Origin: Candidatus Sulfopaludibacter sp. SbA3
Lineage (GTDB): Bacteria > Acidobacteriota > Vicinamibacteria > Vicinamibacterales > UBA2999
Direction of reading: 5' to 3'
DNA length: 64,000 bases
Assembly (NCBI GenBank): GCA_945903265.1
Contig: CAMDNQ010000005.1
Location: forward strand, 1 to 64,000
In this document: one piece after another, positions 1-64,000 of the stretch
Layout: each line of letters starts with the position of its first letter
Position numbering within the stretch: the stretch's first letter is position 1
Translations under genes and position numbers: made by a program
The notes under the pieces: model-generated
The model's database searches: none
What the model was told of the DNA's origin: nothing
What the model saw: only the letters and a program-made list of their open reading frames with translations

Positions 1-45
1 CTCATAACCCAAAGGTCGCGGGTTCAAATCCCGCCCCCGCAACCA
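1..45 (+). tRNA. Initiator tRNA-fMet (CAU), 3' part only
   Basis: The window opens inside a tRNA. The anticodon loop CTCATAA carries CAU and is followed by the 3' anticodon stem, variable loop, T arm with GGTTCAAATCC, and an acceptor end finishing in an encoded CCA at 43-45. The anticodon loop and the CCCCCGCAACCA end match bacterial initiator tRNA. The 5' half lies outside the window, so the unpaired 1:72 position typical of initiators cannot be checked. Elongator Met or Ile2 (CAU) is less likely. Confidence 0.9.
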
Positions 46-78
46 CTTACACCGTTCTAGACTTCCCTCTTCAACCTC

Positions 79-495
79 CTACGCAGCCTGCGGCTTGGGA
101 TGCATCAGCATCCAGGACGTGCCGAATCTGTCCCTCAACATCGAAAACCTGGTGGCGTAGAACGTCTCGGCCATCGGCATGAAGATCTCTCCGCCGTCGG
201 CCAGGAGCGCATGGACGCGCTCCGCCTCCTCGGGGCTGTTCACCGTCAACGACAGATACGCGCTGCGGATCGGTTGAAACCGTTCGGGAGGAACATCGGA
301 TCCCATCAGGTCCGTCCCGCCCAGGGTCATGCGCGCGTGGAGAACGGCGTTCTTCCAGTCCGGCGAGACCTTGCTGGTATCCGGCTGATCGCCGTGCTTC
401 ATGATGAATGTGATCTTCCCGCCGAGGTGCTGTTCATAGAAACGGAACGCCTGCTCGCAGTTCCCGCCGTAGTTGAGGTACGTGTGTAGTTGCAT
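79..495 (-). CDS. VOC family protein, PhnB-like
   Basis: The product is 138 residues, the usual length of PhnB-like glyoxalase/dioxygenase-fold (VOC) proteins. It begins MQLHTYLNYGGNCEQAF, with the typical first beta strand and the 'AFRFYEQHLGG' helix, and ends with a 'RFGTSWMLMHPK' strand. The start at 495 is chosen because AAGGAG lies about 10 bases upstream; the frame stays open further but without family similarity. Members are small cytoplasmic proteins mostly of unknown substrate. It diverges from the SUI1 gene, with about 55 bp between them. Confidence 0.85.
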   Translation of the reverse strand: MQLHTYLNYGGNCEQAFRFYEQHLGGKITFIMKHGDQPDTSKVSPDWKNAVLHARMTLGGTDLMGSDVPPERFQPIRSAYLSLTVNSPEEAERVHALLADGGEIFMPMAETFYATRFSMLRDRFGTSWMLMHPKPQAA

Positions 496-550
496 GGGCT
501 GATTTTTCTCCTTCTTCACGCTTAGACTGTCCCACGGACCCGAAATCATC

Positions 551-910
551 GTGAACGAGAGAAACAACACCCGCACCGTCTACTCCACCGGAAGCGAAGG
601 CAAGTGTCCCACCTGCGGCTGGCCGCAGCGGAACTGTCAGTGCAGCTCGCGCCGGCACGTCGACGAGCCGGTTCCAACCCGGGTCGTCGCGAAACTGCGC
701 ATGGAGAAGAAGGGCCGAGGCGGCAAGACCGTGACGGTCGTCTTCGGCTTGCCCGAGAACGAGCCCTTCCTCAAAGAACTGGCGCAGCAGCTCAAACGTG
801 CGTGCGGCGTCGGCGGGACGGTGGTTGAGGGCGGCGTGGAATTACAGGGCGATCTGAGGGACCGCGTTCGCGACTACCTCGCCAAACAGGGCTACGTGGT
901 CAAGGGATAG
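551..910 (+). CDS. SUI1/eIF1-family translation factor, YciH-like
   Basis: This 119-residue protein has an N-terminal zinc-ribbon-like stretch (CPTCGWPQRNCQC, residues about 19-31) followed by a SUI1 domain. The domain shows the family pattern of a basic 'RMEKKGRGGKTVTVVFGL' strand, a helix, 'CGVGGTVVEGGVELQGD' and a C-terminal 'YLAKQGYVVKG'. Bacterial YciH homologues resemble eukaryotic eIF1 and are thought to affect start-codon selection or stress-time translation. The start is GTG at 551. The gene stands alone. Confidence 0.88.
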   Translation: MNERNNTRTVYSTGSEGKCPTCGWPQRNCQCSSRRHVDEPVPTRVVAKLRMEKKGRGGKTVTVVFGLPENEPFLKELAQQLKRACGVGGTVVEGGVELQGDLRDRVRDYLAKQGYVVKG

Positions 911-924
911 GCCGTCCTTACCGG

Positions 925-1977
925 CTAACGAAGAAACAGGTCGGTCCAGACCTTCTCCCACTTATCCTTTTCATCGAGGGCCGTCACCGGATCGATGACG
1001 GTGAACGGGAAGTTGTTGAGCTCACTCTTGATCTTCGTGCTCGCCGGCACACGCCCCATCGACTCGAAGAGCTTCTGTCCTTCCGGTGACAGGACGTAAT
1101 CGACAAACAGGATCGCCGCGTGTGGGTGCGGCGCATTCCGCGCGACCCCTATTCCCTGCGGGCGCGCAACCACCGGCTGCACCGGCACGAAATCAATCGG
1201 CGCACCCTTCCGCTTCAGCGGCAGAACGTTGCTGTGGTACGTCGTCAGCCCGACGGGCACCTCGCCTGCCACGATCAGATTCGCCAGCAGGATGTGGCCC
1301 TTGCGGACGTCGGGCTTCAGCGCCGCCAGCCGCCGGAAATAGTCCATCCCCTTCGCGGTTCCCCACGTCTTGACGATCGTCGCCATCCACTCGGCATCGG
1401 TCGCCTCGACGCTGATGCGGCCCTTCCATTTCGGATCGGTGAAGCCGTCGTACGTTGCCGGGATCTGCGAGCGCTGCACCTGTTTCGTGTTGTAGGCGAC
1501 GACGTAGAAGTTGAAGCGATCGGGAAACCAGGTGCGATGCGCCGGGATGGACTTCGGCGGCAGGTCCGCCAGATACGGCGAATACATCTCGCCGAGGATC
1601 TTTTCGCGCGCGAGCATTTCCATCTCGGGACCGTTGGTCTCGACGACGTCCACGACATGGCGCCTGGCGCGCGCTTCCGCAACGGTCCGCTGCACCACCT
1701 GATCGGAGAGGGCGCGCCACAGCACGACCTTCACGCCGTATTTCTTTTCGAAGGCCGCGGCGAGCGGCTGTGACTCCGTCGGCGCCAGCGAGGTATACAG
1801 CGCGACGCTCCCCTCGCGTTTCGCGCGCTCGACGAGCCGCGCGTCGCGGTCGGCGCCGCGGTACCGGAAGATGGCGTCGTTGCCCGGCGCCTGCGCGCCG
1901 AGTGTCGCGGCGCCGGCCAGCGCGAGCAAGCCGGCCAACCCGCTGAATCCCTTGAACCTCTTGAACTGTCCAAACAC
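925..1977 (-). CDS. Extracellular solute-binding protein (Fe3+/polyamine type), orphan
   Basis: The protein of about 350 residues has a signal peptide and then a periplasmic binding protein type 2 fold. Visible landmarks are 'REGSVALYTSLAPTESQ', 'FEKKYGVKV', 'DPKWKGRISVEATDAEW' and a C-terminal 'FVDYVLSPEGQKLFE', as in ABC ferric iron (AfuA/FbpA) binding proteins. No permease or ATPase gene is adjacent, so it is an orphan here. I prefer the GTG at 1977, which gives a compact signal peptide; an upstream TTG at 2016 is possible but would overlap the divergent cupin gene. The N-terminus (MFGQFKRFKGFSG) is encoded by a 9-base tandem repeat. Confidence 0.8.
   Translation of the reverse strand: MFGQFKRFKGFSGLAGLLALAGAATLGAQAPGNDAIFRYRGADRDARLVERAKREGSVALYTSLAPTESQPLAAAFEKKYGVKVVLWRALSDQVVQRTVAEARARRHVVDVVETNGPEMEMLAREKILGEMYSPYLADLPPKSIPAHRTWFPDRFNFYVVAYNTKQVQRSQIPATYDGFTDPKWKGRISVEATDAEWMATIVKTWGTAKGMDYFRRLAALKPDVRKGHILLANLIVAGEVPVGLTTYHSNVLPLKRKGAPIDFVPVQPVVARPQGIGVARNAPHPHAAILFVDYVLSPEGQKLFESMGRVPASTKIKSELNNFPFTVIDPVTALDEKDKWEKVWTDLFLR
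1939..1973. repeat. Imperfect 9-base tandem repeat at start of the binding-protein gene
   Basis: Three units, roughly GAATCCCTT, GAACCTCTT and GAACTGTCC, lie in tandem and encode the FKRFKGF segment of the signal peptide on the minus strand. The 9-base period gives a 3-residue protein period. Confidence 0.55.
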
Positions 1978-2006
1978 TGTGCTATGTATAACCGACGGCC
2001 GACCCT

Positions 2007-3065
2007 TTGAGTACAAAAACCCACACCACCACGACGCACTACCACATCCAGAAGAAGCGCCGCGCCGAGTTCATCAGCGAGTGGCGCAAGTACCGGCAGA
2101 CCGTCATCCACAAAGACGACGTCCGCCTCGTGCCCACGGCGCGCGGGCTTCGGACAGGCGTCTACATGGGAGCGGACGGCGATCGGCCGACCCGTATTCT
2201 CGACGCGCTCGTCCACGAGGTCGATCCCGGCACGACGACAACCATTCACAGGCACTCGTGGGACGCAATCCTCTTCATGGTCGAGGGCAGCGGATGGACC
2301 GAAGTGGACGGCGTCCGCTACGACTGGAAAGCGTGGGACGCGATCCATCTGCCGGCGTGGAGCTGGCACCGGCACGGCAACGACGGGACCACGCCCGGGC
2401 GGTTCATGAGCTATTCGTCGGAGCCGACGCTCTGGACGCTCGGCATGAGCGTCATCGAAGACGCCGGCCATGCGCCGTTTGCGACGCTGGCGCCGCGGCC
2501 GGCCTTCTCACCCGGCCCCGCCGGCGACGACCCCTATGCGCGCCGTCTGCGCCGCCTCGAACAGGAAACGAAGAAACGCCGATCCGGGCGGATCCACACG
2601 CCGTACGACGAGCAGGAAATCCTTGCCACGCCGCGCGGCACGCGCACGAAATTTCTCAACGACCGCGCGATCGGCAACCAGGCGTCAGGCCTGAGCCAGG
2701 TGATGATTCAGTTCGCGCCCGGCAAGACGCAGTCGCTGCACCGCCACCCGGGCGAGGCGTGGCTGTACGTCGTCGAGGGTTACGGGCACAGCTTCATGGG
2801 CACCGAGCCCGATAACGGGCAGCATTACCCCTGGAAGAAGGGCGACCTGATCGTGGTCGACCACTTCCTCTGGCATCAGCATTTCAACGACGACCCGAAC
2901 AACCAGTGCCGGCTCGTGCGCATCCACATGTTCGATTCGCTGCTCGAGACGATGCGCGCGGTGATCGATCCGATGGTGCTGTTCGAGGAGGCGGAAGACA
3001 CGCTGGTCTCGAGCCAGGAGCTCTCGCAGATTCAATGGCCGGAGGATAAGCGGCCGGGCGACTGA
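2007..3065 (+). CDS. Double-cupin (bicupin) domain protein
   Basis: This 352-residue soluble protein carries two cupin barrels. The first has H81 and H83 (IHRHSWD), an acidic residue near 93 and H121/H123 (SWHRHG). The second has H245 and H247 (LHRHPGEAW), E250 or E257 and H290/H292 (WHQHFND). Both retain plausible metal ligands. The layout resembles gentisate 1,2-dioxygenase-like bicupins, but the substrate cannot be read from sequence. The start is uncertain: TTG at 2007 is the first available codon. The stop overlaps the start of the AAA+ gene by one base, so the two are translationally coupled. Confidence 0.82.
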   Translation: MSTKTHTTTTHYHIQKKRRAEFISEWRKYRQTVIHKDDVRLVPTARGLRTGVYMGADGDRPTRILDALVHEVDPGTTTTIHRHSWDAILFMVEGSGWTEVDGVRYDWKAWDAIHLPAWSWHRHGNDGTTPGRFMSYSSEPTLWTLGMSVIEDAGHAPFATLAPRPAFSPGPAGDDPYARRLRRLEQETKKRRSGRIHTPYDEQEILATPRGTRTKFLNDRAIGNQASGLSQVMIQFAPGKTQSLHRHPGEAWLYVVEGYGHSFMGTEPDNGQHYPWKKGDLIVVDHFLWHQHFNDDPNNQCRLVRIHMFDSLLETMRAVIDPMVLFEEAEDTLVSSQELSQIQWPEDKRPGD

Positions 3066-4153
3066 TGGCCGACATTCCGCGCTCGGCGCTGCCACCGGGT
3101 GTCCTCTCGATGCACGTCCTCCCCGCCGATCACCACGATCGGGACTGGGACGCGATCATCGTGCCGCGCGAGGTCAAGGAACGGCTCCTCTCACAGGCGC
3201 TGCTCGTGCTCGAGCATGGCCGCAAGCTGTCGATGCTCTCCGGACTTCCCCACGGCCTCATCGTCCTCGCGGGTCCTCCCGGAACCGGGAAGACGACGAT
3301 GGCGCGGGGACTGGCGCAGGTGGCGTCGCTGGCCCTTGCCCGCAAGGGTGCGACGGTGCTGCTGGAAATCAATCCACACGCGTTCCCGAGCGACATGCTG
3401 GGCGAGAGCCAGCGGAACGTCACGCGCCTGCTGACCGAGACGATTCCCGAGATCGCCGCGCGCCGTCCGTTCACCGTCGTCCTCATTGACGAGGTCGAGA
3501 GCTTCGCGGTCCGGCGCTCGTCCGCCTCCTTCGAGGCCAATCCGGTTGACGTCCATCGCGCCACGGATGCCGTTCTTCTCGGCATCGATGAAGTCGCGAA
3601 GAACCTTCCCTCGGTCCTGTTCGTGACGACCACCAACTTCATCGAGGCGGTCGACGAGGCGTTTCTCTCCCGCGCCGATCTCGTGATGACGTTCGCGCTT
3701 CCCGACCGCGAGACGATCGAAAAGATCCTGGCCAGCGCGATCGGCGAGCTGGCGGTGCAGTGGCCCGCGCTCCTTCCGATGACCCGGGATACGGGGAAAC
3801 TCTCGGAACTGGCGGCGCTGTGCGAAGGCTGGGATGGGAGGCGGATCCGCAAGCTGCTGCTCGCGGCGCTCGCCCAGCGCCTCGAGGTGGCGCGCAATCC
3901 GGCGACCCTGACCTGGGACGACCTGCTGGGGGCTGCACGGAAAAAGGGGGGCGTCGAATGGGCCGGCGGCGCCGCGCCAACGTCCCGGGAGCTGTTTCCC
4001 GACGTGCCGAAAGAATTGATGCACGACCACGATCATGGGCATGGCGTCCACGATCATGCCCACGATCACCCGCACGATCACCCGCATCCGCATCCCTCGG
4101 CTTCGCTCGGGACAGGCCGCTCCACCCATACCCATCCTAAAGACCCCAAATAG
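3065..4153 (+). CDS. TRIP13/Pch2-type AAA+ ATPase with histidine-rich C-terminal tail
   Basis: The 362-residue protein has a complete AAA+ core: Walker A GPPGTGKT (70-77), Walker B VVLIDE (138-143), sensor-1-like TTTN (188-191), RAD at 203-205 and a sensor-2 segment GRRIRKL (258-264). The stretches EINPHAF, ESQRNVTRLL, IDEVESF and 'FLSRADL' match the TRIP13/Pch2 subfamily, whose eukaryotic members remodel HORMA-domain proteins. No HORMA gene is visible. Residues 320-357 form a tail with 14 histidines alternating with Asp, Gly and Pro, like the metal-binding tails of HypB or UreE. The gene is coupled to the bicupin. A role in metal loading or remodelling of the cupin enzyme is inference. Confidence 0.85.
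   Translation: MADIPRSALPPGVLSMHVLPADHHDRDWDAIIVPREVKERLLSQALLVLEHGRKLSMLSGLPHGLIVLAGPPGTGKTTMARGLAQVASLALARKGATVLLEINPHAFPSDMLGESQRNVTRLLTETIPEIAARRPFTVVLIDEVESFAVRRSSASFEANPVDVHRATDAVLLGIDEVAKNLPSVLFVTTTNFIEAVDEAFLSRADLVMTFALPDRETIEKILASAIGELAVQWPALLPMTRDTGKLSELAALCEGWDGRRIRKLLLAALAQRLEVARNPATLTWDDLLGAARKKGGVEWAGGAAPTSRELFPDVPKELMHDHDHGHGVHDHAHDHPHDHPHPHPSASLGTGRSTHTHPKDPK
4094..4119. repeat. Short palindromic interspersed repeat inside the AAA+ tail
   Basis: A CCCTCGGCTTCGCTCGGGACAG-type element sits in frame within the histidine-rich tail. It encodes SASLGTG and splits the HPHP run from the final THTHP. On the minus strand it reads 'CPERSRG', the translation typical of this widespread intergenic repeat. 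It looks like a repeat insertion that kept the frame. Confidence 0.6.
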
Positions 4154-4303
4154 CCCAATAACTTGGATCCGCCGGATTCATTTTCTTGGCCTGGTTCAGC
4201 CGTTTATGTCGTTTAGGGACCTACATTTACGTTTGCTCTTCCCCCTCCCAGGCAGTAAACTCCCGCAGTTCTACACGGGTACTCGGACGCGAGGAGGATT
4301 CAG

Positions 4304-7180
4304 ATGGTCAGATCGAGGTTTCTCGGAGCCCTGTTGGTCATGGGCGCGCTTCTATTCGCGCCGGCAGTAAGCCAGGCGCAGGAAGCAGTACTTTCAGGCA
4401 CCGTCACCGACACCACCGGCGGTGTGCTTCCCGGCGTTGTCGTGACGGCTGTTCATGACGCGACTGGGAACAGCTTCGAAGCTGTCACTGACGAAGCGGG
4501 GGGCTATCGCCTTTCCGTGCGCATCGGCGCGTATCGTGTCCGTCTCGAGCTGCCGGGCTTCGCGCCCATCGAGCGCACGGGTCTGCAGCTGCAGGTCGGC
4601 CAGCAGGCTGTCGTCAATCTCCAGATGTCCCCCGCGACGCTTCAGGAATCGGTGACGGTCACCGGCGAAGCGCCGCTGATCAACGTCACGCAGTCGAACC
4701 TTGGCAGCACGGTGAGCGCCGAGCAGGTCGAGAACCTGCCCCTCAACGGCCGCAACTGGGTTGACCTCACGCTCCTTTCACCGGGCAGCAAGCAGAACTT
4801 CGTCGCCGAGACGCCGGGCGCCAGCTTCCAGCTGAACGTCGACGGACAGCAGGTTACGCAGCTGATTGCCACGAGCTTCGGTCAGCCCCGCTTCAGCAAG
4901 GACACCATCGCCGAGTTCGAGGTCATCACCAACCGCTTCGACGCGCGGCAGGGCCGCTCGACGGGCATGCAGGTCAACGCGATCACGAAGTCAGGCACCA
5001 ACGTGGGCGCCGGCAGCATGTCGGGCTACTTCCGCGACGATCGATTCAACGCCGAAGACCACATTCAGAAGCGCGTCCTGCCGTATTCCAACCAGCAGTT
5101 CAGCACCACCTACGGCGGCCCGATCATGCGGGACCGTTTCCACTACTTCGCGAGCTTCGAGTACGAGCGCGAGCCGTACGTCCGCACGTACTCGAGCCCG
5201 TTCCGGAGCTTCAACATCGATCAGCCCGGCACGCGCACCGAGAAGAAGGGCGGCGTCCGCCTCGACTACCAGTTCTCGCCGCGCACGCGCCTGACCGTTC
5301 GCGCCAACGTGCAGCGCTCCTTCGACCCGCTGGACGCCCGCTGGTCGGGTGGCAACCTCCATCCCTCATCGGCGACCGCGGTACCGAAGGAGAGCGAGAG
5401 CCTTGCGAATCGTCTGACACACGTCTTCGGTGACCGCGCGGTGAACGAGCTCGCGGTGAACTGGAACCGCTATCACTGGAAGACGGAACCGATCGTCGAC
5501 TGGCCGACCCACCCGCTGGCGGGACCGTACGGGATGACGAACGGATCGCCCACCATCCTCTTCCGCGGCTATCGCGTGGGCCAGGCGCACGGCCGCTCGC
5601 CGCAGATCCTCACGGAGAAGGGTCCGAGCATCCGCAACGACTTCACGACGAACTTCAACAAGGGCGGCCGGCACGACCTGAACCTCGGCGGCGAGTTCGT
5701 CTACAGCGACCAGCCGATCTTCCTCGGTATCAACTCGAACGGCACGCTCGACGTGCAGGGCGGGGCGATTCCGGCGAACATTGAATCGCTCTTCCCGGTG
5801 TGGAACGACATCTCCACCTGGAACCTGAACGCGCTGAGCCCGATCGCCCGCTTCTACTCCCTGGCGGTCGGCGACTTCGAGTCGAACAACCCGATCAGCA
5901 GCTTCGCGGGCTGGGCGCAGGACGACTGGACAATGGGCAAGCTGACGGTGAACCTGGGTGTCCGCTACGACATCATCAAGGGCACCTACGGTGAAGAGCG
6001 CGGGTTCGCCCCGTGGCTCGAGCCGAACCGCCCGCTGGACAAGAACAACCTCCAGCCGCGCGTCGGCTTCGCCTACGGCATCAACGATCGCACGGTGGCG
6101 CGCGGCGGCTGGGGCCTCTTCTACGGCGGCGGCACCGGCGCGGCGCACGCGTATTACACCGAGACGCAGATCATCAACGTCCAGGTGAACAACGACGGCC
6201 GTCCGGACTTCGCGAGCAACCCGTTCAACGGCCCGATCCCGACCTACGCGCAGGTCGCCGCGAGCGGCGCGCTCCGCTCGCTCTTCCTGACGCTCCCGTC
6301 GGATCACCCGGAAATCCCCTATGCGCACCAGGCGTCGATCGGCGTCCAGCGGCAGTTCGGCACGGTGATGTCGATGTCGGCGGACATCGTCTATAGCGAC
6401 GAGCGGCAGGCGCTCACGCAGATGGACATCAACCTGGCGTACAACCCGGTCACGGGCGCCAACTTCTCATTCCAGGATCAGACCCGCCGGCCGAACCGCG
6501 GCTGGGGCAACGTGAACATGAGCCAGCACGTGCCGAAGGGCGGCGAGGACCTGGGTCTTCAGCTCGAGCTGACCAAGCGAATGTCGAACAACTGGCAGGC
6601 GTCGGTTGGTTACTCGGATTCGCTTGCGTGGGACTACCAGTACCCGCCGGTGCGCACCGCGGCGGGCTGCCAGTACGCGCAGACCAACCCTTCGCCGGGC
6701 GTCTTCACCTGCGATCAGCCCATTACCCTGCACCCGGTACTCGCCTACGAGCACTACCGGGCGGGCGACCAGCAGCATCGCCTGACGTTCAACGGGATCT
6801 GGCAGCTGCCCCTCGGCTTCCAGGCCAGCGGGCTCTACTTCTACGGGGACAACGGCAAGGCCACTCCGACCTCCGGTGTGGACGTGCTTGGCGTCGGCGG
6901 CAGCGGCGGCCGCCTCCGCGCCGACCGAACGCTCATCGAGCGCAACAGCTTCGACCGGTCGTCGATCCACCGCGTGGACGCACGGCTCCAGAAGCGCTTC
7001 GCGGTCGGGCAGCGCGCGGCCCTCGAAGGGACCGTCGAGGTCTTCAATCTGTTCAACTACGAGAATTACAATTCATTCGTGCTGAGCGAAGTCGCGAGCA
7101 ACTTCGGCGCGGCGAACTTCGACAGCAACATCGCGTTCCAGCCGCGAACGATGCAGTTCGGGCTGCGCGTGACGTTCTAG
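4304..7180 (+). CDS. TonB-dependent receptor with carboxypeptidase-regulatory-like N-domain
   Basis: This 958-residue outer-membrane receptor has a signal peptide ending near AVSQAQ, a carboxypeptidase-regulatory-like (transthyretin/CnaB-like) domain at about 28-110 ('GTVTDTTGGVLPGV', 'YRVRLELPGF'), a plug region ('TVTGEAPLINV', 'VENLPLNGRNW') and a long beta barrel ending in aromatic TF. This type is abundant in Acidobacteriota and is usually linked to uptake of oligomers or metal chelates; the substrate is unknown. AGGAGG lies about 7 bases before the ATG. It heads a likely operon with the three following secreted proteins. Confidence 0.92.
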   Translation: MVRSRFLGALLVMGALLFAPAVSQAQEAVLSGTVTDTTGGVLPGVVVTAVHDATGNSFEAVTDEAGGYRLSVRIGAYRVRLELPGFAPIERTGLQLQVGQQAVVNLQMSPATLQESVTVTGEAPLINVTQSNLGSTVSAEQVENLPLNGRNWVDLTLLSPGSKQNFVAETPGASFQLNVDGQQVTQLIATSFGQPRFSKDTIAEFEVITNRFDARQGRSTGMQVNAITKSGTNVGAGSMSGYFRDDRFNAEDHIQKRVLPYSNQQFSTTYGGPIMRDRFHYFASFEYEREPYVRTYSSPFRSFNIDQPGTRTEKKGGVRLDYQFSPRTRLTVRANVQRSFDPLDARWSGGNLHPSSATAVPKESESLANRLTHVFGDRAVNELAVNWNRYHWKTEPIVDWPTHPLAGPYGMTNGSPTILFRGYRVGQAHGRSPQILTEKGPSIRNDFTTNFNKGGRHDLNLGGEFVYSDQPIFLGINSNGTLDVQGGAIPANIESLFPVWNDISTWNLNALSPIARFYSLAVGDFESNNPISSFAGWAQDDWTMGKLTVNLGVRYDIIKGTYGEERGFAPWLEPNRPLDKNNLQPRVGFAYGINDRTVARGGWGLFYGGGTGAAHAYYTETQIINVQVNNDGRPDFASNPFNGPIPTYAQVAASGALRSLFLTLPSDHPEIPYAHQASIGVQRQFGTVMSMSADIVYSDERQALTQMDINLAYNPVTGANFSFQDQTRRPNRGWGNVNMSQHVPKGGEDLGLQLELTKRMSNNWQASVGYSDSLAWDYQYPPVRTAAGCQYAQTNPSPGVFTCDQPITLHPVLAYEHYRAGDQQHRLTFNGIWQLPLGFQASGLYFYGDNGKATPTSGVDVLGVGGSGGRLRADRTLIERNSFDRSSIHRVDARLQKRFAVGQRAALEGTVEVFNLFNYENYNSFVLSEVASNFGAANFDSNIAFQPRTMQFGLRVTF

Positions 7181-7202
7181 GCGTCCCAGGGAGGATCACA
7201 GA

Positions 7203-7598
7203 ATGAGCAAGCGTACATTCAGCATCCTGGCGGTCTGCGGACTGCTCATGGCGGCGGTGCCGGTCGCAGCGCATCACGCGCTGGCGGCGCAGTACGACAT
7301 GGATAAGCCGATCGAGATCACCGGGACCCTCAACAAGATGGAGTTCATCAATCCGCATTCGATGCTCCATCTCGACGTCAAGAAAGCCGATGGCGCGGTG
7401 ACCACGTGGGTGTTCCAGACGACCAACGCCGGATCGCTCCGGTCGAGGGGCCTGGCGCGCAACGCGCTCGAACAGGGCGCGACCTACACGGTCAAGGGGT
7501 TTGCCGCGAGAAACGGCAACCCCATGGGCTTCCTCCGCGTCCTCGTGTTCCCGGACAAGAAGGAAATGACCTTCTGGTTCGGCGATCCCAACGACTAG
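7203..7598 (+). CDS. DUF6152 family secreted protein
   Basis: A 131-residue protein with a signal peptide (cleavage near PVAAHHA) and the features of DUF6152: an N-terminal HHA motif, 'YDMDKPIEITGTL', an 'FINPHSMLHLDV' strand and 'LARNALEQGATYTVKGF'. The fold is probably a small beta barrel; function is unknown. A GGGAGG sequence precedes the ATG. It lies 22 bp after the receptor and 10 bp before the next gene, so it is co-transcribed. Confidence 0.85.
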   Translation: MSKRTFSILAVCGLLMAAVPVAAHHALAAQYDMDKPIEITGTLNKMEFINPHSMLHLDVKKADGAVTTWVFQTTNAGSLRSRGLARNALEQGATYTVKGFAARNGNPMGFLRVLVFPDKKEMTFWFGDPND

Positions 7599-7608
7599 GA
7601 GACGGACC

Positions 7609-8505
7609 ATGACACGCGCCATTACGTTCATGGGGGCGCTGGCGATCACGATGATCGCCGGCGCCGCGCCCACCGCGCAGATGCCGCAGTCGAACGGATC
7701 GAACGGCGAAGCGAAGGTGGCGACTCCGCGGCTCGGCAATGGCCGGCCCGATCTGACTGGAACCTGGGCGGCCGGCGGGGGCGGGGGCGGCGGCGGCCGC
7801 GATCTCGTGGAACTCGAGCCGGGAAAGCTCGCCGAAGAGTTTCCGTCCCGTCGCTGCGGTCCCACGCAGGTCCGATGCGGCGACTACACCAACCAGTCCG
7901 AGGACGGCGAGTTCACCGCCCGGCTGACTCAGAACCGGCCGCTGTACAAGCCGGAATACTGGGACAAAGTGCAGCAACTGGACATGTGGACGAATAAATA
8001 CGACCCCCTGTTCTTCTGCCAGCCCCTCGGTCTCCCGCGCGCGGGCGCGCCGTCGCGGATCCTCCAGACCGACAACGACGTGGTCTTTCTGTATGCGGCC
8101 GGCGGCGGCGGCGCGGGCAATGCCGAGTACCGCACCATCCCGATCGACGGCCGCAAGCACGACCCCGTCAAGTCACAGGACGTGCTGTTCTGGGGCCACT
8201 CCGTCGGGCGCTGGGAAGGCGACACGCTCGTGATCGACTCCGTCGGTTTCAACGATCTGACGTGGCTCGACAAAGGCGGTCTCTTCACGTCGGAGAACAA
8301 GCGGGTGATCGAGAAGTTCACCCGCGAGGGGAACATGCTGCGGTACGAAGTCATCGTGGAGGATCCGGACGTGCTCGCCGAGCCCTGGATCATGACCCCA
8401 CGCATGCTTCGGCTCAACACGAACAAGGACGCCGGTCTGTTCAACGAAGCGACGCCATGCCGCGATTACGACCACGCGAACATGGTCACGCAGATTCGTC
8501 ACTGA
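7609..8505 (+). CDS. Secreted protein of unknown function (RPDLTGTW type)
   Basis: This 298-residue protein has a signal peptide (cleavage near APTAQM) followed by 'NGRPDLTGTWAAGG', a motif of many acidobacterial and proteobacterial secreted proteins that sit beside DUF6152 genes. A poly-glycine run follows at about residues 58-64. Later segments such as 'WEGDTLVIDSVGFND' and 'LTREG/FTREGNMLRYEV' are typical of that family. No catalytic motif is recognised. GGAGA lies 8 bases before the start. A strong hairpin just downstream suggests transcription is attenuated here. Confidence 0.75.
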   Translation: MTRAITFMGALAITMIAGAAPTAQMPQSNGSNGEAKVATPRLGNGRPDLTGTWAAGGGGGGGGRDLVELEPGKLAEEFPSRRCGPTQVRCGDYTNQSEDGEFTARLTQNRPLYKPEYWDKVQQLDMWTNKYDPLFFCQPLGLPRAGAPSRILQTDNDVVFLYAAGGGGAGNAEYRTIPIDGRKHDPVKSQDVLFWGHSVGRWEGDTLVIDSVGFNDLTWLDKGGLFTSENKRVIEKFTREGNMLRYEVIVEDPDVLAEPWIMTPRMLRLNTNKDAGLFNEATPCRDYDHANMVTQIRH

Positions 8506-8509
8506 TCCA

Positions 8510-8537
8510 GAGAGGCGGGCCTCACGGCCCGCCTCTC
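8510..8537 (+). terminator. Perfect 12-bp hairpin downstream of the DUF6152 operon
   Basis: GAGAGGCGGGCC and its exact complement GGCCCGCCTCTC are separated by the loop TCAC. The hairpin is followed by pyrimidines (CTCTCTGCC) rather than a clean T run, so it could be a weak terminator, an attenuator or an mRNA-stabilising structure between the 298- and 278-residue genes. Confidence 0.65.
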
Positions 8538-8575
8538 CTCTCTGCCTCTCGTCAGCTAGTCAAAAGGCGACCATC

Positions 8576-9412
8576 ATGAAACTCAAGTCATTCATTTCTG
8601 TTTTCATCCTCGTCGTCGCAACGTCTGCGTCCGCTCAACAGCTCTCGAGTGGTGGCCCGCGCCGCGGTTACACGCCGGAGCCGGGGGCAAAGGATCTGAA
8701 AGCCGTCCTCTTCAACTGGACGTGGCACATGGGCATGCTCCGCGGCGCGCAGGAGGTCGAGGCGGTGGCGACCCTCGAACACCAGGCCACCGGCGTCATG
8801 CAGGTCGACGGGCAGCCGTGCAAGCTCTCGAAGTACCGCGTCAGCACGAACTATCAGGTGAGCGGCCAGCGTACTCAGTACACCTGCGCGCGCCCTAACG
8901 GGCAGCAGTACTCGAACATCGAAGTCGTGAGCGGCCAGTTCGCCTGGAATGAAGACATCGTCGGTGCCGAGATCGTCCCGGGCAAGGGCAAGGCGACACC
9001 GATGCCAGCCGCCCTCGCGGAACGGCTGATCCGCCTCTGGGCCAGCCCCCAGGGCGCCCCGAAGGCCGCGATCGCAGGCGCCGACAAGACGACCGTCGCG
9101 TGGGAGAACAACAAGGCCGTCGTCACCTATCCGATCCCGGGCGTTGCCGGGGCAATCGCGAAGGCGACGCTGAGCGACAAGTTCCAAGCCGAGCGTGTCG
9201 AAGTCACGCACAACGGCGTGGTGACCGAATTCACCTACGGCAAGTACGACGACTGGAACAATGAACTGAACAAGGTCGAGGCGTTCTATGCGGGAACGCT
9301 CGTCGAGAAGCGAAATGGCGCGACGATGCGCGACCTCACGACGACCGAAACCGAAACAGGCAACGTCTACGTCGTCGTGCCCATTCCCGCCAGCGTCCGC
9401 GCCGCGAAATAA
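8576..9412 (+). CDS. Secreted protein of unknown function
   Basis: This 278-residue protein has a clear signal peptide (MKLKSFISVFILVVATSASAQ). The mature part has 'LFNWTWHMGMLRG', 'TPMPAALAERLIRLWASPQGA' and a beta-rich C-terminal half ('VEVTHNGVVTEFTYGKYDDW'). I recognise no family. Its position after the receptor and the two small secreted proteins suggests a periplasmic or outer-membrane accessory. There is no strong ribosome binding site. Confidence 0.7.
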   Translation: MKLKSFISVFILVVATSASAQQLSSGGPRRGYTPEPGAKDLKAVLFNWTWHMGMLRGAQEVEAVATLEHQATGVMQVDGQPCKLSKYRVSTNYQVSGQRTQYTCARPNGQQYSNIEVVSGQFAWNEDIVGAEIVPGKGKATPMPAALAERLIRLWASPQGAPKAAIAGADKTTVAWENNKAVVTYPIPGVAGAIAKATLSDKFQAERVEVTHNGVVTEFTYGKYDDWNNELNKVEAFYAGTLVEKRNGATMRDLTTTETETGNVYVVVPIPASVRAAK

Positions 9413-9426
9413 ACGCCCCTCTCCTA

Positions 9427-9831
9427 TCAGGAGGCCGACTGGCGCACCTCTGCGTGCTGCGAGTCGAGCAGGAGCCGCAGCTCGCGCGCGACGGCTTCCG
9501 GATCGCACGGCTTGCTGAGTACATGCGAGATGCCCGCGTGCCGGATGCGTTCGAGGTCAGCCAGATATTCCGGATGGCCCGTCATGGCGAGAATGGGAAT
9601 GCCGCGGGTGCTGGGAATATCTTTCAGCGCCCGGCAGAACGCGAACCCATCCATGCCCGGGACTGCGAGATCAGTGAGGACCGCGTCGGGTCGGAGCTCG
9701 CGCGCTTTTTCAAGAGCCTGAAAACCGTTGTGGGCATCTGCGGTGCGGAATCCCGCGAGGCACAGATAGTCGCGGTAGAGCACGCGCGTACTCAGGTCAT
9801 CTTCGACGATGAGGATGAGCGGGGCGGCCAT
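9427..9831 (-). CDS. Single-domain response regulator
   Basis: The 134-residue protein is a stand-alone receiver. The acidic pocket is E10-D11-D12, the phospho-acceptor is D54 in DAVLTDLAVPGMDG, the conserved Thr/Ser region is 'ILAMTGH', and the Lys is in 'VLSKPCDP'. There is no output domain. It is monocistronic and converges on the upstream secreted-protein gene. Such CheY-like proteins act by binding partners; none is evident nearby except the small kinase at 11563. Confidence 0.88.
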   Translation of the reverse strand: MAAPLILIVEDDLSTRVLYRDYLCLAGFRTADAHNGFQALEKARELRPDAVLTDLAVPGMDGFAFCRALKDIPSTRGIPILAMTGHPEYLADLERIRHAGISHVLSKPCDPEAVARELRLLLDSQHAEVRQSAS

Positions 9832-9917
9832 GGCCTGAGGAACACATTACCGCTCTGCTGCTGAGCCCCGCAAGAGCTGTCCACGGCTGAGCTCGTGACC
9901 AAGCCATCTTGCATTCC

Positions 9918-10514
9918 TTAATGCACAGAGTGGAGCCTGGGTTTCCACACCCACCAGACCCGAAATGTCAGGAGGATGACGACCGCGAGCGCATACCACC
10001 GCGGCTCACGGACATCGGCTTTGACGACCCACCAGAAGTGGATGGTGGCGGTAATAGCGGCCAGGTACACGAGGCGATGAAGCTGCGTCCAGCGCCTGCC
10101 GAGCCGCCGGATCATGCCCGCGGTCGACGTCAACGCGAGCGGCACCAGCAGCAGGAACGTCGTCATCCCCAGCGTGATGAACGGGCGCTTGACGACATCC
10201 GACGCCATGCTCGCAATGTCGAAGAACCAGTCGAGGACCATCCACGTGGATACGTGGAGGCAGGCGTAGAAGAACGCGAACAGGCCGAGCATGCGCCGAA
10301 GCTTGATGACTTCGTTCCAGCCTGTCAGCCGCCGCAGCGGCGTGACGGTCAGGCTGAGGACGAGGAACACCAATGCCGTGGTGCCGGTCCAGTCTGTGAT
10401 GAAGTCGATGGGATTTGCGGTGAGGTTCCCGGTGAACAACCAGTACACGAGTGCGGCCGCCGGGACGAGGGCGGCCGCGAAGATCGTCCAGCGGATGACG
10501 GTGAATCGCGTCAA
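9918..10514 (-). CDS. msrQ: Protein-methionine-sulfoxide reductase haem-binding subunit MsrQ
   Basis: This is a membrane protein of about 198 residues with the ferric-reductase-like transmembrane domain of MsrQ/YedZ: '[22 protein letters not shown]', '[16 protein letters not shown]', 'KRPFITLGM', '[23 protein letters not shown]'. Conserved histidines for haem are present. It passes electrons from the quinone pool to MsrP. I place the start at TTG 10514 because it overlaps the msrP stop (TTGA) and the family N-terminus begins there; the longer open frame upstream is an artefact over msrP. Confidence 0.9.
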
Positions 10515-11476
10515 TAGTTGCGACGCAGGTCGAGGCCTGTGTAGAGCGAGGCGACCTGATCGCCGTACCCGTTGAACATCAGCGTTTTCCGGCGAAAGAA
10601 CTCGCCCAGGCGGCGCTCGCTCCCCTGGCTCCAGCGCGGATGATCGACTGAAGGATTCACGTTCGCGTAGAACCCGTACTCGCGCGGATTCGACAGGTCC
10701 CACGACGTGCGGGGCTGCTTGTCGGTAAAGCGGATGCGCACGATCGACTTGATGCCCTTGAAGCCGTATTTCCACGGGACCACGAGCCGTATGGGTGCGC
10801 CGTTCTGGTTCGGGAGCACTTCGCCGTACAGGCCCACCGCCAGAATGGATAGCGGGTGCATCGCCTCGTCCATCCGCAGCCCTTCCCGATAGGGCCAGTC
10901 GAGCACCGGCACGCGCAGTCCGGGCATCTGCTTGCTGTCGTTCAACGTGAAGAACTCGACATACTTGGCGGTCGGGAGCGGAGCGAGGCGTTTGATCACG
11001 TCGCCGAGAGGAATGCCGACCCACGGGATGACCATCGACCAGGCTTCGACGCAGCGCATCCGGTAGACGCGCTCTTCGAGGGCATGGGGCTTGATGAAGC
11101 TGTCGATGTCGATTGGGCCCGGCGTCTTGACGAGCCCCTCGACGTTGATGGTCCAGGGTCGCGTCACGAACTTCTGGGCGTTCCGCGCCGGATCGTCCTT
11201 GTCGGTCCCGAACTCGTAGAAATTGTTATAGCCGGTGATGTCTTCGTAGGAATTGATCTTTTCGCCCGCCGTACTCAGCGGGCTTTTCTTGACGTTCGGC
11301 AGCTTCGCGCGTCCCTGAGCCTGTGCCCCGGCCCGGGCCACGCCCAGCGGGCTGAGTGCGGCGGCCGCGCCGACGGCTACTCCGGCCGCTCCCTGCAGGA
11401 ACTCGCGCCGACGCAGGTACAGCTCGCGCGGCGTAATCTCGGAGTACCGAACATCAGGAGCTTTGCGTAGGAGCAT
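10511..11476 (-). CDS. msrP: Protein-methionine-sulfoxide reductase catalytic subunit MsrP
   Basis: The 321-residue periplasmic molybdoenzyme has a twin-arginine signal ([11 protein letters not shown] at 22-32) and a sulfite-oxidase-like Mo-pterin domain. The Mo-ligand cysteine is C142 in '[14 protein letters not shown]'. It repairs oxidised methionines in envelope proteins with MsrQ, to which it is translationally coupled by a 4-base overlap. The start is ATG at 11476. Confidence 0.93.
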
Positions 11477-11562
11477 GGTGAGATTATAGGCCCGCAGCCC
11501 GAACTGTCGGCGGCCCGCGTCCGGACCGTTTTTCGCTGCTACCGCAGAGCTTCGGGGATCAG

Positions 11563-12240
11563 TTGGCCGTGATAGCCTCGGGTCGGATGCCCTCCGATCG
11601 CAGCGTCTTCCCTCGTGCGCTCTCGCTGGCGGTGCATGAGCTGCGGACCCCTATCACCGTTGCGTCGGGGTATCTCCGCATGCTGCTCCGCGAACAGGCA
11701 GGTCCGATTTCCGACAAGCAGCGGAAGATGCTGGAAGAGACCGAGCGTTCGTGCGGCCGCATCGGCGCTCTCATTTCCGAGATGAGTGAGCTCGGCAAGC
11801 TCGAAGCGGGCGAGATGAGCGTCCCTGCCGTGTCGTTCGACCTGGCTGCGATCGTCACTGAGGTGGCGAGCGGTATGCATGAGGATGCGGACCGCGGGAT
11901 TCGACTGGACGTGCGTGCGACTCAACCCCTGCCAGTGAACGGCGACCGGACCCGGATCGCAGCCGCGGTGAAGGCACTGGTGCATGCGACGATGCGCGAG
12001 CGCGGCGAGCCCGGCACCGTCGTCGTAGAATGCACGACCGTTCCGTCCGGCACGCATACATGGGCCGTTGTCACCGTCGGCGACGAGGCCGTCTCGCAGG
12101 CGCTGCGCGACGGCGCCACCGCAACGACTCCCCCGGAATTTGACGAGTGGCGCGGCGGGGTGGGACTCGCGCTGCCCGTCGGGCGGCGCGTCATCGAGGC
12201 GCACGGCGGCGCGCTCATCCGTCACAGCCCGCGGTCTTGA
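11563..12240 (+). CDS. Small histidine-kinase-like protein with degenerate ATPase domain
   Basis: The 225-residue protein begins with a HisKA dimerisation helix containing H25 in AVHELRTPI, followed by '[17 protein letters not shown]'-like coiled sequence. The HATPase region is reduced: the N-box asparagine is not evident (VKALVHATM instead), no DxGxG motif is seen, and only a final G-box-like '[19 protein letters not shown]' remains. There is no membrane segment or sensor domain. It may be a phosphotransfer or pseudokinase protein. TTG 11563, GTG 11569 and ATG 11587 are all possible starts. Its end overlaps the convergent gene by 26 bp. Confidence 0.7.
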
Positions 12241-13801
12241 CGAGTCCGCCATTCTGCTCGGCGACGTTGATCAGGCTCATCCAGCTCACAGACCCACCCG
12301 CGATCGGCGCGGGTGAAGGCGTCGGCACCGGAGTCGGGGCCGGGGCCGGTGCTGGCGCGGGCGTGGGAGCCGGCGCGGGCGCCGGGGCAGGCGTCGGAGA
12401 CGGCGCGGGTGACGGCGAGGGGGCCGGTGCGCCACCAGCGACGCCAAGCTTGCTCTGCGGAATCCGGACGATGAACGCATCGTTGCGGTTCGTGCCGGTG
12501 TTGCTGGTCCAGATGAAATATTCGCCGGTGGGATCCACGTTCCCCTTCGGCCGCTTCGAGTAGTCGTCGCTGCCGCCGCCGGGCGCGTTGAGGTCGGTCA
12601 TGTTCGGCGCCACGACGAGCACATTGCGTGAGCCGTCCAGCCGGAAGCAGACGATTTCGTTGACGCGCGGCAGGTTGGACCGCTCCGCGCTGCTGTTGCA
12701 CGCCATCTGCTGCGAGGCGGGAACGCCCGCACGAGCATTCGCGTGCGAGACGTGGCCGAGGCCCGCCGACGCGCTCCAGTCGGCCAGGTTGTACACCATC
12801 GTGCCCTGGCCGGAGGCCCGCAGGTCCTGGCCGAACTGCCAGACGCGCGCGGCGCCGGGCGTCGAGCTCATGTTGTCCTCGGCGACGAGGTAGCCGTGAC
12901 CCATGTCCGAGTGACCCGCCGCGCCATCGCGGTCGTAGAAGACCTCTTCGGTGCCGTTCTGCAGGTCGATGATCCGGTTGTCTTCGCCGTCGCGCCCGTC
13001 GACGTTCTCCTTGAGCAGCAGCCAGCGGCCGCTCTTGTCGATCTGGCATTCGTCGTAGTCGCCCTTGCTGGCGACGTACGTCGCGCGGCGCGTCGTCTCG
13101 TTGTAGGCGACACAGCCGACCATGTTCCAGTTGGCGTCCTGCACCGTGGCCGAATGCACCTTGTCGTCGGTGCTCGAGTGCATCTGCTTGATCCGGCGGT
13201 CGCCGCCGAGATGCTCGCGCACGTCGAACACCGTTTCCATGGCCTTGGTCACGACGTCGTACCGAAGCAGGCGGGTCGAGTCATTCACGTACAGCGCATT
13301 CTGGCGGCTGCCGCTGAAGTACCAGCCTTCGCCCGTCGACCATCCAAATGGACTGTCGCCAGAGAAGATCGGACCGAGGTTGCGCGTCTCGCCCGAGTTC
13401 TTGTTGTAGCTGAAGAGCGTCGGGCCGCCGCCGCCGCGGTTGCGATCCATGCCGAGGAACACCAGCATCGTGTCGCTGCCGGCGTGGTTGTTGATGTTGC
13501 GCCAGTAGGAATACCCGACGTAGTTGACGCAGTCGCCGCCGCCGCCGCAGTCGCCGGCGTTGGTCAGGCGGACGCCGGTCGTGCCGTACGGCGCGGGGAA
13601 CGTGAACCGCCCGCGGGACGGCAGAAAGGTTTGGATTTCGCCTGCGGACAGGCGGGGCCGAAGCCCGTTGCCGGTAGCCGATTCTGTGAATCCGCCTGGG
13701 CCCTGCGCGAACGCAGCATCACCGCCGATAAGGGGCGCGGACGCCACAATCAGCGCGGACCAGAGCATCGAGCGAACAACGCGTCGGATTTTTACAAGCA
13801 C
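12215..13801 (-). CDS. Secreted protein with Pro/Ala-rich linker, function unknown
   Basis: A protein of about 528 residues starting at GTG 13801, chosen because AAGGAG lies 7 bases upstream. A signal peptide ends near AAFAQG. The body (about 40-440) looks like a repeating beta-propeller: 'DTMLVFLGMDRN', 'RLLRYDVVTKAMETVFDV', 'RWLLLKENVDG', 'YFIWTSNTGTNRNDAFIVRIP'. A roughly 45-residue APAPTP-type linker follows near 470-515, then a short tail ending in GCDG. WD40/PD40-like function is a guess. The linker resembles that of the lipoprotein at 17963. Confidence 0.7.
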   Translation of the reverse strand: MLVKIRRVVRSMLWSALIVASAPLIGGDAAFAQGPGGFTESATGNGLRPRLSAGEIQTFLPSRGRFTFPAPYGTTGVRLTNAGDCGGGGDCVNYVGYSYWRNINNHAGSDTMLVFLGMDRNRGGGGPTLFSYNKNSGETRNLGPIFSGDSPFGWSTGEGWYFSGSRQNALYVNDSTRLLRYDVVTKAMETVFDVREHLGGDRRIKQMHSSTDDKVHSATVQDANWNMVGCVAYNETTRRATYVASKGDYDECQIDKSGRWLLLKENVDGRDGEDNRIIDLQNGTEEVFYDRDGAAGHSDMGHGYLVAEDNMSSTPGAARVWQFGQDLRASGQGTMVYNLADWSASAGLGHVSHANARAGVPASQQMACNSSAERSNLPRVNEIVCFRLDGSRNVLVVAPNMTDLNAPGGGSDDYSKRPKGNVDPTGEYFIWTSNTGTNRNDAFIVRIPQSKLGVAGGAPAPSPSPAPSPTPAPAPAPAPTPAPAPAPAPTPVPTPSPAPIAGGSVSWMSLINVAEQNGGLVKTAGCDG

Positions 13802-14158
13802 CGGGGTTCTCCTTGGGTTCGCAGGACCCCGGCTCAGCGACACACACCATCCCCTGACGCGAATCGCTCAGCAGCGGCTGAGCAGGAAGCGCCGTCGAGA
13901 GGGAGCTAAAGGCGTGGAAGCGCAGGTCTGAGCCGAGAACTGCAGCTCGACCCAAGCGCAAGTGAAGTGCTTTTTTGTAAGCGACTATTAAGTGTTGATT
14001 AGAATGGACTTATACGGCTGAGCGCAAGCGAAATCTGCGGCAGAGCGTCACAAAACCGTCGGCCATCTAACGGTTTCGTAAGCGTGAGGGCGTGTGCAGA
14101 AGCGTGAAGGCGATGCTTTCTGCTGAGGCCCCTGGTTTGCACAGTCGAGCCGCGACCC
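13802..14158. other. Non-coding divergent region before the exopolysaccharide block
   Basis: This stretch of about 357 bases holds no credible gene. It has an AT-richer island around 13970-14010 that could contain promoters for both flanking genes, and a 7-bp inverted repeat AAACCGT/ACGGTTT at 14053-14076 with a 10-base loop. I could not assign a -35/-10 pair with confidence. Confidence 0.5.
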
Positions 14159-15283
14159 ATGCCTCGACCGCTCCGTGTTGCCATCGTTGCCGCTTCGCTC
14201 CGCATCCTGGGCGGCCAGGCCGTCCAGGCCGCTCGCCTGCTGGAAAGCTGGGATCGGGATGCCCAGATTCAGGCGTGGCTGGTGCCAATCAATCCGGTCC
14301 CTCCCCGGCCGTTCGACGCCCTGCTCCGGGTCAAATACGTGCGGACGGTCGTCACGCAGCTTCTGTACTGGCCGCTCCTTTTCCGCGAGCTCCGGCGCGC
14401 CGACGTGGTTCACGTCTTTTCGGCGTCGTACTCATCGTTCCTGCTGTCACCGCTCCCGGCGGTGATCGTCGCAAAGCTGCTGCGCCGGCCGGTCATCCTC
14501 AACTATCACAGCGGCGAAGCGCCCGACCATCTGCGCCGATCGGCCGTCGCCCGACGCGTGATGCGGTCGTGGGTGGACCTGAATGTCGTGCCGTCGGTGT
14601 TTCTTCGAGACGTGCTCGCATCATTCAGGATTCCGGCGCGGGTCGTGACCAATACCATCGACATGGTCCGATTCGGATATCGACCGCGCGCGATGCTGCG
14701 GCCGCGGATCCTGTCCACGCGGAACCTCGAGCCGCTCTACAACGTCGCCTGCACCATTCGCGCATTCGCGCGTGTGCAGGCCCGTTATCCAGAGGCGACG
14801 CTGACCATTGTCGGCGCCGGCTCCGACGAACCATTCCTTCGCGGGCTGGTACTGGAGCGCGCCCTGCGGCACGTGACGTTTGCGGGGCGCGTCCCGCCTG
14901 ACGAGATTCATCACTATTACGCCGCCGCGGACATCTACGTGCAGACGCCGCGCATCGACAACATGCCTCTGTCGGTCCTCGAGGCCTTTGCGAGCGGGCT
15001 ACCCGTCGTCTCGACCGCTGTCGGCGGCGTGCCGGCCATTCTCACGGATCGAGTACACGGACTGCTCGCGCCCGATGATGACGACGAGGCGGTGGCCGCC
15101 AGTCTCATGCAGCTGCTCGAATCTCCCCTCTACGCACAGCAGCTGGCCGCGGCCGCGCGTGAGAGCTGCAGCGCGTATGAATGGGCGGCGGCCAGACACG
15201 GCTGGCTCGCCGCGTATGCCGAGGCCGCCGGGCTGACAGCGCCGGTCCCGTTCCCGCCGCACATTTCCCGGGAGTCTGTATGA
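14159..15283 (+). CDS. Glycosyltransferase family 4 protein
   Basis: The 374-residue cytoplasmic protein has the GT-B layout of GT4 enzymes. The N-domain holds 'RVAIVAASLRILGGQAVQA'. The donor-binding C-domain holds 'ATLTIVGAGSDEP', 'VTFAGRVPPDEIHHYYAAADIYV' and 'MPLSVLEAFASGLPVVST' followed by 'GGVPAIL', with the E-x7-E-like region intact. It probably transfers a sugar in exopolysaccharide assembly. Its stop overlaps the start of the heparinase-like gene (ATGA), so they are coupled. Confidence 0.9.
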   Translation: MPRPLRVAIVAASLRILGGQAVQAARLLESWDRDAQIQAWLVPINPVPPRPFDALLRVKYVRTVVTQLLYWPLLFRELRRADVVHVFSASYSSFLLSPLPAVIVAKLLRRPVILNYHSGEAPDHLRRSAVARRVMRSWVDLNVVPSVFLRDVLASFRIPARVVTNTIDMVRFGYRPRAMLRPRILSTRNLEPLYNVACTIRAFARVQARYPEATLTIVGAGSDEPFLRGLVLERALRHVTFAGRVPPDEIHHYYAAADIYVQTPRIDNMPLSVLEAFASGLPVVSTAVGGVPAILTDRVHGLLAPDDDDEAVAASLMQLLESPLYAQQLAAAARESCSAYEWAAARHGWLAAYAEAAGLTAPVPFPPHISRESV

Positions 15284-17955
15284 ACCTGGCGAGCCTGCAG
15301 AAGCTGCGCGGCATGTCGAGCGAGGAAGCGCTCTGGCGAGGACGCCAGGCTGCGCGCACCGCGATGCAGCGTGTCGGCTGGACCGTCCGGCGTCCCCGGT
15401 GGCAGCGTTCAGACCTGCGCGAGGCGCTGGCCGACGGCGTCATCGATTACATGTTCCTCTCGCGCGCAACGCCATCGTGGCGTGACGTACACGCGGAGCT
15501 CGAGTCGCATCTGCGCGAGCGGCGCAGTCGCTTCGCGCTCGATCCGGCGGCGCACGCCAGCATGCGTGACCGTGTGATCGCGCTCAGGCCCGACGCACCA
15601 GCCGAGGCCGCGGCGCGGGCCGACCGCATCCTGGCACACCGGTATGACCTGCTGGGATATCGGGACCTCCGATTCGCCGAGGCCGGCGGCGGCACGGTGT
15701 GGCACCACGATCCGGTCCACCGGCGAACGGCGCCCAGCACGTTCTTCGCTGATGTCCCGTATCTCGATCCCGCGAGCGGCGACCACAAAGTGATCTGGGA
15801 GCTGAATCGCCACCAGCACTGGCTGCAGCTCGGACGCGCATCCTGGCTCACCGGCGATGTCCGGTACTCACAGGCCATGGTCACGCAGCTCGAACAATGG
15901 CTCGCAGCCAATCCGCCGCTCACGGGGATCAACTGGACCAGCATGCTGGAACTGGGCTTCCGATCGATGTCGTGGACCTGGGCGTTGCATTTTCTCTTGG
16001 CGATCAGGGATCAGGGATCAGGGATCAGCGCGTCCCGATCCCCGATCCGTGATCCCCGATCCCCGATCCCTGATCCCTCGTCTTCATGGCTCGTCGACAT
16101 GCTCGTGGGCCTTCACCATCAGCTCACACACGTCGAGCGGAACCTGTCGCTGTACTTCAGTCCCAATACGCATCTCACCGGTGAGGCGCTGGCGCTGTAC
16201 GTCGTCGGCGTGGCCCTGCCGGAGCTTGCTGGGGGCGCGCGGTGGGCCGAGACCGGTCGGTCGATTCTTCTGACCGAGATCGGGCGGCAGATCGGGCGGG
16301 ACGGCGGGCACCTGGAGCGCTCGACGCACTATCAGCGCTACACCCTCGACTTCTACCTGATGGCGCTGCTCACGGCCCGCCGCGACAGCGATCCTGAGGC
16401 GGTCACCGCATTCTCGAGCGCCGTGGCCCGCCTGGCCGATTTCACGCGGACGATGGCGGACGACGAAGGTCGCCTGCCGATCATCGGTGATGACGACGGC
16501 GGGATGCTCTGGCCGCTGGCGGGCCGCGCCTGTCACGACGTACGCGATTCGCTCGCACTCGCGGCAGTGCTGCTGAATCGCCCCGACCTCGCGCCATGGG
16601 GCCTGCAGGAGGAAGCGCTGTGGATTGCCGGTCCACATCTGGTCGATCAGGCGACTCCTCTCTCACCGCGACCGGATGCGATTACGGTGCGGTCGCGTAC
16701 CTTTCCTGACACCGGTTACGTCGTCGCACGAGATCGCTCGGGTACGCATGCCGTTATCGACGTCGGCGCTCACGGCTATCTGAATGGCGGCCACGCGCAT
16801 GCCGATGCCCTGGCGATCACGCTGCGGCTCAACGGACGGCCGCTGCTGATCGATCCCGGGACATCCACGTACACGATGGACCGTAAGGTCCGCGACCAGC
16901 TTCGCAGCAGCATGAGCCACAACACCGTCTCGCTCCAGAGCCGGTCGATCGCCGAACCCGCCGGCCCCTTCCACTGGAAGACGCGGGCGGACTCGGTGCT
17001 CCACGCGTCACGGCATAACGAGCATTTCGACTGGGTGGAGGCGTGCCATGACGCGTACGCGCCGGTACGTGTCCGGCGCACCGTCTTTCGGAGTGCGCTC
17101 TCGGGCTGGATGGTCTTCGATGAAGCGGTCGGCGACGGGCCCGTGACTGCGAGCGCGCACTGGCATTTCGATCCGTCGTGGGCCGTGACATACGACGCCG
17201 CGGGGCGGCTCCAGGCGTCGCACACCGACGGCGGCCACGTCTGGCTGCTGCACGAAGGCCAGGGCGTCCTGCTGGCGCACGGAGACGCCGACTCGGGCCT
17301 CGGATGGCACGCACCCGTCTACGGAATGCTCGTCCCATGCTGGACGGCGCGCACCACGCGATCGGCGTCAGCGCCATTCGGCATGGCCACATGGATCGGC
17401 GCCGCAGGCACCGCAAGCCATCCCCCTGGCATGGAGCGCCTCACGGTCGCATCTGCCGGGGGCCGCCACGCCGTTGGACTCCGCGTCGTCGACGGAAGCG
17501 GTACGGCGGTATTTCTCTTCCATCCGGGCGACGTCGAGGCCATCGTCGACCGCGAGAGCACGATTGCCGACTATCAGACCGACGCGCGCGTGTTTCAGTA
17601 CGTCGTCGAAGACGACAGACTCACGTCGTTCAATCTCGTGGACGGCAGGCATGGCCTTGCGCTGCGCGACGGGTGGGTCAGCGTCGCCGCCAGCGGCCCG
17701 ATTGCCGATCTGTCTGCTGTCGTGACGGGCGACACATTGGACCTGCACGCCACCGCGCCGCCTCCCGAGATGCGGATCCACGGCGGGGCCCTCCAGGGGG
17801 TGTCGCGTGTCCGACTGAACGGGCGTGACGCGCCGCGCCGTCAGCGAGAGACGCCCGATACGGTCGCGCTTGGAGGGGCAGACTGGGCCGTACCGGTCCG
17901 CGATTTGCTCCCTGATGGGGCCGAGGCAGGACCGATGGATGTCTTGGCCGTTTGA
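15280..17955 (+). CDS. Heparinase II/III family protein (polysaccharide lyase-like)
   Basis: The 891-residue protein has an alpha-helical toroid N-half and the heparinase II/III beta domain. Its diagnostic region is 'YLNGGHAHADALAITLRLNGRPLLIDPGT' split around positions 500-530, followed by 'SHNTVSL'. Such proteins in polysaccharide loci cleave or edit uronate-containing polymers. ATG 15280 overlaps the GT4 stop; the frame is open upstream but without homology. Residues encoded by 16002-16078 (IRDQGSGIS...RDPRSPIPDP) are a tandem-repeat insertion between two conserved helices. No signal peptide is seen. Confidence 0.88.
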   Translation: MNLASLQKLRGMSSEEALWRGRQAARTAMQRVGWTVRRPRWQRSDLREALADGVIDYMFLSRATPSWRDVHAELESHLRERRSRFALDPAAHASMRDRVIALRPDAPAEAAARADRILAHRYDLLGYRDLRFAEAGGGTVWHHDPVHRRTAPSTFFADVPYLDPASGDHKVIWELNRHQHWLQLGRASWLTGDVRYSQAMVTQLEQWLAANPPLTGINWTSMLELGFRSMSWTWALHFLLAIRDQGSGISASRSPIRDPRSPIPDPSSSWLVDMLVGLHHQLTHVERNLSLYFSPNTHLTGEALALYVVGVALPELAGGARWAETGRSILLTEIGRQIGRDGGHLERSTHYQRYTLDFYLMALLTARRDSDPEAVTAFSSAVARLADFTRTMADDEGRLPIIGDDDGGMLWPLAGRACHDVRDSLALAAVLLNRPDLAPWGLQEEALWIAGPHLVDQATPLSPRPDAITVRSRTFPDTGYVVARDRSGTHAVIDVGAHGYLNGGHAHADALAITLRLNGRPLLIDPGTSTYTMDRKVRDQLRSSMSHNTVSLQSRSIAEPAGPFHWKTRADSVLHASRHNEHFDWVEACHDAYAPVRVRRTVFRSALSGWMVFDEAVGDGPVTASAHWHFDPSWAVTYDAAGRLQASHTDGGHVWLLHEGQGVLLAHGDADSGLGWHAPVYGMLVPCWTARTTRSASAPFGMATWIGAAGTASHPPGMERLTVASAGGRHAVGLRVVDGSGTAVFLFHPGDVEAIVDRESTIADYQTDARVFQYVVEDDRLTSFNLVDGRHGLALRDGWVSVAASGPIADLSAVVTGDTLDLHATAPPPEMRIHGGALQGVSRVRLNGRDAPRRQRETPDTVALGGADWAVPVRDLLPDGAEAGPMDVLAV
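16002..16078. repeat. GGGATCA/GATCCCC heptamer array, in frame inside the heparinase gene
   Basis: GATCAGG units run in one direction and then, after a short centre near 16029, CGATCCC/TGATCCC units run in the opposite direction, making an inverted repeat of heptamer arrays. The encoded peptide is low complexity (Arg, Asp, Pro, Ser, Gly, Ile) and unlike the flanking sequence. Confidence 0.85.
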
Positions 17956-17962
17956 GGGACCC

Positions 17963-18541
17963 ATGATGATGAATTCGATGAAAGTGCGACGTACTGGCGC
18001 GTTGACCGTCTGGTGTGTGGCAGGATTATTCGCCGCGGCCTGCGGCAGCGTCGAGCCGTCACCGACCGCGCCAACGCCGACGCCAGCCGCGACCCCAGCG
18101 CCCGCGCCGGCTCCAGCGCCGGCCCCGGCCCCGGCCCCGGCACCAACGCCCACGCCCGCACCAGCGCCCGCGCCAGCACCCGCACCGACAGGACCGGGCC
18201 AGCTGACAGTACGCGTCGATCCGAATCCGGTCCCCTGGAGCAGCGAGGCCATCCCCGACTGCAATCTCGCGAACCGGTGGCAGTACGACCAGATTCTGAG
18301 GAACGCCGGGGGCACCCGGCTCGTCATCAGCGATCGCGTGGATCTGTTCGACGGCGCGCAGGTCAGCACACGCTCAGGGCTCGGGATTGCGCTGGCCCCC
18401 GGCCAGGAGACGACAATCCGCACGCGGTGGTGCAGCGCGAACAACATCGAGCACCGCGCGCAGACCAATTTCAGTGGGTCTGACGACGCCGGCGCCCGCA
18501 TTTCGGTCACCGGCCCGACCGTCCGCCTGCTGCCGCAGTAG
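17963..18541 (+). CDS. Putative lipoprotein with Pro/Ala linker
   Basis: The 192-residue protein starts at ATG 17963 with GAGGGA 7 bases upstream. A lipoprotein signal ends in 'AGLFAAACGS' with lipidation at the Cys. Residues about 30-76 are an APTP/APAP linker. The C-terminal domain (about 80-192) is beta-rich ('LTVRVDPNPVPW', 'GTRLVISDRVDLFDG', 'ISVTGPTVRLLPQ'), possibly immunoglobulin-like. It sits 7 bp after the heparinase gene, so it is likely a surface or periplasmic component of the polysaccharide locus. Function is unknown. Confidence 0.75.
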   Translation: MMMNSMKVRRTGALTVWCVAGLFAAACGSVEPSPTAPTPTPAATPAPAPAPAPAPAPAPAPTPTPAPAPAPAPAPTGPGQLTVRVDPNPVPWSSEAIPDCNLANRWQYDQILRNAGGTRLVISDRVDLFDGAQVSTRSGLGIALAPGQETTIRTRWCSANNIEHRAQTNFSGSDDAGARISVTGPTVRLLPQ

Positions 18542-18578
18542 AAAAACTTTTCCTAGATCGTCCCAAACGAAGTCCATC

Positions 18579-18610
18579 CCCCGGCGCGACTCGCGCGCCG
18601 GGGCGCTTTT
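18579..18610 (+). terminator. Rho-independent-type terminator after the lipoprotein gene
   Basis: A perfect 10-bp stem CCCCGGCGCG / CGCGCCGGGG with loop ACTCG is followed by CGCTTTTCTC. It separates the GT4-heparinase-lipoprotein transcript from the asparagine synthase gene. Confidence 0.8.
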
Positions 18611-18693
18611 CTCGCCATTTTTAGCGACTTTCGTGGCACCCCGCTTGCTCAGCAGGAAGCCGTGAGCTCAGGTCGCGGAAGGTCCAGGTAGTT

Positions 18694-20634
18694 ATGTGCG
18701 GCATTGCCGGTTTCGCATCGTCTGACGGACTCGATCGGTACTCCCACGAGCGCGTGGTCCGTATGCGCGACGTGATGACCCACCGGGGGCCTGACGGCGC
18801 CTGGCTCTGGTCCGACGATCATGCCGCGCTCGCCCACCGCCGCCTCAGCATCGTCGATCTCGCCGGCGGCCATCAGCCGTTGTCCAACGAAGACGGACGC
18901 ATCTGGGTGACCTACAACGGCGAAATTTACAACCATCGCGAGGTTCGCGCGCAGCTCGAAGCCGCGGGCCATCGCTATGCGACCAACTGCGACACCGAAA
19001 CCATCGTCCACGCCTACGAAGAGTGGGGCGACGACTGCGTGCACCGGTTCCGCGGCATGTTTGCCTTCGCGCTGTGGGATGCGCCGAAGCGGCGCCTTCT
19101 GCTCGTGCGGGATCGGCTTGGCGTCAAGCCGCTGTACTGGGCACGCGCGGGCGACTCGCTCCTGTTTGCTTCGGAAATCAAGAGCATCCTCGCCAGCGGC
19201 ATCATCACGGCGGCAGCCAACCGCGCGGTCCTGTCCGAAGTGCTCGCGACCCGCTACACGTCGGGCGACGAGACGATGTTCGAAGGCATCCACAAGCTGC
19301 TGCCGGGACATCGGCTGATCTTCGAGAACAACCAGGTCCACACCGAGCAGTACTGGGACCTGCCGCTCGAGGGCCCCGATCCGGAACTCGAGCGGATGGA
19401 CGACGCGTCGCTGATTGCCCGCTTCGGCGAGCTGCTTCGTGAATCGATCCGGCTCCGCCTGATGGCGGACGTGCCGCTCGGCGCCTTTCTGTCCGGCGGC
19501 ATCGACAGCACCGTGGTCGCAGCGCTGATGGCGCGCGAGATGAACCGCCCGGTCCAGACGTTCTCGGTCGCGTTCGAGGATCGCCGGTTCAGCGAGCTGG
19601 CTTACGCGCGCGAGGCGGCGGCGGCCATCGGCGCAGACAGCCATGAAATCGTCATCGGCGACGGCGACTTCTTCGCGGCGCTGCCAAAGATGGTCTGGCA
19701 CGAAGACGAGCCGATCGCGCATCCCTCGAGCGTCCCGCTGCACTTCGTCTCCGCGCTCGCGAGCCAGCACGTGAAGGTGGTGCTGACGGGCGAAGGCAGC
19801 GATGAACTGCTCGCCGGCTACGGCAAGTATCCCCGTGCGCTCGCCAACTGGGCGGCCGGCGGCGTCTACGAGCGCTTGGTCCCGGGCGTGATGCGGTCGG
19901 CGATTGCATCGGCGGTCGTCCCGCGCCTGCCGGGACGTGTCGGCCGCCTCGCGGCCCGGTCGTTCATGGGCATGCGGCGCCGGCCGGCAGAGATGTTCCT
20001 GGACAACTTCGCGGGCATGCCGATGCGGCAGCAGCACGCGCTGCTCAATCCTGCGATCTCCACCGGGTCTGATCCCTATGCGGCGTCGCTCGAGTATTTC
20101 GGCCGCCTGAACGGCCACAGCGGGCTGCTGGACCGCCTGCTCTACACCGACATGAAGACGTATCTCGTCGAGCTGCTGATGAAGCAGGACCAGATGAGCA
20201 TGTCGATGTCGATCGAGAGCCGCGTGCCGTTTCTCGACCATCACCTCGTCGAATTTGCGACGCGGCTCCCGCATCGGCTCAAGCTGCGGGGGCTGACGAC
20301 CAAGTGGATCCTCCGCGAAGCGTCGCGCGGCATCATCCCGGACTCGATCCTCAAGCGGCCGAAGATGGGATTCCCGGTGCCATTCGCGAACTGGATCCGC
20401 GGTTCATGGAACGGCATGGCCCGCGACGTCCTCCTCGATCGGCGCTCGCGGGAGCGCGGCCTCATCAACCCCGCCGCCGTCTCGCAGCTCCTCGACGACC
20501 ACCGCGCCGGCACGCGCGCCGGCGGCGACGCCATCTGGGCGCTGCTCAATCTCGAACTCTGGTATCGCACATTCATCGACGGCGACGGAACGCAGACGCT
20601 TCCGGAGCCGCAACCGGCCTCAAGGGCGGCATAA
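18694..20634 (+). CDS. asnB: Asparagine synthase (glutamine-hydrolysing)
   Basis: The 646-residue protein begins MCGIAGF, so Cys2 is the class II glutaminase nucleophile once Met is removed. The N-terminal amidotransferase domain ('HRRLSIVDLAGGHQPL', 'YNGEIYNHREVR') is followed by the synthetase domain with the PP-loop LSGGIDST near residue 265 and 'GEGSDELLAGYGKY'. It makes asparagine or amidates a related acid. Paralogues in exopolysaccharide loci may modify sugar-linked acids. It lies 11 bp before the sugar dehydrogenase. Confidence 0.92.
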   Translation: MCGIAGFASSDGLDRYSHERVVRMRDVMTHRGPDGAWLWSDDHAALAHRRLSIVDLAGGHQPLSNEDGRIWVTYNGEIYNHREVRAQLEAAGHRYATNCDTETIVHAYEEWGDDCVHRFRGMFAFALWDAPKRRLLLVRDRLGVKPLYWARAGDSLLFASEIKSILASGIITAAANRAVLSEVLATRYTSGDETMFEGIHKLLPGHRLIFENNQVHTEQYWDLPLEGPDPELERMDDASLIARFGELLRESIRLRLMADVPLGAFLSGGIDSTVVAALMAREMNRPVQTFSVAFEDRRFSELAYAREAAAAIGADSHEIVIGDGDFFAALPKMVWHEDEPIAHPSSVPLHFVSALASQHVKVVLTGEGSDELLAGYGKYPRALANWAAGGVYERLVPGVMRSAIASAVVPRLPGRVGRLAARSFMGMRRRPAEMFLDNFAGMPMRQQHALLNPAISTGSDPYAASLEYFGRLNGHSGLLDRLLYTDMKTYLVELLMKQDQMSMSMSIESRVPFLDHHLVEFATRLPHRLKLRGLTTKWILREASRGIIPDSILKRPKMGFPVPFANWIRGSWNGMARDVLLDRRSRERGLINPAAVSQLLDDHRAGTRAGGDAIWALLNLELWYRTFIDGDGTQTLPEPQPASRAA

Positions 20635-20645
20635 GGACATCTGAC

Positions 20646-21962
20646 ATGAAAGTCTCCGTTTTCGGCCTCGGCTATGTGGGCACGGTCTCCGCGGCATCGT
20701 TTGCGGCCGCCGGCCATGAGGTGGTGGGCGTCGACGTCAACGAGGACAAGGTGCGCACCATCAACGAGGGCCGGAGCCCGATCGTCGAGCCGGGGCTCGG
20801 CGAGCTGCTGACCGATGTCGTGGGTCGCGGGCAGTTGCGCGCGACAACCAGCACGGCCGACGCCGTCAACGCCACGGACCTCTCACTCGTCTGCGTGGGC
20901 ACGCCCAGCCGCCGCAACGGCAGCCTGGACCTGACCTACCTGACGCGTGTCTGCGAGCAGATCGGCGAGGTCATCCGCGACAAGTCCTCCTATCACGTGG
21001 TCGTCATCCGCAGCACCGTGCTCCCCGGCACGACGCACGGCACGGTCATCCCCGCGCTCGAGACCGCGTCGGGCACAAAATACGGCGAGGGGTTCGGCGT
21101 GTCGGTGAATCCCGAGTTCCTGCGCGAAGGGACGGCCCTCAAGGACTTCCGGGAGCCGCCGTTCACGCTCGTCGGGCACAACCATGCGGCCGACGCCGCG
21201 CCGACCCAGGCGCTCTACGAGGACATCGCGGCGCCGCTCTACAACGCGCCGATCCGCACCGCCGAGATGATCAAGTACACGAGCAATACCTGGCACGCGG
21301 TGAAGGTCGTCTTCGCCAACGAGATCGGGAACCTGTGCAAGAAGGTGGGCGTCGACAGCCACGACGTGATGGACATCTTCTGCAAGGACCAGAAACTGAA
21401 CCTGTCGTCGTATTACATGAAGCCCGGGTTCGCATTCGGCGGATCGTGCCTCCCGAAGGACGTGCGCGCGCTGCAGTACCGCGCCAAGGAAGTCGACCTG
21501 GTGATGCCGCTCATCAACTCGGTCCTTGGCAGCAACCGGATGCAGATCGATCACGCGCTGGACCGCATCGTCGACACCGGCAAGAAGAAGATCGGCCTGA
21601 TGGGATTCAGCTTCAAGGCGGGCACCGACGACCTGCGCGAGTCACCCATCGTCATCCTCGCCGAGAAACTGCTCGGCAAGGGCTATTCGCTGTCCATCTA
21701 CGACAAGAACGTGTCGCTGGCCAAGCTTGTCGGCGCCAACAAGCAGTACATCGAAGAACAGATTCCCCACTTGTCGCAGCACCTCTGCGACACGCTCGAC
21801 GAGTTGATTGACTGCTCCGAGGTCATCGTCGTCGGCAACGGATCGCCGGAGTTTTCCGACGCCCTCACGAAAACCAGGGCGGACCAGACCGTCATCGACC
21901 TCGTGCGCATCCCACTGGATTTCACGAAGGTCAAGGCGCAGTACGACGGAATTTGTTGGTAG
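20646..21962 (+). CDS. UDP-glucose/GDP-mannose dehydrogenase family, AlgD-like
   Basis: The 438-residue enzyme has an N-terminal NAD fold (GLGYVGT), 'VCVGTPS', 'VNPEFLREGTA', 'AEMIKYTSNTWHA' and the catalytic Cys268 in FAFGGSCLPKD, the same position and context as in GDP-mannose dehydrogenase AlgD. It oxidises a nucleotide sugar to the uronate for the exopolysaccharide. The true start is ATG 20646. The last codons and the stop (TGG-TAG) come from the first unit of the downstream TTGGTAG array, so the C-terminus ends at the repeat. Confidence 0.93.
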   Translation: MKVSVFGLGYVGTVSAASFAAAGHEVVGVDVNEDKVRTINEGRSPIVEPGLGELLTDVVGRGQLRATTSTADAVNATDLSLVCVGTPSRRNGSLDLTYLTRVCEQIGEVIRDKSSYHVVVIRSTVLPGTTHGTVIPALETASGTKYGEGFGVSVNPEFLREGTALKDFREPPFTLVGHNHAADAAPTQALYEDIAAPLYNAPIRTAEMIKYTSNTWHAVKVVFANEIGNLCKKVGVDSHDVMDIFCKDQKLNLSSYYMKPGFAFGGSCLPKDVRALQYRAKEVDLVMPLINSVLGSNRMQIDHALDRIVDTGKKKIGLMGFSFKAGTDDLRESPIVILAEKLLGKGYSLSIYDKNVSLAKLVGANKQYIEEQIPHLSQHLCDTLDELIDCSEVIVVGNGSPEFSDALTKTRADQTVIDLVRIPLDFTKVKAQYDGICW

Positions 21963-21997
21963 TTGGTAGTTGGTGGTTGGTGGTTGGTGGTTGGTGG
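21956..21997. repeat. TTGGTAG/TTGGTGG heptamer array (6 units)
   Basis: Six head-to-tail heptamers fill most of the gap between the convergent dehydrogenase and SpoIID-like genes. The first unit supplies the TAG stop of the dehydrogenase; the SpoIID-like gene stops 3 bases beyond the last unit. Confidence 0.92.
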
Positions 21998-22000
21998 TTG

Positions 22001-23539
22001 TTATCTCACTGACCGCCAGTCGCCCGTGCGCGCGAAGCGCGACGCGAAGCAGGCTTGCGCGCGCGTTTCGGCCTCGCGCTGTGCCACCGCCGACACCGCG
22101 AGCGTGAGCTCCGCATCCGCCGGGCAGCGCGGCGCGTCGCCTGCGGGCGGCGCCGCTCCGTTACTCGCAGCGCTGATACGAGCAAAGTAACGCGCGGCGC
22201 CCACCCTCACCCATCGCGGCCTGTCGCGCAGTGCCTGCGCCACGAGCAGTTCCGCGACAGCCGCGCGGACCGTCAGCGCCAGGCCGTCGCGCTGTTCGAG
22301 CAAGGCGAGCGGGGCAAGGTCGATTGACGTCCCGTCCGCAACGCTGCTTACCCACCATGGCTGCCCTGTCACCGCGCGGAAGTCCTCGAGTGTCCCGTAC
22401 AGGGTGACTGCAATCGGAGCCACCGACACGCCCAGCACGCGGGCCAGATCGTCATGCGCGCCGCTCACCATCCGTTCGAGCTCCCCGGCATCCGTCGGCG
22501 ATGACGAAGGCACACGCGCGACGACGACGCCGCGGGCCGGACGGGTGGCCGTGGCCGTGGGCGCCGGACGTGGCGCGGGCGGGGCCGTGCGTGTCATGGC
22601 GCGGCTCAACGGGGTGAGATCGAGCCCCGGGTAGTACTGCGCCAGAATCTCCTCGACCGACTCCCCGCGTGCGGCTCGTCGCCCTGCGCCGATCACGCAC
22701 ATCCCGACGCCGTGTCCGTACCCACGACCCGTCAGTCGCACCTGGTCACCGTCTCGATCGATCTCGAAGACGGTGCTGCGCACGGTCGTCGGTCCCACGG
22801 CCATCCGGAACTGATCGCCTCTGATGACATCCGGAACGAGCCCGTCCAGTTCCAGCAGCGCCACGCGGCCCGATGCGTTGCGCTGATCGATACGGATGTC
22901 CCGCAGCCGGCCCTCGAATCCGGCACGCGCCAGCACGCGCTCAATCTGTTCGCGAGTCATCGTGAGCGTCCACGGCACATCCTCATCATGGACGTCGTCC
23001 TTCGCGACCTGGAGATACGGATAGTCGGCTCCCGGCCAGACCTGCGAGGCGGATTCGGACACGCCGCCGCACGACGCCGAGTAGAAGAGCTCCGCGGGAC
23101 GGTTCTGGTAAGTCAGGATGCGGCCCGCCGTGGCCAGCGTCGCGCGGCGGGTGGCGGGAGTGGCCGCGCGCGGCACCTGGCAGTGAGTGCTGTCGCACAG
23201 GTCGAAACCGTCGCGTTCGTGCCGTCCGGCGTTAAATAGCGCGTACGTGCGAATCGCGACCGCCAGCGCTTCGTGGGCCCCCTGTGCCGCTCGCGGCTCG
23301 GCTTCGCCGGCAAGCACCCTCGCCACGTAGACCTCAATCGGGATCGTCGCCGCGCGTCCGCCCCCGGCCGGGCCCAGGCGAACCGTCTTCCCTGCGCTCG
23401 CCACGGCCAGCTGCGCGTCCGTCACATCGCCCGACGGCGACTGCCCGGAGCCGTGAACCACGAAGGCCGCGAAGATCACGAAGCCAAAAAGAATCCCTGG
23501 CCTTCGTGAACGTCGTGTCCTTCGTGGTTGATCCGTCAC
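22001..23539 (-). CDS. SpoIID/LytB-domain protein with C-terminal peptidase-MA-like region
   Basis: The 512-residue exported protein contains a SpoIID/LytB domain at about 65-300 ('VEVYVARVLAGEAEP', 'EALAVAIRTYALFNAGRH', 'YSASCGGVSESASQVWPG', 'LTGRGYGHGVGMCV'). SpoIID proteins are lytic transglycosylases acting on denuded peptidoglycan. The C-terminal 180 residues ('HDDLARVLGVSVAPIAVTLY', 'AVAELLVAQALRDRPRWVRVG') resemble peptidase-MA-like domains lacking an obvious HExxH. The GTG start overlaps the SET gene stop (GTGA). The N-terminus has an Arg-rich n-region and hydrophobic core wholly encoded by a CTTCGTG-type repeat. Confidence 0.85.
   Translation of the reverse strand: MTDQPRRTRRSRRPGILFGFVIFAAFVVHGSGQSPSGDVTDAQLAVASAGKTVRLGPAGGGRAATIPIEVYVARVLAGEAEPRAAQGAHEALAVAIRTYALFNAGRHERDGFDLCDSTHCQVPRAATPATRRATLATAGRILTYQNRPAELFYSASCGGVSESASQVWPGADYPYLQVAKDDVHDEDVPWTLTMTREQIERVLARAGFEGRLRDIRIDQRNASGRVALLELDGLVPDVIRGDQFRMAVGPTTVRSTVFEIDRDGDQVRLTGRGYGHGVGMCVIGAGRRAARGESVEEILAQYYPGLDLTPLSRAMTRTAPPAPRPAPTATATRPARGVVVARVPSSSPTDAGELERMVSGAHDDLARVLGVSVAPIAVTLYGTLEDFRAVTGQPWWVSSVADGTSIDLAPLALLEQRDGLALTVRAAVAELLVAQALRDRPRWVRVGAARYFARISAASNGAAPPAGDAPRCPADAELTLAVSAVAQREAETRAQACFASRFARTGDWRSVR
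23453..23532. repeat. CTTCGTG-type imperfect inverted repeat encoding a signal peptide
   Basis: Arms GTGAACCACGAAGGCC... and ...GGCCTTCGTGAAC...CTTCGTGGTTGAT (33-34 bases each) flank a 13-base centre. The same sequence family recurs at 61146-61266. On the minus strand it encodes the start of the SpoIID-like protein. Confidence 0.8.
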
Positions 23540-23952
23540 AGCTTGGTCTTACACCCCGGCCGGCACCGGCAGGGAATCACCTTCTCGCCATCGGTGTGGT
23601 AGTTGTAGGTCAGTTCTTCGCCCGCCTTGATGTTCCGCGCAGCGCGAATCCAGATCGTGCGGCCGATGATGTGCGTGTAGCAATTGGGCTTGCAGGCGTG
23701 GTTGACGAAGCGGGCGACGTTGCCGCCCTCATGGGCGTCTCGCACCCACCGGGTGTTGACCGTGAAGCACCAGATCTCACCACGTTTCAGGTACTTCGTC
23801 TCACGTTTGAGACTTTCCTTGTAGTCGATTAGTTTCCCCGCGTAATCGACGATCCGCTTGTTTTTGTTGATCGGCTCGAGTGCGAATACGCCCCAGCCAT
23901 GCAGTTTCGAGCGCCGCCGCTTGATACGCGGCGGCCGAGGGTCCCCAGACAT
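23536..23952 (-). CDS. SET-domain protein (lysine methyltransferase-like)
   Basis: The protein of about 138 residues is a compact SET domain: 'KLHGWGVFALEPINKNKRIVDYAG', the cofactor/active-site motifs FVNHACKPNC and GEELTYNYH, and a C-terminal CRCRPGC cluster resembling the post-SET zinc motif. SET proteins methylate lysines; bacterial targets are usually unknown. ATG 23952 is preferred over GTG 23961. It is translationally coupled to the downstream SpoIID-like gene. Confidence 0.87.
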   Translation of the reverse strand: MSGDPRPPRIKRRRSKLHGWGVFALEPINKNKRIVDYAGKLIDYKESLKRETKYLKRGEIWCFTVNTRWVRDAHEGGNVARFVNHACKPNCYTHIIGRTIWIRAARNIKAGEELTYNYHTDGEKVIPCRCRPGCKTKL

Positions 23953-23992
23953 CCGGACCACAGGATAGCAAAAGCGCGCGACGCGCGACGCG

Positions 23993-24916
23993 TCAGTTAC
24001 GCGATGAGGCGACAGCGACGACGTCGTCGGCCGCGGCGAGCTTCTGATCTTTCACGAATTCTTTCTGTTCTTTCTTGCCGATATCGGTCTTCGACCAGTC
24101 GCCGTCGAAGATCTCCTGCATGCGCTTGACGATCGCGGCGTCCTTGATGATCAGGCCCACTTCGCGCCGGGCGTCGAGCTCGAGCGCGCGCAGGCTCTGG
24201 CTGCCGACGAACACGGTGTCGCCGTCGCGAATGATGGCCCGGACGTGAAGCCGCATCCCGGGCAGCTTCTGCACCTGGATCGCGCCGGCGCGCTTGCCGA
24301 CCTTGCCGATCACGCGAACGTCGACGCCAGCCTTGGCGCGCTGGTTCAGCAGCCGCAGCATCTGCGTGTCGGACAGCTTGGGGTCGTAAATGGCCAGTGA
24401 TTTCTTGGCGCGCTTGATGAACGTGGCCAGCTGCTCCCGGGAGTCTTCGGGGCTCACGACCAGCCCCTCGGCGGAGGGCTCGAATTCCTGTCGGTTGCTA
24501 TCTGCCTCGAACAGCCGCAGGGCCTCCTGAACGACCGCCCGATTCCGCGTGACGACGCCGAAACTGCGGCTCTTCATGTCGTCGCGGGTGTAGTTGAATC
24601 CGAAGACGTGCAGTTCTTCGCGGTCCACAATCATGTACTTGCCGTGGTACCGGACGAGATCGCTCCCCGTGCGGCTGACCGTGACGCCCTTCTCGAGCAT
24701 TCGCAGTTCGAGCTGGCGGAGGCGTTTGTCGGACCCCTTGTGGGTGTGGGCGATGAGCGCGCGTACGTCCACTCCCCGGCCGACTGCGTCCTCCGCCGCC
24801 TTCTCGACATTCTTCAGGTCGAACCTGAAAATGGCGATGTCGAGCGATTTCTTGGCGCTTTTTATGGCTTCTAGCAGAGGCTCGAGGCCGTCATCAGGCT
24901 GAACAATGAGGTCCAC
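23993..24916 (-). CDS. Phospholipase D-like protein, second HKD motif altered
   Basis: The 307-residue cytoplasmic protein has two PLD-like halves. The first catalytic motif is intact (H91-x-K93-x4-D98 in YHGKYMIVD). The second reads HVRAIIRD, with Arg in place of the Lys. Two intact motifs normally build one active site, so activity may be altered. The sequence 'DDGLEPLLEAIKSAKKSLDIAIF' is typical of the family. The start is GTG 24916. There is no signal peptide or membrane segment. It may act on lipids or nucleic acids. Confidence 0.82.
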   Translation of the reverse strand: MDLIVQPDDGLEPLLEAIKSAKKSLDIAIFRFDLKNVEKAAEDAVGRGVDVRALIAHTHKGSDKRLRQLELRMLEKGVTVSRTGSDLVRYHGKYMIVDREELHVFGFNYTRDDMKSRSFGVVTRNRAVVQEALRLFEADSNRQEFEPSAEGLVVSPEDSREQLATFIKRAKKSLAIYDPKLSDTQMLRLLNQRAKAGVDVRVIGKVGKRAGAIQVQKLPGMRLHVRAIIRDGDTVFVGSQSLRALELDARREVGLIIKDAAIVKRMQEIFDGDWSKTDIGKKEQKEFVKDQKLAAADDVVAVASSRN

Positions 24917-25047
24917 GCCTGACCTAGCAGCAATAAGCTCGCCGGGAGTACCCGGGATGCCGGAGCTGTTGAATCCCGGCGGATCCTGGCCTACACTGCC
25001 ACCGACCCGGTTTCTGGGCGTTTACCGCTTTACGCGAGGGAGATGCG

Positions 25048-26310
25048 ATGCGAAAGGGATCTCTATTACTACTGGCAGTTGCCGCGGCCTTCGTCGCCAC
25101 GACGATGTCCATGTCCGTTGACGTCGCAGGCCAGCGGGGACCGCAGGTTCAGCTTCCCGAAGGGCCCGGCAAGGAGCTCGTGTCGACGGCCTGCACCAAG
25201 TGTCACGCCCTCAATTTCATTACAAATTCATTCGGATTCTCCCGCACTGAGTGGACCGACCTGATTGGGTCCATGGTCGCTCTTCCCCCGGCCGACCGCG
25301 ACGCGATTACCGGCTATCTGGCGCAGCACTTCCCCGAGAAAGCCGACGCCCCGAAGGCGAAGATCGTTCCCGGGCCCGTTCAGGTGACCTTCCGCGAATG
25401 GCAGGCGCCGACGCTCGGCCAGCGGCCGCACGACCCGCTCTGGACCCGCGACGGCAAGCTGTGGTGGACCGGGCAGTACGCGAGCCGTCTTGGAAACGTC
25501 GATACGAAGACCGGCCAGACACGCGAGTACGTGCTTGATACACCCAACTCCGGCCCGCACGGGATTGTGGAGGACGCGCAGGGCAATGTCTGGTACACGG
25601 GCATCAACGTTCAGGAAGTCGGCAAGGTCGATCCGAAGACGGGCGTCGTCACCGAGTACAAGCTGAACAACCCGGACGCCCGCGGCCCGCACACTCCAAT
25701 GTTCGACAAGAAGGGGATTCTCTTCTTCACGATCCAGAACGGCTACGTCGGCCGCCTGAACACGGCGAACGGCGACATGAAGATCGTGAAGTCGCCTTCG
25801 GAGCCGAGCTATCCGTACGGCATCCGGGTCGATTCGAACAATCTGCTCTGGTACGTCGACTACCGGCAGCCGAAGCTCGCGAGCGTGAATGCCGACACGA
25901 TGGAGATCAAGGAATACACGCTGCCGCGCGCCGACGCACGGCCGCGCCGGATCGGGATCACCGCGGACAACATGATCTGGTATGCGGACTTCCCGCAGGG
26001 CTATATCGGGCGCCTGGATCCGAAGACGGGCCAGTTCAAGGAGTGGGTGTCACCGGGCGGTCTGCAGTCGCGTCCGTACGGCATGGACACGGTCGGCGAC
26101 ATTCTCTGGTACAGCGAGTCCGGCGTGAAGCCGAACACGCTGGTGCGCTTCGACCCGAAGACCGAAGCGTTCCAGACCTGGGCGATTCCGTCGCGCGGCC
26201 ACGTGGTGCGCTTCATCGACGCGACGCCGGACGGCAACATCGTGATCGCCGAGAGCGGGATCAACCGCGTGGCTATCGCGGAAGTGAAAAATCCGACCGG
26301 CACACGATAG
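25048..26310 (+). CDS. c-type-haem domain fused to Vgb/virginiamycin-B-lyase-like beta-propeller
   Basis: The 420-residue exported protein has a signal peptide (cleavage near DVAGQ), a short c-type cytochrome-like segment with CTKCH at 49-53 and 'ITGYLAQHFPEK', then a propeller of repeated blades such as 'PHGIVEDAQGNVWYTG', 'YPYGIRVDSNNLLWYVD' and 'RPYGMDTVGDILWYSE'. The propeller resembles virginiamycin B lyase and SMP-30-like proteins, but the haem motif argues for a periplasmic redox role rather than antibiotic inactivation. GAGGGAG precedes the ATG. Confidence 0.85.
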   Translation: MRKGSLLLLAVAAAFVATTMSMSVDVAGQRGPQVQLPEGPGKELVSTACTKCHALNFITNSFGFSRTEWTDLIGSMVALPPADRDAITGYLAQHFPEKADAPKAKIVPGPVQVTFREWQAPTLGQRPHDPLWTRDGKLWWTGQYASRLGNVDTKTGQTREYVLDTPNSGPHGIVEDAQGNVWYTGINVQEVGKVDPKTGVVTEYKLNNPDARGPHTPMFDKKGILFFTIQNGYVGRLNTANGDMKIVKSPSEPSYPYGIRVDSNNLLWYVDYRQPKLASVNADTMEIKEYTLPRADARPRRIGITADNMIWYADFPQGYIGRLDPKTGQFKEWVSPGGLQSRPYGMDTVGDILWYSESGVKPNTLVRFDPKTEAFQTWAIPSRGHVVRFIDATPDGNIVIAESGINRVAIAEVKNPTGTR

Positions 26311-26314
26311 CTTT

Positions 26315-26377
26315 TTGGTTGGTGGTTGGTGGTTGGTGGCTTGAACCACCAACTACCAACTGCTACTGACCAATCAA
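26315..26377. repeat. TTGGTGG array and inverted ACCACCA/ACTACCA array
   Basis: TTGGTGG units on one side and ACCACCAACTACCAACTGCTA on the other form an inverted repeat that fills the space between the convergent Vgb-like and SulP genes. The last four codons and the stop of the SulP gene (LIGQ-stop) lie in it. Confidence 0.85.
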
Positions 26378-28024
26378 CTCCCCCGCCCGCCTCAACGCCG
26401 CCTCCACATTCGGAAGAATATTCTCGGCTCCCACATGACGGTGGAACTCCGCCTGCGACATCAGGCGCGCCGGCTGCGGGAGCGCGCCACAGAGGAGCAA
26501 CGAGCGGCCGGATTTGTGAACTGCATCGGCGAAGTCCTGAATCGCGCGAAGGCCGGTCCCGTCGATTGCCGTCATATTCCGGAGGCGCAGCACCACGACC
26601 GGCTGCCACTCGCCGGCGTGCGTGGTCAGGTTCGTGAGCTTGTCGGTGGCGCCAAAGAGGAACGGCCCGTGGATGCGGAAGATGGTCACGTAGTCCGGGA
26701 TCCGCTTGTCCTGCAGCGCGTGCACGCGCGCACGCTCCACGGACTCGGGCGTGACCTTCGTGACGGTCGTCGTCGCGGAGACGCGCCGGATGAACAGCAG
26801 CGCCGCCAGAATCATCCCCGCTTCGACGGCGACCGTGAGATCGGCCAGCACAGTAAGGCCGAACGCCACCATCCACACGAGGCGATCCGTCCACCCCTGC
26901 TTCCAGAGTTCCGGAATCTCGTGCCACTCGCCCATGTTGTAGGCGACGACAAGAAGAATGGCGGCAAGCACGGCCATCGGGATCGTGGCCGCCAGCGGCG
27001 CCGCCAGCAGAAGAATAACGAGCAGCGTCACGGCGTGAATCATGCCCGCCACGGGCGTGCGGCCGCCGGACCGGATGTTCGTTGCCGTACGGGCGATGGC
27101 CCCCGTAGCCGGCAGGCCGCCGACAAGCGGCGACGCGATGTTCGCAATACCCTGCGCGAAGAGCTCCACGTTCGAGTTATGCCGCGTGCCGGTCATCCGG
27201 TCGGCCACGACGGCCGACATCAGCGACTCGATGGCACCGAGCACGGCCACGGTGAGCGTGGGCGACAGGAGCGTCAGGATGAGATCGGGACGGAACTGCG
27301 GAAACCGGAAATCCGGCAGGCCCGATGGAATACCGCCGAAGACGGAGCCGATCGTCGCCACCGGGAGCTGAAGCATCGCCACGAACGCGGTGCCTGCCAG
27401 CAGCGCGATCACATAGCCTGGCACCCGCGGCACCGCCCGGTTCCACAGGAGGATCAGCGCCAGGGCGCCGAGGCCGACGAGCGACGCCTCAGGCGAAGCA
27501 TGGCCGGCGTTCTCGATGAGCACCCGCATCCTCGGCACCAGCTCGCCTGGAAGCGCTCCGGCGATCTCGATGCCGAACAGGTCCTTGATCTGGGTGCTCG
27601 CAATGACGAGCGCAATGCCGTTGGTAAAGCCGATGACAACGGGCCGCGGGATGAACCGGACAGCCGTGCCCGTACCGGTCAGCCCCATGATGACCATGAT
27701 GACGCCCGCCATCATCGTGCACATGAACAGGCCGTCGACGCCGTACTGCGCGATGATCCCCGACACGACGACCACGAACGCACCTGTCGGTCCCCCGATC
27801 TGCACGTTCGATCCGCCCAACGCGGAGATCAGAAATCCCGTGACGATGGCGCAGTAGATACCCGCCTGGGGCGACATGCCCGACGAGATGGCGAACGCCA
27901 TTGCGAGCGGCAGTGCGACGAGGCCAACGGTGAGGCCCGCGATGACGTCGCTCACCAGCGTCTGGACGGTATAGCCACGTCGCAGCGCGAGCACAGACGC
28001 CGGAAGCCAACGACGGTGCGGCAT
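26363..28024 (-). CDS. SulP family inorganic anion transporter with STAS domain
   Basis: The 553-residue membrane protein starts at ATG 28024, overlapping the ROK gene stop by one base; the frame is open upstream but lies over the ROK gene. It has 'SDVIAGLTVGLVALPLAMAFAI', 'GGPTGAFVVVV', about 10-12 hydrophobic segments to about residue 410 and a C-terminal STAS domain ('DYVTIFRIHGPFLFGATDKL', 'VVVLRLRNMTAIDGTGL'). Family members carry sulfate, bicarbonate or related anions; substrate is unassigned. It is the last gene of a minus-strand operon. Confidence 0.92.
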   Translation of the reverse strand: MPHRRWLPASVLALRRGYTVQTLVSDVIAGLTVGLVALPLAMAFAISSGMSPQAGIYCAIVTGFLISALGGSNVQIGGPTGAFVVVVSGIIAQYGVDGLFMCTMMAGVIMVIMGLTGTGTAVRFIPRPVVIGFTNGIALVIASTQIKDLFGIEIAGALPGELVPRMRVLIENAGHASPEASLVGLGALALILLWNRAVPRVPGYVIALLAGTAFVAMLQLPVATIGSVFGGIPSGLPDFRFPQFRPDLILTLLSPTLTVAVLGAIESLMSAVVADRMTGTRHNSNVELFAQGIANIASPLVGGLPATGAIARTATNIRSGGRTPVAGMIHAVTLLVILLLAAPLAATIPMAVLAAILLVVAYNMGEWHEIPELWKQGWTDRLVWMVAFGLTVLADLTVAVEAGMILAALLFIRRVSATTTVTKVTPESVERARVHALQDKRIPDYVTIFRIHGPFLFGATDKLTNLTTHAGEWQPVVVLRLRNMTAIDGTGLRAIQDFADAVHKSGRSLLLCGALPQPARLMSQAEFHRHVGAENILPNVEAALRRAGELIGQ

Positions 28025-28935
28025 CAGTCCGGCCACAGCCACGCGGCGCCTCGCACGCCGCTCGAATCGCCATGGCGCGCGGGAAGCAGGCGTGTGCGAA
28101 CGACGTCGCGCTGCGGGCCGCCGCACGCAAAGACGTAGGGCGTCCACAATCGCGGAACGCTCTCGTACAGGCGACCGATGTTCGACAGGCCGCCACCGAG
28201 CACGATGACATCAGGGTCCAGCAGGTTGACCACCGCCGCGAGTGCGCGCGCGACGCGGCTCTCGTGGCGGCAGAGCGTGTCTTCGGAGGCCGCGTCACCC
28301 GACGTGGCGGCGGCGACGATCTGGCGTGGGACGACCTGGTGCCCGGTCCGGGACGCATGATCGGCCTGCATCGCGGGACCCGACACGAATGTCTCGATAC
28401 AGCCGCGGCGGCCACAGTAGCACTGCGGTCCGGGATGCTCCTCGGCGGTCATCCACGGCAGGGGGTTGTGTCCGAACTCCCCCGCTATCGCGTTGGCCCC
28501 GGCGAGCAGCTGTCCACGGATGACGATGCCCGCTCCGGTGCCTGTCCCCAGGATGACGGCCAGCACGACCTCAGCTCCTGCGCCGGCACCATCGGCCGCC
28601 TCCGACACCGCAAAACAGTTGGCGTCGTTGGCGATCCGCACGTCACGCTGGAGGTGTCCTTCGAGGTCGGCAAGGAGCGGCCGCCCAATCAGCCAGACGG
28701 AATTGGCGTTCTTGACGAGACCTGTGGCCGGCGAGAGCGTCCCGGGAATACCGACTCCCACAGTCGCGCGGGCGCCTGCGCGCTGTTCCAGTTCTCGAAC
28801 GACGCGGACGATGGCATCGACTGTCCGCGGGTAGTCGTCCCGCGGGGTCTCCACCCGCAACCGCGCGACCTCGCGGCTGCCATCAAGGGCGATCCCCTCG
28901 ATCTTGGTCCCGCCAAGATCGATTCCGATTCTCAC
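28024..28935 (-). CDS. ROK family protein, probable sugar kinase
   Basis: The 303-residue protein begins VRIGIDLGGTKIEGI, the phosphate-binding motif of ROK kinases. It has 'IPGTLSPATGLVKNANSVWL', 'ANDANCFAVSEA', 'ILGTGTGAGIVI', 'EFGHNPLPW' and the zinc motif CYCGRRGCIETFVSG. GTG 28935 is chosen since it overlaps the VOC gene stop (GTGA). It lacks the N-terminal helix-turn-helix of ROK repressors, so it is a kinase, likely for fructose or glucose. Confidence 0.9.
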   Translation of the reverse strand: MRIGIDLGGTKIEGIALDGSREVARLRVETPRDDYPRTVDAIVRVVRELEQRAGARATVGVGIPGTLSPATGLVKNANSVWLIGRPLLADLEGHLQRDVRIANDANCFAVSEAADGAGAGAEVVLAVILGTGTGAGIVIRGQLLAGANAIAGEFGHNPLPWMTAEEHPGPQCYCGRRGCIETFVSGPAMQADHASRTGHQVVPRQIVAAATSGDAASEDTLCRHESRVARALAAVVNLLDPDVIVLGGGLSNIGRLYESVPRLWTPYVFACGGPQRDVVRTRLLPARHGDSSGVRGAAWLWPD

Positions 28936-29447
28936 GACTCGTAATACTTCCTGTACCGGCCCCGTCGGAACAGCCAGCCGCCAAGCGGGCCGCCCCACTG
29001 CAAGACGTAGTGCATGAAGCCCAAATCCATCAGCTCGATCAGGTTGCCGTCGAAATCGCGCGCGAAGAAAAACCAGTGGCCGCGCGGCGACTGCTCAGGC
29101 TTGCTGACGCACTCCACCCCTTTGCGCTGCAGATAGTCGTACCACTTCGGCAGGTTGCGGGCGTTGAACGAGAAGTGCGTGAGGCCGACGCGATTCCACG
29201 GGATCCGCTCGGACGGCAGCTGGGGCTGGAACTCGAAGATCTCGAGGACGGCGCCGCCCGGCACGCGAATCCACCCGATCTTGCACCGCGGGGCCGGATC
29301 GTCGACGCCGAAGAAGGTGCGGACGCGGTCCGGTGGCGTGTCGGACACGCCCACGAGCGGACAGCCGAACACGTCCCAGTAGAACTGGACCGCCTTGTTG
29401 AAATCGGACACCGTGATGCCGACGTGACTGAACGAATGTGCTCTCAT
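28932..29447 (-). CDS. VOC family (glyoxalase/dioxygenase-fold) protein
   Basis: The 171-residue protein starts MRAHSFSHVGITVSDFNKAV, with the first metal His in HVGITV, and has 'NRVGLTHFSFNARNLPKWYDYL' and 'FFARDFDGNLIELMDLG', the last containing a likely metal Glu. This is a two-motif VOC domain with an extra C-terminal tail of about 25 residues. Function within the sugar operon is unknown; an isomerase or lyase role is possible. It is tightly coupled to the ROK gene. Confidence 0.87.
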   Translation of the reverse strand: MRAHSFSHVGITVSDFNKAVQFYWDVFGCPLVGVSDTPPDRVRTFFGVDDPAPRCKIGWIRVPGGAVLEIFEFQPQLPSERIPWNRVGLTHFSFNARNLPKWYDYLQRKGVECVSKPEQSPRGHWFFFARDFDGNLIELMDLGFMHYVLQWGGPLGGWLFRRGRYRKYYES

Positions 29448-29469
29448 GAGCGCCTGCTAATCGACATGG

Positions 29470-30984
29470 CTAATCGAGGCGTGTGGCCTTGATGTGATCC
29501 GCGACGCGGAGCGCCTGGGCGACGATGGTGAGCCCGGGATTGACCGCGGCGGACGAGGGAAAGAACGAGGCGTCGACGACGAAGAGATTGTCGATGTCGT
29601 GCGTGCGGCAGAACGTGTCGAGGACCGATGTCCGCGGATCCGTCCCGAAGCACAGCGTGCCGCACTGATGGGTGGTGTTCCGATCGCGATGCGAATGCGC
29701 GACCACTGCCCAGAAACCCAGCCGCCGCAGAATCCGCTTCATCTCCTTCACCAGACGGCGATGCGCGGAGAGATTGTTCGGCTGGTAGTGCACGCGGATA
29801 CCGCCGTCGGCGTCGAGCATGACGCGATTGTCGTCGCGCGGCAGATCTTCCGACATCACCAGCCAGTCCACGCCGCGAGCCACCCACGCCTCGTAAGCCC
29901 AGAGCGGAATCCATGGTGCCACCGTCTGCGCCATCACGCCGTGCGTTCGTCCCTGCGACTGAATCTGGCCGAGCGGATAGCCGCCGTCGGGCCCGTGGAG
30001 GTAATAGTCGTTGATGGCCACCGTCTTCTGAAAGACCGTGTCGTTCGCTCTGAACGGATGAAACCCCTGCATCATCGTCGCAAGGTGGGCCATGTAGCGG
30101 CGTCCGACGAGGCCGGATGAATTGGCCAGTCCGTCCGGATGCTTGTCGGTCGCGGAACGCAACAGCAGCGCGGCGGAATTCACGGCGCCGCAGGCGACGA
30201 TCACCAGCGGTGCCTCGACGCGCACCTGCTCGTCTCCGAGCTGCACGTCGACCGCTTCGACCTTCCGGCCTGAGGGATCCGTGACCAGCTTCCGCGCAAA
30301 TGCGTTGGTCCAGAGCGTGACGTTGGGATGGCGGATGGCGTCGCGGACGCAGCAGACATCGGCGTCGCTCTTTGCGTGCACCTTGCACGGGAACGAGTTG
30401 CATGTGTTGCAGAGGACGCATCCACCAACGTCGCCCGGGCGCAGGAGGCCCAGCGGCAGCGGCGACGGCCGCAGTCCAAACCCGCGCAGCCGATCCACGA
30501 CCTCGCCCATGAGACGGCTGTGCGGAACCGCCTCGTACGGAAACGGCCGGCGCGGCGGCTCGGTCGGATCGATGCCGTGCTGCCCGCGCACGTGATACAG
30601 CTGTTCGGCGCGGTCGTAGTACGGCTCGAGCGTGTCGTAGTCGATCGGCCAGGCGGGCGAGACGCCGTCCACGTGCTGCACGGCCTGAAAATCTTCGCGC
30701 CGAAGCCGGTAAAGAACGCTGCCCCAGAACTTCGTGTTTCCGCCAACGCAGTAGTGCGTATACGGCCGGAACTCGTGGCCCTGCCAGTCGCGCCAGCGCT
30801 CGGCGACGCGGTAGCGCAGGTGCCGCCAGACCGCCTCGGGATCCCAGTTCTCTGCTTCGCTGGGAACGTGATCGCCGCGCTCCAGCAGCAGGATCCGCGC
30901 GGGAACGTCCGCGAGCGCATGCGCCATCGTGCCGCCGCCCGCGCCCGTGCCGATGATGATGATGTCGTAGCGTTCGGTGCGCAT
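29470..30984 (-). CDS. GMC family FAD-dependent oxidoreductase
   Basis: The 504-residue protein has an N-terminal dinucleotide fold (IIIGTGAGGGTMAHAL), 'GGNTKFWGSVLYRLR', 'VIVACGAVNSAALLLRS' and a C-terminal 'NPGLTIVAQALRVADHI' with 'HQCGTLCFG'. These mark GMC oxidoreductases acting on alcohols or sugars. A Cys-rich segment (CVLCNTCNSFPC, then CC) in the middle is unusual for flavin-only GMC enzymes. No Tat or Sec signal is seen. It lies 8 bp after the Gfo/Idh/MocA gene and probably shares its substrate pathway. Confidence 0.9.
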   Translation of the reverse strand: MRTERYDIIIIGTGAGGGTMAHALADVPARILLLERGDHVPSEAENWDPEAVWRHLRYRVAERWRDWQGHEFRPYTHYCVGGNTKFWGSVLYRLRREDFQAVQHVDGVSPAWPIDYDTLEPYYDRAEQLYHVRGQHGIDPTEPPRRPFPYEAVPHSRLMGEVVDRLRGFGLRPSPLPLGLLRPGDVGGCVLCNTCNSFPCKVHAKSDADVCCVRDAIRHPNVTLWTNAFARKLVTDPSGRKVEAVDVQLGDEQVRVEAPLVIVACGAVNSAALLLRSATDKHPDGLANSSGLVGRRYMAHLATMMQGFHPFRANDTVFQKTVAINDYYLHGPDGGYPLGQIQSQGRTHGVMAQTVAPWIPLWAYEAWVARGVDWLVMSEDLPRDDNRVMLDADGGIRVHYQPNNLSAHRRLVKEMKRILRRLGFWAVVAHSHRDRNTTHQCGTLCFGTDPRTSVLDTFCRTHDIDNLFVVDASFFPSSAAVNPGLTIVAQALRVADHIKATRLD

Positions 30985-30992
30985 CGAGGCGG

Positions 30993-32009
30993 CTACTGCC
31001 CCACCGCCCGGGCGCCCGCCGGCGACACCGGCTGCTCGACTCCTGCGTAGATCTGGTCCATCACGCGCTGATCGTCCATGGCGCGCTCGAGACTCATCTC
31101 CGGCTGCCGCCCTGCACGGATGGCCCCCGCGAAATCGCGGTACATCGCCTGGTATCCACGGATGTCACGGAACCCCGGCAGGATGAGCCGCGGAAGGCCA
31201 CGGCCGCGCACGAGGACAAAGAGGCCGTTCGATTCGAACGTGATGACGCCGTCCCGCCCATAGAGCTTGGACAACCGGAGCCCGCGCAGCAGCGAGGGGA
31301 TCTCGCGCGAGTAGTACAACGATCCGACAGCCTGGTTGTCGTAGCGGAATGCGACCATCATGCTCTTGGCCCGCCGGTCCGGGCCTTCGCGCGAGGGTGC
31401 AGGGCGATAGCCGTGCGCCGTGACGATGATCGGCCCGAGGCTCCCGGCGATGTGCAGCCAGTGGATGCCCTCCTCGAAGAACGCATCGCCACCGGCCATC
31501 GCTTCGTCATTGCGCCAGTCGTCTTCGGACTTCAGCCGCTTCGCAATGGTCGTGAAATGGGCGAACACCATCTCGCCAATCACGCCCTCCTGTATCAGGG
31601 CGCGCAGCCTGACGGCGAGCGGCTTGTAATGATCGTTTTCACCGACGAGGACCGTGCGTCCGGCACGGTCGCGCGCCTCGGCCGCGGCGCGGTAATCAGC
31701 CATCCGCAGGAACGCCGGCTTCTCCACGAGCACGTGCTTGCCGGCTTCGATCGCCTGCATCGCGAGCTCGAAGTGAAACCGGGGCGGGACGGCAATGACG
31801 ACGGCGTCGATGGCAGGGTCGGCGATGGCGGCGGTGTAACTCGGATAGACACGATCGCCGCCGAACGTGCGGCAGGCGGCTTCAGCCTTCTCCCGATCGC
31901 GGCTCGCATAACTGCAGACGATGTCCGCCTTCATCGACCGCAGGTGCCCGCTGTGCACGCGCGTGATGAATCCGCAGCCGAGAAATGCGATTCGAATCGG
32001 TTGGGGCAT
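30993..32009 (-). CDS. Gfo/Idh/MocA family oxidoreductase
   Basis: The 338-residue protein has an NAD(P) fold at its start (RIAFLGCGFITRVHSGHL) and the family motif EKPAFLRMADYR (normally EKP-hydrophobic) near 95-105, then the alpha/beta C-domain containing 'GGDAFFEEGIHWLHIAGSLG'. Members oxidise or isomerise sugars, inositols and their derivatives. It is the first gene of the minus-strand operon leading through GMC, VOC and ROK to SulP. Confidence 0.9.
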   Translation of the reverse strand: MPQPIRIAFLGCGFITRVHSGHLRSMKADIVCSYASRDREKAEAACRTFGGDRVYPSYTAAIADPAIDAVVIAVPPRFHFELAMQAIEAGKHVLVEKPAFLRMADYRAAAEARDRAGRTVLVGENDHYKPLAVRLRALIQEGVIGEMVFAHFTTIAKRLKSEDDWRNDEAMAGGDAFFEEGIHWLHIAGSLGPIIVTAHGYRPAPSREGPDRRAKSMMVAFRYDNQAVGSLYYSREIPSLLRGLRLSKLYGRDGVITFESNGLFVLVRGRGLPRLILPGFRDIRGYQAMYRDFAGAIRAGRQPEMSLERAMDDQRVMDQIYAGVEQPVSPAGARAVGQ

Positions 32010-32035
32010 CCGGCAGGACCATGATACCGGAGGAG

Positions 32036-32091
32036 GATTGGCGATTGATGATTGGCGATTGATGATAGGAAGTGAAGGATTGACGATTTAT
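32036..32091. repeat. GATTGGC/GATTGAT heptamer array (about 8 units)
   Basis: Units keep a strict 7-base phase: GATTGGC, GATTGAT, GATTGGC, GATTGAT, GATAGGA, AGTGAAG, GATTGAC, GATTTAT. The last unit contains the stop codon of the TerB-like gene. It fills the space up to the Gfo/Idh/MocA start. Confidence 0.85.
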
Positions 32092-32606
32092 CGATTCGAG
32101 ATTCCCGGCAGGTGGCGCTGGTGTGCGACACGGAGCTGCACGAGATCCGGCTGGTCGATCCCCAGCTCTCTGGCAATCTTGTGGATCGCGCCTTCTTCCG
32201 CGAGCGAAATGGATTCGTCGGTGACCGATACCGCGAACAGGCAGCGCATCAGCGAGAGTTTCTGTTCGTAGGAGGCGAGCGCCGAGAACTCCCGCGCGAT
32301 GAGGAAGTTCGCGGTGCCGCCGAACAGCAGGTTGCTCGTCTTCGCGAGCTGCGTCACCACCATGGCCTGATCGGCCGTGAGGTGTCCTTCCTGCTGCACG
32401 AGCGCCTCCATGGCGCGCGTCTCTTCCGGCGACACGTGCTGATCGGAATGGGCGACGCGGCCGAGCAGATAGGCGAAGGAGGCCAGGAACCGGGCCCGCT
32501 CGGGTTCCATGTGATCGAGGGCGTCGAGCGTGTCGCGGAGCGGGGCGACGTCCTTGCTGTCGGGCGCGTCGACGCCAAGCCACGCGCGGATTGATTTCAG
32601 CGGCAT
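32088..32606 (-). CDS. TerB-family (tellurite resistance protein B-like) protein
   Basis: The 172-residue helical protein has the TerB signature: 'ERARFLASFAYLLGRVAHSDQHVSPEETRAMEALV' split across residues about 35-70, and a second half 'LMRCLFAVSVTDESISLAEEGAIHKIARELGI'. TerB-like domains bind metal ions and are linked to stress responses; tellurite resistance should not be assumed. ATG 32606 is preferred to GTG 32621. The C-terminal residues and stop come from the adjacent repeat. Confidence 0.83.
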   Translation of the reverse strand: MPLKSIRAWLGVDAPDSKDVAPLRDTLDALDHMEPERARFLASFAYLLGRVAHSDQHVSPEETRAMEALVQQEGHLTADQAMVVTQLAKTSNLLFGGTANFLIAREFSALASYEQKLSLMRCLFAVSVTDESISLAEEGAIHKIARELGIDQPDLVQLRVAHQRHLPGISNR

Positions 32607-32649
32607 GGCTTCAGGGTACACAAGAACGCGGCGGATATGATGTCTGCGG

Positions 32650-33192
32650 ATGGCACAGGGTGCGACGGTCTACAACTTCGATGTCGAGCTCGCGGACGGC
32701 GACCGCGGCGTTTACGAGTCGCTGGCGCTTCGGATCGCCCAGCATCCGTCCGAGTCCGAGGAGTTCCTGATTGCCCGCCTCCTCGCCTATCTCCTGGAAT
32801 ACACGGAAGGCATCGAGTTTTCGCGCGGCGTGTCGGATCCGGGCGAGCCGGCCATCGCCGTTCGCGATGCCACGGGCGCCATCACCACATGGATCGATAT
32901 CGGGATGCCTGAAGCCGCTCGCCTGCACAAGGCGTCGAAGGCCGCGGCGCGGGTTGTCGTCTATACCCACCGCGACCCCCGGCAGTTCCTGACGCAGCTG
33001 GCCGGCGAGCGCATTCATAACGCCGAGGCGCTCGAACTGTACGCGCTGGACCGGCCGCTGGTGAACGCCCTCGTCGCACGCCTGGATCGCCGGATGTCGT
33101 TCAGCCTGTCGGTGACCGACAGGGAGCTATACCTGTCGATCGGCACCGACAACCTGACCGGCGCCGTCGTCCGGCTGACCCGCGAATCGTAA
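32650..33192 (+). CDS. YaeQ family protein
   Basis: The 180-residue protein matches YaeQ throughout: 'ATVYNFDVELADGDRGVYESLALRIAQHPSE', 'LIARLLAYLLEYTEGIEFSRG', 'TWIDIGMPEAARLHKASKAA' and 'LYLSIG' (given here in pieces). YaeQ has a PD-(D/E)XK-nuclease-like fold of unknown biochemical role; it was linked to antitermination in E. coli. The start ATG lies at 32650. It is divergent from the TerB-like gene and stands alone. Confidence 0.92.
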   Translation: MAQGATVYNFDVELADGDRGVYESLALRIAQHPSESEEFLIARLLAYLLEYTEGIEFSRGVSDPGEPAIAVRDATGAITTWIDIGMPEAARLHKASKAAARVVVYTHRDPRQFLTQLAGERIHNAEALELYALDRPLVNALVARLDRRMSFSLSVTDRELYLSIGTDNLTGAVVRLTRES

Positions 33193-33205
33193 AGACAGCC
33201 GCGAT

Positions 33206-33973
33206 TCAGCGGGCACCCGCGAGCGGCTCGAGGCCGGCTCGCTTCAACACCGCAGCGCCCTCGGCGCTCGCCAGCAGCTGCAGAAACGCCCGGGCGGCCG
33301 GCATGTTCGCGTTCGTCGCCAGGACGGCGGCCGTATAGATCGTCGGGAGCTGGATTGATGCGGGAATGGTTCCGACAACCTTCACACCCGGATTGGGCTG
33401 CAGTTCGCTCGTGAAGGTAATGCCCAGCTCGGCGGCTCCCGTTGCCACCGCGTCGGCCACGAGCGACCCCTGGGTGCGATAGACGATCTTCCCTTTGAGC
33501 TGGTCCGCGATTCCAAGGGTCTGGAGCTGCTTCTCCATGTGCACGCCGGATGTGCCGCCCGCGGCCGGGTTCACATAGGACACGGACTTCGCCTTGAGGA
33601 GTGCGGCCTTGAAAGCATCGACCGTGGAGATGTCGGGCGACGAGGCACCGGCGCGGACCGCGATGCCAATCAGCGCGCGGCCAAGATCGGTCCGTGTGCC
33701 GTCCACGATTCGTTTCTCTTTCTGCAGCGCCTCCATCACCGGCGCTGTCACAAAGATGACGTCGCCAGCCTCGCCCGACATCACCCGCTTCTGCAACCCG
33801 CCCGCGGTGTCACTGGTAATGACGACCTTCGTTCCAGACGCGCGCGTGTAGGTCTCGACGATCTCTTTGACCGTCGGCGTGACGGCGCCGGCGGCGAAGA
33901 CGCGAAGCGGGGTCTGCGCAGCGGAAAATGTGGGCATAAGGAGAAGCAGGAAGACGAGACAGAGGCGTGTCAT
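33206..33973 (-). CDS. ModA-like molybdate/anion-binding periplasmic protein, orphan
   Basis: The 255-residue exported protein has a signal peptide (cleavage near TFSAAQ) and the ModA-type fold: 'LRVFAAGAVTPTVKEIVETYTRASG', 'GDVIFVTAPVMEALQKE', 'SVSYVNPAAGGTSG' and 'ELGITFTSELQPNPGVKVVG'. Typical ModA proteins begin 'VFAAASL'; here 'VFAAGAVT' differs, so the ligand may not be molybdate. No ModBC genes are adjacent. Confidence 0.82.
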   Translation of the reverse strand: MTRLCLVFLLLLMPTFSAAQTPLRVFAAGAVTPTVKEIVETYTRASGTKVVITSDTAGGLQKRVMSGEAGDVIFVTAPVMEALQKEKRIVDGTRTDLGRALIGIAVRAGASSPDISTVDAFKAALLKAKSVSYVNPAAGGTSGVHMEKQLQTLGIADQLKGKIVYRTQGSLVADAVATGAAELGITFTSELQPNPGVKVVGTIPASIQLPTIYTAAVLATNANMPAARAFLQLLASAEGAAVLKRAGLEPLAGAR

Positions 33974-33989
33974 GGGCGAAGTCTATCGC

Positions 33990-34031
33990 GGGATCGGGGA
34001 TCGGGGATCGGGGATCAGGGATCGGGGATCA
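33990..34031. repeat. GGGATCG/GGGATCA heptamer array (6 units)
   Basis: Six head-to-tail heptamers lie just upstream of the ModA-like start codon, in the divergent region before the four-helix-bundle gene. This probably coincides with the promoter region of one or both genes. Confidence 0.92.
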
Positions 34032-34115
34032 GCAGAAACGACGCACCGCGAACGTGCCCGGTTTCGCCGAATTTGCACTATTGACGACGGGGCTGCGCGA
34101 ATTCAGCCGGAATAG

Positions 34116-34529
34116 GTGCGCATGCTAATTGCTGGCGATCCACGCGTGGCTATTCAGTCATTCCGCGACCTGAAAGCGTGGCAACAGGGGATGGAGTTCG
34201 TGACGCGGGTGTACTCGGTCACGCGAGCATTTCCGCGTGAGGAGCTTTACGGTCTGTCGGCTCAACTTCGACGTGCCGCAGTTGCGGTGCCGTCGAATAT
34301 CAGCGAAGGACATCAGCAGTCGACAAAAGCATTTGCGCACTATCTGACAATTGCGCTAGGCAGTCTCGCTGAGTGCGAGACTCAGTTGGAGCTTGCCACG
34401 CGGCTTGGGTTGGCGCCGGCGGCCGATGTTGAAACGGTCCTCGCCGCGGCCACACCACTGCGTCGCACGTTGCATGGGCTTCGACGCTCACTAAGAACAC
34501 AGAACCTCGAACCGCTCCCTGATCCCTGA
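34116..34529 (+). CDS. Four-helix bundle protein (23S rRNA IVS-type)
   Basis: The protein of about 135 residues has the signature 'FRDLKAWQQGMEFVTRVYSVTRAFPREELYGLSAQLRRAAVAVPSNISEGH' (in pieces), typical of the four-helix-bundle family first seen in 23S rRNA intervening sequences. Here it is a free gene, as commonly found in Bacteroidetes and Acidobacteriota. Function is unknown. GTG 34116 or ATG 34122 could start it. The last codons (PDP) and the TGA stop are supplied by the TGATCCC array. Confidence 0.85.
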   Translation: MRMLIAGDPRVAIQSFRDLKAWQQGMEFVTRVYSVTRAFPREELYGLSAQLRRAAVAVPSNISEGHQQSTKAFAHYLTIALGSLAECETQLELATRLGLAPAADVETVLAAATPLRRTLHGLRRSLRTQNLEPLPDP

Positions 34530-34550
34530 TCCCTGATCCCTGATCCCTAA
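34517..34550. repeat. CCCTGAT heptamer array between convergent genes
   Basis: Four full CCCTGAT units plus a partial one make up the whole gap between the four-helix-bundle gene and dnaE2. The plus-strand gene takes its TGA stop from the array, and the minus-strand dnaE2 TAG stop lies at its other edge. Confidence 0.9.
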
Positions 34551-37500
34551 TAAAAATCATGCGCGTCGACCGACGCGCCCCCGTCGATGCCCTGCACGCG
34601 CTCGGCTTTGACCGACAGCACGCCGTCCTGATGCTGCAGGACGCCGTCGACAATCAGGAACGGCCGGCGAATGACGACCTGGCGCTCACGATCGAACAGG
34701 TCCGGACGAATGATGACGTTCGAGATGCCCGTCTCGTCTTCGAGCGTGAGGAACACGAACCCCTTGGCGGTCCCGGGCCGCTGGCGCGTGATGACCATGC
34801 CGGCCACGCGCACGCGGCGCCCATTACGCACCTGCGGCAGATCCGAGGCGCGCAGGACACCCCGTAGCGCCATATCGTCGCGGCGAAGCGCCATGGGATG
34901 GGGACCGATGGTGAGGCTGGTACCCGCGTAGTCGGCATGCAGGCGCTCGCTCGCGGACATGACGGGAAGCGGGGATCGGGGATCAGGGAGCGGGGATCCG
35001 GGATCCGAATCCCCCGGGTCCCCGATCCCTGATCCCTGATCCCCGAATAGCGCGCCAGCGGGCCTCACGGCGCGCTCCACCTGCCAGAGCGCGCTCCGCC
35101 GCTCGTTCGTAAATGCGTTCAATGCGCCGATGTCCGCGAGCGTCGCCAGCTCGTCGCGCCGGAGGCCCGTGCGACGGGTCAGATCCTCGATCGTGGTGAA
35201 GCGGCCGACAGGCTCCACCGCGACGTTCCACTCGTGCGCACAGGTGTTGCAGAAATACTTGCGCCGGATCCCGGATCCCTGATCCCGGATCCCCTCTGCA
35301 ACCACTTCGATCATCGAGTCGTCATCGGAGCCGCATTTCGGGCACTCAGGCGACGCCAACGGTTCCATGATTTTGCTCCTGTCGAATGCCGCAATGACGT
35401 GGCCGATCTCCTTGCGCAGGCCGTTGACGTACATGAGTCCAAGCCGAATGCCGCCATCCTCCTCAATCCGGCACAGCCAGTCGGACTGCTGCACGTCGAT
35501 CGCATGGAACCGGACACCCCGCCGCTGTGCGTCCTTGACGAGCGACGCCGGGTGATAAAACCCCATCGGCTGGTTGTTGAGGAGCGCCGTAAAGAACACG
35601 GCCGGATAGTGCACCTTGAGGTACGCGCTCGCGTACGCCAGCAACGCAAAGCTCGCGGCGTGTGATTCGGGAAAACCGTACAGCGCAAACGACGTGATCG
35701 ACGTGATGATGCGCTCCGCCGTCTCGCCCGTGATCCCGTTGCGCGTCATGCCGTCGCGCAGCTGAATCTCGATCTGCTTCATCCGCTTCTCGGATCGTTT
35801 GAACCCCATCGCGCGGCGCAGCTCTTCGGCCTGCCCGCCGGTAAATCCCGCCGCCACCATCGCCATGCGCAGCAGCTGTTCCTGGAACAGCGGCACCCCG
35901 AGCGTGCGCGCGAGCACCGGCTCGAGACACGCGTGAAGCGGCACCACGGGCTCCCGGCCCGCGCGCCGGTTCAGATACGGGTGCACCATGTCGCCGACGA
36001 TCGGACCGGGACGGATGATGGCGACCTGGACGACCAGGTCATAGAAACAGGTCGGCTTGAGGCGCGGCAGCGTCGCCATCTGCGCGCGCGACTCGACCTG
36101 GAAGACGCCGATGGTCTCGGCCTTCCGCAGCATGTCGTAGACCTCGGGGTCGTCTGGCGGCAGATGCGCGAGGTCGAATTTTCCGATCCCCGATCCCTGA
36201 TCCCCGATCCCTGTGTTGACCAGCTCAATGGCATCCTGCAGCACCGCCATCATCCCGAGCCCGAGCAGGTCGACCTTGACGATCCCCATCTCGGCGCAGT
36301 CGTCCTTGTCCCACTGGACGACGACACGGCCCGGCATGCTCGCCGGCTCCAGCGGGACGACCGCGTCCAGCTCGCCCTGGCAGATCACCATTCCGCCGGA
36401 ATGCTGCCCGAGATGGCGCGGCAGATCCTGGATGCGAACCCAGAGATCGGCAAACGTCCGCATGCGCGGCATGTCGAGCGACAGCCCAACCGCCTCGAGA
36501 TTGCGTCCCAGCGTCTCGTTCGGGTCGTTGAACTCGAAGTGGTTCATCACCTTGGCCAGCCGGTCCACATCCTCGTCTTTCATTGAGAGCGCCTTCCCCA
36601 CCTCGCGGGCGGCGCTGCGGCTGCGATACGTGATGACGTTGGCGGTCATGGCCGCCCCCAGGCGGCCGTACTTGTCGTACACGTGCTGGATGACGCGCTC
36701 GCGGCGGTCGCCGCTCGGAAAGTCGAGATCGATGTCGGGCCACTCGCCGCGCTCCTCCGAGAGAAACCGCTCGAACAGCAGCTCCATCGCAATCGGATCG
36801 ACCGCCGTGATGCCGAGGCTGTAGCAGACGGCGCTGTTGGCGGCGGACCCGCGTCCCTGGACGAGGATGTTCTGCTGCCGCGCATAGTTCACGATGTCCC
36901 AGACGATCAGAAAATAGCCGGCCAGATCGAGCTTCGCGATCAGATCGAGCTCGCGTTCGATCTGGCGGCGCGCCTTGTCGTGATACGGCCGGTAGCGTTC
37001 GTGCGCGCCGACTTCGGCGATGTGGCGCAGAAACGACATCTCCGTCTCGCCGTCTGGTACCGGGTACTTCGGAAACCGGTACCCGAGATCCGCCATCGTG
37101 TACTCGAGCCGCTCCGCCAGCGACGCCGTGGCGGCCAGCGCCTCAGGGCGATCCGAAAACAGCTGCGCCATCGCCTCCGGCGACTTGAGGTAGCGCTCGG
37201 CGTTCCGCGCCAGCAGCCGGCCACCGGCGTCGAGCGTCGTCTTGTGGCGGACGCAGGTCAGGACGTCGAAGAGCGGCCGATCGGCAGGTTCGGCGAAGCG
37301 GACGCCGTTGGTGGCAATGACGGGGACGCGATACGCGCGCGCCAGCGCGTCAAGCGCCGCGTTGCCGGATTCTCCGTCGCGCTGGAGGTGGCGCTGCAGC
37401 TCGACGTACACATTGCGCCGGCCAAACAGCCCTACCAGCCGATCGAGCAGCCCGCCGACACCGTAGCGGCTCGCATCGAGCAGCGGCCGCCCGCCGAGCG

Positions 37501-37882
37501 CCACGAGCCCGGCTGTCGATCCGTCAAGTTCCTCGAGCGCGAGCGCGCCTTCACCCTTGCCGGCGCGCATCTTCATGCGCGTGATCAGCCGGCACAGATT
37601 GCGGTACCCCTCCTGGGATTCGACAAGGACTGGCAACGACCAGGTTGGTGGTTGGTGGTTGGTGGTTGGTGACGAGCCAATCGTGAGCTCTGCACCGACG
37701 ATGGGTTTCAGCCCTGCCTGCTTGGCGGCCTTATGAAATCGCGGGGCTCCGTACACCCCGTCGGCGTCGAGCAGGGCAAGCGAGGTATAGCCGAGCGTGG
37801 CCGCGCGCTCGATCAGCGTTTCGGGAAGCGACGCCCCCTGAAGAAAGCTGAAGGCCGATGCACAGTGAAGCTCGACGTACAT
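34547..37882 (-). CDS. dnaE2: Error-prone DNA polymerase DnaE2 with repeat-derived insertions
   Basis: The 1111-residue C-family polymerase has an N-terminal PHP domain with several metal residues replaced (LHCASAFSF, LLDADGVYG), as is usual in DnaE2. It also has palm aspartates in PDIDLDFPSG, 'RPGPIVGDMVHPYLNRR', a CPKC...CNTC zinc knuckle near residue 870 and a C-terminal OB fold ('RVRVAGMVITRQRPG'). It performs mutagenic translesion synthesis with ImuA and ImuB. ATG 37882 fits the family start; no Shine-Dalgarno is present because a heptamer array lies directly upstream. Four arrays are read in frame, at 34971-35045, 35264-35291, 36184-36211 and 37643-37670. Confidence 0.93.
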   Translation of the reverse strand: MYVELHCASAFSFLQGASLPETLIERAATLGYTSLALLDADGVYGAPRFHKAAKQAGLKPIVGAELTIGSSPTTNHQPPTWSLPVLVESQEGYRNLCRLITRMKMRAGKGEGALALEELDGSTAGLVALGGRPLLDASRYGVGGLLDRLVGLFGRRNVYVELQRHLQRDGESGNAALDALARAYRVPVIATNGVRFAEPADRPLFDVLTCVRHKTTLDAGGRLLARNAERYLKSPEAMAQLFSDRPEALAATASLAERLEYTMADLGYRFPKYPVPDGETEMSFLRHIAEVGAHERYRPYHDKARRQIERELDLIAKLDLAGYFLIVWDIVNYARQQNILVQGRGSAANSAVCYSLGITAVDPIAMELLFERFLSEERGEWPDIDLDFPSGDRRERVIQHVYDKYGRLGAAMTANVITYRSRSAAREVGKALSMKDEDVDRLAKVMNHFEFNDPNETLGRNLEAVGLSLDMPRMRTFADLWVRIQDLPRHLGQHSGGMVICQGELDAVVPLEPASMPGRVVVQWDKDDCAEMGIVKVDLLGLGMMAVLQDAIELVNTGIGDQGSGIGKFDLAHLPPDDPEVYDMLRKAETIGVFQVESRAQMATLPRLKPTCFYDLVVQVAIIRPGPIVGDMVHPYLNRRAGREPVVPLHACLEPVLARTLGVPLFQEQLLRMAMVAAGFTGGQAEELRRAMGFKRSEKRMKQIEIQLRDGMTRNGITGETAERIITSITSFALYGFPESHAASFALLAYASAYLKVHYPAVFFTALLNNQPMGFYHPASLVKDAQRRGVRFHAIDVQQSDWLCRIEEDGGIRLGLMYVNGLRKEIGHVIAAFDRSKIMEPLASPECPKCGSDDDSMIEVVAEGIRDQGSGIRRKYFCNTCAHEWNVAVEPVGRFTTIEDLTRRTGLRRDELATLADIGALNAFTNERRSALWQVERAVRPAGALFGDQGSGIGDPGDSDPGSPLPDPRSPLPVMSASERLHADYAGTSLTIGPHPMALRRDDMALRGVLRASDLPQVRNGRRVRVAGMVITRQRPGTAKGFVFLTLEDETGISNVIIRPDLFDRERQVVIRRPFLIVDGVLQHQDGVLSVKAERVQGIDGGASVDAHDFY
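34971..35045. repeat. GGGATC-type heptamer inverted array inside dnaE2
   Basis: GGGATCG/GGGATCA/GGGATCC units run toward a centre near 35010 and then reverse as CCGATCCC/TGATCCC. The translated minus strand gives a Gly/Asp/Pro/Ser-rich insertion between the helix-rich region and the OB fold of DnaE2. Confidence 0.9.
35264..35291. repeat. CCGGATC heptamer array (4 units) inside dnaE2
   Basis: Four units (CCGGATC, CCGGATC, CCTGATC, CCGGATC) encode GIRDQGSGIR on the minus strand. They lie between the two halves of a CxxC...CxxC zinc knuckle. Confidence 0.88.
36184..36211. repeat. CGATCCC heptamer array (4 units) inside dnaE2
   Basis: Four units (CGATCCC, CGATCCC, TGATCCC, CGATCCC) encode IGDQGSGIG on the minus strand, inserted just after the conserved 'GLGMMAVLQDAIELV' helix of the polymerase core. 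Confidence 0.88.
37643..37670. repeat. GGTTGGT heptamer array (4 units) inside dnaE2
   Basis: Four units encode SPTTNHQPPT on the minus strand within the PHP-domain region of DnaE2, directly after 'IVGAELTIG'. The array belongs to the TTGGTGG type seen at 21956 and 26315. Confidence 0.9.
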
Positions 37883-37931
37883 GGCAGGTGGCAGTCCGTA
37901 GTCGGTAGTCGGTAGGCGGTAGTCGGTAGCC
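37883..37931. repeat. GGTAGTC heptamer array (7 units) between imuB and dnaE2
   Basis: Seven units (GGCAGGT, GGCAGTC, CGTAGTC, GGTAGTC, GGTAGGC, GGTAGTC, GGTAGCC) occupy the gap and abut the dnaE2 ATG, replacing the expected ribosome binding site. The frame through the array is open, so an upstream TTG start at 37936 is an alternative. Confidence 0.9.
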
Positions 37932-37946
37932 AGCAACGCCCGTGCG

Positions 37947-39317
37947 TCAGTCGAATACGCCGTCGAGAAACCAGGCGCCGCTGCCGCGCTCGCGGAAGAC
38001 GCGGTACGCCACGCCGTCCCCGAGCGCCACGTCCCACTCGTCGCGGTCCCATGAAGACACCTGGGATCGGGGATCCGGGATCCGGGATCCGGGAGACCCG
38101 GGTTCGTCGTTCCACCAGTTCCCCGACGTACGCCAGGGTCCCGCAGCTGACTGCACCGCCCCCCCCGTCAATCCGCGACGATCGATTACGAGATGCAGCG
38201 GCGTCCCCTCGTGCGCGCGAACGCGTGCGGGTACCGGCACGCGAAACCGTCGTAACGCGACGGACGGGGATCGGGGATCGGGGATCCGGAAGGGACGGAT
38301 CCCTGATCCCTGATCCCTGATCCCTGATCCCGGGTTGAATCCCTTCATCCCAAACACCCCCGGCTTCCACGAGTCCACCACTACCGGCGAGCCGCAACGG
38401 TCCTCCCCCATCAAGGCGCTGAGGCGCGCCATCAGGGTGGACAGCTGCTCCGGCGACGGCAGCGGCCGCGCCAGCAGCGAAAACTGCAGCACACGCGCCG
38501 GCGTCGGGTCGGCCGCCACGACCACCCGATCGATGGCCGCGGGCGGCGGATGCGATTCGAGATCGAGCAGCAGCAGCGTGCGCAGCGTGCGTGCGTCGCG
38601 CATGGCCGCCGGCAGCTGCAGCGATCGCTCGTGCAGCGTGCGCGTCACGAGATGGAGCCGCAGGTGCAGGACCGCGGCGCCGCGGCCGCGGCGTTCGAGA
38701 TGCGCCGCCAGCGGCTCCAGCAGCCGCCCGAGCACGAACGACAGCGGCTCCAGTCCCTCAATCGGCCATTCCAGGTCGAACGCCTGCTCGAACCGCTCGA
38801 CAGGCACGTCCGGCTGCAGCGGACGGAGGTCGTGTCCCTGCGCCAGCCGATGGCAGCGAAGGCCCTCGGCGCCGAGGCGCGCCGACACGGCATCGGCCGG
38901 CAGTGCGGCCAGATCACCCAGGGTCCGAAGGCCCCAGCGGCGGAATGTGGAGAGCAGCTCGGGGTTCACAGCGTTCAGCTGCGGTAACACAGCGTTCAGC
39001 TGCGCCAGCAGTTCAAGCGGCAGCGGCGCAACTGCGTCCGCATCCTCCCCGCGATTGACGACCGTCACGGGACACGAGTGATGCGCGGCTAACAGATGGG
39101 CGGCGGTGCACGTGCCGGCAATCGCCACGTGCGCACGGATCCCGCGGTCCACAATCGCCGTGCGGAGTGCGTCGGCAATCGCGCGCGGATGGCCGAACAG
39201 CCGATCGAGACCGGCGAGGTCCAGGACGACCGCATCGCCGCGTCGCTCGAAGCGTGGAGAAAAATCCGCGGCGACGTCGCGGAGGATGCCTGGGTCGCCT
39301 ACAAGCGCGCCGAACAT
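37947..39317 (-). CDS. imuB: ImuB-type Y-family polymerase-like protein
   Basis: The 456-residue protein starts at ATG 39317, overlapping imuA by 19 bp; the frame extends upstream but without homology. It has 'DAVVLDLAGLDRLFGHPRAIADALR', 'RRWGLRTLGDLAALPADAVSARLG' and 'FDLEWPIEGLEPLSFVLGRLLEPLAAHL' (in pieces), typical of ImuB, an inactive Y-family homologue that links ImuA, DnaE2 and the beta clamp. Two heptamer arrays are read in frame near the C-terminus. A weaker QLNAV-type duplication occurs near residue 105. Confidence 0.87.
   Translation of the reverse strand: MFGALVGDPGILRDVAADFSPRFERRGDAVVLDLAGLDRLFGHPRAIADALRTAIVDRGIRAHVAIAGTCTAAHLLAAHHSCPVTVVNRGEDADAVAPLPLELLAQLNAVLPQLNAVNPELLSTFRRWGLRTLGDLAALPADAVSARLGAEGLRCHRLAQGHDLRPLQPDVPVERFEQAFDLEWPIEGLEPLSFVLGRLLEPLAAHLERRGRGAAVLHLRLHLVTRTLHERSLQLPAAMRDARTLRTLLLLDLESHPPPAAIDRVVVAADPTPARVLQFSLLARPLPSPEQLSTLMARLSALMGEDRCGSPVVVDSWKPGVFGMKGFNPGSGIRDQGSGIRPFRIPDPRSPSVALRRFRVPVPARVRAHEGTPLHLVIDRRGLTGGAVQSAAGPWRTSGNWWNDEPGSPGSRIPDPRSQVSSWDRDEWDVALGDGVAYRVFRERGSGAWFLDGVFD
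38063..38097. repeat. GGGATCC heptamer array inside imuB
   Basis: Five units (GGGATCG, three GGGATCC, GGGAGAC) are translated as part of 'PGSRIPDPRSQ' close to the ImuB C-terminus. Confidence 0.88.
38267..38333. repeat. GGGATCG / TGATCCC inverted heptamer array inside imuB
   Basis: Three GGGATC units face four or more TGATCCC units across a centre near 38292. The array adds roughly 20 residues ('SGIRDQGSGIRPFRIPDPR') to ImuB after the last conserved block. Confidence 0.88.
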
Positions 39318-40012
39318 GCGACCTCGCCATCCACCTGCCGCCGCGGCGAGACGACCCGCACGCCGATCTCGAGTCCCGCCAGACGCCGGCTGCGGCCAGC
39401 CTCCCCCTCCCACTCCGGACGGCCGTCGCACGTCAGCGTCAGCCCGCCGGCACTCCGCGTCATCGCGTGCGGCGCCAGCAGCAGACAGATCGTCTCGCTG
39501 CCCTCAATCGCGCGCTGGATGCGCAGCCATGTCGTAAACGGGATGCGGTTCAGCGCCTGGGCCGGCGCATCCGCCAGATCGAACACCACGAGGCCAAAGC
39601 CGCCCGCCTGGAGGACGAGATTGAGCGCCTTGAGCCCCCGCTCAATCACGCGATCGAACAAGGACGAGGCTTCTCCGCGAACCCAGAGCAGCCGCTCCAG
39701 GTCGATGCCCGCGGATGCGGCAGAACCCACGTCGAGTCGATCGAACGTGTCGACCAGGGCGGCAATCTCGCCGCGCCGGGTCGCCGCCGCGAGCATGTGC
39801 AGCGCTGCCGCCGTCCGGCCCGACGACTGCCGTCCCACCAGCTCGGAGAGCTGGCCGCGGGGCAATCCACCGCGCAGGCACTCATCCAGCCGCGCGATTT
39901 CTGTGGCCGCCGCGTTGGGGCGAACAGCCAAGGGGAGCGACGTGGTGAGCGTTCGGTCGAGTTTCCGGGCGCGGAGTGCGGCTTCGACCATCGCCAGAAC
40001 TGTATTCGCCAT
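39299..40012 (-). CDS. imuA: ImuA-type RecA-like mutagenesis protein
   Basis: The 237-residue protein has a RecA/SulA-like core: 'ARLDECLRGGLPRGQLSELVG' with a Walker-A-like GRQSSGRT at about residues 60-67, then 'GEIAALVDTFDRLD' and 'LVVFDLADAPA'. ImuA proteins work with ImuB and DnaE2 in damage-induced mutagenesis. It is the first gene of the minus-strand cassette imuA-imuB-dnaE2. A palindromic site lies 13 bp upstream of its ATG. Confidence 0.87.
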   Translation of the reverse strand: MANTVLAMVEAALRARKLDRTLTTSLPLAVRPNAAATEIARLDECLRGGLPRGQLSELVGRQSSGRTAAALHMLAAATRRGEIAALVDTFDRLDVGSAASAGIDLERLLWVRGEASSLFDRVIERGLKALNLVLQAGGFGLVVFDLADAPAQALNRIPFTTWLRIQRAIEGSETICLLLAPHAMTRSAGGLTLTCDGRPEWEGEAGRSRRLAGLEIGVRVVSPRRQVDGEVACSARL

Positions 40013-40024
40013 ATCTTCGCCTCG

Positions 40025-40043
40025 TTCGCGAAAATATAGCGAA
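40025..40043. promoter_or_regulatory. TTCGC-N9-GCGAA palindrome upstream of imuA, candidate SOS operator
   Basis: TTCGCGAAAATATAGCGAA is an inverted repeat with an AT-rich centre, in the gap between divergent imuA and the MFS gene. imuA-imuB-dnaE2 cassettes are usually LexA-controlled, so this is a plausible LexA-type operator. The motif does not match a LexA consensus I know for this phylum. Confidence 0.45.
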
Positions 40044-40074
40044 ATGATCTCGAAGGGGCAAGCGATAAGATTCG

Positions 40075-41301
40075 GTGCTGGAAAATCCTGCGCTCAAACG
40101 GCTCGCCGCAGCCCTCCATTACCGCGATTTCCGGGTCCTCTGGATCGGCGCCTTCACCTCGAGCATCGGCACCTGGATGCAGAAGGTCGCCCAGAACTGG
40201 CTGGTGCTCATGCTCGCGGGACCGGCCTCCGCGTTCTATCTGGGACTCGATACGTTCCTCGGCGAGGCGCCCATCCTCCTCTTCACCCTGATCGGCGGCG
40301 TCGTCGCCGACCGGCGCGATCGACGTCAGCTCCTGCTGATGTCGCAGTACGTCCAGATGACGGCCGCGTTCATCCTGGCGGGGCTGGTGTACTTCGACAT
40401 CATCCAGATCTGGCACGTCCTGACGCTCTCCGTGATTACCGGCGTCGCGCAGGCGTTCGGCGGGCCGGCGTACCAGTCGCTGATGCCCTCGCTCATCGAC
40501 AAGGCACACCTGCCGAATGCGATCGCGCTCAACTCGATTCAGTTCAACCTGGCGCGCGTCATCGGGCCGCTGATCGCAGGCGTCGCGCTCACCGCGTTCG
40601 GCATTGCGGCCTGCTTCGGCCTGAACGGGCTCTCCTTCCTGGGCGTCATCACCGCGCTCCTCCTGCTGCACATCAAGCACATTCCGCACACCGGCAAGAC
40701 CGGCATGCAGGCCGAGCTGCGCGGCGGTTTGTCCTACGTCCGCCACCAGCCCGCGCTGATGGCGCTGACCTTTCTGGCGTTCGCGACGACCTCGCTCGGC
40801 AATCCCCTCCTGACGTTCCTGCCGCTCTTCGCGCAGGACGTGTTCATGGGAGGCGTCGGTCAATACACGCAGTTGATGGCGTGTGCCGGAGCCGGCGCGG
40901 TCACCGGCGCCCTCGTCGTCGCCTGGCTCGGGCGGTTCCGGCACATGGGGTGGATGGTGCTCGTGCTGCAGTTCGTATTCGGCGCCCTGCTGGTCCTTTT
41001 TGCCCTGAACCGGATCGTGTGGGTCGCCGGGATCGTACTGTTCGCAGGAGGCGCTTGCATGGTGATGGTGTTCGCGATGATCGCGTCACTCGTGCAGCTC
41101 ACCGTTCCCAACGAACTCCGGGGGCGGGTCATGAGCATCTACATGGTGGCGTTTCGCGGCGGAATGCCGCTGGGAAGCCTCGTGGCCGGCTATATGGCGA
41201 CCCAGTCGTCTCCCTCAGCGGTCCTCACCGTCAACGGCATCCTGCTGAGCTCGGTGGCGGCATGGTTCCTGCTCAACAAGGGAGGGATAAAGGAGCTCTG
41301 A
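40075..41301 (+). CDS. MFS transporter, EntS-like
   Basis: The 408-residue membrane protein has about 12 hydrophobic segments, MFS motif A in 'GGVVADRRDRRQLL', and the 'YRDFRVLWIGAFTSSIGTWMQ' N-terminus of enterobactin-exporter-like (EntS/DHA3) permeases. The likely role is export of a small molecule; the substrate is unknown. GTG 40075 is the start. It ends 3 bp before the BamA-like gene, suggesting co-transcription. Confidence 0.9.
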   Translation: MLENPALKRLAAALHYRDFRVLWIGAFTSSIGTWMQKVAQNWLVLMLAGPASAFYLGLDTFLGEAPILLFTLIGGVVADRRDRRQLLLMSQYVQMTAAFILAGLVYFDIIQIWHVLTLSVITGVAQAFGGPAYQSLMPSLIDKAHLPNAIALNSIQFNLARVIGPLIAGVALTAFGIAACFGLNGLSFLGVITALLLLHIKHIPHTGKTGMQAELRGGLSYVRHQPALMALTFLAFATTSLGNPLLTFLPLFAQDVFMGGVGQYTQLMACAGAGAVTGALVVAWLGRFRHMGWMVLVLQFVFGALLVLFALNRIVWVAGIVLFAGGACMVMVFAMIASLVQLTVPNELRGRVMSIYMVAFRGGMPLGSLVAGYMATQSSPSAVLTVNGILLSSVAAWFLLNKGGIKEL

Positions 41302-41304
41302 CAT

Positions 41305-42549
41305 ATGCGAAACCGAGTGAGAACCGCCGTCTTTGGCGCCGCGGTGATCTTCGGCGCCACGGCCGTCTACGCGCAGGAACCTCCGCCTCTTCAAACCACC
41401 GTTGAAACCACCGCAGATCCAGCCGCCCAGGAACCCGACGCGGGAAGCGGCCGCAGCTTCTTCGACCGGCTGCGCGCCAAGGGTGATGAGATTGCGAACG
41501 AGACGCAGATCGTCGAGCGTCTGAACGGCGACATCGACGGTTGGTATCCGCGGCTCGGGGGGATGACGCGCGGCGGCGGCTTCGCCCTCGGACCCGGCTA
41601 TCGCTTCCACGTCACAGACGACGGCATCTTCGTGGATCTGTCGGCGGGCATGTCGCTCAAGGGCTACAAGTCGGCGGACGTCAACGTACGCTGGCTGCAG
41701 GCCCTCGACGATCGCTTCGAGTTCTGGACCGATTTCCGCTACGAGGATTTTCCGCAGGAAGATTTCTTCGGCCTGGGCCTCGAGTCCACCGAGAGCGGCC
41801 GCACGAGCTATCAGTTCCGCAACAAGGATCTGTCCGCGCGCGCGCTCTTCAAGCCGGTGACCTGGTTGAGTGTCGGCACCAAGCTCGGTTACATCACCCC
41901 CGAGATCGGCCGCGGCACGGACAGCCGGTACGCTTCGCTCGAAGAGATCTTCACGGACCTCGACGCACCCGGCCTCACCTCGCAGCCTGACTTCGTGCAT
42001 ACGGAGTTCTTCAGCGAGGTCGACGTCCGCGATCGACGCGGCAATCCGGCGAGCGGCGGCTTCTATCGTGCGTCGGTCGGATTAATCGACGACCGCGGCC
42101 GCGGGGAGTTCGATCACCAGCGCTTCGATGCGCTCGCCGCGCATTACGTTCCGATTGCCCCCAGCCGCCGGCACATCGTGTCCGGGCGGCTTGGCCTGAG
42201 TTACGTCAATAACGACCCCGGCGAACGGGTACCGTTCTACTTCCTGCCCTACGTGGGCGGCGTCGACACGATTCGCAGCTTTCAGGAATTCCGGTTCAAG
42301 GAAGAAAACGCGATATGGCTCGGCGCGGAGTACCGCTTCGTCGCGTTCAACAATGTCAGCTTCGTGGGATTCCTGGACGGCGGCAAGGTCGCGCACAACT
42401 GGGAAGACATCGAGTTCAACGGCCTGAAGAAGGGCTACGGCTTCGGTGTCCGGGTGCACAGTAACTCGCAGAACTTCGCGCGCCTCGACTTTGGCACCGG
42501 CGGCGGCGAAGGCTGGCAGCTCTTCCTGAAGCTCGGTCCGAGTTTTTAG
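41305..42549 (+). CDS. BamA/TamA-family outer-membrane beta-barrel protein
   Basis: The 414-residue protein has a signal peptide (cleavage near AVYAQE) and a C-terminal surface-antigen (D15) barrel: 'RHIVSGRLGLSYVNND', 'PYVGGVDTIRSFQEFRFKEENAIWLGAEYRF', 'VSFVGFLDGGKV' (pieces), ending in Phe. There are no POTRA repeats long enough to recognise. It may assist secretion or form a pore. The stop codon is followed immediately by a GCACCAG heptamer array. Confidence 0.85.
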   Translation: MRNRVRTAVFGAAVIFGATAVYAQEPPPLQTTVETTADPAAQEPDAGSGRSFFDRLRAKGDEIANETQIVERLNGDIDGWYPRLGGMTRGGGFALGPGYRFHVTDDGIFVDLSAGMSLKGYKSADVNVRWLQALDDRFEFWTDFRYEDFPQEDFFGLGLESTESGRTSYQFRNKDLSARALFKPVTWLSVGTKLGYITPEIGRGTDSRYASLEEIFTDLDAPGLTSQPDFVHTEFFSEVDVRDRRGNPASGGFYRASVGLIDDRGRGEFDHQRFDALAAHYVPIAPSRRHIVSGRLGLSYVNNDPGERVPFYFLPYVGGVDTIRSFQEFRFKEENAIWLGAEYRFVAFNNVSFVGFLDGGKVAHNWEDIEFNGLKKGYGFGVRVHSNSQNFARLDFGTGGGEGWQLFLKLGPSF

Positions 42550-42591
42550 GCACCAAGCACCAAGCACCAGGCACCAGGCACCAGGCACCGG
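42550..42591. repeat. GCACCAA/GCACCAG heptamer array (6 units)
   Basis: Six head-to-tail units fill the whole gap between the convergent BamA-like and glycine-zipper genes, beginning at the base after one stop and ending 2 bases before the other. Confidence 0.93.
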
Positions 42592-42593
42592 TC

Positions 42594-43082
42594 TTAGCGC
42601 CGGCGAGTCGCTTCGTATATCGAAGCTGCGCCGCCGCCGATGGCAGCGCCGACCAGCGCCCCCTTCTTGCCGCCCAGCAGGCCACCGACGCCGGCGCCGC
42701 CGGCCGCGGACCCACCAACAACCATCGCGGTCTTACCCCACGACCGGCGCGGCTGCGTGGCGGCGCGCTCTTCTACGACCACTCGCTCCTGAACCGGCTG
42801 CGCGGTGCGATAGACGGTCCGCGTCGGCGCGGGGGCCTGGCTCACGACGCGCGGCTGAGCGGGCTGCAGCGCAGGGTTATACGCAGGGTTTACCCCAGGG
42901 GCAAAACCCATCGGCGCATACCCGACTGCTGTGGCATTCGGTACCTGGATGTAGCGGCCGTCCACGGTCTGGACGTACGCAGGCATCTCGGCGAACGGAT
43001 TCTGATTAGCGCGCGCCCCGACTGCATACATCCCGAGGCCCGCAATCAACGCCCCAACTCCTGCTGCTGCCATTGGTCTCAT
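42594..43082 (-). CDS. Glycine-zipper-containing envelope protein, function unknown
   Basis: The 162-residue protein starts at ATG 43082 with GAGGAG 6-7 bases upstream; two earlier ATG/GTG codons fit the spacing less well. An N-terminal hydrophobic segment (AAAGVGALIAGLGMYAVGA) is a signal or anchor. A Pro/Ala/Val-rich middle follows. The C-terminal glycine zipper 'GGSAAGGAGVGGLLGG' / 'GALVGAAIGGGAAS' resembles membrane-associated glycine-zipper domains. Confidence 0.75.
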   Translation of the reverse strand: MRPMAAAGVGALIAGLGMYAVGARANQNPFAEMPAYVQTVDGRYIQVPNATAVGYAPMGFAPGVNPAYNPALQPAQPRVVSQAPAPTRTVYRTAQPVQERVVVEERAATQPRRSWGKTAMVVGGSAAGGAGVGGLLGGKKGALVGAAIGGGAASIYEATRRR

Positions 43083-43239
43083 GCTCATTCTCCTCACCGG
43101 TCATTACCCAAGCGGCATGCCGATCGATCTCAACCATATAACCTCCATGAATTGTGGTGTTTAGCGCCTTCGACGACATTCGTCATCGGACGATGCCGTC
43201 CTCCGCAGGGCTCAACTGTTCTGAAAAGCGGTCTGCGCG

Positions 43240-43959
43240 ATGTCATCATCTACGCGTGAGGAAAGGGCGCTGTTGCGGATCCTGATCGCGGAAGACGACC
43301 CCGATATCGCCGGACTCGTGTCGCACTACCTGCAGAAGTCGGGATGGGAAACGCGGGTCGAGGCGTCCGGCGATCGCGCCCTCGCCTATGCGCGCGCGCA
43401 TCCCATCGACCTGGTGATCCTGGACGTCATGCTGCCGGGGATGACCGGCTTCGAGGTGTGCCGCGCGCTGCGCGCCGACACCGCAAGCGCGCGGATCCCG
43501 ATCATCATGCTCACCGCCCGCACTGAGGAAGCAGACCGCGTCGCGGGACTGGAGCTCGGCGCCGACGACTACATTTCAAAGCCTTTCAGTCCGAACGAGC
43601 TCGTCGCGCGGATCCGGGCCTTGATGCGGAGAAGCGGGCCCTCCAAACCGGCAGACCCGATTCTGCGATTCGGGCCGATTACGATCGACCTTGCGAGCCA
43701 TACGGTCGTGTACGAGGGTCAAGACGTGAAGCTGACCGCGAAGGAGTTCCTTCTGCTGCAGTACCTGCTGGAGCACCAGGGGCGCGTGCTCTCCCGCGAT
43801 CTCCTCCTCGAGGATGTCTGGGGCTATCGGTACACCGGAGGGACACGGACCGTAGACGTGCACGTCCGGCGGCTGCGCGAGAAGCTGCCGATCCTGGTCG
43901 ACGCGCTCATCACCATCAAACAGTTCGGGTACAAGCTCGAGGCACCCGCCTCGGCGTGA
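43240..43959 (+). CDS. OmpR/PhoB-family response regulator
   Basis: The 239-residue protein has a receiver (acidic pocket E18-D19-D20, phospho-acceptor D62 in [11 protein letters not shown], Lys in '[10 protein letters not shown]') and a C-terminal winged helix ('[32 protein letters not shown]', '[15 protein letters not shown]'). It overlaps the following kinase gene by 4 bp (GTGA), so they form a two-component pair of PhoB-PhoR type. The phosphate theme of downstream genes supports that role. Confidence 0.92.
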
Positions 43960-45218
43960 ACGTCCGCGTGCGCGCGCACATCCTCACCGCAGCCGTCATC
44001 GGCATCATCACGGCCCTGCTCGCCGCCGCGCTGCTCGCCGGCGCGCTTCCTGCCGCGCCCCGCTCTGTTCTCGCGGCGCTGGCCGGCCTCGCTGCCGCAG
44101 CCATTGCCGCTGAGTATGTCGCGCGCGCCGGGCGCGGGCGGGTGACCGCGCTGGCGACCAGCGCGCAGCGGTCTGCCGAGGCGATGTCGCGCCAGCTCGA
44201 AGAACTGTCGAAGGACCGCGCGCGCATGGAAGCCATCCTGTCCGGCATGGTCGAAGGCGTCTTCGTCCTCGACCGCCAGGGTCGCGTCCAGCTGGTGAAC
44301 CGGGCGGCGCAGGAGATGCTGCACGTGGACAGCTCGGCGATCGGACGGCTGTACCTCGAAGTGATACGCCATCCCGACATCTCGGCGCAGCTGGCGACCG
44401 CGCTCCGCGGCGAAACCGTCGATGCGGATGAACTGCCGCTGGGCCGCGACCTGTCGCGCCTGTTCATGGCGCGAGCGGCACCGGTCGCCGGCGCCGGAGG
44501 CGGCGCCGTGCTCGTGCTGCACGACATCACGGACCTGAAGCGTGCCGATCAGATCCGGCGGGACTTCGTCGCCAACGTCTCACACGAGCTGCGCACGCCG
44601 CTGACCGCGATTCGCGGCTACGTGGAGGCGCTGGCCGAGGGGCCTGATGCCGAGCAGACACGGCGGTTCGTGGAGATCATCGCCCGCCATAGCCTGCGCA
44701 TGGAGCGGCTTGTGGCCGATCTGCTTCGCCTGGCGAGGCTCGATGCCCGCCAGGAGGTGCTCGACAGCGCGCCGTGCGAGGTGCAGCAGATCTTCACCGC
44801 TGTGGTGACCGACCTGGCGCAAACCGTCGAGGACAAACGCCAGCGCGTCGTGCTGGCGGTGGCGCCCGATGCCTGTTCGATCACCGCGGATCCGGCCAAG
44901 CTGCACGACGTCGTGCGCAATCTCGTCGAGAACGCAGTGAACTACTCGCCGGAGCAGGCCGAAATACAGCTGGCCGCGGCGAGGCAGGACGGCGCCCTCG
45001 TCATCACCGTGTCCGATACCGGTCCAGGTATTCCGGAATCGGATCTGACGCGCATCTTCGAGCGCTTCTATCGCGTCGACAAGGCGCGTACGAGGCCGGG
45101 AGGGACCGGGCTCGGGCTCGCCATCGTGCGCCACCTCGTGGAGCTGCACGGCGGCAGCGTGAAAGCGGAGAACCGGAAGACCGGGGGCGCCATGTTTACC
45201 GTGACGCTGCCCTCATGA
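43956..45218 (+). CDS. PhoR-type PAS sensor histidine kinase
   Basis: The 420-residue protein has two N-terminal membrane segments (about 8-30 and 36-55), a PAS domain (about 88-190, '[21 protein letters not shown]'), a HisKA box with H210 in [13 protein letters not shown], and a complete ATPase domain with N-box NLVENAVNY, 'DTGPGIPE', 'FERFYRVD' and 'GTGLGLAIV'. The short loop between the membrane segments matches PhoR, which senses phosphate through the transporter rather than a large periplasmic domain. Confidence 0.92.
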
Positions 45219-45982
45219 TCTGGGCGATGACGAGGGACATCAGCCCGTCCTTCGACCAGTGCCAGCTGACGCACCTCCCGCGGGTGCCCCTCGACGTGGA
45301 GCGCGCCCGCGCCCAGCACGAGGCGTACGAATGGGCGCTGGTCGAGCTCGGCTGCACCGTCAGGCGGATCGACGCCGGCCCCGACCTTCCCGACTCGGTG
45401 TTCATTGAAGACACGGCCGTGGTGTTTCCCGAGGCCGCGGTCATCGCCAGGCCCGGCGCGGCAACCCGTCAGCCAGAAACGGCCGCCGTCCGCGATGCGC
45501 TCCGCCGATTCGGCATGCCGATGCGCGACATGGCAGAACCGGCGACGCTCGACGGCGGCGACGTGCTGCTGATCGGCCGCCAGGTCTTCATCGGGTCGTC
45601 CACGCGAACCAACGAGACGGCCGTGAACCAGATGCGCCGGTTTCTTCGTCCCCTGGGCTACAAGGTGCGGATCGTCCCGGTCGAGGGGTGCCTCCACCTG
45701 AAATCGGCGGTGACGGCCGTGGCGCCCGATACCGTGATCATCAACCGCGCCTGGGTGCCGGCTGACGCCTTCACGGGACTCGACACGATCGATGTCGACC
45801 CCGACGAACCGGCCGGCGCGAACGCGCTCCTCCTCGGCGACGTGGTGGTGTACGCGGCAGGATTCCCGAAGACGCGTGCGCGCCTGGAGGACAAAGGCCT
45901 TCGCGTGCACGTCGTGGACGTCGACGAGCTGGCGAAGGCCGAAGGTGGAGTGACCTGCTGTTCGCTGGTCTTTCAGACCTAA
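45215..45982 (+). CDS. Dimethylarginine dimethylaminohydrolase (DDAH)-like amidinohydrolase
   Basis: The 255-residue protein starts at ATG 45215, overlapping the kinase stop (ATGA). It has the guanidino-group-modifying fold with E65-D66 (FIEDTAVV), 'TLDGGDVL', H161 in CLHLKS and a C-terminal catalytic Cys at 248/249 (TCCSLVF). These match DDAH, which converts methylated arginine to citrulline and methylamines. Coupling to a phosphate-type two-component pair is unexpected. Its stop overlaps the stop of the convergent lipoprotein gene (CTAA). Confidence 0.88.
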
Positions 45983-46485
45983 TCGTCGGTCACGTAGCTG
46001 AAGACCTTCCAGTTGCCGTCCTTCACGAGACTCGACCCGAACAACTGAAGGTCGACATCACGCCCAGCCTCATCACGCGCCCGAAGCAGCGTCTCCCGAT
46101 GCACGACATAGCTGGGATACCGGGTCGTCTCCCCGGCGAAGCGCACGCTGACGAGGGTGTAACGGCGTCCACCGTGCTCCTGCACCGTCTGGGCAAGGAA
46201 CGCCTCGCTCTTCTGATGCAGGTCGCCCCAGACGTACGAAAACGGCAGATTGCGCTCGGGGCGCGCCGCCGGCAGCTCCGGCCAGACGTGCTCCCGAAAC
46301 TCCTCCTCGGTCAATGCCATGTTTCGAAGCGATCCGACGTCGCGCTGCTGCATCGACTGCAGGACCGCCGTCGCCAGTGCTTCCGCTGAGGGATAGGTGT
46401 TGGAGAGAAGGGGGGCGTTCTGTGAGCACCCTGAAAGCAAAATCCCAAGTCCCAACGCCCAGCCCCCAAGCTTCCGGTTCTTCAT
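45979..46485 (-). CDS. Putative lipoprotein; signal peptide encoded by a heptamer repeat
   Basis: The 168-residue protein has a lipoprotein signal (LGLGILLSGCS; lipidation Cys20). The mature part is about 148 residues with no family I recognise; 'SYVVHRETLLRARDEAGRDVDLQLFGSSLVKDGNWKVFSY' (pieces) suggests a NTF2-like beta sheet. The ATG lies in the loop between two arms of an inverted repeat, and the hydrophobic core of the signal is the translated distal arm. It follows the TonB receptor and 444-residue protein on the same strand. Confidence 0.78.
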   Translation of the reverse strand: MKNRKLGGWALGLGILLSGCSQNAPLLSNTYPSAEALATAVLQSMQQRDVGSLRNMALTEEEFREHVWPELPAARPERNLPFSYVWGDLHQKSEAFLAQTVQEHGGRRYTLVSVRFAGETTRYPSYVVHRETLLRARDEAGRDVDLQLFGSSLVKDGNWKVFSYVTDD

Positions 46486-46523
46486 CGGGCTCTTTGGGGG
46501 GTGGACGTTGGTGTTTGGGATTT
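46440..46523. repeat. CCCAAGT-type heptamer inverted repeat around a start codon
   Basis: The 30-base arms 46440-46469 and 46494-46523 are complementary at about 25 of 30 positions, allowing further G-U pairs in RNA. The 24-base loop 46470-46493 contains the ATG (46485-46483) of the lipoprotein gene. The arms are built of imperfect heptamers beginning CCCAA. Confidence 0.85.
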
Positions 46524-46525
46524 GT

Positions 46526-47857
46526 TTATCGCTGCGGATACGACGTCCAGCCTGCGGTCCAATCGGCCGCAGGAGCCGGCGCCACCGCGCCGATGTAGGT
46601 CACCGCTTCGAAGAAGCCGTCGTTGGGCGGCTGGATCGGCGCGATCTGCCCGCCGGCCAGCGTCGCCGCCGACGAGGGCTGGAAGTTCGGATTCTCGTGG
46701 TTCGAGCAGCCGGTGGTGGAGACGCCGGGGTCGACGCCGACGCGGATGTTCGGGAACCGTCCGCTGTTCACGTAGGTCATCACGCTCGAGTGCATGTTGG
46801 TCGCCATGCCCCACGCGACGCCCGCACCCATCTGTGACGTCCCGTTATCGACCTGGCCCGTTGTCGCCGTATTGGTCGTTTCAATCTGGAAGCCGACGGT
46901 CTTGAATCCCGTCGCCAGGAAGTTGCGGATGGTGAACGCCGTGCCGCGGCGGATATTGGCCGCGCGGGGGCTCTCGCCTCCCTCGTTACGATCCGGGTCG
47001 CCGCAGAGAGTGACGTTGTACAGCTGCGGATTCGAGCGCGGCAGCGCGTTGTTGTTGAACTCGCTGTTATCCGCCTCGATGCCGTTGTCCGCGTCGTCTC
47101 CCCGCTGCGTCACCGCGGCGAACTGCACGCGGCCTCGCCAGCCGAACGTCCAGTCGATCGAGTCATCCGCCGCATTCGACATGACGATGTGCTTGGCATC
47201 GGCGGTGCCGCCGAACCACTCGAGCGCGTCGTCGCGACTCATATGCGCCTGCACGAAGTCGGTCTCGGTTCCGCGGCCGACGCCCTGGAACGCGATGCCG
47301 TTCAGCTCGTTGTCCGGACTGAATTCGATGCCGGAGAACTCGACGCGCACGTACCGCAGCACGCCGCTGTTGTCGTTCTCGTTGTTGCCCCCGTAGACGC
47401 CCGTATCGCCCTCGCCGGCGCCCTCGCCGCCCTCGAGGTTGACTGGCGCGCGGCCGTTGATGATGAGGCCGCCCCAGTCGCCGCGATTCCGCGTGCCGAT
47501 CGGCTGGTCGCTCGTGAAGACGATCGGCTGCGCCGCCGTACCGATCGCCATGATGCGCCCGCCGCGATCGATGATCAGCGTGCCGACGCTGCCGGACTCG
47601 CCGATGATCCTGGTGCCCGCCTGAATGTTCAGGGTCGCACCGTCCCGGACGAACACAGCGCCCCGGAGGACGTAGTAGTTGGTGTTGACCCAGGTCTCGC
47701 TGCCGGTCACCTGCCCGGTGACAACGATCACTGGCTTGTCGATCCCGGGAACGTTCACCGGCGGCGCCTGCTCCGACGACACCTTGACGGCCGGGACCAC
47801 CGCGAGCACGCCCGCAACCGCCGCGCAGGTGGCAAACCTCTTTAATGACTGACGCAT
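46526..47857 (-). CDS. Secreted parallel-beta-type protein paired with a TonB receptor
   Basis: The 443-residue protein starts at ATG 47857 with AAGG upstream. A signal peptide precedes a mature protein with repeated short beta strands: 'LNIQAGTRIIGESGSVGTLIIDRGGRI', 'GDWGGLIINGRAPV', 'LRYVRVEFSGIEF', 'DALEWFGGTADAKHIVMSNAADDSIDWTFGW' (pieces). The pattern suggests a right-handed beta helix. Such proteins are often found directly after TonB receptors of the type at 47896, with only 38 bp between them here. Function is unknown; a surface substrate-binding partner is plausible. Confidence 0.78.
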   Translation of the reverse strand: MRQSLKRFATCAAVAGVLAVVPAVKVSSEQAPPVNVPGIDKPVIVVTGQVTGSETWVNTNYYVLRGAVFVRDGATLNIQAGTRIIGESGSVGTLIIDRGGRIMAIGTAAQPIVFTSDQPIGTRNRGDWGGLIINGRAPVNLEGGEGAGEGDTGVYGGNNENDNSGVLRYVRVEFSGIEFSPDNELNGIAFQGVGRGTETDFVQAHMSRDDALEWFGGTADAKHIVMSNAADDSIDWTFGWRGRVQFAAVTQRGDDADNGIEADNSEFNNNALPRSNPQLYNVTLCGDPDRNEGGESPRAANIRRGTAFTIRNFLATGFKTVGFQIETTNTATTGQVDNGTSQMGAGVAWGMATNMHSSVMTYVNSGRFPNIRVGVDPGVSTTGCSNHENPNFQPSSAATLAGGQIAPIQPPNDGFFEAVTYIGAVAPAPAADWTAGWTSYPQR

Positions 47858-47895
47858 GATGCCTTGTCCGCTCCTCATGTATGTAGTTGGGGCGC

Positions 47896-50706
47896 TCAGA
47901 AGACGTTGTAACCGAACGACAGCGCGATGGTTCTACCCATCTTGAAGAGCCGCTGCGTTTCGGTCGTATCCAGCGTCTGCGTGAACAGGTAGTCGCTATC
48001 CGTCAGATTCTCGACGGTAAGGCGGATACCGAGCCCGCGGATACGCTGCGAGAACACGATGTCGAGCGCGCCGCGGCCCTCTTCGATGATGTCGGGCGCC
48101 TGATTGGCGCCGACGTCGGAGATACGGTCACCGAAGTAGTTGAACAGCAGCCGGGTCGAGAATCCGCCGGCCATGAACTCCGCCGACACGTTCGCCAGGT
48201 TCTTCGACTGCCCGGCCAGCGGCCGCTCGAGCGACGTCTGCACCGAGCGCTGCTCCGCCAGCAGCGTGATCTTCGAGTCGACGAACGTGTAGTTGCCGTT
48301 CAGGAACACGTGCGACCCGAGCTGGCGCCCCGCTTCGAGCTCGAGCCCGAAGTTGGTGGCCTTGTCCGCGTTCTGGAACGTGGCAATCGGGTTCGCCGCG
48401 GCAATCACGATGCGTTCAATCGGCTGGTCGAAGTGCTTGTAGAAGAGGCTCGCGGCCAGGACACCGCGGCCGCCGCTGAACATCTCCCAGCGGCCATCGA
48501 CGTTCTGAATGAGCGCGCGCTTGAGGTTCGGATTGCCCTTCACCGCGCGATTGCCGACGACGTCGGTGAACTCGAACTCGGCGAGCTCGCGGAACTCCGG
48601 ACGATTGACCGTCGAGCTGTAGCTGAGACGAATGTTCGAGCCGGCGCTGACCGCCTGCACGAAGTTAATGGCCGGGAAGTAGTCCGTGTTCTTGTTGACC
48701 GCCTGGATTTGCCGCGCAAACAGCCCGAACGGATCCTGCGTCGTGACCGTCTGGTCGAAGCGCTCGACCCGCGCGCCCGCGATGATGCGCGTACGGTTGG
48801 TCATCGCCACGTCGACCATTCCGTAGCCGGCCGTCGTGGTCTGCTCGCCGTTGTAGGCGTCGACCGGGCGGGTCTCTTCGTTGAATCGGAACGCCGAGCC
48901 GATGTTCGACGACGTGAACAGCTCCTCCGGCGTCAGGAGCGGATTGAACAGCAGGTTGCCCGCATCGGCCTTCTGCGTCGTGATCGGGATGAAGTGAAAC
49001 CGGCGCGAGCGGAAGTCGCGGGTCCGCTCGACGTAGTTGAGGCCGAACTTGTACTGCGTGGGCCGGCCGCCGGCGGCGTTCGAGACGCTCCAGTTCAGCG
49101 CCCCGTCGACCGTGTCGTCGTCGAGGTTGTTGAACATGTGGAAGCCGCTCTGCGACTCGTCGGCGTACGTGAACGGGGTCGTGGGCGCCACGCCAATCAG
49201 CCGCTCGTAGAGCGTCTCGCGGAGGTCGGGCTCGTTGCGCGACGCGCGGGCATAGTTGACGCGCCAGTCGATGCGGCTGTTCGACATCTGCTGGAAGAAG
49301 TGTTCGCCGCCAATCGCGTTGGCCATCAGGCCCTCTTCGATGAACTGCAGGCGCGAGTTCTTGTACTCACGCGCGTTGTCGAAGTTCAGGCCCTGGAAGA
49401 ACCGCCCTTCGTCGCGGCCGCTGTGGGTGTAGAAGTTCTCGAAGGTGACCCGCTGGCTTGGCGCGAACTGGTAGGACAGGTTGCCGACGATGCCGAGCTG
49501 CGCTTTCTGCTGGCCCGTCTGCATGTGGTAGTCGCTGGTCGCTTCGAGGTCGCCTTCGTCCGCGATGCGGAAGAACCGGCGGTCCTCCTCGATGTACGTC
49601 TCCTTGTAGGAGTGGCTGACGCTGGCGACGACGCCAAGGTTATTGAAGCGGTTCCCGAAGGTCGCGCTCCAGCTCTGCCCCGGCACACCGTCGGCCACCT
49701 CGGGCGTCCACTCGTTCCCGAGCAGCCGTCCGAACTGCGTAATCTGATCGGGCGTGTAGCCGACGTCGGGGGTATAGATGCCCTGTCGAACGATCTTGTT
49801 GTTCGGCATTCCACCCGGCAGCGCACGGGCGCCTGAATCAAAGCCCCAGACATCGCGGCTGCCGAGGGGGCTGAGCGGAATCGCCTTCCCCGTCGCCGTT
49901 GAAGCGAAGCTGATGCCGTAGGAAAAGTCCAACACCGGCTGCACAGGCAGCTTCAGCGGCACGATCTGCACGAGGCCGCCCGCGAACTCGGCCGAGCGAT
50001 CGGGCGAATATGACTTGTTGACCTGGACGCTGTCGATGAGGCCCGTCGGGAACAGGTCCAGCGGTACGACCTTCTTGTCCGGCTCCGTCGTCGGCAGCAC
50101 CGACCCGGCCAGCGTCGTGTTGCTGTAGCGCTCGCCGAGGCCCCGGACGAACACGTACTGGTTGTCGACGAGCGAAATCCCGGTGACGCGCGACATCGCC
50201 GCCGCGGCATCGCCGTCGCCGTTATTTTTCATTTCCTGCGAGCCCAGGTTGTCGGTGATGACCGACGCGTTCTTGCGCTCCATCAGCTGCGCTTCGGCCG
50301 ACGATGTTTCGACGTCAACCGCGCGGCCGGTCACCGTGACCGTTTCCGCGAAGCCCGTCATCGACAACCCGACATCGACGTTGACCACCCGCTCCGTTCC
50401 GGCGGTGACCGTGATCACTCTTTCCTGATAGCCATCCATCAGGACCTTCAACTGATAGGTCCCGGCCGGGACCTGGATGACGTAGCGGCCGTCCACGTCG
50501 GTGTAGACCACGGCGCCGGTCTCGACCAGCTCGACGGGAACACCGGGAAGGGAGATGGCGTTGGCATCGTCGCGTACCACGCCGGCGATGCGAACGGTCT
50601 GGCCCGACTGTGCGGCGGGCGCAGCCTGCGCAACCTCACCGTGAACGGGCAGAAGCAGAAGGGCAACGACCGGCGCAATGCGCGCCGCGCTGAACACGAT
50701 ATTCAT
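47896..50706 (-). CDS. TonB-dependent receptor, candidate Pho-regulon member
   Basis: The 936-residue outer-membrane receptor has a signal peptide, a carboxypeptidase-regulatory-like domain (about 40-115), a plug ('AAAAMSRVTGISLVDNQYVFVRGLGERY', pieces) and a barrel ending 'ALSFGYNVF'. The 'RVTGISLVDNQYVFVRG' plug type resembles receptors found beside phosphatases. A three-unit 11-bp-spaced direct repeat lies about 76-100 bp upstream of the ATG, supporting phosphate control. It heads an operon with the secreted protein and lipoprotein. Confidence 0.92.
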   Translation of the reverse strand: MNIVFSAARIAPVVALLLLPVHGEVAQAAPAAQSGQTVRIAGVVRDDANAISLPGVPVELVETGAVVYTDVDGRYVIQVPAGTYQLKVLMDGYQERVITVTAGTERVVNVDVGLSMTGFAETVTVTGRAVDVETSSAEAQLMERKNASVITDNLGSQEMKNNGDGDAAAAMSRVTGISLVDNQYVFVRGLGERYSNTTLAGSVLPTTEPDKKVVPLDLFPTGLIDSVQVNKSYSPDRSAEFAGGLVQIVPLKLPVQPVLDFSYGISFASTATGKAIPLSPLGSRDVWGFDSGARALPGGMPNNKIVRQGIYTPDVGYTPDQITQFGRLLGNEWTPEVADGVPGQSWSATFGNRFNNLGVVASVSHSYKETYIEEDRRFFRIADEGDLEATSDYHMQTGQQKAQLGIVGNLSYQFAPSQRVTFENFYTHSGRDEGRFFQGLNFDNAREYKNSRLQFIEEGLMANAIGGEHFFQQMSNSRIDWRVNYARASRNEPDLRETLYERLIGVAPTTPFTYADESQSGFHMFNNLDDDTVDGALNWSVSNAAGGRPTQYKFGLNYVERTRDFRSRRFHFIPITTQKADAGNLLFNPLLTPEELFTSSNIGSAFRFNEETRPVDAYNGEQTTTAGYGMVDVAMTNRTRIIAGARVERFDQTVTTQDPFGLFARQIQAVNKNTDYFPAINFVQAVSAGSNIRLSYSSTVNRPEFRELAEFEFTDVVGNRAVKGNPNLKRALIQNVDGRWEMFSGGRGVLAASLFYKHFDQPIERIVIAAANPIATFQNADKATNFGLELEAGRQLGSHVFLNGNYTFVDSKITLLAEQRSVQTSLERPLAGQSKNLANVSAEFMAGGFSTRLLFNYFGDRISDVGANQAPDIIEEGRGALDIVFSQRIRGLGIRLTVENLTDSDYLFTQTLDTTETQRLFKMGRTIALSFGYNVF

Positions 50707-50781
50707 AGACTCCTCAGAGAGACGGAAGGTGGGAGAAAACCCGGCAACGAAACCACTCTAGAGAGGGGCCGTGATCTCGCT

Positions 50782-50810
50782 GTGACGAAGACGTTACAAG
50801 TGCGTAAATT
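50782..50810 (-). promoter_or_regulatory. PHO-box-like direct repeats upstream of the TonB receptor
   Basis: On the minus strand the sequence reads AATTTAC-GCAC-TTGTAAC-GTCT-TCGTCAC, three 7-mers spaced exactly 11 bp apart. PhoB boxes have the same 7-4-7 layout. The consensus differs from E. coli (CTGTCAT) but agrees with the other candidate boxes in this window. Confidence 0.6.
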
Positions 50811-50856
50811 GATGGGGCGGATGGACGCCCCGGGGCGGGATTGCGGGGTCAGGCGC

Positions 50857-51069
50857 TCAGGCGGACTCGCGCCACCCGGCCTGGCGCAGGAGCGCCTCCT
50901 GGTACTTGATCATCGCCAGTGCCCGCTCCACGCGGTGCCAGTCGTTGTAGACCGCGCGACGAACGACACGGGCATCGGCGGCGTCGAGCACCTCCCAGCC
51001 GTATTGCTCGCTGTAGCGGACGGTGAACTGACGGGTCTGGCGATCGTATTTGAAGGAACTCTGGTACAT
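50857..51069 (-). CDS. Small conserved-looking protein of unknown function
   Basis: The protein of about 70 residues (MYQSSFKYDRQTRQFTVRYSEQ onward, rich in charged and aromatic residues) is likely cytoplasmic. I prefer ATG 51069; an in-frame ATG at 51117 would place the start inside a PHO-box-like repeat. There is no clear ribosome binding site. It diverges from the regulator at 51219 and shares the intervening control region with it. Confidence 0.55.
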   Translation of the reverse strand: MYQSSFKYDRQTRQFTVRYSEQYGWEVLDAADARVVRRAVYNDWHRVERALAMIKYQEALLRQAGWRESA

Positions 51070-51107
51070 AGAAGGCGCGATTTTTACAGGATCGCGCTGC
51101 CCTAAGC

Positions 51108-51125
51108 TTGTAAACATTTTGTAAC
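51108..51125. promoter_or_regulatory. PHO-box-like repeat TTGTAAA-CATT-TTGTAAC
   Basis: Two near-identical 7-mers are separated by 4 bp in the divergent region between the small protein gene and the regulator gene. It is the closest to a canonical PHO box in the window. Confidence 0.65.
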
Positions 51126-51156
51126 GTCACGGATCTTCCGAAAACCGTCGATTTCC

Positions 51157-51196
51157 CTGTAACCCACATTTAACGTCCGCGTGACAGCGGCGACAC
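51157..51196. promoter_or_regulatory. Four-unit PHO-box-like array upstream of the PhoB-type regulator
   Basis: CTGTAAC (51157), ATTTAAC (51168), GCGTGAC (51179) and GCGACAC (51190) start at exact 11-bp intervals. A tandem PhoB-type site before its own regulator gene suggests autoregulation. Confidence 0.65.
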
Positions 51197-51218
51197 CTCG
51201 GCCAACTACCGTCGCACT

Positions 51219-52025
51219 GTGACAGGAGACAATCGACCCGTCGCTACACCGACTTCACATCTCGACATGTCAGCTTCAGACCGCGACGCACGTCCGAATA
51301 CGGCGAGTCGTCCGAAGCGCCGCCGTGTGCTGGTGGTTGAAGATGAACCGGATGTCGCCGGCCTAATTAAGCACACGCTCGAGCGGGGCGGCGACCTCGA
51401 CGTCGAGATCGCGCATACCGGCGAAGCAGCGCTGACAAAAGCCACCGAACGCGTCCCGGATGTACTCATCCTCGACCTCAACCTGCCGGGGTTCGACGGT
51501 CTCGAAGTGTGCCGGATTCTGCGCGGACGGCCGGGGTTCGAAGCCCTGCCGATCATTATGCTGACCGCGCGCGCGAGCGAAGGCGACCGCATCAAGGGCC
51601 TCGACCTGGGCGCGGACGACTACATGACCAAGCCGTTCAGTCCCCGCGAGCTCGCCGCCAGGGTGAGGGCCGCCCTCCGCCGGGGCAGCGACGCGGCGCG
51701 CGCCGCGACTGACGTCTATCGGGGCAAGCATCTCGTGGCCGACTTCGACGCCGTGGCGGTCGCGGTCGACGACAAGCAGATCAAGCTCACGCGGCGCGAG
51801 TTCGAGCTGCTGCGGTACCTCGTGCAGAACCGGAACCGCGTCGTCTCGCGCGACCGCCTGCTCGAGCGCGTCTGGGGCTACGAGAACTCGGTGGAAACAC
51901 GCTCGGTGGACGTCCATATCGGCCGTCTCCGCGGCAAGCTCGGCGCCGCGGCGAGCCAGATCGAAACAGTCGTCGGCCTCGGCTACCGGTTCATCGAAAT
52001 ACCTGAAACTGCCGCGGCGGGATAG
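51219..52025 (+). CDS. PhoB/OmpR-family response regulator
   Basis: The protein has a receiver (E41-D42-E43, phospho-acceptor D86 in VLILDLNLPGF, counting from GTG 51219; Lys in 'DDYMTKPFSP') and a winged-helix output domain ('LTRREFELLRYLVQNRNRVVSRDRLLERVWGY', 'ETRSVDVHIGRLRGKL'). No kinase is adjacent; the kinase at 43956 is a possible partner. ATG 51267 is an alternative start and would leave more room for the upstream binding sites. The gene ends 9 bp before phoX, so they are likely co-transcribed. Confidence 0.9.
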   Translation: MTGDNRPVATPTSHLDMSASDRDARPNTASRPKRRRVLVVEDEPDVAGLIKHTLERGGDLDVEIAHTGEAALTKATERVPDVLILDLNLPGFDGLEVCRILRGRPGFEALPIIMLTARASEGDRIKGLDLGADDYMTKPFSPRELAARVRAALRRGSDAARAATDVYRGKHLVADFDAVAVAVDDKQIKLTRREFELLRYLVQNRNRVVSRDRLLERVWGYENSVETRSVDVHIGRLRGKLGAAASQIETVVGLGYRFIEIPETAAAG

Positions 52026-52034
52026 CATTTCCCG

Positions 52035-53771
52035 GTGGGCGTCGACATCGACCGCCGGCTCTTCCTGCAATTTCTTGGTGCCGGCCTGACGGGGGCCACG
52101 TGGCACGGCACTCCCCTCGGACCACTGGCACAACCCGCGCTCCACGCCGCCGCGCAGGCGGCGCCCCCGCGCAGCCCGTTTGCCGGCTTCACCGGAATCG
52201 ATCCGACCAGTAGAGACGACCTCGTGCTCGCGGACGGCTTCATGCACGACGTCATCGCGCTCTGGGGCGACAGGCTTCCAGGCACGAATGCGCGCTTCGG
52301 CTACAACGCCGACTACACGGCGTTCTTCCCCACCGCGGCAGACGGCAGCGAAGGCGTGCTGGTCGTCAACCACGAGCATCTCAGCATGCCGGAGCCGGGC
52401 GAAGTTGGCGTGTACCTGCAGACATTCCCGGTGCTCATGGGCCGCGTCGCCGAAATCGAGGACGAGTTGCAGGACGTCGGCGTGTCGGTCCTTCGCATTC
52501 GACGAGATGCGAACCGCCGCTGGCAGATCGTCGCGTCCCCGGTGACGCGGCGCTATGACGCGACATCACCGATGCGAGTATCGGGACCCGCGCTCCAGCG
52601 CGGCAGCGTCGCTGGAACGCTGGCGAATTGTTCGGGCTGCCACACCCCGTGGAACACGGTCCTCACGTGTGAGGAGAACATCCACTTCTTCGTGCCACCC
52701 GACGTCGACACGACCGGCCGGTCCCGCACGGGCGGCCGGTTTCGACTCGATGGATCGCACTACGGCTGGGTCGTGGAAATCGATCCGATGGATCCAGAGT
52801 GGGTGCCGGTCAAGCACACCCTGCTGGGGCGATTCCGCCATGAGAACGTCGCCATCCGCGCCGAGGCAGGACGACCGATCGCTGCCTACATGGGCGACGA
52901 CCGGATCAACGGCCACGTCTATAAGTTCGTGTCGGAGCGATCGTTCTCCCCCGCCGCCGACAATCGGGGCTCGCTCCTCGCGAGCGGACGCCTCTACACC
53001 GCCTTGTTCCGCGCGGACGGCACCGGCGAATGGCGTGAGCTGTCGGAAGCCTCGCCGCTGCGCCCCAATCCGGGATCGGACATGCCGGCGGTGCCGAGAG
53101 GAGCCACCACCCTTGGCCAGGTGTACGCGGACACCGGCGCCATCGTCACGGATGCGTACCGCGCCGCGAACCTGATCGGCGCCACCCCGACCGGCAGGCC
53201 GGAGGACGTCGAAGTGCATCCGCTCGACGGAAGCGTCTACATCGCGTTCACCGAGGCCGCCACGGCGCGCGGCAGCCTCTTCACGAATCTCCATGGCGAG
53301 ATCTGCCGCATCCGCGAAGAGGATGACGTCACGGGTGTCCGGTTTACGTGGATGCGATGGAAGGCCGGCGGCCCGAACGACCCGGCGCAGCGCGGCCACG
53401 TCTTCGCCGCGCCTGACAATCTGTCGTTCGATCCCAACGGCGACCTGTGGGTGGTGTGCGACATCACGACCGTGCGCCTCAACGGAGACCCGCGCTACAC
53501 CGCGTTCCAGAACAACGGAATGTTCTTTATCCCGGCGTCTGGCACGGACGCCGGTGCGGCGCGGCAGTTCGCGTCCGGCCCCTGCGAATCGGAGCTGACG
53601 GGGCCGTCATGGACGCCGGACCGGGAGACGCTGTTCCTGTCCGTGCAGCATCCGGGCGAGGGTGCCGGGATGCGAACGCCGGCCATGCAGGCTCCACGCG
53701 GGAGCAACTGGCCCTCAGGCCGAATCAACGAACCTCCCCGCCCTGGAGTCGTCTCGATACACCGGCGTTAG
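52035..53771 (+). CDS. PhoX family alkaline phosphatase (DUF839)
   Basis: The 578-residue exported protein has a Tat-like start (DRRLFLQFLGAGLTG) and PhoX family blocks: 'VVNHEHLSMPEPG', 'NCSGCHTPWNTVLTCEENIHFF', 'GRFRHENVAIRA', 'AAYMGDDRINGHVYKFVS' and 'EDVEVHPLDGSVYIAFTE'. PhoX is a Ca/Fe-dependent periplasmic phosphatase induced by phosphate limitation. The start is GTG 52035. It directly follows the PhoB-type regulator. Confidence 0.88.
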   Translation: MGVDIDRRLFLQFLGAGLTGATWHGTPLGPLAQPALHAAAQAAPPRSPFAGFTGIDPTSRDDLVLADGFMHDVIALWGDRLPGTNARFGYNADYTAFFPTAADGSEGVLVVNHEHLSMPEPGEVGVYLQTFPVLMGRVAEIEDELQDVGVSVLRIRRDANRRWQIVASPVTRRYDATSPMRVSGPALQRGSVAGTLANCSGCHTPWNTVLTCEENIHFFVPPDVDTTGRSRTGGRFRLDGSHYGWVVEIDPMDPEWVPVKHTLLGRFRHENVAIRAEAGRPIAAYMGDDRINGHVYKFVSERSFSPAADNRGSLLASGRLYTALFRADGTGEWRELSEASPLRPNPGSDMPAVPRGATTLGQVYADTGAIVTDAYRAANLIGATPTGRPEDVEVHPLDGSVYIAFTEAATARGSLFTNLHGEICRIREEDDVTGVRFTWMRWKAGGPNDPAQRGHVFAAPDNLSFDPNGDLWVVCDITTVRLNGDPRYTAFQNNGMFFIPASGTDAGAARQFASGPCESELTGPSWTPDRETLFLSVQHPGEGAGMRTPAMQAPRGSNWPSGRINEPPRPGVVSIHRR

Positions 53772-54280
53772 TCGCCCGCGGCGAAGCCACGCAGTTCAGC
53801 CTGCACCTGCCGGCCGGCCGAGCGAGCTGCCGCCGAATCGGCCCACGTCACGCCTCCCCGCTTGTGCACGTGGCCGATCGATTCATACAGCCGCTCGACG
53901 CCCGCGGCGTCCACCACCCAGCGCGCCTGCGCGATCTCCCACGCGTGGTACAGCTCGTGACCGAGAAGCGCCACCGCTGCGTCGCCGGTCACGGACTGCG
54001 CGATGCTGATGCGGAGGTACCGGTATGCGCCGGCTTTCGTCACGAATCGCGTCGTGCCCGGCGCCGGGTTCGCACCCTCGTGACACACCTCGACGTGGAC
54101 GATCAAGTCCGTCTCCTGCAGCGCGTGGACGAGCGCCGAGAGGGTGGGCGATGCCTGAGCTCCGCGCCCCAGGATGAATGCGGATCGCGCGTCGAACGCG
54201 CGCACGCGCGGGACGGTATCGGCGCTGACGGCACAGGAGAAGACCAGCACGAGGATCAGCGGCGCGACAACGTATCCCAT
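53768..54280 (-). CDS. Secreted HExxH zincin-like protein
   Basis: The 170-residue protein has a signal peptide (LILVLVFSCAVSADT) and a short domain with HELYHAW at about residues 117-123, a zincin zinc-binding motif. A third ligand is not obvious. It may be a small metalloprotease or an inactive relative. Its stop overlaps the phoX stop, so the genes converge. Confidence 0.65.
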   Translation of the reverse strand: MGYVVAPLILVLVFSCAVSADTVPRVRAFDARSAFILGRGAQASPTLSALVHALQETDLIVHVEVCHEGANPAPGTTRFVTKAGAYRYLRISIAQSVTGDAAVALLGHELYHAWEIAQARWVVDAAGVERLYESIGHVHKRGGVTWADSAAARSAGRQVQAELRGFAAGD

Positions 54281-54360
54281 GGCTTCGACAATACGGACCG
54301 CGTGCGACGCGATGGAGACGCCGGTGAGAACTTCGCGTATCGCGCGTGGTTTTTGCGCGG

Positions 54361-54378
54361 TTGTCGTCGGGGTGTCAC
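54361..54378 (+). promoter_or_regulatory. PHO-box-like repeat TTGTCGT-CGGG-GTGTCAC
   Basis: Two TGTC-containing 7-mers are spaced 11 bp apart, 13 bp before the candidate start at 54391 and about 34 bp before ATG 54412. It matches the 7-4-7 layout of the other sites. Confidence 0.45.
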
Positions 54379-54390
54379 GGTGACGTTTCG

Positions 54391-55101
54391 ATGCGCTGGC
54401 ACCGTATCGTCATGCGATCACGACCACTGACGGTGCTGAGTGTTGTGGCCGGCCTGGTGTGGTCGGCCGCGTGGCCCGCGGCCGCTCCGGAGACGCCGCC
54501 CGTCGTCGAGCGGTTCCTGTCGCGCGTCGAGCATCCCCTTCGGAGCTACACGGGGCGGCGCATGATGAGAGCCCGCAACGATCGGTTCAACAAGGAAGGC
54601 TGGCTCGAGGCCGTTGTCACGTTTCGCGACTCCGACGGGCTGACCTACCGCATCATCTCGAGCGGCGGCTCGGAGTATGTCGTCCGGCGTGTGCTGGAGC
54701 CGGCGCTCGCCGGTGAGGCTGACATGTGGCACCGCGGGGAGCCGCAGCGGTTCGGCCTGACCGGGGCGAACTACGAATTCTCTGCTACGCCGGACGACGA
54801 AGAGGGCGACGGCGGGGCCCGCATCTCGGCGACCCCGCGACGAAAGCACCACCTGCTCTTCCTCGGAACGCTGCACCTGTCCGCCGAGGGCGACCTCCTG
54901 CGCATCGAGGGCCGCCTTTCGAGGAGCCCCTCATTCTGGACATCGCGGGTCGATATCGTGCGGACGTTCCGCCGTATCCACGACGTGCGCGTCCCTGTCG
55001 AGCTGCAGAGCACGGCACACGTTCGCATTGCGGGGCCCTCGCAGATGCAGATCCAGTATCTCTACACATCGATTAACGGCGTCGCCGTCGGCGTCCCGTA
55101 G
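54391..55101 (+). CDS. Secreted protein of unknown function in the phosphate island
   Basis: The protein of about 236 residues has an N-terminal signal peptide (RPLTVLSVVAGLVWSAAWPAAA) and a beta-rich mature part: 'VVERFLSRVEHPLRSYTGRRMM', 'RIISSGGSEYVVRRVLEPALAGE', 'LRIEGRLSRSPSFWTSRVDIVRTF', 'VPVELQSTAHVRIAGPSQMQIQYLY'. It resembles outer-membrane-lipoprotein-sorting-like folds, but I cannot assign a family. ATG 54391 or 54412 may start it. It is followed by GDPD on the same strand. Confidence 0.65.
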   Translation: MRWHRIVMRSRPLTVLSVVAGLVWSAAWPAAAPETPPVVERFLSRVEHPLRSYTGRRMMRARNDRFNKEGWLEAVVTFRDSDGLTYRIISSGGSEYVVRRVLEPALAGEADMWHRGEPQRFGLTGANYEFSATPDDEEGDGGARISATPRRKHHLLFLGTLHLSAEGDLLRIEGRLSRSPSFWTSRVDIVRTFRRIHDVRVPVELQSTAHVRIAGPSQMQIQYLYTSINGVAVGVP

Positions 55102-55143
55102 CCTGTTACAGAAACATTGCACTGCATTGGTATCGTCCCGGGC

Positions 55144-56064
55144 ATGTCTCGCCTCTTCCTCTTCAGGGTTACGCTCGCGTGCATGGTCGTGGGCTTCACT
55201 GCCGCGGCGCAGACGCCGGCGTCCAGGACGCTGATCGCGCACCGCGGCGCCTCCGCCTACGCGCCCGAACATACGCTCGCGTCGTACCGGCTCGCGCTCC
55301 AGCAGGGGGCCGACTATGTCGAACAGGACCTTGCCGTGACGCGCGACGGCGTGCTGATCTGCCTGCACGACGAGTCGCTCGAGCGGACGACCAACGTCGA
55401 GGAGCTCTTTCCGGACCGGGGCACGCTCGACGGCGTCACCGGGCGCACCCGCTGGCTTGCCGCCGACTTCACCCTTGCCGAGATCAAGCGGCTCGACGCG
55501 GGCAGCTGGTTCGACCCGAAGTTTGCCGGCGAGCGCGTGCCGACGTGGGAAGAAGCCGTGCAGGTGGTCGGAGACGCCGCGGGTCTCTACCCGGAGCTGA
55601 AGGCCCCGGCGCTCTATCGCGCGCGCCGCGTCGACATGGCGCGCGTCTTCTCGGACTCCGTGACGCGCCTGCGGCTCGAGCGGACCCCCGGCAAGCTGAT
55701 CGTGCAGTCGTTTGACGACCAGGTCCTCCGCGAGCTGGCCGCACTCCTGCCGCACACGCCGCGAACCTTCCTGATCGACAACTCAGAGGGTGCGCGGTGG
55801 CTCACGGCGTCAGGACTGAAGACCATCGCCGGCTTCGCCACCGGCATCGGCCCCAGCAAGCTTCTCATCGACCAGCGGGCGGACCTCGTGCGGCTGGCGC
55901 ACGCCACGGGACTGACCGTCACACCGTACACCTTCACCACACGGGGACCCGCTACGCGGTTCGCCGACGTGCGCGCGGAGATGGAGTACTACCTGGCTAC
56001 GCTTGGAGTCGACGCGGTCTTTACGGATAATCCAGACAGGTTCCCGCGCGATGGTGCCAGATAA
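55144..56064 (+). CDS. Glycerophosphodiester phosphodiesterase (GDPD), secreted
   Basis: The 306-residue protein starts at ATG 55144 with a signal peptide (cleavage near TAAAQT). The GDPD domain has 'LIAHRGASAYAPEHTLASY' (catalytic His, metal Glu), 'GADYVEQDLAVTRDGVLICLHDESLERTT' (pieces) and 'FTDNPDRF'. It cleaves glycerophosphodiesters to glycerol-3-phosphate and an alcohol, a standard phosphate-scavenging step. Its end overlaps the ArsC start by 14 bp. Confidence 0.92.
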   Translation: MSRLFLFRVTLACMVVGFTAAAQTPASRTLIAHRGASAYAPEHTLASYRLALQQGADYVEQDLAVTRDGVLICLHDESLERTTNVEELFPDRGTLDGVTGRTRWLAADFTLAEIKRLDAGSWFDPKFAGERVPTWEEAVQVVGDAAGLYPELKAPALYRARRVDMARVFSDSVTRLRLERTPGKLIVQSFDDQVLRELAALLPHTPRTFLIDNSEGARWLTASGLKTIAGFATGIGPSKLLIDQRADLVRLAHATGLTVTPYTFTTRGPATRFADVRAEMEYYLATLGVDAVFTDNPDRFPRDGAR

Positions 56065-56599
56065 ACCGGCGCTCAACGTCCTGTTTCTGTGTACAGGCAA
56101 CTCCGCCCGCTCGATCATGGCGGAAGCGCTGATGAACCACCTGACCCTCTCGAGGGGCAAGTTCCGCGCCTTCAGCGCCGGCAGCCACCCTCGCGGCGAG
56201 GTCGATCCGCTGGCCATCGAGACCCTTGCCGAGCAGAACATCGCGACCGAAGGACTCCGCAGCAAGAGCTGGGATGAATTCGGCCGCGCCGGGTCGAACG
56301 ACATGCACTTCGTGTTCACGGTGTGCGACCAGGCGGCTGCCGAACAGTGCCCCACCTGGCCTGGCCAGCCGATGACCGCGCACTGGGGGGTGTCCGATCC
56401 GGCTGCGGTGACCGAATCGACTGACGCGCGCCGGCGTGCCTTCCGCGAGGCCGCGTTCATTCTGCGGCGGCGCATCGAACTGTTTGCCAGCCTGCCCTTG
56501 GACAAGCTCAGTCAGCTCGCACTCCAGGATCGGCTCGACGCGATCGGCCGCCACACCGCCTCTGACGGCGCGCCCGACGGCGAGCGCGCGCGAACGTAG
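56051..56599 (+). CDS. arsC: Arsenate reductase ArsC, LMW-PTP (thioredoxin-coupled) type
   Basis: The 182-residue protein has the phosphatase-like P-loop C14-TGNSARS at its N-terminus, then 'FSAGSHPRGEVDPLAI', 'VFTVCDQAAAEQCPTWPGQPMTAHWG' and a C-terminal helix. These features define LMW-protein-tyrosine-phosphatase-like ArsC. Arsenate enters through phosphate uptake systems, so its position among phosphatase genes fits. ATG 56051 is chosen from homology; it is coupled to the GDPD gene. Confidence 0.9.
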   Translation: MVPDKPALNVLFLCTGNSARSIMAEALMNHLTLSRGKFRAFSAGSHPRGEVDPLAIETLAEQNIATEGLRSKSWDEFGRAGSNDMHFVFTVCDQAAAEQCPTWPGQPMTAHWGVSDPAAVTESTDARRRAFREAAFILRRRIELFASLPLDKLSQLALQDRLDAIGRHTASDGAPDGERART

Positions 56600-56629
56600 C
56601 CCGCCAGTCAAATTTTCGTAACGCGCCCA

Positions 56630-56647
56630 ATCGACACCCCTTCGTCA
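56630..56647 (+). promoter_or_regulatory. PHO-box-like repeat TCGACAC-CCCT-TCGTCAC
   Basis: Two similar 7-mers are spaced 11 bp apart, 23 bp before the alkaline phosphatase ATG. The second unit is identical to one in the site at 50782. Confidence 0.5.
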
Positions 56648-56670
56648 CACCCGTTCCGTAGTGTGGCGGC

Positions 56671-57780
56671 ATGCGACTCATCCTGGTTCTCTGTCTGGCG
56701 ATTCCGGTTCTCGCGTCCGCGCAGACGCGCGCGCAGAATGTGATCCTGTTCCTCGCCGATGCCGCCGGACTTCCGACCATCAACGCGGCGAGCATCCACG
56801 GCCACAAGGCCCCGCGAAAGCTGTTCATCCAGCGCATGCCCCAGATCGCGCTATCCGAGACGTCGACCGCTTCGGAACTCGTCACCGACTCCGCCGCGGG
56901 CATGACGGCGATCGTGACGGGCTCGCGCACGCACAACGGCGTGATCGCACAGTCGGACGCCGCCGTCCGCGGCAGGCTCGATGGCGCGCCGCTCAAGACC
57001 ATCCTCGAATATGCCGAAGAGCGCGGCCTCTCGACCGGCGTCATCTCGAACGATTCCCTGGCCGGGGCCACGCCGGCCTCGCTCTACGCGCACGTCAACG
57101 ATCGCAACAAGACGGCGGACATCTTTATCCAGGCACTGACGCCGCGGGCCGGCGACGGTGTCGACGTGCTGATCGGGTCAGGGCGGAGCGCCATCGAACG
57201 GGCGCTGATGGCCGCCCGCCGGCCGCTGCCCGACCTCGCACGCGAGAGCGGCCGGACGGTGCTGGCGTCGCTGCGCGACATAGACCGGCAGGGGTCGCGG
57301 GCGGTTGTGCTGCTCGAGGACAACAGCTTCGACATCGGCGAGGCCACGCGGATGGCCATCGAGATGCTGTCGCGTAACCCGAACGGCTATTTCCTCATGG
57401 TCGAGTCCGACGCGCACACCGATTCCATCCGGCAGGGCCTCGACCGCGTCGTGGCGTTCGACCGGGCCATCGAGGACATCGCCAAGCGGGTCGGTGACGA
57501 CACGCTGCTGCTCTTCACGGCCGACCACTCATTCGACCTGCGCGTCTATGACGGCAAGTGGGACGCGCCGCTGCTGGCCGGTGTCCCTGCGGAGATGGGC
57601 TCGGGAGCCGGCGCCGTGACGCTGCGCTCTGTGCGGATGAACGATGACCACACGGGCGAGGAAGTGCTCGTCGCCGCGCAGGGCCCTGGCAGCGAGCGGG
57701 TCCGCGGGTACATGGCCAACACCGATCTCTTCCACGTCATGATGTCGGCGTTCGGATGGGCTGGGCCCGCGACCCGGTAA
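56671..57780 (+). CDS. Alkaline phosphatase (PhoA superfamily)
   Basis: The 369-residue exported enzyme has a signal peptide (ends SAQTRA) and alkaline phosphatase landmarks: 'NVILFLADAAG' (metal Asp), the nucleophile motif TDSAAGMTAIVTG, 'SRTHNGVI', 'FLMVESDAHTDSI' and 'LLFTADHSFDL' (metal Asp/His). It is shorter than E. coli PhoA (about 450). Periplasmic hydrolysis of phosphomonoesters is expected. Confidence 0.88.
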   Translation: MRLILVLCLAIPVLASAQTRAQNVILFLADAAGLPTINAASIHGHKAPRKLFIQRMPQIALSETSTASELVTDSAAGMTAIVTGSRTHNGVIAQSDAAVRGRLDGAPLKTILEYAEERGLSTGVISNDSLAGATPASLYAHVNDRNKTADIFIQALTPRAGDGVDVLIGSGRSAIERALMAARRPLPDLARESGRTVLASLRDIDRQGSRAVVLLEDNSFDIGEATRMAIEMLSRNPNGYFLMVESDAHTDSIRQGLDRVVAFDRAIEDIAKRVGDDTLLLFTADHSFDLRVYDGKWDAPLLAGVPAEMGSGAGAVTLRSVRMNDDHTGEEVLVAAQGPGSERVRGYMANTDLFHVMMSAFGWAGPATR

Positions 57781-57800
57781 CGCTCGTATAGCATGTCGGG

Positions 57801-58892
57801 ATGTCCCGGAGCGTGTCGGGATGGCTGACCGGCTTCTTTCTGTACGACGTCGCCGAGGCCATCGACCTTAAGACCGTCGCGACGCTGATCGGCTCGACCG
57901 AGCCGGCCCGGATGGCATCGAAGCCGCCGGCGCCCCCCTACATCCAGTACGCGAACGCTCCCGTCACGGTGGACGGCCGCACCCTTGACGCGGCCGGCGT
58001 CGACGGATGGCAGGTCCGGTTCAAGGTGTTCGACTACGGCGTCGTCTCGGTGGCCCTGACGCGTCCACTCCCGCCGACATGGGAGGGCATGCTGGCCGAA
58101 GGCCTCGTCTGGCACGACGACCCGGCCCTGGCCGCGTCCGCCGAGCGGACGTGCCGCGCGTTTCTCACCCGCGTCGATGCAGCTCTCGAGAAACCCCGCG
58201 CGGTCCTGCTGTCAGAGGACTACCTGGTCTTCACGGCGACGCGCATCGAAGGCATTGAGTCGGCCGATCCGCTGCTGCAAGCACATGGCGCGGACCTCGC
58301 GCAGCTGCTCCGCGGCGAGCGCGATCCGCTGAGCGTGCAGGAACGCGAGGAAGTCCTGCGCCATCGGATCTCGTACCTGGCCACCGATCTCGTCATTCCG
58401 ACATGGAACGCCGCCTTCATCTACGACACCGACTCCGGCGCGCGTGGGGTGCTCGAGATCCTCGAGTTCGCGAATTCCCAGCTGCTCGAGTTCCGCTATT
58501 ACGACGGACTACTGGACGGGGAACTCGCGCGGATCTACGCGCAACTGGAACGGCCGGGCTGGGGCCAGAACTGGTTCGGCCGCCGGTTTACGCGCGCGGC
58601 GCGGCAGGTGCACTCGCTCTTCATCGAAGTGAACGAGCTGACGGACAAGACAGAGAATGCGTTGAAGGTGGCGGGCGACGTCTATGCGGCCAGGCTCTTC
58701 AACCTGACGGGAGCGCGGCTCGGCCTCGACCACTGGAAAGGCACCGTCCGGGAAAAACTGAAGACGCTCGACGACATCTATCGCTTTGCCGTGGAACAGA
58801 CGGCGATGGCCCGCGGAGAAATCCTCGAGCTGACCATCGTGCTCATCCTGCTCTTCGAGTTGGCGCTCTTCTTTGCCGGGATCATGCGCTGA
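57801..58892 (+). CDS. RMD1/DUF155 (YagE-like) family protein
   Basis: The 363-residue protein matches RMD1: an N-terminal domain with 'GWQVRFKVFDYGVVSVAL', a middle 'EILEFANSQLLEFRYYDGLLD', 'ELTDKTENALKVAGDVYAARLF' and a single C-terminal membrane segment (ILELTIVLILLFELALFFAG). Eukaryotic relatives are mitochondrial or nuclear-envelope proteins affecting meiosis and mitochondrial translation; bacterial roles are unclear. It follows the alkaline phosphatase by 20 bp. Confidence 0.87.
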   Translation: MSRSVSGWLTGFFLYDVAEAIDLKTVATLIGSTEPARMASKPPAPPYIQYANAPVTVDGRTLDAAGVDGWQVRFKVFDYGVVSVALTRPLPPTWEGMLAEGLVWHDDPALAASAERTCRAFLTRVDAALEKPRAVLLSEDYLVFTATRIEGIESADPLLQAHGADLAQLLRGERDPLSVQEREEVLRHRISYLATDLVIPTWNAAFIYDTDSGARGVLEILEFANSQLLEFRYYDGLLDGELARIYAQLERPGWGQNWFGRRFTRAARQVHSLFIEVNELTDKTENALKVAGDVYAARLFNLTGARLGLDHWKGTVREKLKTLDDIYRFAVEQTAMARGEILELTIVLILLFELALFFAGIMR

Positions 58893-61214
58893 TTACTGCG
58901 CGGTCGTTACATGGATCGCGTTGCTGAAGACGGTGGGACCTGAGGCGTCGGAGATAATCACACTGAACCAGTCGCCATCAGCGGTACGGCTCCTCCACTC
59001 GGCCCGGCCGCCGGCGTCCAGGACGGATGTCTGCGCGACGACGCCGCGCCGCACCCAGGAGACACGTTGACCGGCCGCACCCTCGGCGCGCACGCGAAAT
59101 AGGGGCATCGCCCCTTCGGGAAGAGTGCCACCCATCTCTACGCGGCGGCTACCGGACTCCGCCCCGAACTCGAGCGACGGCCCGGCCGGGCCGCGCGTCT
59201 TCACGTAGACGCGGCCGTGCCGCAGACCGTCCAGCAGCGCCACCTCGGAAAGCGCCTCGGCATGAATCATCGTCGTCGGGGTTCCCAGCCGCCGATCCGC
59301 CGTTTCGTCCGGGGTGTGCTCGTCGCTGCCACCGATGGGCGCGAGCCGGTGCCCGCGATTGAGCAGAGCGGCCCAGAACGACCACCCCGCCAGAGGACCG
59401 TCAGCGGCATCCCCATTCACGATCTCCACGGCGTCGAGCGCCGCGATAGTGTCGGTGTCGGCATCGTTCCACCCGCATCCCATGCAGCGCTCGTCGTCCG
59501 GGGCAGACGGGTGATTGATGGAGAGAAACGCGCCGGTCTTCCGGAGGGCGGCGGCCACATCGCGGATGGCGCGCGACGCGCCGAGACGAAAGTCCACGAA
59601 GTGCTGCTCGCCGAACGCATTCATGTGCCCGCGATAGGTCGTCACCTCGCGGCCATGCAGCAGGAGCAGCTCCGGATACTGCGGCTGAAGGCGGTCGACG
59701 TCCGCCCAGTGGCTGGCCGTGTTGTGGTCGGTCAACGCGACGAAATCCAGACCCGCCTTCCGCGCCGCGTCGAAGACGTGTTCGGGCGGCACCCGCAGCC
59801 GGCGGCCGCCGGCGCCCGTCGTACGGCCGTCGCTGTGGCCGGAGTGCGAATGCAGGTCGCCCGCGTACCAGCGCGCGGCCGGCGATAGCGATCCCCAGCG
59901 TTCGGCGCCTCCCGCAAACGTGACAGTCACGGTGTAAGGAGCCGTCACGCCATCACGGATGTTCGGAATGCCCAGGATGACCGCCCACTGCCCCGGCGCC
60001 ATCGGGCCCGGGGTGTACCCGTAACTGGCGGAGTGCTCGGCGACGAAGATCTGCTGCGCGCCGCCGCCGCTCCATCCGCGGAATCCATCCGGGCCGCGGA
60101 GTCCCAGATCGATGACCGTGCGCTCGCGATCGTCGTAGGCGAGCGACACGTCGACGCGGCGCGTGCCGCGGGGAACGGTGAAGGGAATCTCGAACAGCCG
60201 CTCGTAGTCCTCGCGGGAGACGGATCCACGCAACACGAGAGGCATGTGCGTCCGCAGCAGGCTCCCGAATTCCTCGTACTGGTCGACCGCCACGAAATCA
60301 ACACCGGCGCGTATCGCCGCGTCCCACCGGACGCGCGCGGCCGCGAGCGAGCCGAAGTTGTAGGACGCCGTCCACCCGCTTGCCGTGCCGAGCGGATCGT
60401 GGCCGTTGAGCGTGTAGAACCGGACCCAGAGCCCCGCGTCGTGCGCCGTGCGGACGATATCGTTCAGCCGCGTCTCTTCGGCGGCCGTCCACTCCCCGGC
60501 CTTCGGCTGTTCGATCCCTTCCACCACCGCCCACGAGTGATTCCACCACCGCCGGTAATTGGTGCGCGGCGCCGGTGTCAGGCCCGGCAGCGTGTGCACC
60601 GACCCGAACAGGCGCAGCTTCGCGCCGACGGGCACCGCGTCATGGAACGTGCGCTCCTGGATATCAGGATGCTCGGTCAGCACGAGCATCGGGCCCGCCT
60701 GCAGGGGCGCCACGTCGGTAACCGATCCCGTGCGCAGCGCGGTCGTCAGCCACGCCTCGTACGTGCCGAGCGTGTTCCACAGCGCGGCATGATGCTCAGG
60801 CTCGTTTGTCTTGAAATCGAGGTGCAGCGTGATGAGCGGCCAGGTCTCACGCCGGTTGTCGCGGATGGCCTGCTCGACGAGCGGGCGCACCCGCTCGAAG
60901 AAGTAGGCATCCAGAGACGGTTCAGCGCCGGTTGCCACCGGCTCGTGCGAGACGACCGAGCGCGCGACGCCGGTTGCCGGATCGCGATACCAGGCCAGAT
61001 CCTGTTCGATGACGAGCGGTAGCCCCGTGGAGAGCGCCCGATCGAGGCGGTCCCCCCAGCGACCTCCGTCCGGATACGCGTTATGGGCATGCATGAGGAC
61101 GCGGGTGCCCGGCGCGAGCGCGTCCTGGGCGGCCGCGCTGCTGCCACACAGGACACTAACAACGACGCCACAAAGAACACGAAGATCACAGAGGCGTTTT
61201 TTTCTTTTGAGCAT
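58893..61214 (-). CDS. GDPD-like / PHP-domain (CehA/McbA-type) fusion, secreted
   Basis: The 773-residue protein fuses two phosphoesterase-type domains. The N-domain (about 35-340) is PI-PLC/GDPD-like: 'LMHAHNAYPDGGRWGDRLDRAL', 'PLVIEQDLAWY', 'FVAVDQYEEF'. A jelly-roll-like linker (about 345-450) follows. The C-domain (about 455-770) is a PHP metallohydrolase: 'YAGDLHSHSGHSDGR', 'DFVALTDHNTASHW', 'AFLSINHPSAPDDERCMGCGW', 'APIGGSDEHTPDE'. The signal peptide (RLCDLRVLCGVVVSVLCGSSAA) is encoded by a CTTCGTG-type repeat, and the ATG lies in the loop of a long inverted repeat. Confidence 0.88.
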   Translation of the reverse strand: MLKRKKRLCDLRVLCGVVVSVLCGSSAAAQDALAPGTRVLMHAHNAYPDGGRWGDRLDRALSTGLPLVIEQDLAWYRDPATGVARSVVSHEPVATGAEPSLDAYFFERVRPLVEQAIRDNRRETWPLITLHLDFKTNEPEHHAALWNTLGTYEAWLTTALRTGSVTDVAPLQAGPMLVLTEHPDIQERTFHDAVPVGAKLRLFGSVHTLPGLTPAPRTNYRRWWNHSWAVVEGIEQPKAGEWTAAEETRLNDIVRTAHDAGLWVRFYTLNGHDPLGTASGWTASYNFGSLAAARVRWDAAIRAGVDFVAVDQYEEFGSLLRTHMPLVLRGSVSREDYERLFEIPFTVPRGTRRVDVSLAYDDRERTVIDLGLRGPDGFRGWSGGGAQQIFVAEHSASYGYTPGPMAPGQWAVILGIPNIRDGVTAPYTVTVTFAGGAERWGSLSPAARWYAGDLHSHSGHSDGRTTGAGGRRLRVPPEHVFDAARKAGLDFVALTDHNTASHWADVDRLQPQYPELLLLHGREVTTYRGHMNAFGEQHFVDFRLGASRAIRDVAAALRKTGAFLSINHPSAPDDERCMGCGWNDADTDTIAALDAVEIVNGDAADGPLAGWSFWAALLNRGHRLAPIGGSDEHTPDETADRRLGTPTTMIHAEALSEVALLDGLRHGRVYVKTRGPAGPSLEFGAESGSRRVEMGGTLPEGAMPLFRVRAEGAAGQRVSWVRRGVVAQTSVLDAGGRAEWRSRTADGDWFSVIISDASGPTVFSNAIHVTTAQ

Positions 61215-61266
61215 TAACGCCTCACCCTTCGTGACCTTTGTGGCTAATCCTTTGTGTCCGTCGTGG
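61146..61266. repeat. CTTCGTG/CTTTGTG imperfect inverted repeat around a start codon
   Basis: Arm 61146-61195 (ACACAGGACAC...CACAAAGAACACGAAG...GAGGCG) and arm 61218-61266 (CGCCTC...CTTCGTGACCTTTGTGGC...TCGTGGC) are imperfect complements. The roughly 22-base T-rich loop contains the ATG (61214-61212) of the GDPD-PHP gene. The outer end touches the stop codon of the TonB receptor gene. Confidence 0.8.
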
Positions 61267-64000
61267 CTACCAGTCGAGGCGCACCGCGAACTGCATCACG
61301 CGCGGGTCGCCCGCGAGCGACGAGATCGATCCGGCATTCGACGCACGCACGTCGGAATTCGGATTGCCGAGATTCGCCCGGTCGAAGACGTTGAAGATGT
61401 CCCAGCGCAGCGTGACGCCCATCTGCGTCGACGCGGGAATCCGCCGCTGCAGGCTCATATCGAACGCCATGTAGCCGGGACCGTAGAGGCCGTTGCGACC
61501 TGCGTCGCCGAATACTCCCGCGGGAACAACCGCGAACGCCGTGGGATTGAACCAGCGCTCCACGGTCTCGTCCCCCTTGGGGTCGCCGACGAGGTTCGGC
61601 AGCCACTGCGCGCCTTCCAGCCCCGCACCGCCCCCCTGATTCACGGTGAACGGCCGGCCGGTCCTCGCGGTGTAGATGCCGCTCACCGTCCAGCCGCCGA
61701 GCAGGGCGGACGTGACGCGGTTCGCGCCGAACACCGGCACCTGCGCGACAAAGTTGGCGACGAACCGGTGGCGCACGTCGAAGTCGCTCGGTCCATCCCA
61801 CGACGCAATGTCGTTGCTGTTCTGCGGGCGGCCGGAGGTAGCGGCCAGGTGCTCCGGCGCCTCGTCGGTCGCCTTCGACAGCGTATAGGCGATGCGGAAG
61901 CTGTAGCCTTCGCTGAAACGTTTCTCGGCGGCGGCATCGACGCCGTAATAACGGGAATGGCCGGCCGGATCGCGCCATTGAATGTGGCCGAAGTTCGGAT
62001 ACGGACGCGCCCCGTTGCCGTTCAGCGGCTGATTCAGATTGCGCAGCACCGCGATGTTCCGGCCGTAGTTCCCGACCAGGTCGGCCGACACCACGAAGTT
62101 GCGAGCCAGCTGCTGCTCGATACCGGCGGCGAACTGGTCAAAACTGGCGCTCTCGCCGCCCGGACTGGCAGCACGGATCAACAGACGGCTGAGGACGATG
62201 TTCGACGGATCCAGGTAGTTGGCGGGAAAACCGTCACGCATGAACAACACCGGCACCGTTGCCGACGTCGTCGTCTGGTTGATGTTGCGGAGCCCCGGCG
62301 GGTTCAGCGCGAGCTGATCCTCCGATCCGATGCGATCGATCGAATTGAAGAACCGGCCGTAGCCTCCGCGCAGGACCGAGCGATCGCTGAGTTGATAGAC
62401 CAGCCCGACGCGCGGGCCGATGTTGTTCCGATCGGGCGTCACAAGCGCACGCACCTCGAGCGACGCGTCCGACGCGAACACGAGTGCCCCCGCCACAGGA
62501 TCGAAGTTCGCCATCCGGTTGTCCTGCTCGTACGACGGCGACATGAAGTCGTAGCGGAAGCCCAGGTTCACCGTCAGGCGGGGTGTGGCGCGCCAATCGT
62601 CCTGGACGAAGAAGGCATAGGCGTGGCGGCGCTGGTTCACCACGTGCACGTTCGAGAGCTCGGCCTGCCGCGCGTATCCGAGCATGAAGTCGGCGACGGC
62701 GCTGCCGGTGAACTGCCCGCTGAATCCGAGGTTCCCTCGAGTCGACGGAATGTCCACATACTCGTTGTTCATCGGCAGCATGATGTCGGCGCCGAGTTTC
62801 AGCGTGTGGCTCCCGCGCAGCCACGTGACCGTATCGAGGTACTGCACCTGGTCGGTGTGCTGATACTTCGGCATGAAGTTCGGGGATCCGAGACGAATGT
62901 GGCCTGAGATATCCACGCCGATGACGCCCCCGGCCACCGCCGGGTTGTCAGGCACGCCGGGAAACTGGAGCCCCACCGTGCCGAACGGATCCTGCTGCCC
63001 ATCCGAAATGCCGCGTGCCCACGAAATCCGCGCCTCGTTGATGAGCGCGGGCCCGAGGACCTTCGTCCAGCCACCGACAGTGCTGTGCGACTTCAGGAAG
63101 TTGCGGCCCCACGCGGACGTCGACGTGCCGTCGAGCGTGCCGCCGAAGAACCCGGGCACGAACCGCGTGCGGTCCGAAAAGATGTAGCGGACGAATACGC
63201 TGTCGTTGTCGCCGGGTCGAACGTCCACCTTGCCCAGATAGCGCTCACCGTTGTCCTCGACATTCGGCTGGCGGATGAAGTTGTTGTTCCCCGCCGCGTT
63301 CGGCACCGGAATCATCGCCATGAGCTGCCGGGCAATCGGGTCGATGCGATCCTGCGGGATCGTGTTGCCCGCAAACGGCAGCCCCGTCAGCGGATCGCGA
63401 ACTGCCGACGAGAACACGCCGGCCCGTTCCTCGTTCGTCATCACCCGGCCGGTGCGCAGCACGCCCTGCGTGATGCGCGTCGCCTCGACGTCGAAGAAGA
63501 AGAACGCGCGATTCCGCACGATCGGACCGCCCACGTTCGCGCCGAACTGATTCTGTTCGTTGGTCGGCTTCGACTGGCCGGCGCGCTTCGCAAAGAAGTT
63601 GTTGGCGTCGAACTTGTCGTTCCGCACGTAGTCGTATGCAGTGCCGGAGAACCGGTTGGTTCCGGACTTGGTGGTCACGATGATCGCGCCTCCCGGAGCC
63701 CGCCCGAATTCGGCGGTAAACGGGCTGGTGACCACGCGGAACTCGCCCACCGCGTCGATCGACGGCCGTGACACCTGAGTGCTCAGCTCCTGCACGTTCG
63801 TCGAGATGGAGTTGTTGTCGACGCCGTCGAGCAGGAAGTTGTTCTGCAGCGAACGGTTGCCGTGAACGCTCACTCCGCCGGTGCGGCCCGCGTTCGTCGT
63901 TCCCGTCTGCTCCGTGTAGCGATCGCCCTGGACGCCGGGCAAGGTAAACAGCAGGTCGTCCCAGTTGCGGATCGCCAGTGGCAGGTTCGCGAGCTCCATC
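61267..64000 (-). CDS. TonB-dependent receptor, N-terminus beyond the window
   Basis: At least 910 residues are present: a plug region ('GVSVHGNRSLQNNFLLDGVDNNSIS' in pieces, 'EFGRAPGGAIIVTTKSGTNRFSGTAYDY') and a full barrel ending 'VMQFAVRLDW'. The reading frame continues past 64000, where the signal peptide and carboxypeptidase-regulatory-like domain are expected. The 'PIVRNRAFFFFDVEATR' block is typical of Oar-like acidobacterial receptors. The stop lies at the outer edge of the 61146-61266 repeat. Substrate is unknown. Confidence 0.9.
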   Translation of the reverse strand, partial: MELANLPLAIRNWDDLLFTLPGVQGDRYTEQTGTTNAGRTGGVSVHGNRSLQNNFLLDGVDNNSISTNVQELSTQVSRPSIDAVGEFRVVTSPFTAEFGRAPGGAIIVTTKSGTNRFSGTAYDYVRNDKFDANNFFAKRAGQSKPTNEQNQFGANVGGPIVRNRAFFFFDVEATRITQGVLRTGRVMTNEERAGVFSSAVRDPLTGLPFAGNTIPQDRIDPIARQLMAMIPVPNAAGNNNFIRQPNVEDNGERYLGKVDVRPGDNDSVFVRYIFSDRTRFVPGFFGGTLDGTSTSAWGRNFLKSHSTVGGWTKVLGPALINEARISWARGISDGQQDPFGTVGLQFPGVPDNPAVAGGVIGVDISGHIRLGSPNFMPKYQHTDQVQYLDTVTWLRGSHTLKLGADIMLPMNNEYVDIPSTRGNLGFSGQFTGSAVADFMLGYARQAELSNVHVVNQRRHAYAFFVQDDWRATPRLTVNLGFRYDFMSPSYEQDNRMANFDPVAGALVFASDASLEVRALVTPDRNNIGPRVGLVYQLSDRSVLRGGYGRFFNSIDRIGSEDQLALNPPGLRNINQTTTSATVPVLFMRDGFPANYLDPSNIVLSRLLIRAASPGGESASFDQFAAGIEQQLARNFVVSADLVGNYGRNIAVLRNLNQPLNGNGARPYPNFGHIQWRDPAGHSRYYGVDAAAEKRFSEGYSFRIAYTLSKATDEAPEHLAATSGRPQNSNDIASWDGPSDFDVRHRFVANFVAQVPVFGANRVTSALLGGWTVSGIYTARTGRPFTVNQGGGAGLEGAQWLPNLVGDPKGDETVERWFNPTAFAVVPAGVFGDAGRNGLYGPGYMAFDMSLQRRIPASTQMGVTLRWDIFNVFDRANLGNPNSDVRASNAGSISSLAGDPRVMQFAVRLDW

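Follow-up and report, generated by a model that had tools for sequence, protein, structure and literature searches.

A bicupin gene joined to a HORMA-less TRIP13-type ATPase in Acidobacteriota and Proteobacteria, with a possible role in cupin metal handling

What would a TRIP13-type AAA+ ATPase do beside the gene for a cupin? TRIP13 proteins have roles in mitosis, meiosis and bacterial immunity, and to our knowledge the family acts only on HORMA signalling proteins. Cupins form a huge enzyme superfamily for which dedicated ATP-driven helpers are not, as a rule, known, and cupins of the type considered here often acquire iron without helpers. The known action of TRIP13 on HORMA proteins is conformational (PMC4439613), and type III CBASS uses TRIP13 together with HORMA proteins (PMC9122588). 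The question arises from a stretch of 64,000 nucleotides of Candidatus Sulfopaludibacter sp. SbA3 (contig CAMDNQ010000005.1, positions 1 to 64,000; here called the window), in which the two genes lie together on one strand (Table 1). The original prediction for this locus was of a new pairing, in which the ATPase loads or remodels the cupin as a metalloenzyme.

Table 1. Coordinates of the bicupin-TRIP13 locus and of the protein features discussed in the text
Feature	Position in window	Strand	Description or basis
Bicupin gene	2007..3065	+	352 aa; TTG start; two Cupin_2 domains; distantly gentisate 1,2-dioxygenase-like
TRIP13-type AAA+ ATPase gene	3065..4153	+	362 aa
ABC-transporter solute-binding protein gene (SBP_bac_1/6/8 type)	925..2016	-	Divergent; third member of the conserved locus
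Bicupin N-terminal extension, residues 1-35	2007..2111	+	MSTKTxTTTTHYHIQKKRRAEFxxEW; conserved, invariant positions in alignment
Bicupin metal site 1	2247..2375	+	H81, H83, H121 or H123 (HRH...WHRHGN); invariant in 13/13; gentisate dioxygenase alignment
Bicupin metal site 2	2739..2882	+	H245, H247, H290 or H292 (HRH...WHQHFN); invariant in 13/13 homologues
ATPase Walker A	3272..3295	+	GPPGTGKT, residues 70-77; alignment with homologues
ATPase Walker B	3479..3502	+	VLIDEVES, residues 139-146; alignment with homologues
ATPase C-terminal His-rich tail	4019..4150	+	44 aa, 14 His, from residue 319; sequence

The overlap noted between the two genes is real and amounts to one base, common to the bicupin stop codon TGA and the ATPase ATG. 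Where the bicupin begins with TTG, most homologues have an aligned ATG, and the real start of the divergent solute-binding protein may be internal to the open reading frame listed. Elsewhere in the window, positions 551-910 encode a SUI1-domain protein, which resembles a translation initiation factor. At 7203-8505 there are two genes for secreted proteins, of 131 and 298 aa, from families that also occur near the pair in three other loci (L052, L054 and L055), possibly by chance, since these families are common there.

The ATPase proves to be a genuine TRIP13 of the bacterial kind. It scored 322 bits (E=1e-96) with the PADLOC TRIP13 model, the next model giving 62 and IetA 56, and its best PDB sequence matches, by single sequence and by family profile, were all TRIP13/PCH-2. 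The motifs from which the family had been predicted, EINPHAF, IDEVESF and RADL, are indeed present; EINPHAF, IDEVESF and SRAD are found in the ATPase, in TRIP13 and in CBASS Trip13 but not in FtsH/Cdc48-type outgroups. A predicted structure (mean pLDDT 68, with a core at about 75-90 and a disordered tail) returned PCH-2, TRIP13 and E. coli Trip13 as the top rows of a fold search (Foldseek, VIA-align), with Z up to 19.7 over 265 residues at 3.8 A, against about 16-17 for unrelated AAA+ rows. In a tree, the cupin-linked ATPases form a clade of their own (99/100) beside the CBASS groups; the placement of human TRIP13 there is unsure because of its long branch. Profile, PDB matches, motifs, tree and fold all place the ATPase inside the TRIP13 clade. 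It shares EIN.H, IDEVES and SRAD with eukaryotic TRIP13/PCH-2, but like the bacterial proteins compared it has no N-terminal domain, its residues at the position of the eukaryotic pore-loop W221/F222 are M-L, and its substrate is apparently not a HORMA protein. Walker A and Walker B are both intact in the alignment, and ATP-driven remodelling is thus a putative activity. NorQ and CbbQ, the MoxR-type activases that had been brought in for comparison, probably belong to different ATPase families: the best Pfam match of the ATPase is AAA PF00004, with AAA_3 and AAA_5 matching weakly, and no VWA partner was noticed. What stands is a functional analogy with these proteins and with HypB as metalloenzyme-activating ATPases, which in HypB extends to a His-rich tail.

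The nearest known relatives of the ATPase are CBASS Trip13 proteins, at 41-48% identity. The type III Trip13 (Cap6; for example Rhizobium pRlBT01c, PDB 6p8v and 6pb3) has the same AAA+ core and the same signature positions, EIN.H, IDEVES, SRAD and DGR.(I/V/L)RK, and equally has no eukaryotic N-terminal domain. The surroundings differ. CBASS Trip13 genes adjoin HORMA and cyclase genes: a HORMA gene lies about 430-515 bp away in 5/5 genomes with a CBASS-type relative (42-44% identity), and the plasmid relatives (41-48%) belong to CBASS operons that include a cyclase gene, HORMA being annotated in 2/4 of those inspected. In contrast, the cupin-linked ATPase has a bicupin partner and a His-rich tail, and no HORMA protein was found above cut-off (PF18173, PF18138) in any of the 14 genomes that carry it, the source genome included. 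The prediction that HORMA, cyclase and effector genes are missing nearby was therefore correct and, for HORMA, extends to the whole genome; the genes around the pair are for a solute-binding protein, catabolism and transport.

The partner is a bicupin in which both predicted metal sites are intact. They can be described more closely as three-His sets with no Glu fourth ligand in either cupin, the gentisate-dioxygenase pattern across the 13 aligned homologues. Two cupins with HRH and WHxH three-His sites are likewise seen in gentisate 1,2-dioxygenase and its bicupin relatives (3bu7, 2d40). However, the protein gave only 62.9 bits with the curated model TIGR02272, for which the cut-off is 442.1, and it is therefore not a gentisate 1,2-dioxygenase. 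That both of its metal sites are intact is a further difference. The predicted structure of the bicupin was poor (mean pLDDT about 44) and was left out of the fold search; it has a helix, at low confidence, over residues 10-32. These residues lie in the conserved N-terminal extension, a candidate site for engagement by the ATPase. For comparison, the N-terminal region of Mad2 is required for TRIP13 binding, direct pore contact there being disputed (PMC5717197). A search of plasmids with the bicupin gave no match.

The pairing is conserved. In the acidobacterial family to which the window belongs, 8 of 43 genomes, each of a different genus, have the bicupin, and exactly these 8 have the ATPase, always next to it (Fisher p 7e-9, with kinship left uncorrected). 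Relatives were also sought by exact peptide patterns in about 85,000 species genomes. It found 14 true relatives. Some are from Acidobacteria and others from records titled Betaproteobacteria, Acidiferrobacteraceae and Acidimicrobiia, of which the last falls inside the acidobacterial family by GTDB grouping; one of 15 loci (L028) proved to hold an unrelated AAA+ protein. Adjacency is thus kept in two phyla, Acidobacteriota and Proteobacteria, between which each protein keeps an identity of about 69-89%, so that the pairing is not a matter of chance. The divergent solute-binding protein gene lies beside the pair in 12 loci, and the bicupin gene is the only one that always adjoins the ATPase. 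Wider searches of the gammaproteobacterial class and of one order yielded no further pair. Most relatives are metagenome-assembled genomes, and sampling is thin outside one family. In one record titled Betaproteobacteria (L019/L050), the bicupin and the ATPase are 88% and 83% identical to acidobacterial ones, nearly as close as the latter are to each other, which reflects either transfer from phylum to phylum or a mixed assembly. In the literature, within partial coverage, we found nothing that links a cupin with TRIP13 or with EutA. The predicted new pairing is a conserved unit, and it is wider than predicted, taking in transporter genes and a second ATPase.

This second ATPase, of the EutA family, is newly found here to co-occur, with its His-rich tails, with the bicupin-TRIP13 pair. 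In three proteobacterial loci (L047, L048 and L051), the operon that runs divergently carries a gene for a EutA-family protein (PF06277, E 3e-113), whose N terminus includes the stretch DHDHDH. In the acidobacterial family, homologues at 63-67% identity are present in 7 of the 8 genomes that carry the pair and in 1 of the other 35 (Fisher p 2e-6, again without correction for kinship), the exceptions being a carrier without the gene (G036) and a noncarrier with it (G035). The source genome has its copy at 146725-148389 of contig C4. All of these proteins have His-rich N termini, and in several of them 14-15 of the final 30 residues are His. PF06277 matches over the whole length (379.6 bits), as it does in EutA, the reactivase of ethanolamine ammonia-lyase; the NCBIfam equivalog, however, gives 321.8 bits, well below its cut-off of 598, and EutA is without the His-rich tails. 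EutB was found in 1 of 16 genomes and is missing from all carriers but one, which makes it unlikely that the second ATPase serves ethanolamine ammonia-lyase. EutA-like genes without tails adjoin bicupin genes in genome G007 and on megaplasmids of Sinorhizobium and Phyllobacterium. On the Sinorhizobium mexicanum plasmid (L092) the two genes are directly adjoining, and on that of Phyllobacterium zundukense (L091) they are adjacent and next to a gene for the putative metal transporter YjbE. These two plasmid loci are a wider EutA-cupin link without TRIP13.

The tail of the TRIP13-type ATPase holds exactly the 14 histidines that had been predicted, and in an alignment of 12 homologues 10 have such a His-rich tail, its length varying. 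It is lost in one locus (L025), degraded in a second (L023) and short in a third (L021), and so is not strictly essential. Such tails are otherwise scarce: 13 of 278 coding-like ORFs of all loci have at least 8 His within 40 residues, and about 12 of these are this ATPase or the EutA-like protein. At 4050-4120 of the window, the His-rich tail is broken by PSASLGTGRS, where the DNA resembles an inserted repeat; a mobile repeat as its source was not supported, the motif occurring once in about 138 kb of the organism's own sequence. Genes for NicO (PF03824) Ni/Co transporters, with the H-x4-D-H (HX4DH) permease motif, are present in 4 of 6 proteobacterial loci, and together with the co-occurring His-rich EutA-like ATPase they lend independent support to metal handling. 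In the acidobacterial family no NicO was found at E 1e-10, a weak negative from a search without a positive control.

In the source genome (G000), the EutA-like gene lies in a large catabolic cluster at 138000-157500 of contig C4 (L070), whose other genes are for several more cupins of different kinds, parts of an ABC transporter, a thiamine-diphosphate enzyme and a hydroxyisobutyrate-type dehydrogenase. The clusters of relatives add a LigXa-like Rieske protein, shikimate dehydrogenase, HpcH/HpaI aldolase and ketopantoate hydroxymethyltransferase. One proteobacterial locus (L048) holds the transporter, thiamine-diphosphate enzyme, EutA-like, regulator, NicO, binding protein, bicupin and TRIP13 genes together. 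Judged by their gene contents, these clusters point to aromatic or hydroxy acid catabolism as the likely pathway.

Our main reading, to which we give a probability of about one-half, is that the TRIP13-type ATPase is freed from HORMA and is a dedicated remodeller of the bicupin, with insertion or removal of its metal, helped by the EutA-type ATPase. We infer steps in roughly this order. First, the ring of the ATPase would take hold of the cotranslated bicupin by its conserved N-terminal extension and open the barrel or oligomer. This would allow metal to be loaded, or one that is dead or wrong to be withdrawn, and the His-rich tail of the ATPase would hold the metal or hand it over. The metal would more probably be Ni or Co than Fe; nickel cupin dioxygenases are known, as in nickel quercetinase (PMC4416304). 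The EutA-type His-rich ATPase would act in the same pathway, much as EutA exchanges the inactive cofactor of its own enzyme, ethanolamine ammonia-lyase (PMC9426561). The fuller form of this proposal is more tentative and, on balance, we lean slightly against it: a maturation or reactivation system for the cupin with two ATPases, a TRIP13-type unfoldase and an actin-fold ATPase of EutA type, whose His-rich tails carry the metal that is loaded into or exchanged in a bicupin dioxygenase.

The same adjacency and co-occurrence would be expected if remodelling by the ATPase served assembly, disassembly or quality control of the bicupin, without any transfer of metal, the tail serving just to buffer or sense it. 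The variable length of the tail and its loss or decay in some members fit this, as does the conformational nature of the known work of TRIP13 (PMC4439613). However, an unrelated ATPase that co-occurs with the pair is His-rich tailed as well, and NicO transporters are in the clusters, and we consider this explanation unlikely. A further step down in probability, and improbable in our estimate, is that the ATPase targets the EutA-like ATPase, the cupins of the contig C4 cluster or the transporter, and that it adjoins the bicupin through shared regulation alone. The source genome does have its multicupin cluster with a EutA-like gene elsewhere, and the locus also includes the binding protein; against this stand the translational overlap of the two genes and the bicupin as the one constant neighbor. 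That the pair is an antiphage system derived from CBASS, or works with an undetected HORMA protein, is very improbable: CBASS Trip13 proteins are its closest known relatives, but two Pfam models gave no HORMA over cut-off in the carriers, no cyclase or effector lies alongside, the neighbors are catabolic and transport genes, and membership in CBASS was rejected for want of HORMA in the genome.

If the reading of the ATPase as a dedicated bicupin remodeller is right, a TRIP13 clade without HORMA that works with a metalloenzyme would show this machine to be recruitable to another substrate, and a simple system of two proteins could then serve to test where TRIP13 came from and how it chooses its substrate. 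A cupin would in addition have a dedicated ATP-driven helper, and the EutA family would be connected with metalloenzymes beyond ethanolamine ammonia-lyase. Together, the pairing and the His-rich second ATPase suggest a previously undescribed way to load or repair a metalloenzyme.

Follow-up and report, generated by a model that had tools for sequence, protein, structure and literature searches.

Heptamer arrays in the error-prone polymerase gene dnaE2 and their probable link to a candidate insertion element built around PF05635

The dnaE2 gene of the window (by which we mean the whole stretch of 64,000 nucleotides analysed here) carries several arrays of heptamer repeats within its reading frame, and these are probably insertions that go with a class of small insertion element not, it appears, described before. 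In its complete form such an element would measure about 0.5 kb and consist of a heptamer array, a single PF05635 gene and the same array inverted, with no recognisable transposase. Hairpins that lack the gene, together with solo arrays some four units long, would be its non-autonomous derivatives, spread in trans in a manner that we liken to that of REP sequences with RAYT transposases. On a broader proposition we are evenly divided, namely that PF05635 marks a class of transposase-less mobile elements present in many phyla, whose protein, together with host enzymes and a hairpin, would write element-specific arrays. If this is correct, it would explain the orphan heptamers of Xanthomonas and of cyanobacteria, the 23S rRNA IVS and the family's apparent association with CRISPR, and would imply that the SOS mutasome polymerase has been remodelled recurrently in the order to which the window belongs.

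Heptamer arrays in the putative mutasome cassette

The window's dnaE2, the gene for an error-prone DNA polymerase III alpha (34547-37882, minus strand), scores 1226 bits with NF004225 (cut-off 939), and a second, separate DnaE of the same genome has 34% identity to its product; judged by sequence, the window's protein is a member of the error-prone DnaE subfamily, distinct from the replicative DnaE. The open frame runs from 34547 to 37936, relatives align from MYVELH, and the likely start is the ATG at 37882, not the TTG at 37936. Upstream lie an imuB-like Y-family gene (37947-39431, minus strand; DNA polymerase IV models, 44.8 bits, below cut-off), which adjoins dnaE2 in almost every relative, and an imuA-like gene (39299-40012, minus strand; NF033429 ImuA, 35.6 bits, below the cut-off of 150). 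Both are assigned from weak profile hits and position, and the three genes make up a putative SOS-mutasome cassette of the minus strand.

Period-7 arrays were confirmed in the window both by TRF and by an exact period scan. The scan gives 16 exact arrays of period 7, against 0.05 expected under a third-order Markov model, four of period 6 and zero of periods 5, 8 and 9 over the 64 kb; these counts, with those from the control open reading frames described below (about 4%), rule out a chance origin. As an earlier note on this DNA had proposed, solo arrays of about four units occur in dnaE2 at 35264-35293, between two CxxC motifs, at 36183-36211, in the loop opening the finger domain, and at 37643-37671, where (GGTTGGT)n occupies a PHP-domain loop. 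The larger inverted array that it saw near 34971 is an inverted pair (34963-35007 and 35019-35043) separated by an 11-bp gap, forming a hairpin without an open reading frame in the linker preceding the OB fold. These sites were placed by aligning the protein with E. coli pol III alpha, an AlphaFold2 model of DnaE2 (pLDDT 51) having been set aside. They had been called domain boundaries, which holds only in part: they are variable loops or linkers, and the one at 37643 falls inside the PHP domain.

Every dnaE2 array falls within the single open frame (34547-37936, minus strand), so that the arrays are indeed translated without frameshift and as the peptides first read from them. Since seven leaves a remainder of one on division by three, all three frames of an array strand encode one and the same heptapeptide, and an open frame through the arrays is for that reason less surprising than it appears. 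Whether the frame is open is set by the orientation and unit of the array, and whether it is retained by the total length, as a multiple of three.

A further array, (TAGTCGG)n at 37893-37929, lies upstream of dnaE2 and fills its 64-nt junction with imuB. Here we depart from the earlier note, which had this array replacing the ribosome binding site: an insertion into a closely packed gene junction is the better description, because in L106 and other relatives like it imuB matches up to within a few nucleotides of dnaE2. The imuB gene itself has three arrays in all, a solo one at 38063-38094 and an inverted pair with an 11-bp gap, again a hairpin, at 38265-38331; these were overlooked in the note, as was the PF05635 element that flanks dnaE2, and no source of the arrays was named there.

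Of 59 relatives, 56 gave a DnaE-type match, which was DnaE2-like in about 45. Thirty dnaE2 loci hold 96 arrays of period 7, against 0, 10, 5 and 1 for periods 6, 8, 9 and 10, and the same sites recur: the junction before the start, the PHP loop, the loop that opens the finger domain, the stretch separating the CxxC motifs and the linker ahead of the OB fold. Array absorption is, on this comparison, not peculiar to the window's copy of dnaE2. The same sites are filled across many independent genomes, and an assembly artefact is unlikely because across many genera these linkers are occupied by heptamers of differing unit; in the finger loop, arrays of different units begin at identical nucleotides in three genomes (G042, G011 and G015).

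That dnaE2 has absorbed arrays in frame is borne out by array-free alleles among relatives of about 80-85% protein identity, in which the corresponding peptides are absent altogether rather than encoded by non-repetitive DNA. Between the CxxC motifs the window allele has 72 nt and array-free alleles 42 nt, a gain of 30 nt, which agrees with the earlier argument that, 28 not being a multiple of three, adjacent bases must have changed as well. The site at 36184 is 81 nt long, whereas the shortest alleles have 63-66 nt; here the array took the place of part of a linker, and the E. coli pol III alpha loop at this position is about as long.

The 32 genes examined of the replicative paralogue dnaE1 are free of arrays, against 69 arrays in 29 dnaE2 open reading frames (the upstream open frame included), and within the same order mutasome loci have 545 arrays per Mb and other regions 45 per Mb. 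No internal stop interrupts the match in 29 of the 30 dnaE2 loci. We propose that DnaE2 and ImuB would repeatedly accept arrays, and that selection would retain only stop-free, frame-neutral outcomes. The most likely basis of this repeated uptake would be length-tolerant linkers in a dispensable polymerase; the mutasome may alternatively be targeted as such, tolerance being the simplest reason.

The candidate PF05635 element and its arrays

Between a modA-like gene and dnaE2, and not in a 23S rRNA helix, the window carries a unit of array, PF05635 gene and inverted array that abuts the dnaE2 stop. The left terminal array, (GGGATCR)n at 33985-34030 (plus strand), has its G-rich strand inward. 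The gene (34116-34529, plus strand) encodes a four-helix-bundle protein of 137 aa in family PF05635 (23S_rRNA_IVP or S23, hereafter IVP; Pfam 110.9 bits, cut-off 33.8). The right terminal array, inverted, is (TCCCTGA)n at 34516-34548 (minus strand); the TGA stop of the IVP gene falls within it, and it extends to the dnaE2 stop codon.

This architecture is well supported. All five PF05635 genes in the window's genome have inverted heptamer-like flanks, each with its own unit. In the order, 62 of 68 score above the 95% level of a control made by exchanging upstream and downstream flanks between loci (median 25.75 against 10.5), and the flank score concerned is exceeded by 91% of IVP genes and by 4.4% of 1,342 like-sized control open reading frames. 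Inverted arrays accompany 57 of 71 PF05635 genes from many phyla; 22 of 33 fit in Nostocaceae and 14 of 29 in Xanthomonadaceae, where many units are GGGAATC or GGGATTC and the exchange control is inflated because species share units. Neither in the order nor in the sample of many phyla does every PF05635 gene fit, and some IVP genes are without arrays. The two ends of an element carry a common unit, which varies from element to element, and the G-rich strand points inward in a ratio of 130:13 at IVP genes and 23:0 at gene-less hairpins.

Whole units can be compared with matching flanks in Cyanobacteria. On plasmid pNe_5 of Nostoc edaphicum, nrdB and nrdA are separated by an array-IVP-array unit; at 85% DNA identity these genes are without the unit in Calothrix sp. 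NIES-4105, and the arrays form both ends of the insert. Another such unit lies between cas6 and cas4 on pANA02 of Anabaena sp. 90; a Dolichospermum plasmid with 99% identical flanks is without it and has another insert there, which makes it something other than a clean empty site. Among the loci fetched from the window's order, two genomes (G020 and G047) have the IVP gene between imuB and dnaE2, and the window's genome alone has it past the 3' end of dnaE2. IVP copies within one genome are mostly diverged, not recent bursts. Identical copies in a Nostocaceae genome (G143), the single multi-copy case, were rejected as proof of self-copying, being passengers of a 1.9-kb IS with terminal inverted repeats of about 82 bp; the multi-copy region gave nothing from Rfam. 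Also set aside was an 809-bp inverted pair in L238, which encloses no IVP-like gene and consists of two separate arrays, one of them in a 1172-aa helicase-like open reading frame.

Arrays and IVP genes are also associated across genomes. In sampled regions (864 kb of 3.52 Mb for the window's genome), array density is 34.5 per Mb in 24 IVP-bearing genomes and 6.2 per Mb in 14 IVP-free ones (p 0.011); it rises with the number of IVP genes (Spearman 0.50, p 0.0012), and dnaE2 loci split likewise by IVP presence (p 0.0045). Across nine genomes, the unit at a dnaE2 locus is exactly that of an IVP element of the same genome 21 times out of 47, the figure for other genomes being 1% (permutation p 0.001); the count is helped by the window's genome and G020, where an IVP element lies inside the compared locus. 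All these comparisons between genomes are without phylogenetic correction. The preferred array length is four units. There are two discordant cases: G027 has dnaE2 arrays and no detected IVP, and the arrays of G003 differ from the IVP unit found there. The evidence on the source of the dnaE2 arrays, as far as comparison of sequences goes, points to PF05635 elements with heptamer-array ends.

The window's IVP was modelled as a monomer with AlphaFold2 and forms four helices (pLDDT 92.6). It matches Xcc0516 (2GSC; TM-score to target 0.86-0.89) and also BT_0352 (2RLD); Avd is more distant (TM-score to target about 0.8-0.88, 12-14% identity). Xcc0516 is a homopentameric ring. Structures of PF05635 proteins have been solved, and to our knowledge their function is not known. 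We infer that the IVP protein makes or moves the arrays and that solo arrays derive from complete elements. Because pairing and polarity are strict, movement might proceed through a hairpin or RNA intermediate, which the IVP ring would bind, the DNA steps being left to host enzymes.

Other readings of the arrays

It could be argued that polymerase geometry favours heptamers and that the arrays expand locally by replication slippage, with no mobile element involved. Array length does vary, the sites in dnaE2 are common to several genera, down to the shared start nucleotides in the finger loop, and the bacterial heptamer excess has been ascribed to polymerase slippage (PMC4692102). We think this quite unlikely, however, as slippage would yield neither inverted pairs of one polarity nor a single unit across a genome and its IVP element, and it fails to give the preference for four units or the tie to one gene family. 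A contingency locus, in which gain or loss of units toggles the mutasome, might be suspected from the presence of many arrays in one operon and from the frame shift that follows a change of one or two units; such a role is scarcely credible when all but one of the 30 loci are stop-free within the match and when the arrays are short, imperfect and at conserved loops, as tolerated inserts would be.

The remaining readings keep a protein but make the IVP gene something other than the mobile unit. It might be a resident, immobile gene whose product binds arrays, in either RNA or DNA, and controls that gene along with others, which would suit a nucleic-acid-associated fold, as in Avd, and the many arrays within a few nucleotides of gene ends; MacGregor proposed a repeat-binding protein for the TAACTGA repeats (PMC4679880). 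We consider this unlikely, since between matching flanks the whole unit is there in one sequence and missing from its counterpart, in operons as unrelated as nrd and cas, and in-frame arrays within proteins poorly suit regulatory sites. That a RAYT/Y1 transposase or a reverse transcriptase moves the arrays in trans, with IVP as passenger, is very unlikely in our view, even though Avd, a structural relative, acts with a reverse transcriptase (PMC10053308) and REP/RAYT systems occur in the same order. The draft of the window's genome (98.9% completeness) has no match to PF01797 (Y1 transposase) or to PF00078 (reverse transcriptase), the latter being also unmatched in many other IVP-bearing genomes, and the single Y1 gene inspected, in G015, has REP palindromes on either side instead of heptamers. 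Insertion of arrays belonging to PF05635 elements is the reading that we prefer.

Relation to known systems

If insertion by PF05635 elements is correct, heptamer repeats of no assigned source or function and a protein family of no known function become one testable system, the IVP family listed among CRISPR genes would at least in part be an insertion passenger, and a repair polymerase would have a route by which to acquire new peptide linkers repeatedly. What would be new, on comparative evidence, is the element class, heptamer arrays themselves being already known; neither a link between IVP and heptamers nor an earlier description of the element was found in the open-access literature searched. 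Elhai et al. (2008) are reported to have found very small mobile repeats lying within heptameric tracts of Nostoc. The IVP family has been placed among CRISPR-associated genes (PMC3936711), and its domain is displayed in a CRISPR survey (PMC10910872).

The 23S rRNA IVS with an S23/IVP open reading frame, as in Coxiella burnetii, has been regarded as selfish and a mobile origin proposed earlier (PMC4990558). It resembles the present element in its protein family, its size of about 0.4-0.5 kb and its complementary termini (a 28-bp stem in the IVS), but it sits in an rRNA helix and is excised by RNase III, whereas the units considered here have heptamer arrays as their ends and are found inside protein genes or between them. 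The heptameric G-quadruplex repeats of Xanthomonas and Nostoc (Rehm et al., PMC4692102) are alike in being G-rich, of period 7 (the window's unit is GGGATCR), most often of four units and arranged in convergent inverted pairs, and GGGAATC/GGGATTC units also occur on the flanks of Xanthomonadaceae IVP genes. They differ in that no protein, source or mechanism was given and that they were generally unlinked to mobile elements, whereas here arrays bound a specific gene; several of the units here are, moreover, not G-quadruplex-like. The TAACTGA repeats of Beggiatoaceae, Cyanobacteria and Bacteroidetes, for which no mechanism was given (PMC4679880), are likewise heptamer direct repeats near starts with a patchy spread, but have one fixed unit and no reported IVP link.

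Avd of diversity-generating retroelements shares the four-helix fold, a homology already noted (PMC10053308), and differs in its low identity to IVP and in its reverse transcriptase partner, the window's genome being without a PF00078 match. Closest in logic is the REP/RAYT system, where one gene lies between inverted repeats and solo and paired repeats are dispersed, although protein and repeat are both different and the window's genome has no Y1 match; the parallel that we draw, with one Y1 gene (that of G015) on the REP side, is of RAYT with REP sequences and of IVP with heptamer arrays.

Heptamer arrays within and beside open reading frames

The genome of the window also contains a helicase-like ORF of 1172 aa (C3, locus L238, 12978-16496) with an in-frame array of the GGGATC type, which encodes the peptide GSGEQGSGIGDQGSGIW; array-bearing genes are therefore not limited to the SOS-mutasome genes dnaE2 and imuB. 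In the window itself, a GGGATC hairpin pair (two inverted arrays, 16002-16078, separated by a 5-bp gap) is located inside a 924-aa ORF (15181-17955), and arrays of GTTGGTG (21955-22000), TGGTTGG (26316-26339) and AGGCACC (42548-42589) each lie no more than a few nucleotides from the end of a gene-sized ORF.

At the finger-loop site of dnaE2, the arrays of three loci (L107, L110 and L112) differ in their unit and start at identical nucleotides, after a common GTCA. That unlike units share this start suggests either that one unit can be replaced by another at a single site, or that arrays were inserted into older arrays.

IVP genes in CRISPR operons

We found an IVP (PF05635) gene between cas6 and cas4, flanked on both sides by heptamer arrays, in the CRISPR operons of Anabaena sp. 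90 pANA02 (NC_019429, L433) and Pseudanabaena galeata pPg_01 (L436). Eighteen IVP genes have been reported in cas loci (PMC3936711), and part of these may be insertions rather than cas genes. The cas6-cas4 gap seems to be a recurrent acceptor of inserts, since that of Dolichospermum sp. UHCC 0315A holds a different one (L434, 1810-2060), of about 220 bp and with inverted ends (GTAGGTTGGGTTGACGC ... AACCCAACCTAC).

IVP genes and mobile elements

In a Nostocaceae genome (G143), an IVP gene is the passenger of a 1.9-kb IS with terminal inverted repeats of about 82 bp; at least seven copies of this IS, differing little from one another, occur there (L362-L368). In genome G015, REP-like palindromes (GGGGGCCGGCTTTAGCCGGCC) flank a Y1_Tnp gene (L389, 7560-8200), whereas the IVP genes of the same genome are flanked by heptamer arrays.

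Follow-up and report, generated by a model that had tools for sequence, protein, structure and literature searches.

The stretch of DNA analysed here, to which we refer as the window, covers 64,000 nucleotides of a contig of Candidatus Sulfopaludibacter sp. SbA3, and we focus on a palindromic repeat that sits there between two minus-strand genes (61146-61266, minus strand). The upstream gene (61267-63999, minus strand) is TonB-dependent-receptor-like, and its stop codon abuts the repeat. The downstream gene (58893-61214, minus strand) encodes a protein of 773 aa with a C-terminal CehA/McbA-family PHP metallohydrolase domain, matched in NCBIfam at residues 448-769 (E 2e-69), the only Pfam match being a sub-threshold one to PHP (E 0.25). 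The sequence-only reading had named this gene GDPD-PHP: the PHP half of the name stands, as the CehA/McbA type, and the GDPD half found no counterpart in Pfam or NCBIfam. The N-terminal half of the protein is conserved in relatives and is assigned to no family by Pfam or NCBIfam, and a search of solved structures with the 773-aa protein returned no match. The product is probably a secreted hydrolase-like protein.

The repeat belongs to a CACGAAG/CTTCGTG nonamer family. On the coding strand, the proximal (5') arm (61221-61266, minus strand) is made of two imperfect 23-nt copies (61221-61243 and 61244-61266) and carries an SD-like GAGG at -9 and an AAGG at -15 relative to the start codon. The inner stem and loop (61194-61220, minus strand) hold the ATG (61214-61212) and the basic codons that follow it (MLKRKKR), and the distal arm (61143-61193, minus strand) contains three good repeat units and then degenerate ones. 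The inverted arms 61167-61184 and 61227-61244 are 89% complementary over 18 nt, and imperfect outer copies of them lie at 61143-61159 and 61251-61267. Folding of the 121-nt stretch gives -49.2 kcal/mol against a mean of -24.4 (sd 3.2) for 200 dinucleotide shuffles, none of which was as stable (z -7.7), and this bears out the hairpin with long imperfect arms that had been proposed from the letters. In the minus-strand fold, the ATG is unpaired in the loop and comes right after the stem in which the SD-like GAGG is paired. As had been described, this loop is T-rich on the plus strand; in the mRNA it is A-rich. Since the GAGG is predicted to be paired, initiation at this ATG should be hindered, and according to the modelled fold this may limit the translation of the gene. 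By eye, there is no U-run after the stem of the kind that marks an intrinsic terminator; the A/T-rich run is the loop.

Apart from this ATG, no ATG, GTG or TTG lies ahead of residue 41 in the open frame: the 27 open codons 5' of it are free of starts, and residue 41 itself is the next ATG. The protein begins with MLKRKKRLCDLRVLCGVVVSVLCGSSAAAQDALAPG, and its residues 8-24 (LCDLRVLCGVVVSVLCG) are encoded by the distal arm, read as LCD LRV LCG VVV S VLCG. By a crude rule, this N-terminus has all the parts of a Sec signal peptide (SP), namely the n-region MLKRKKR, a hydrophobic core (mean hydropathy of 2.99 in the best 10-residue window) and the cleavage region SSAAAQ. The earlier claim that the distal arm encodes the signal peptide thus holds as a prediction, with residues 8-24 as the core. 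In the comparison with homologues, L002, L008, L012, L017, L025 and L029 gave no N-terminal alignment, and 23 further loci align within the first 60 residues. Most of these 23 have SP-like leaders of different sequence ahead of a conserved (P)GxRV..AHNxYP motif, and a start at residue 41 would truncate this motif. Identity to even the nearest homologues is only about 47-63%, and we therefore infer the SP swap of this particular gene. With its sole start in the loop and its frame open into the conserved domain, the repeat appears to be a coding palindrome; homologues that lack the repeat have another N-terminus, and this is true of the present gene and of the PQQ and btuF-like genes described below.

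The family is one of dispersed palindromes with a 9-nt period, in which units CACGAAGNN make up one arm and units CTTCGTGNN the other. In the 3.5-Mb genome of origin (G000), the seed CTTYGTGNNCTTYGTGG has 19 matches and the reversed pattern 0, so the repeat is dispersed there; the seed is also matched in 66 of the 149 genomes of relatives, with a maximum of 147 copies (G002). Exact two-unit hairpins were also present, among the matches listed, in records of Deltaproteobacteria, Verrucomicrobia, Planctomycetota, Chloroflexi and Gammaproteobacteria. A Y1 transposase (PF01797) is found in 95 of the 149 genomes and gives no match in G000; it is thus not required for the spread of the family, and we rejected a RAYT-driven REP reading on this ground.

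Most copies are intergenic. We classified sites picked from the listed matches, blind to the genes although not at random, mostly in G041, G033, G143, G132, G091, G065 and G100, together with G000 and a single site in each of 30 genomes; two fetched loci were without the exact seed, and 198 sites became 190 once duplicates were removed. These comprise 100 tandem, 57 convergent, 10 divergent and 18 intragenic sites, and 5 at edges. The excess of convergent over divergent sites (P 2e-9), which is weaker in a cross-phylum set (23 vs 14, P 0.09), indicates that the ordinary position of the family is the 3' end of genes, and since divergent gaps are strongly avoided, the family as a whole may have a role at 3' ends or be tolerated there. 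Copies can also be clustered: at L200 (G065:C40, 788-1195), three hairpins lie about 160 nt apart, one of them being the source of the SP in a VWA-domain protein.

The coding properties of the arms depend strongly on the frame. Among 187 distal arms from 104 hairpins, the frame TTC GTG NNC is hydrophobic (a 10-residue window with a mean hydropathy of 2.5 or more) in 45%, against 5% and 1% for the two other frames and 5.7% for dinucleotide shuffles. One frame of the proximal arm is TTK/TRR-like, which makes a Lys/Arg-rich reading possible, so that a hairpin that is read through can give basic residues and then a hydrophobic run.

The frame was then used to measure how often repeats supply SPs. 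The set consisted of 113 genes that have a repeat facing their 5' end; in 71 of them, the frame is open to the coding core. SPs were called by a crude rule based on hydropathy, charge and AxA, which is not a SignalP-type tool: the repeat had to encode 6 or more of 10 core residues, the n-region had to be positively charged and an AxA-like site had to be present, and the control was the same scoring after slipping the repeat by 1 or 2 nt. The true frame gave 15 repeat-encoded SPs and the slipped frames 2 and 1 (8, 0 and 0 with ATG starts only), which supports the earlier claim that repeats supply starts and signal peptides above chance. The binomial P is 1.9e-5 with the 15 hits, and 7e-4 with the 11 accepted after hand review only (L201, L200, L193, L172, L141, L133, L126, L101, L088, L081 and L039, which include the orthologue pairs L081/L126 and L101/L193). 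The four hits dropped by hand were L055 and L047, which have their own ATG and which we take to be cytoplasmic enzymes, and L151 and L092, which have their own SP; the slipped hits L144, L066 and L200 were retained in the counts. Genes enter the set through a called start near a repeat, which somewhat favours true-frame fusions. The gene at 58893-61214 is outside the 15 because its arm degenerates, so that intact units cover just 5 residues of the best 10-residue core. In the cross-phylum sample (117 loci, 119 hairpins, 71 genes, 26 of them open), the true and slipped frames gave 3, 0 and 0, and the three hits were discounted: L391 repeats the L092 site (G041), L359 seems to be the same gene as L421 (G033), and L293 starts at an ATG of its own. 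As these 117 loci hold no credible independent case outside Acidobacteriota, a lineage-independent phenomenon was rejected, and we claim it for one order of Acidobacteriota only.

The genes concerned are diverse. A Pfam scan of 10 of the 11 accepted proteins (all but L081) gave families for seven and none for three: PQQ propeller (L201, L126), Peripla_BP_2 (L193, L101), Peptidase_M55 (L088), CytoC_RC (L039, in the genome of origin) and HEAT (L172), to which NCBIfam adds acidobact_VWFA for L200. Most of these kinds are exported. Two layouts were found. The start lies in the loop at the 58893-61214 gene, L141, L126, L081 and L088, and at ATG 46485 in the second family described below. It lies upstream, with both arms read through, at L039, L201, L200, L133, L101, L172 and a SpoIID/LytB-domain gene of the window (22001-23539, minus strand), for which the repeat copy at 23456-23529 (minus strand) is read through as PRRTRRSRRPGILFGFVIFAAFVV, the predicted SP. 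L193 and L401 have just one arm. At L101 and L193, the ATG overlaps the TGA of the preceding reading frame (ATGA), which places the repeat inside the coding region. No ATG can occur in canonical CACGAAGNN/CTTCGTGNN arms, so a start in the loop follows automatically, and as read-through cases are as common, we rejected the start-in-loop layout as a selected design. Thus, the contention that the architecture is not incidental is upheld as to the enrichment of repeat-encoded SPs, but not as to a special status of loop ATGs, since the start is upstream in about half of the cases.

Comparisons of orthologues show SPs being exchanged. In genus g2, a PQQ gene has repeat-derived SPs in G033 (MQICLRVLRVFVVVFF..), G041 (MTFLGTLQLRDLRVLAFVIFV..) and G024 (..SSYLRTFVLIFLAAVPLVAQ), whereas in the close relatives G040 and G036 it has no repeat units and unrelated SPs. 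Compared with the G033 protein, the other four show an identity of about 80-86%, with conservation of the mature start AQDWPQILGP. The 5' flanks match among G033, G041 and G024, and the G036 locus has an extra stretch, common to G040, between the matching flank and the gene. For a second gene, which we name btuF-like (Pfam family Peripla_BP_2), 30 loci were fetched from 134 genomes with a match and 28 were anchored; in 8 of these 28, the SP region contains 3-7 canonical units, against 0 in control windows. All 8 are in the SP-coding frame, with differing loops and unit numbers, and this frame gives TTK/TRR..FVFFV (the distal run only in G091). At the start of the btuF-like gene of L415 (G040), the SP TAWGLRLGAWGLGPGAWACLL looks derived from yet another repeat family. 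A cytochrome gene has a repeat SP in G000 and two units in G022 (70% identity); the other loci examined have unrelated leaders, a few with one or two stray units further upstream.

The second, unrelated repeat family that had been noticed in the window does have the same architecture. A CCCAA/TTGGG heptamer hairpin (46440-46523, minus strand) holds ATG 46485 in its loop and supplies the predicted SP of the gene at 45979-46485 (minus strand), the lipoprotein-like MKNRKLGGWALGLGILLSGCS, whose core is encoded by the distal arm. When up to 2 mismatches are allowed, TTGGGANTTGGGANTTGGG has 54 matches in G000 against 2 for the controls. From 20 fetched stretches and the window, 13 clusters of at least 4 units were analysed, and two of them encode SPs, that of the window and L401 (MKRVALGFGIWLLGFGGLSAQ). 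The L401 protein is 41% identical (E 6e-84) to that of L141, in another genome, whose SP comes from the CTTCGTG family; one protein family thus draws its predicted SPs from two repeat families. Other repeats of the window include GGGATC-heptamer palindromes in frame inside three genes (15999-16078, 34945-35063 and 38267-38331; e.g. LAIRDQGSGISASRSPIRDPRSPIPDPS), and GTTGGTG-type repeats, with a hairpin between convergent genes (26318-26360) and a short array just past a stop codon (about 21976-22000).

Taken together, the frame-slip excess, the orthologue swaps and the second family indicate that palindromic repeats are recurrently co-opted as predicted SPs in this order of Acidobacteriota. 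At the locus itself, the family membership, the forced start, the residues conserved 5' of the next ATG, the true-frame enrichment and the turnover of orthologous SPs, all read from sequence, make it very probable that the repeat 61146-61266 was co-opted as the 5' end and predicted SP source of the 58893-61214 gene. A palindrome copy directly after the stop codon of the upstream gene would have become the 5' end of the downstream one, presumably by a deletion or insertion beside the repeat at that 3' end. Its loop would supply the start codon and the basic n-region and its distal arm the hydrophobic core, while the gene's own SSAAAQ would supply the cleavage region. Initiation at ATG 61214 would work despite the stem, and the SP, which stands where relatives appear to have unrelated ones, would be cleaved and would export the protein. 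SPs change rapidly in evolution, and it is seldom possible to trace where one came from; in the present case, the DNA of origin can still be recognised, and the swap is visible between sister species. Repeat DNA can thus supply the export address label of a protein, and the inverted repeat has an intrinsic bias towards the n-region and h-region layout. For annotation, a start inside such a repeat may be genuine, and trimming it as a repeat should be avoided.

A stronger version, which we hold only tentatively, is that the palindrome is a portable cassette for translation and export that repeatedly replaces the SPs of secreted proteins. The purines of the proximal arm would act as the RBS or as the Lys/Arg n-region, the loop would bring the start codon and the distal arm the core, and repeat families would then be an SP reservoir that drives SP turnover.

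The start in the loop, the GAGG in the stem and the very stable fold would also suit a hairpin that works as a regulatory RNA element by masking the ribosome binding site, its SP coding being incidental. We consider this unlikely, given that about half of the cases start 5' of the hairpin, which is then inside the coding region, that the same genes of sister species lack the hairpin, and that copies are mostly away from gene starts. It is less probable still that the hairpin is a 3'-end or terminator-like element of the upstream gene and that the wrong start has been read for the downstream gene, whose protein would begin at residue 41 without an SP: the convergent excess of the family and the abutting upstream stop agree with such an element, but the residues before M41 are conserved, most homologues have their own SP-like leaders, SPs are enriched in the true frame and no U-tract lies past the stem. 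Least probable, by a little, is that a few fusions near any start are expected by chance from a repeat hydrophobic by composition, as the 45% of arms in one frame and the cross-phylum loci devoid of an independent credible case might suggest, for the same arms lose nearly all hits when slipped and the SP frame is kept in all 8 btuF-like orthologues despite their different loops and unit numbers.

Co-option of the palindrome as an SP source can be compared with several known systems; a literature search, largely without subscription papers, found no report of this repeat family or of recurrent SP donation. In the portions of the accounts available, REP and GTAG- or CGTC-tagged palindromes (20-40 bp with a tagged end; PMC3733652) are likewise dispersed and intergenic, whereas the present family has a 9-nt tandem unit and a genome of origin with no Y1 transposase match. 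The TAACTGA repeats of Beggiatoaceae, as far as the accessible text describes them, are also dispersed, short-unit and intergenic, many of them near start codons (PMC4679880); they are direct heptanucleotide repeats 5' of starts and not N-terminus-encoding hairpins. Rickettsia palindromic elements (RPE, 105-146 bp) are, like the present repeat, translated in frame inside conserved genes, although the available part of that account mentions no SP role (PMC2229807); the GGGATC-heptamer palindromes of the window resemble this kind. RU-2/YPAL of Yersinia forms part of the predicted SP of YPO1552 while homologues have unrelated signals (Delihas 2007, PMC2759123; PMC2229807). This mobile-type repeat is likewise a palindrome within a predicted SP, but, in the sections available, it is a 168-bp MITE-like unit with one main SP case, whereas the present family is a short-unit hairpin that recurs in many genes and of which both arms can supply SP parts. 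The frame-slip test and the orthologue swaps are added here, and the recurrent co-option of repeats as predicted SPs goes beyond RU-2, the single published case found.
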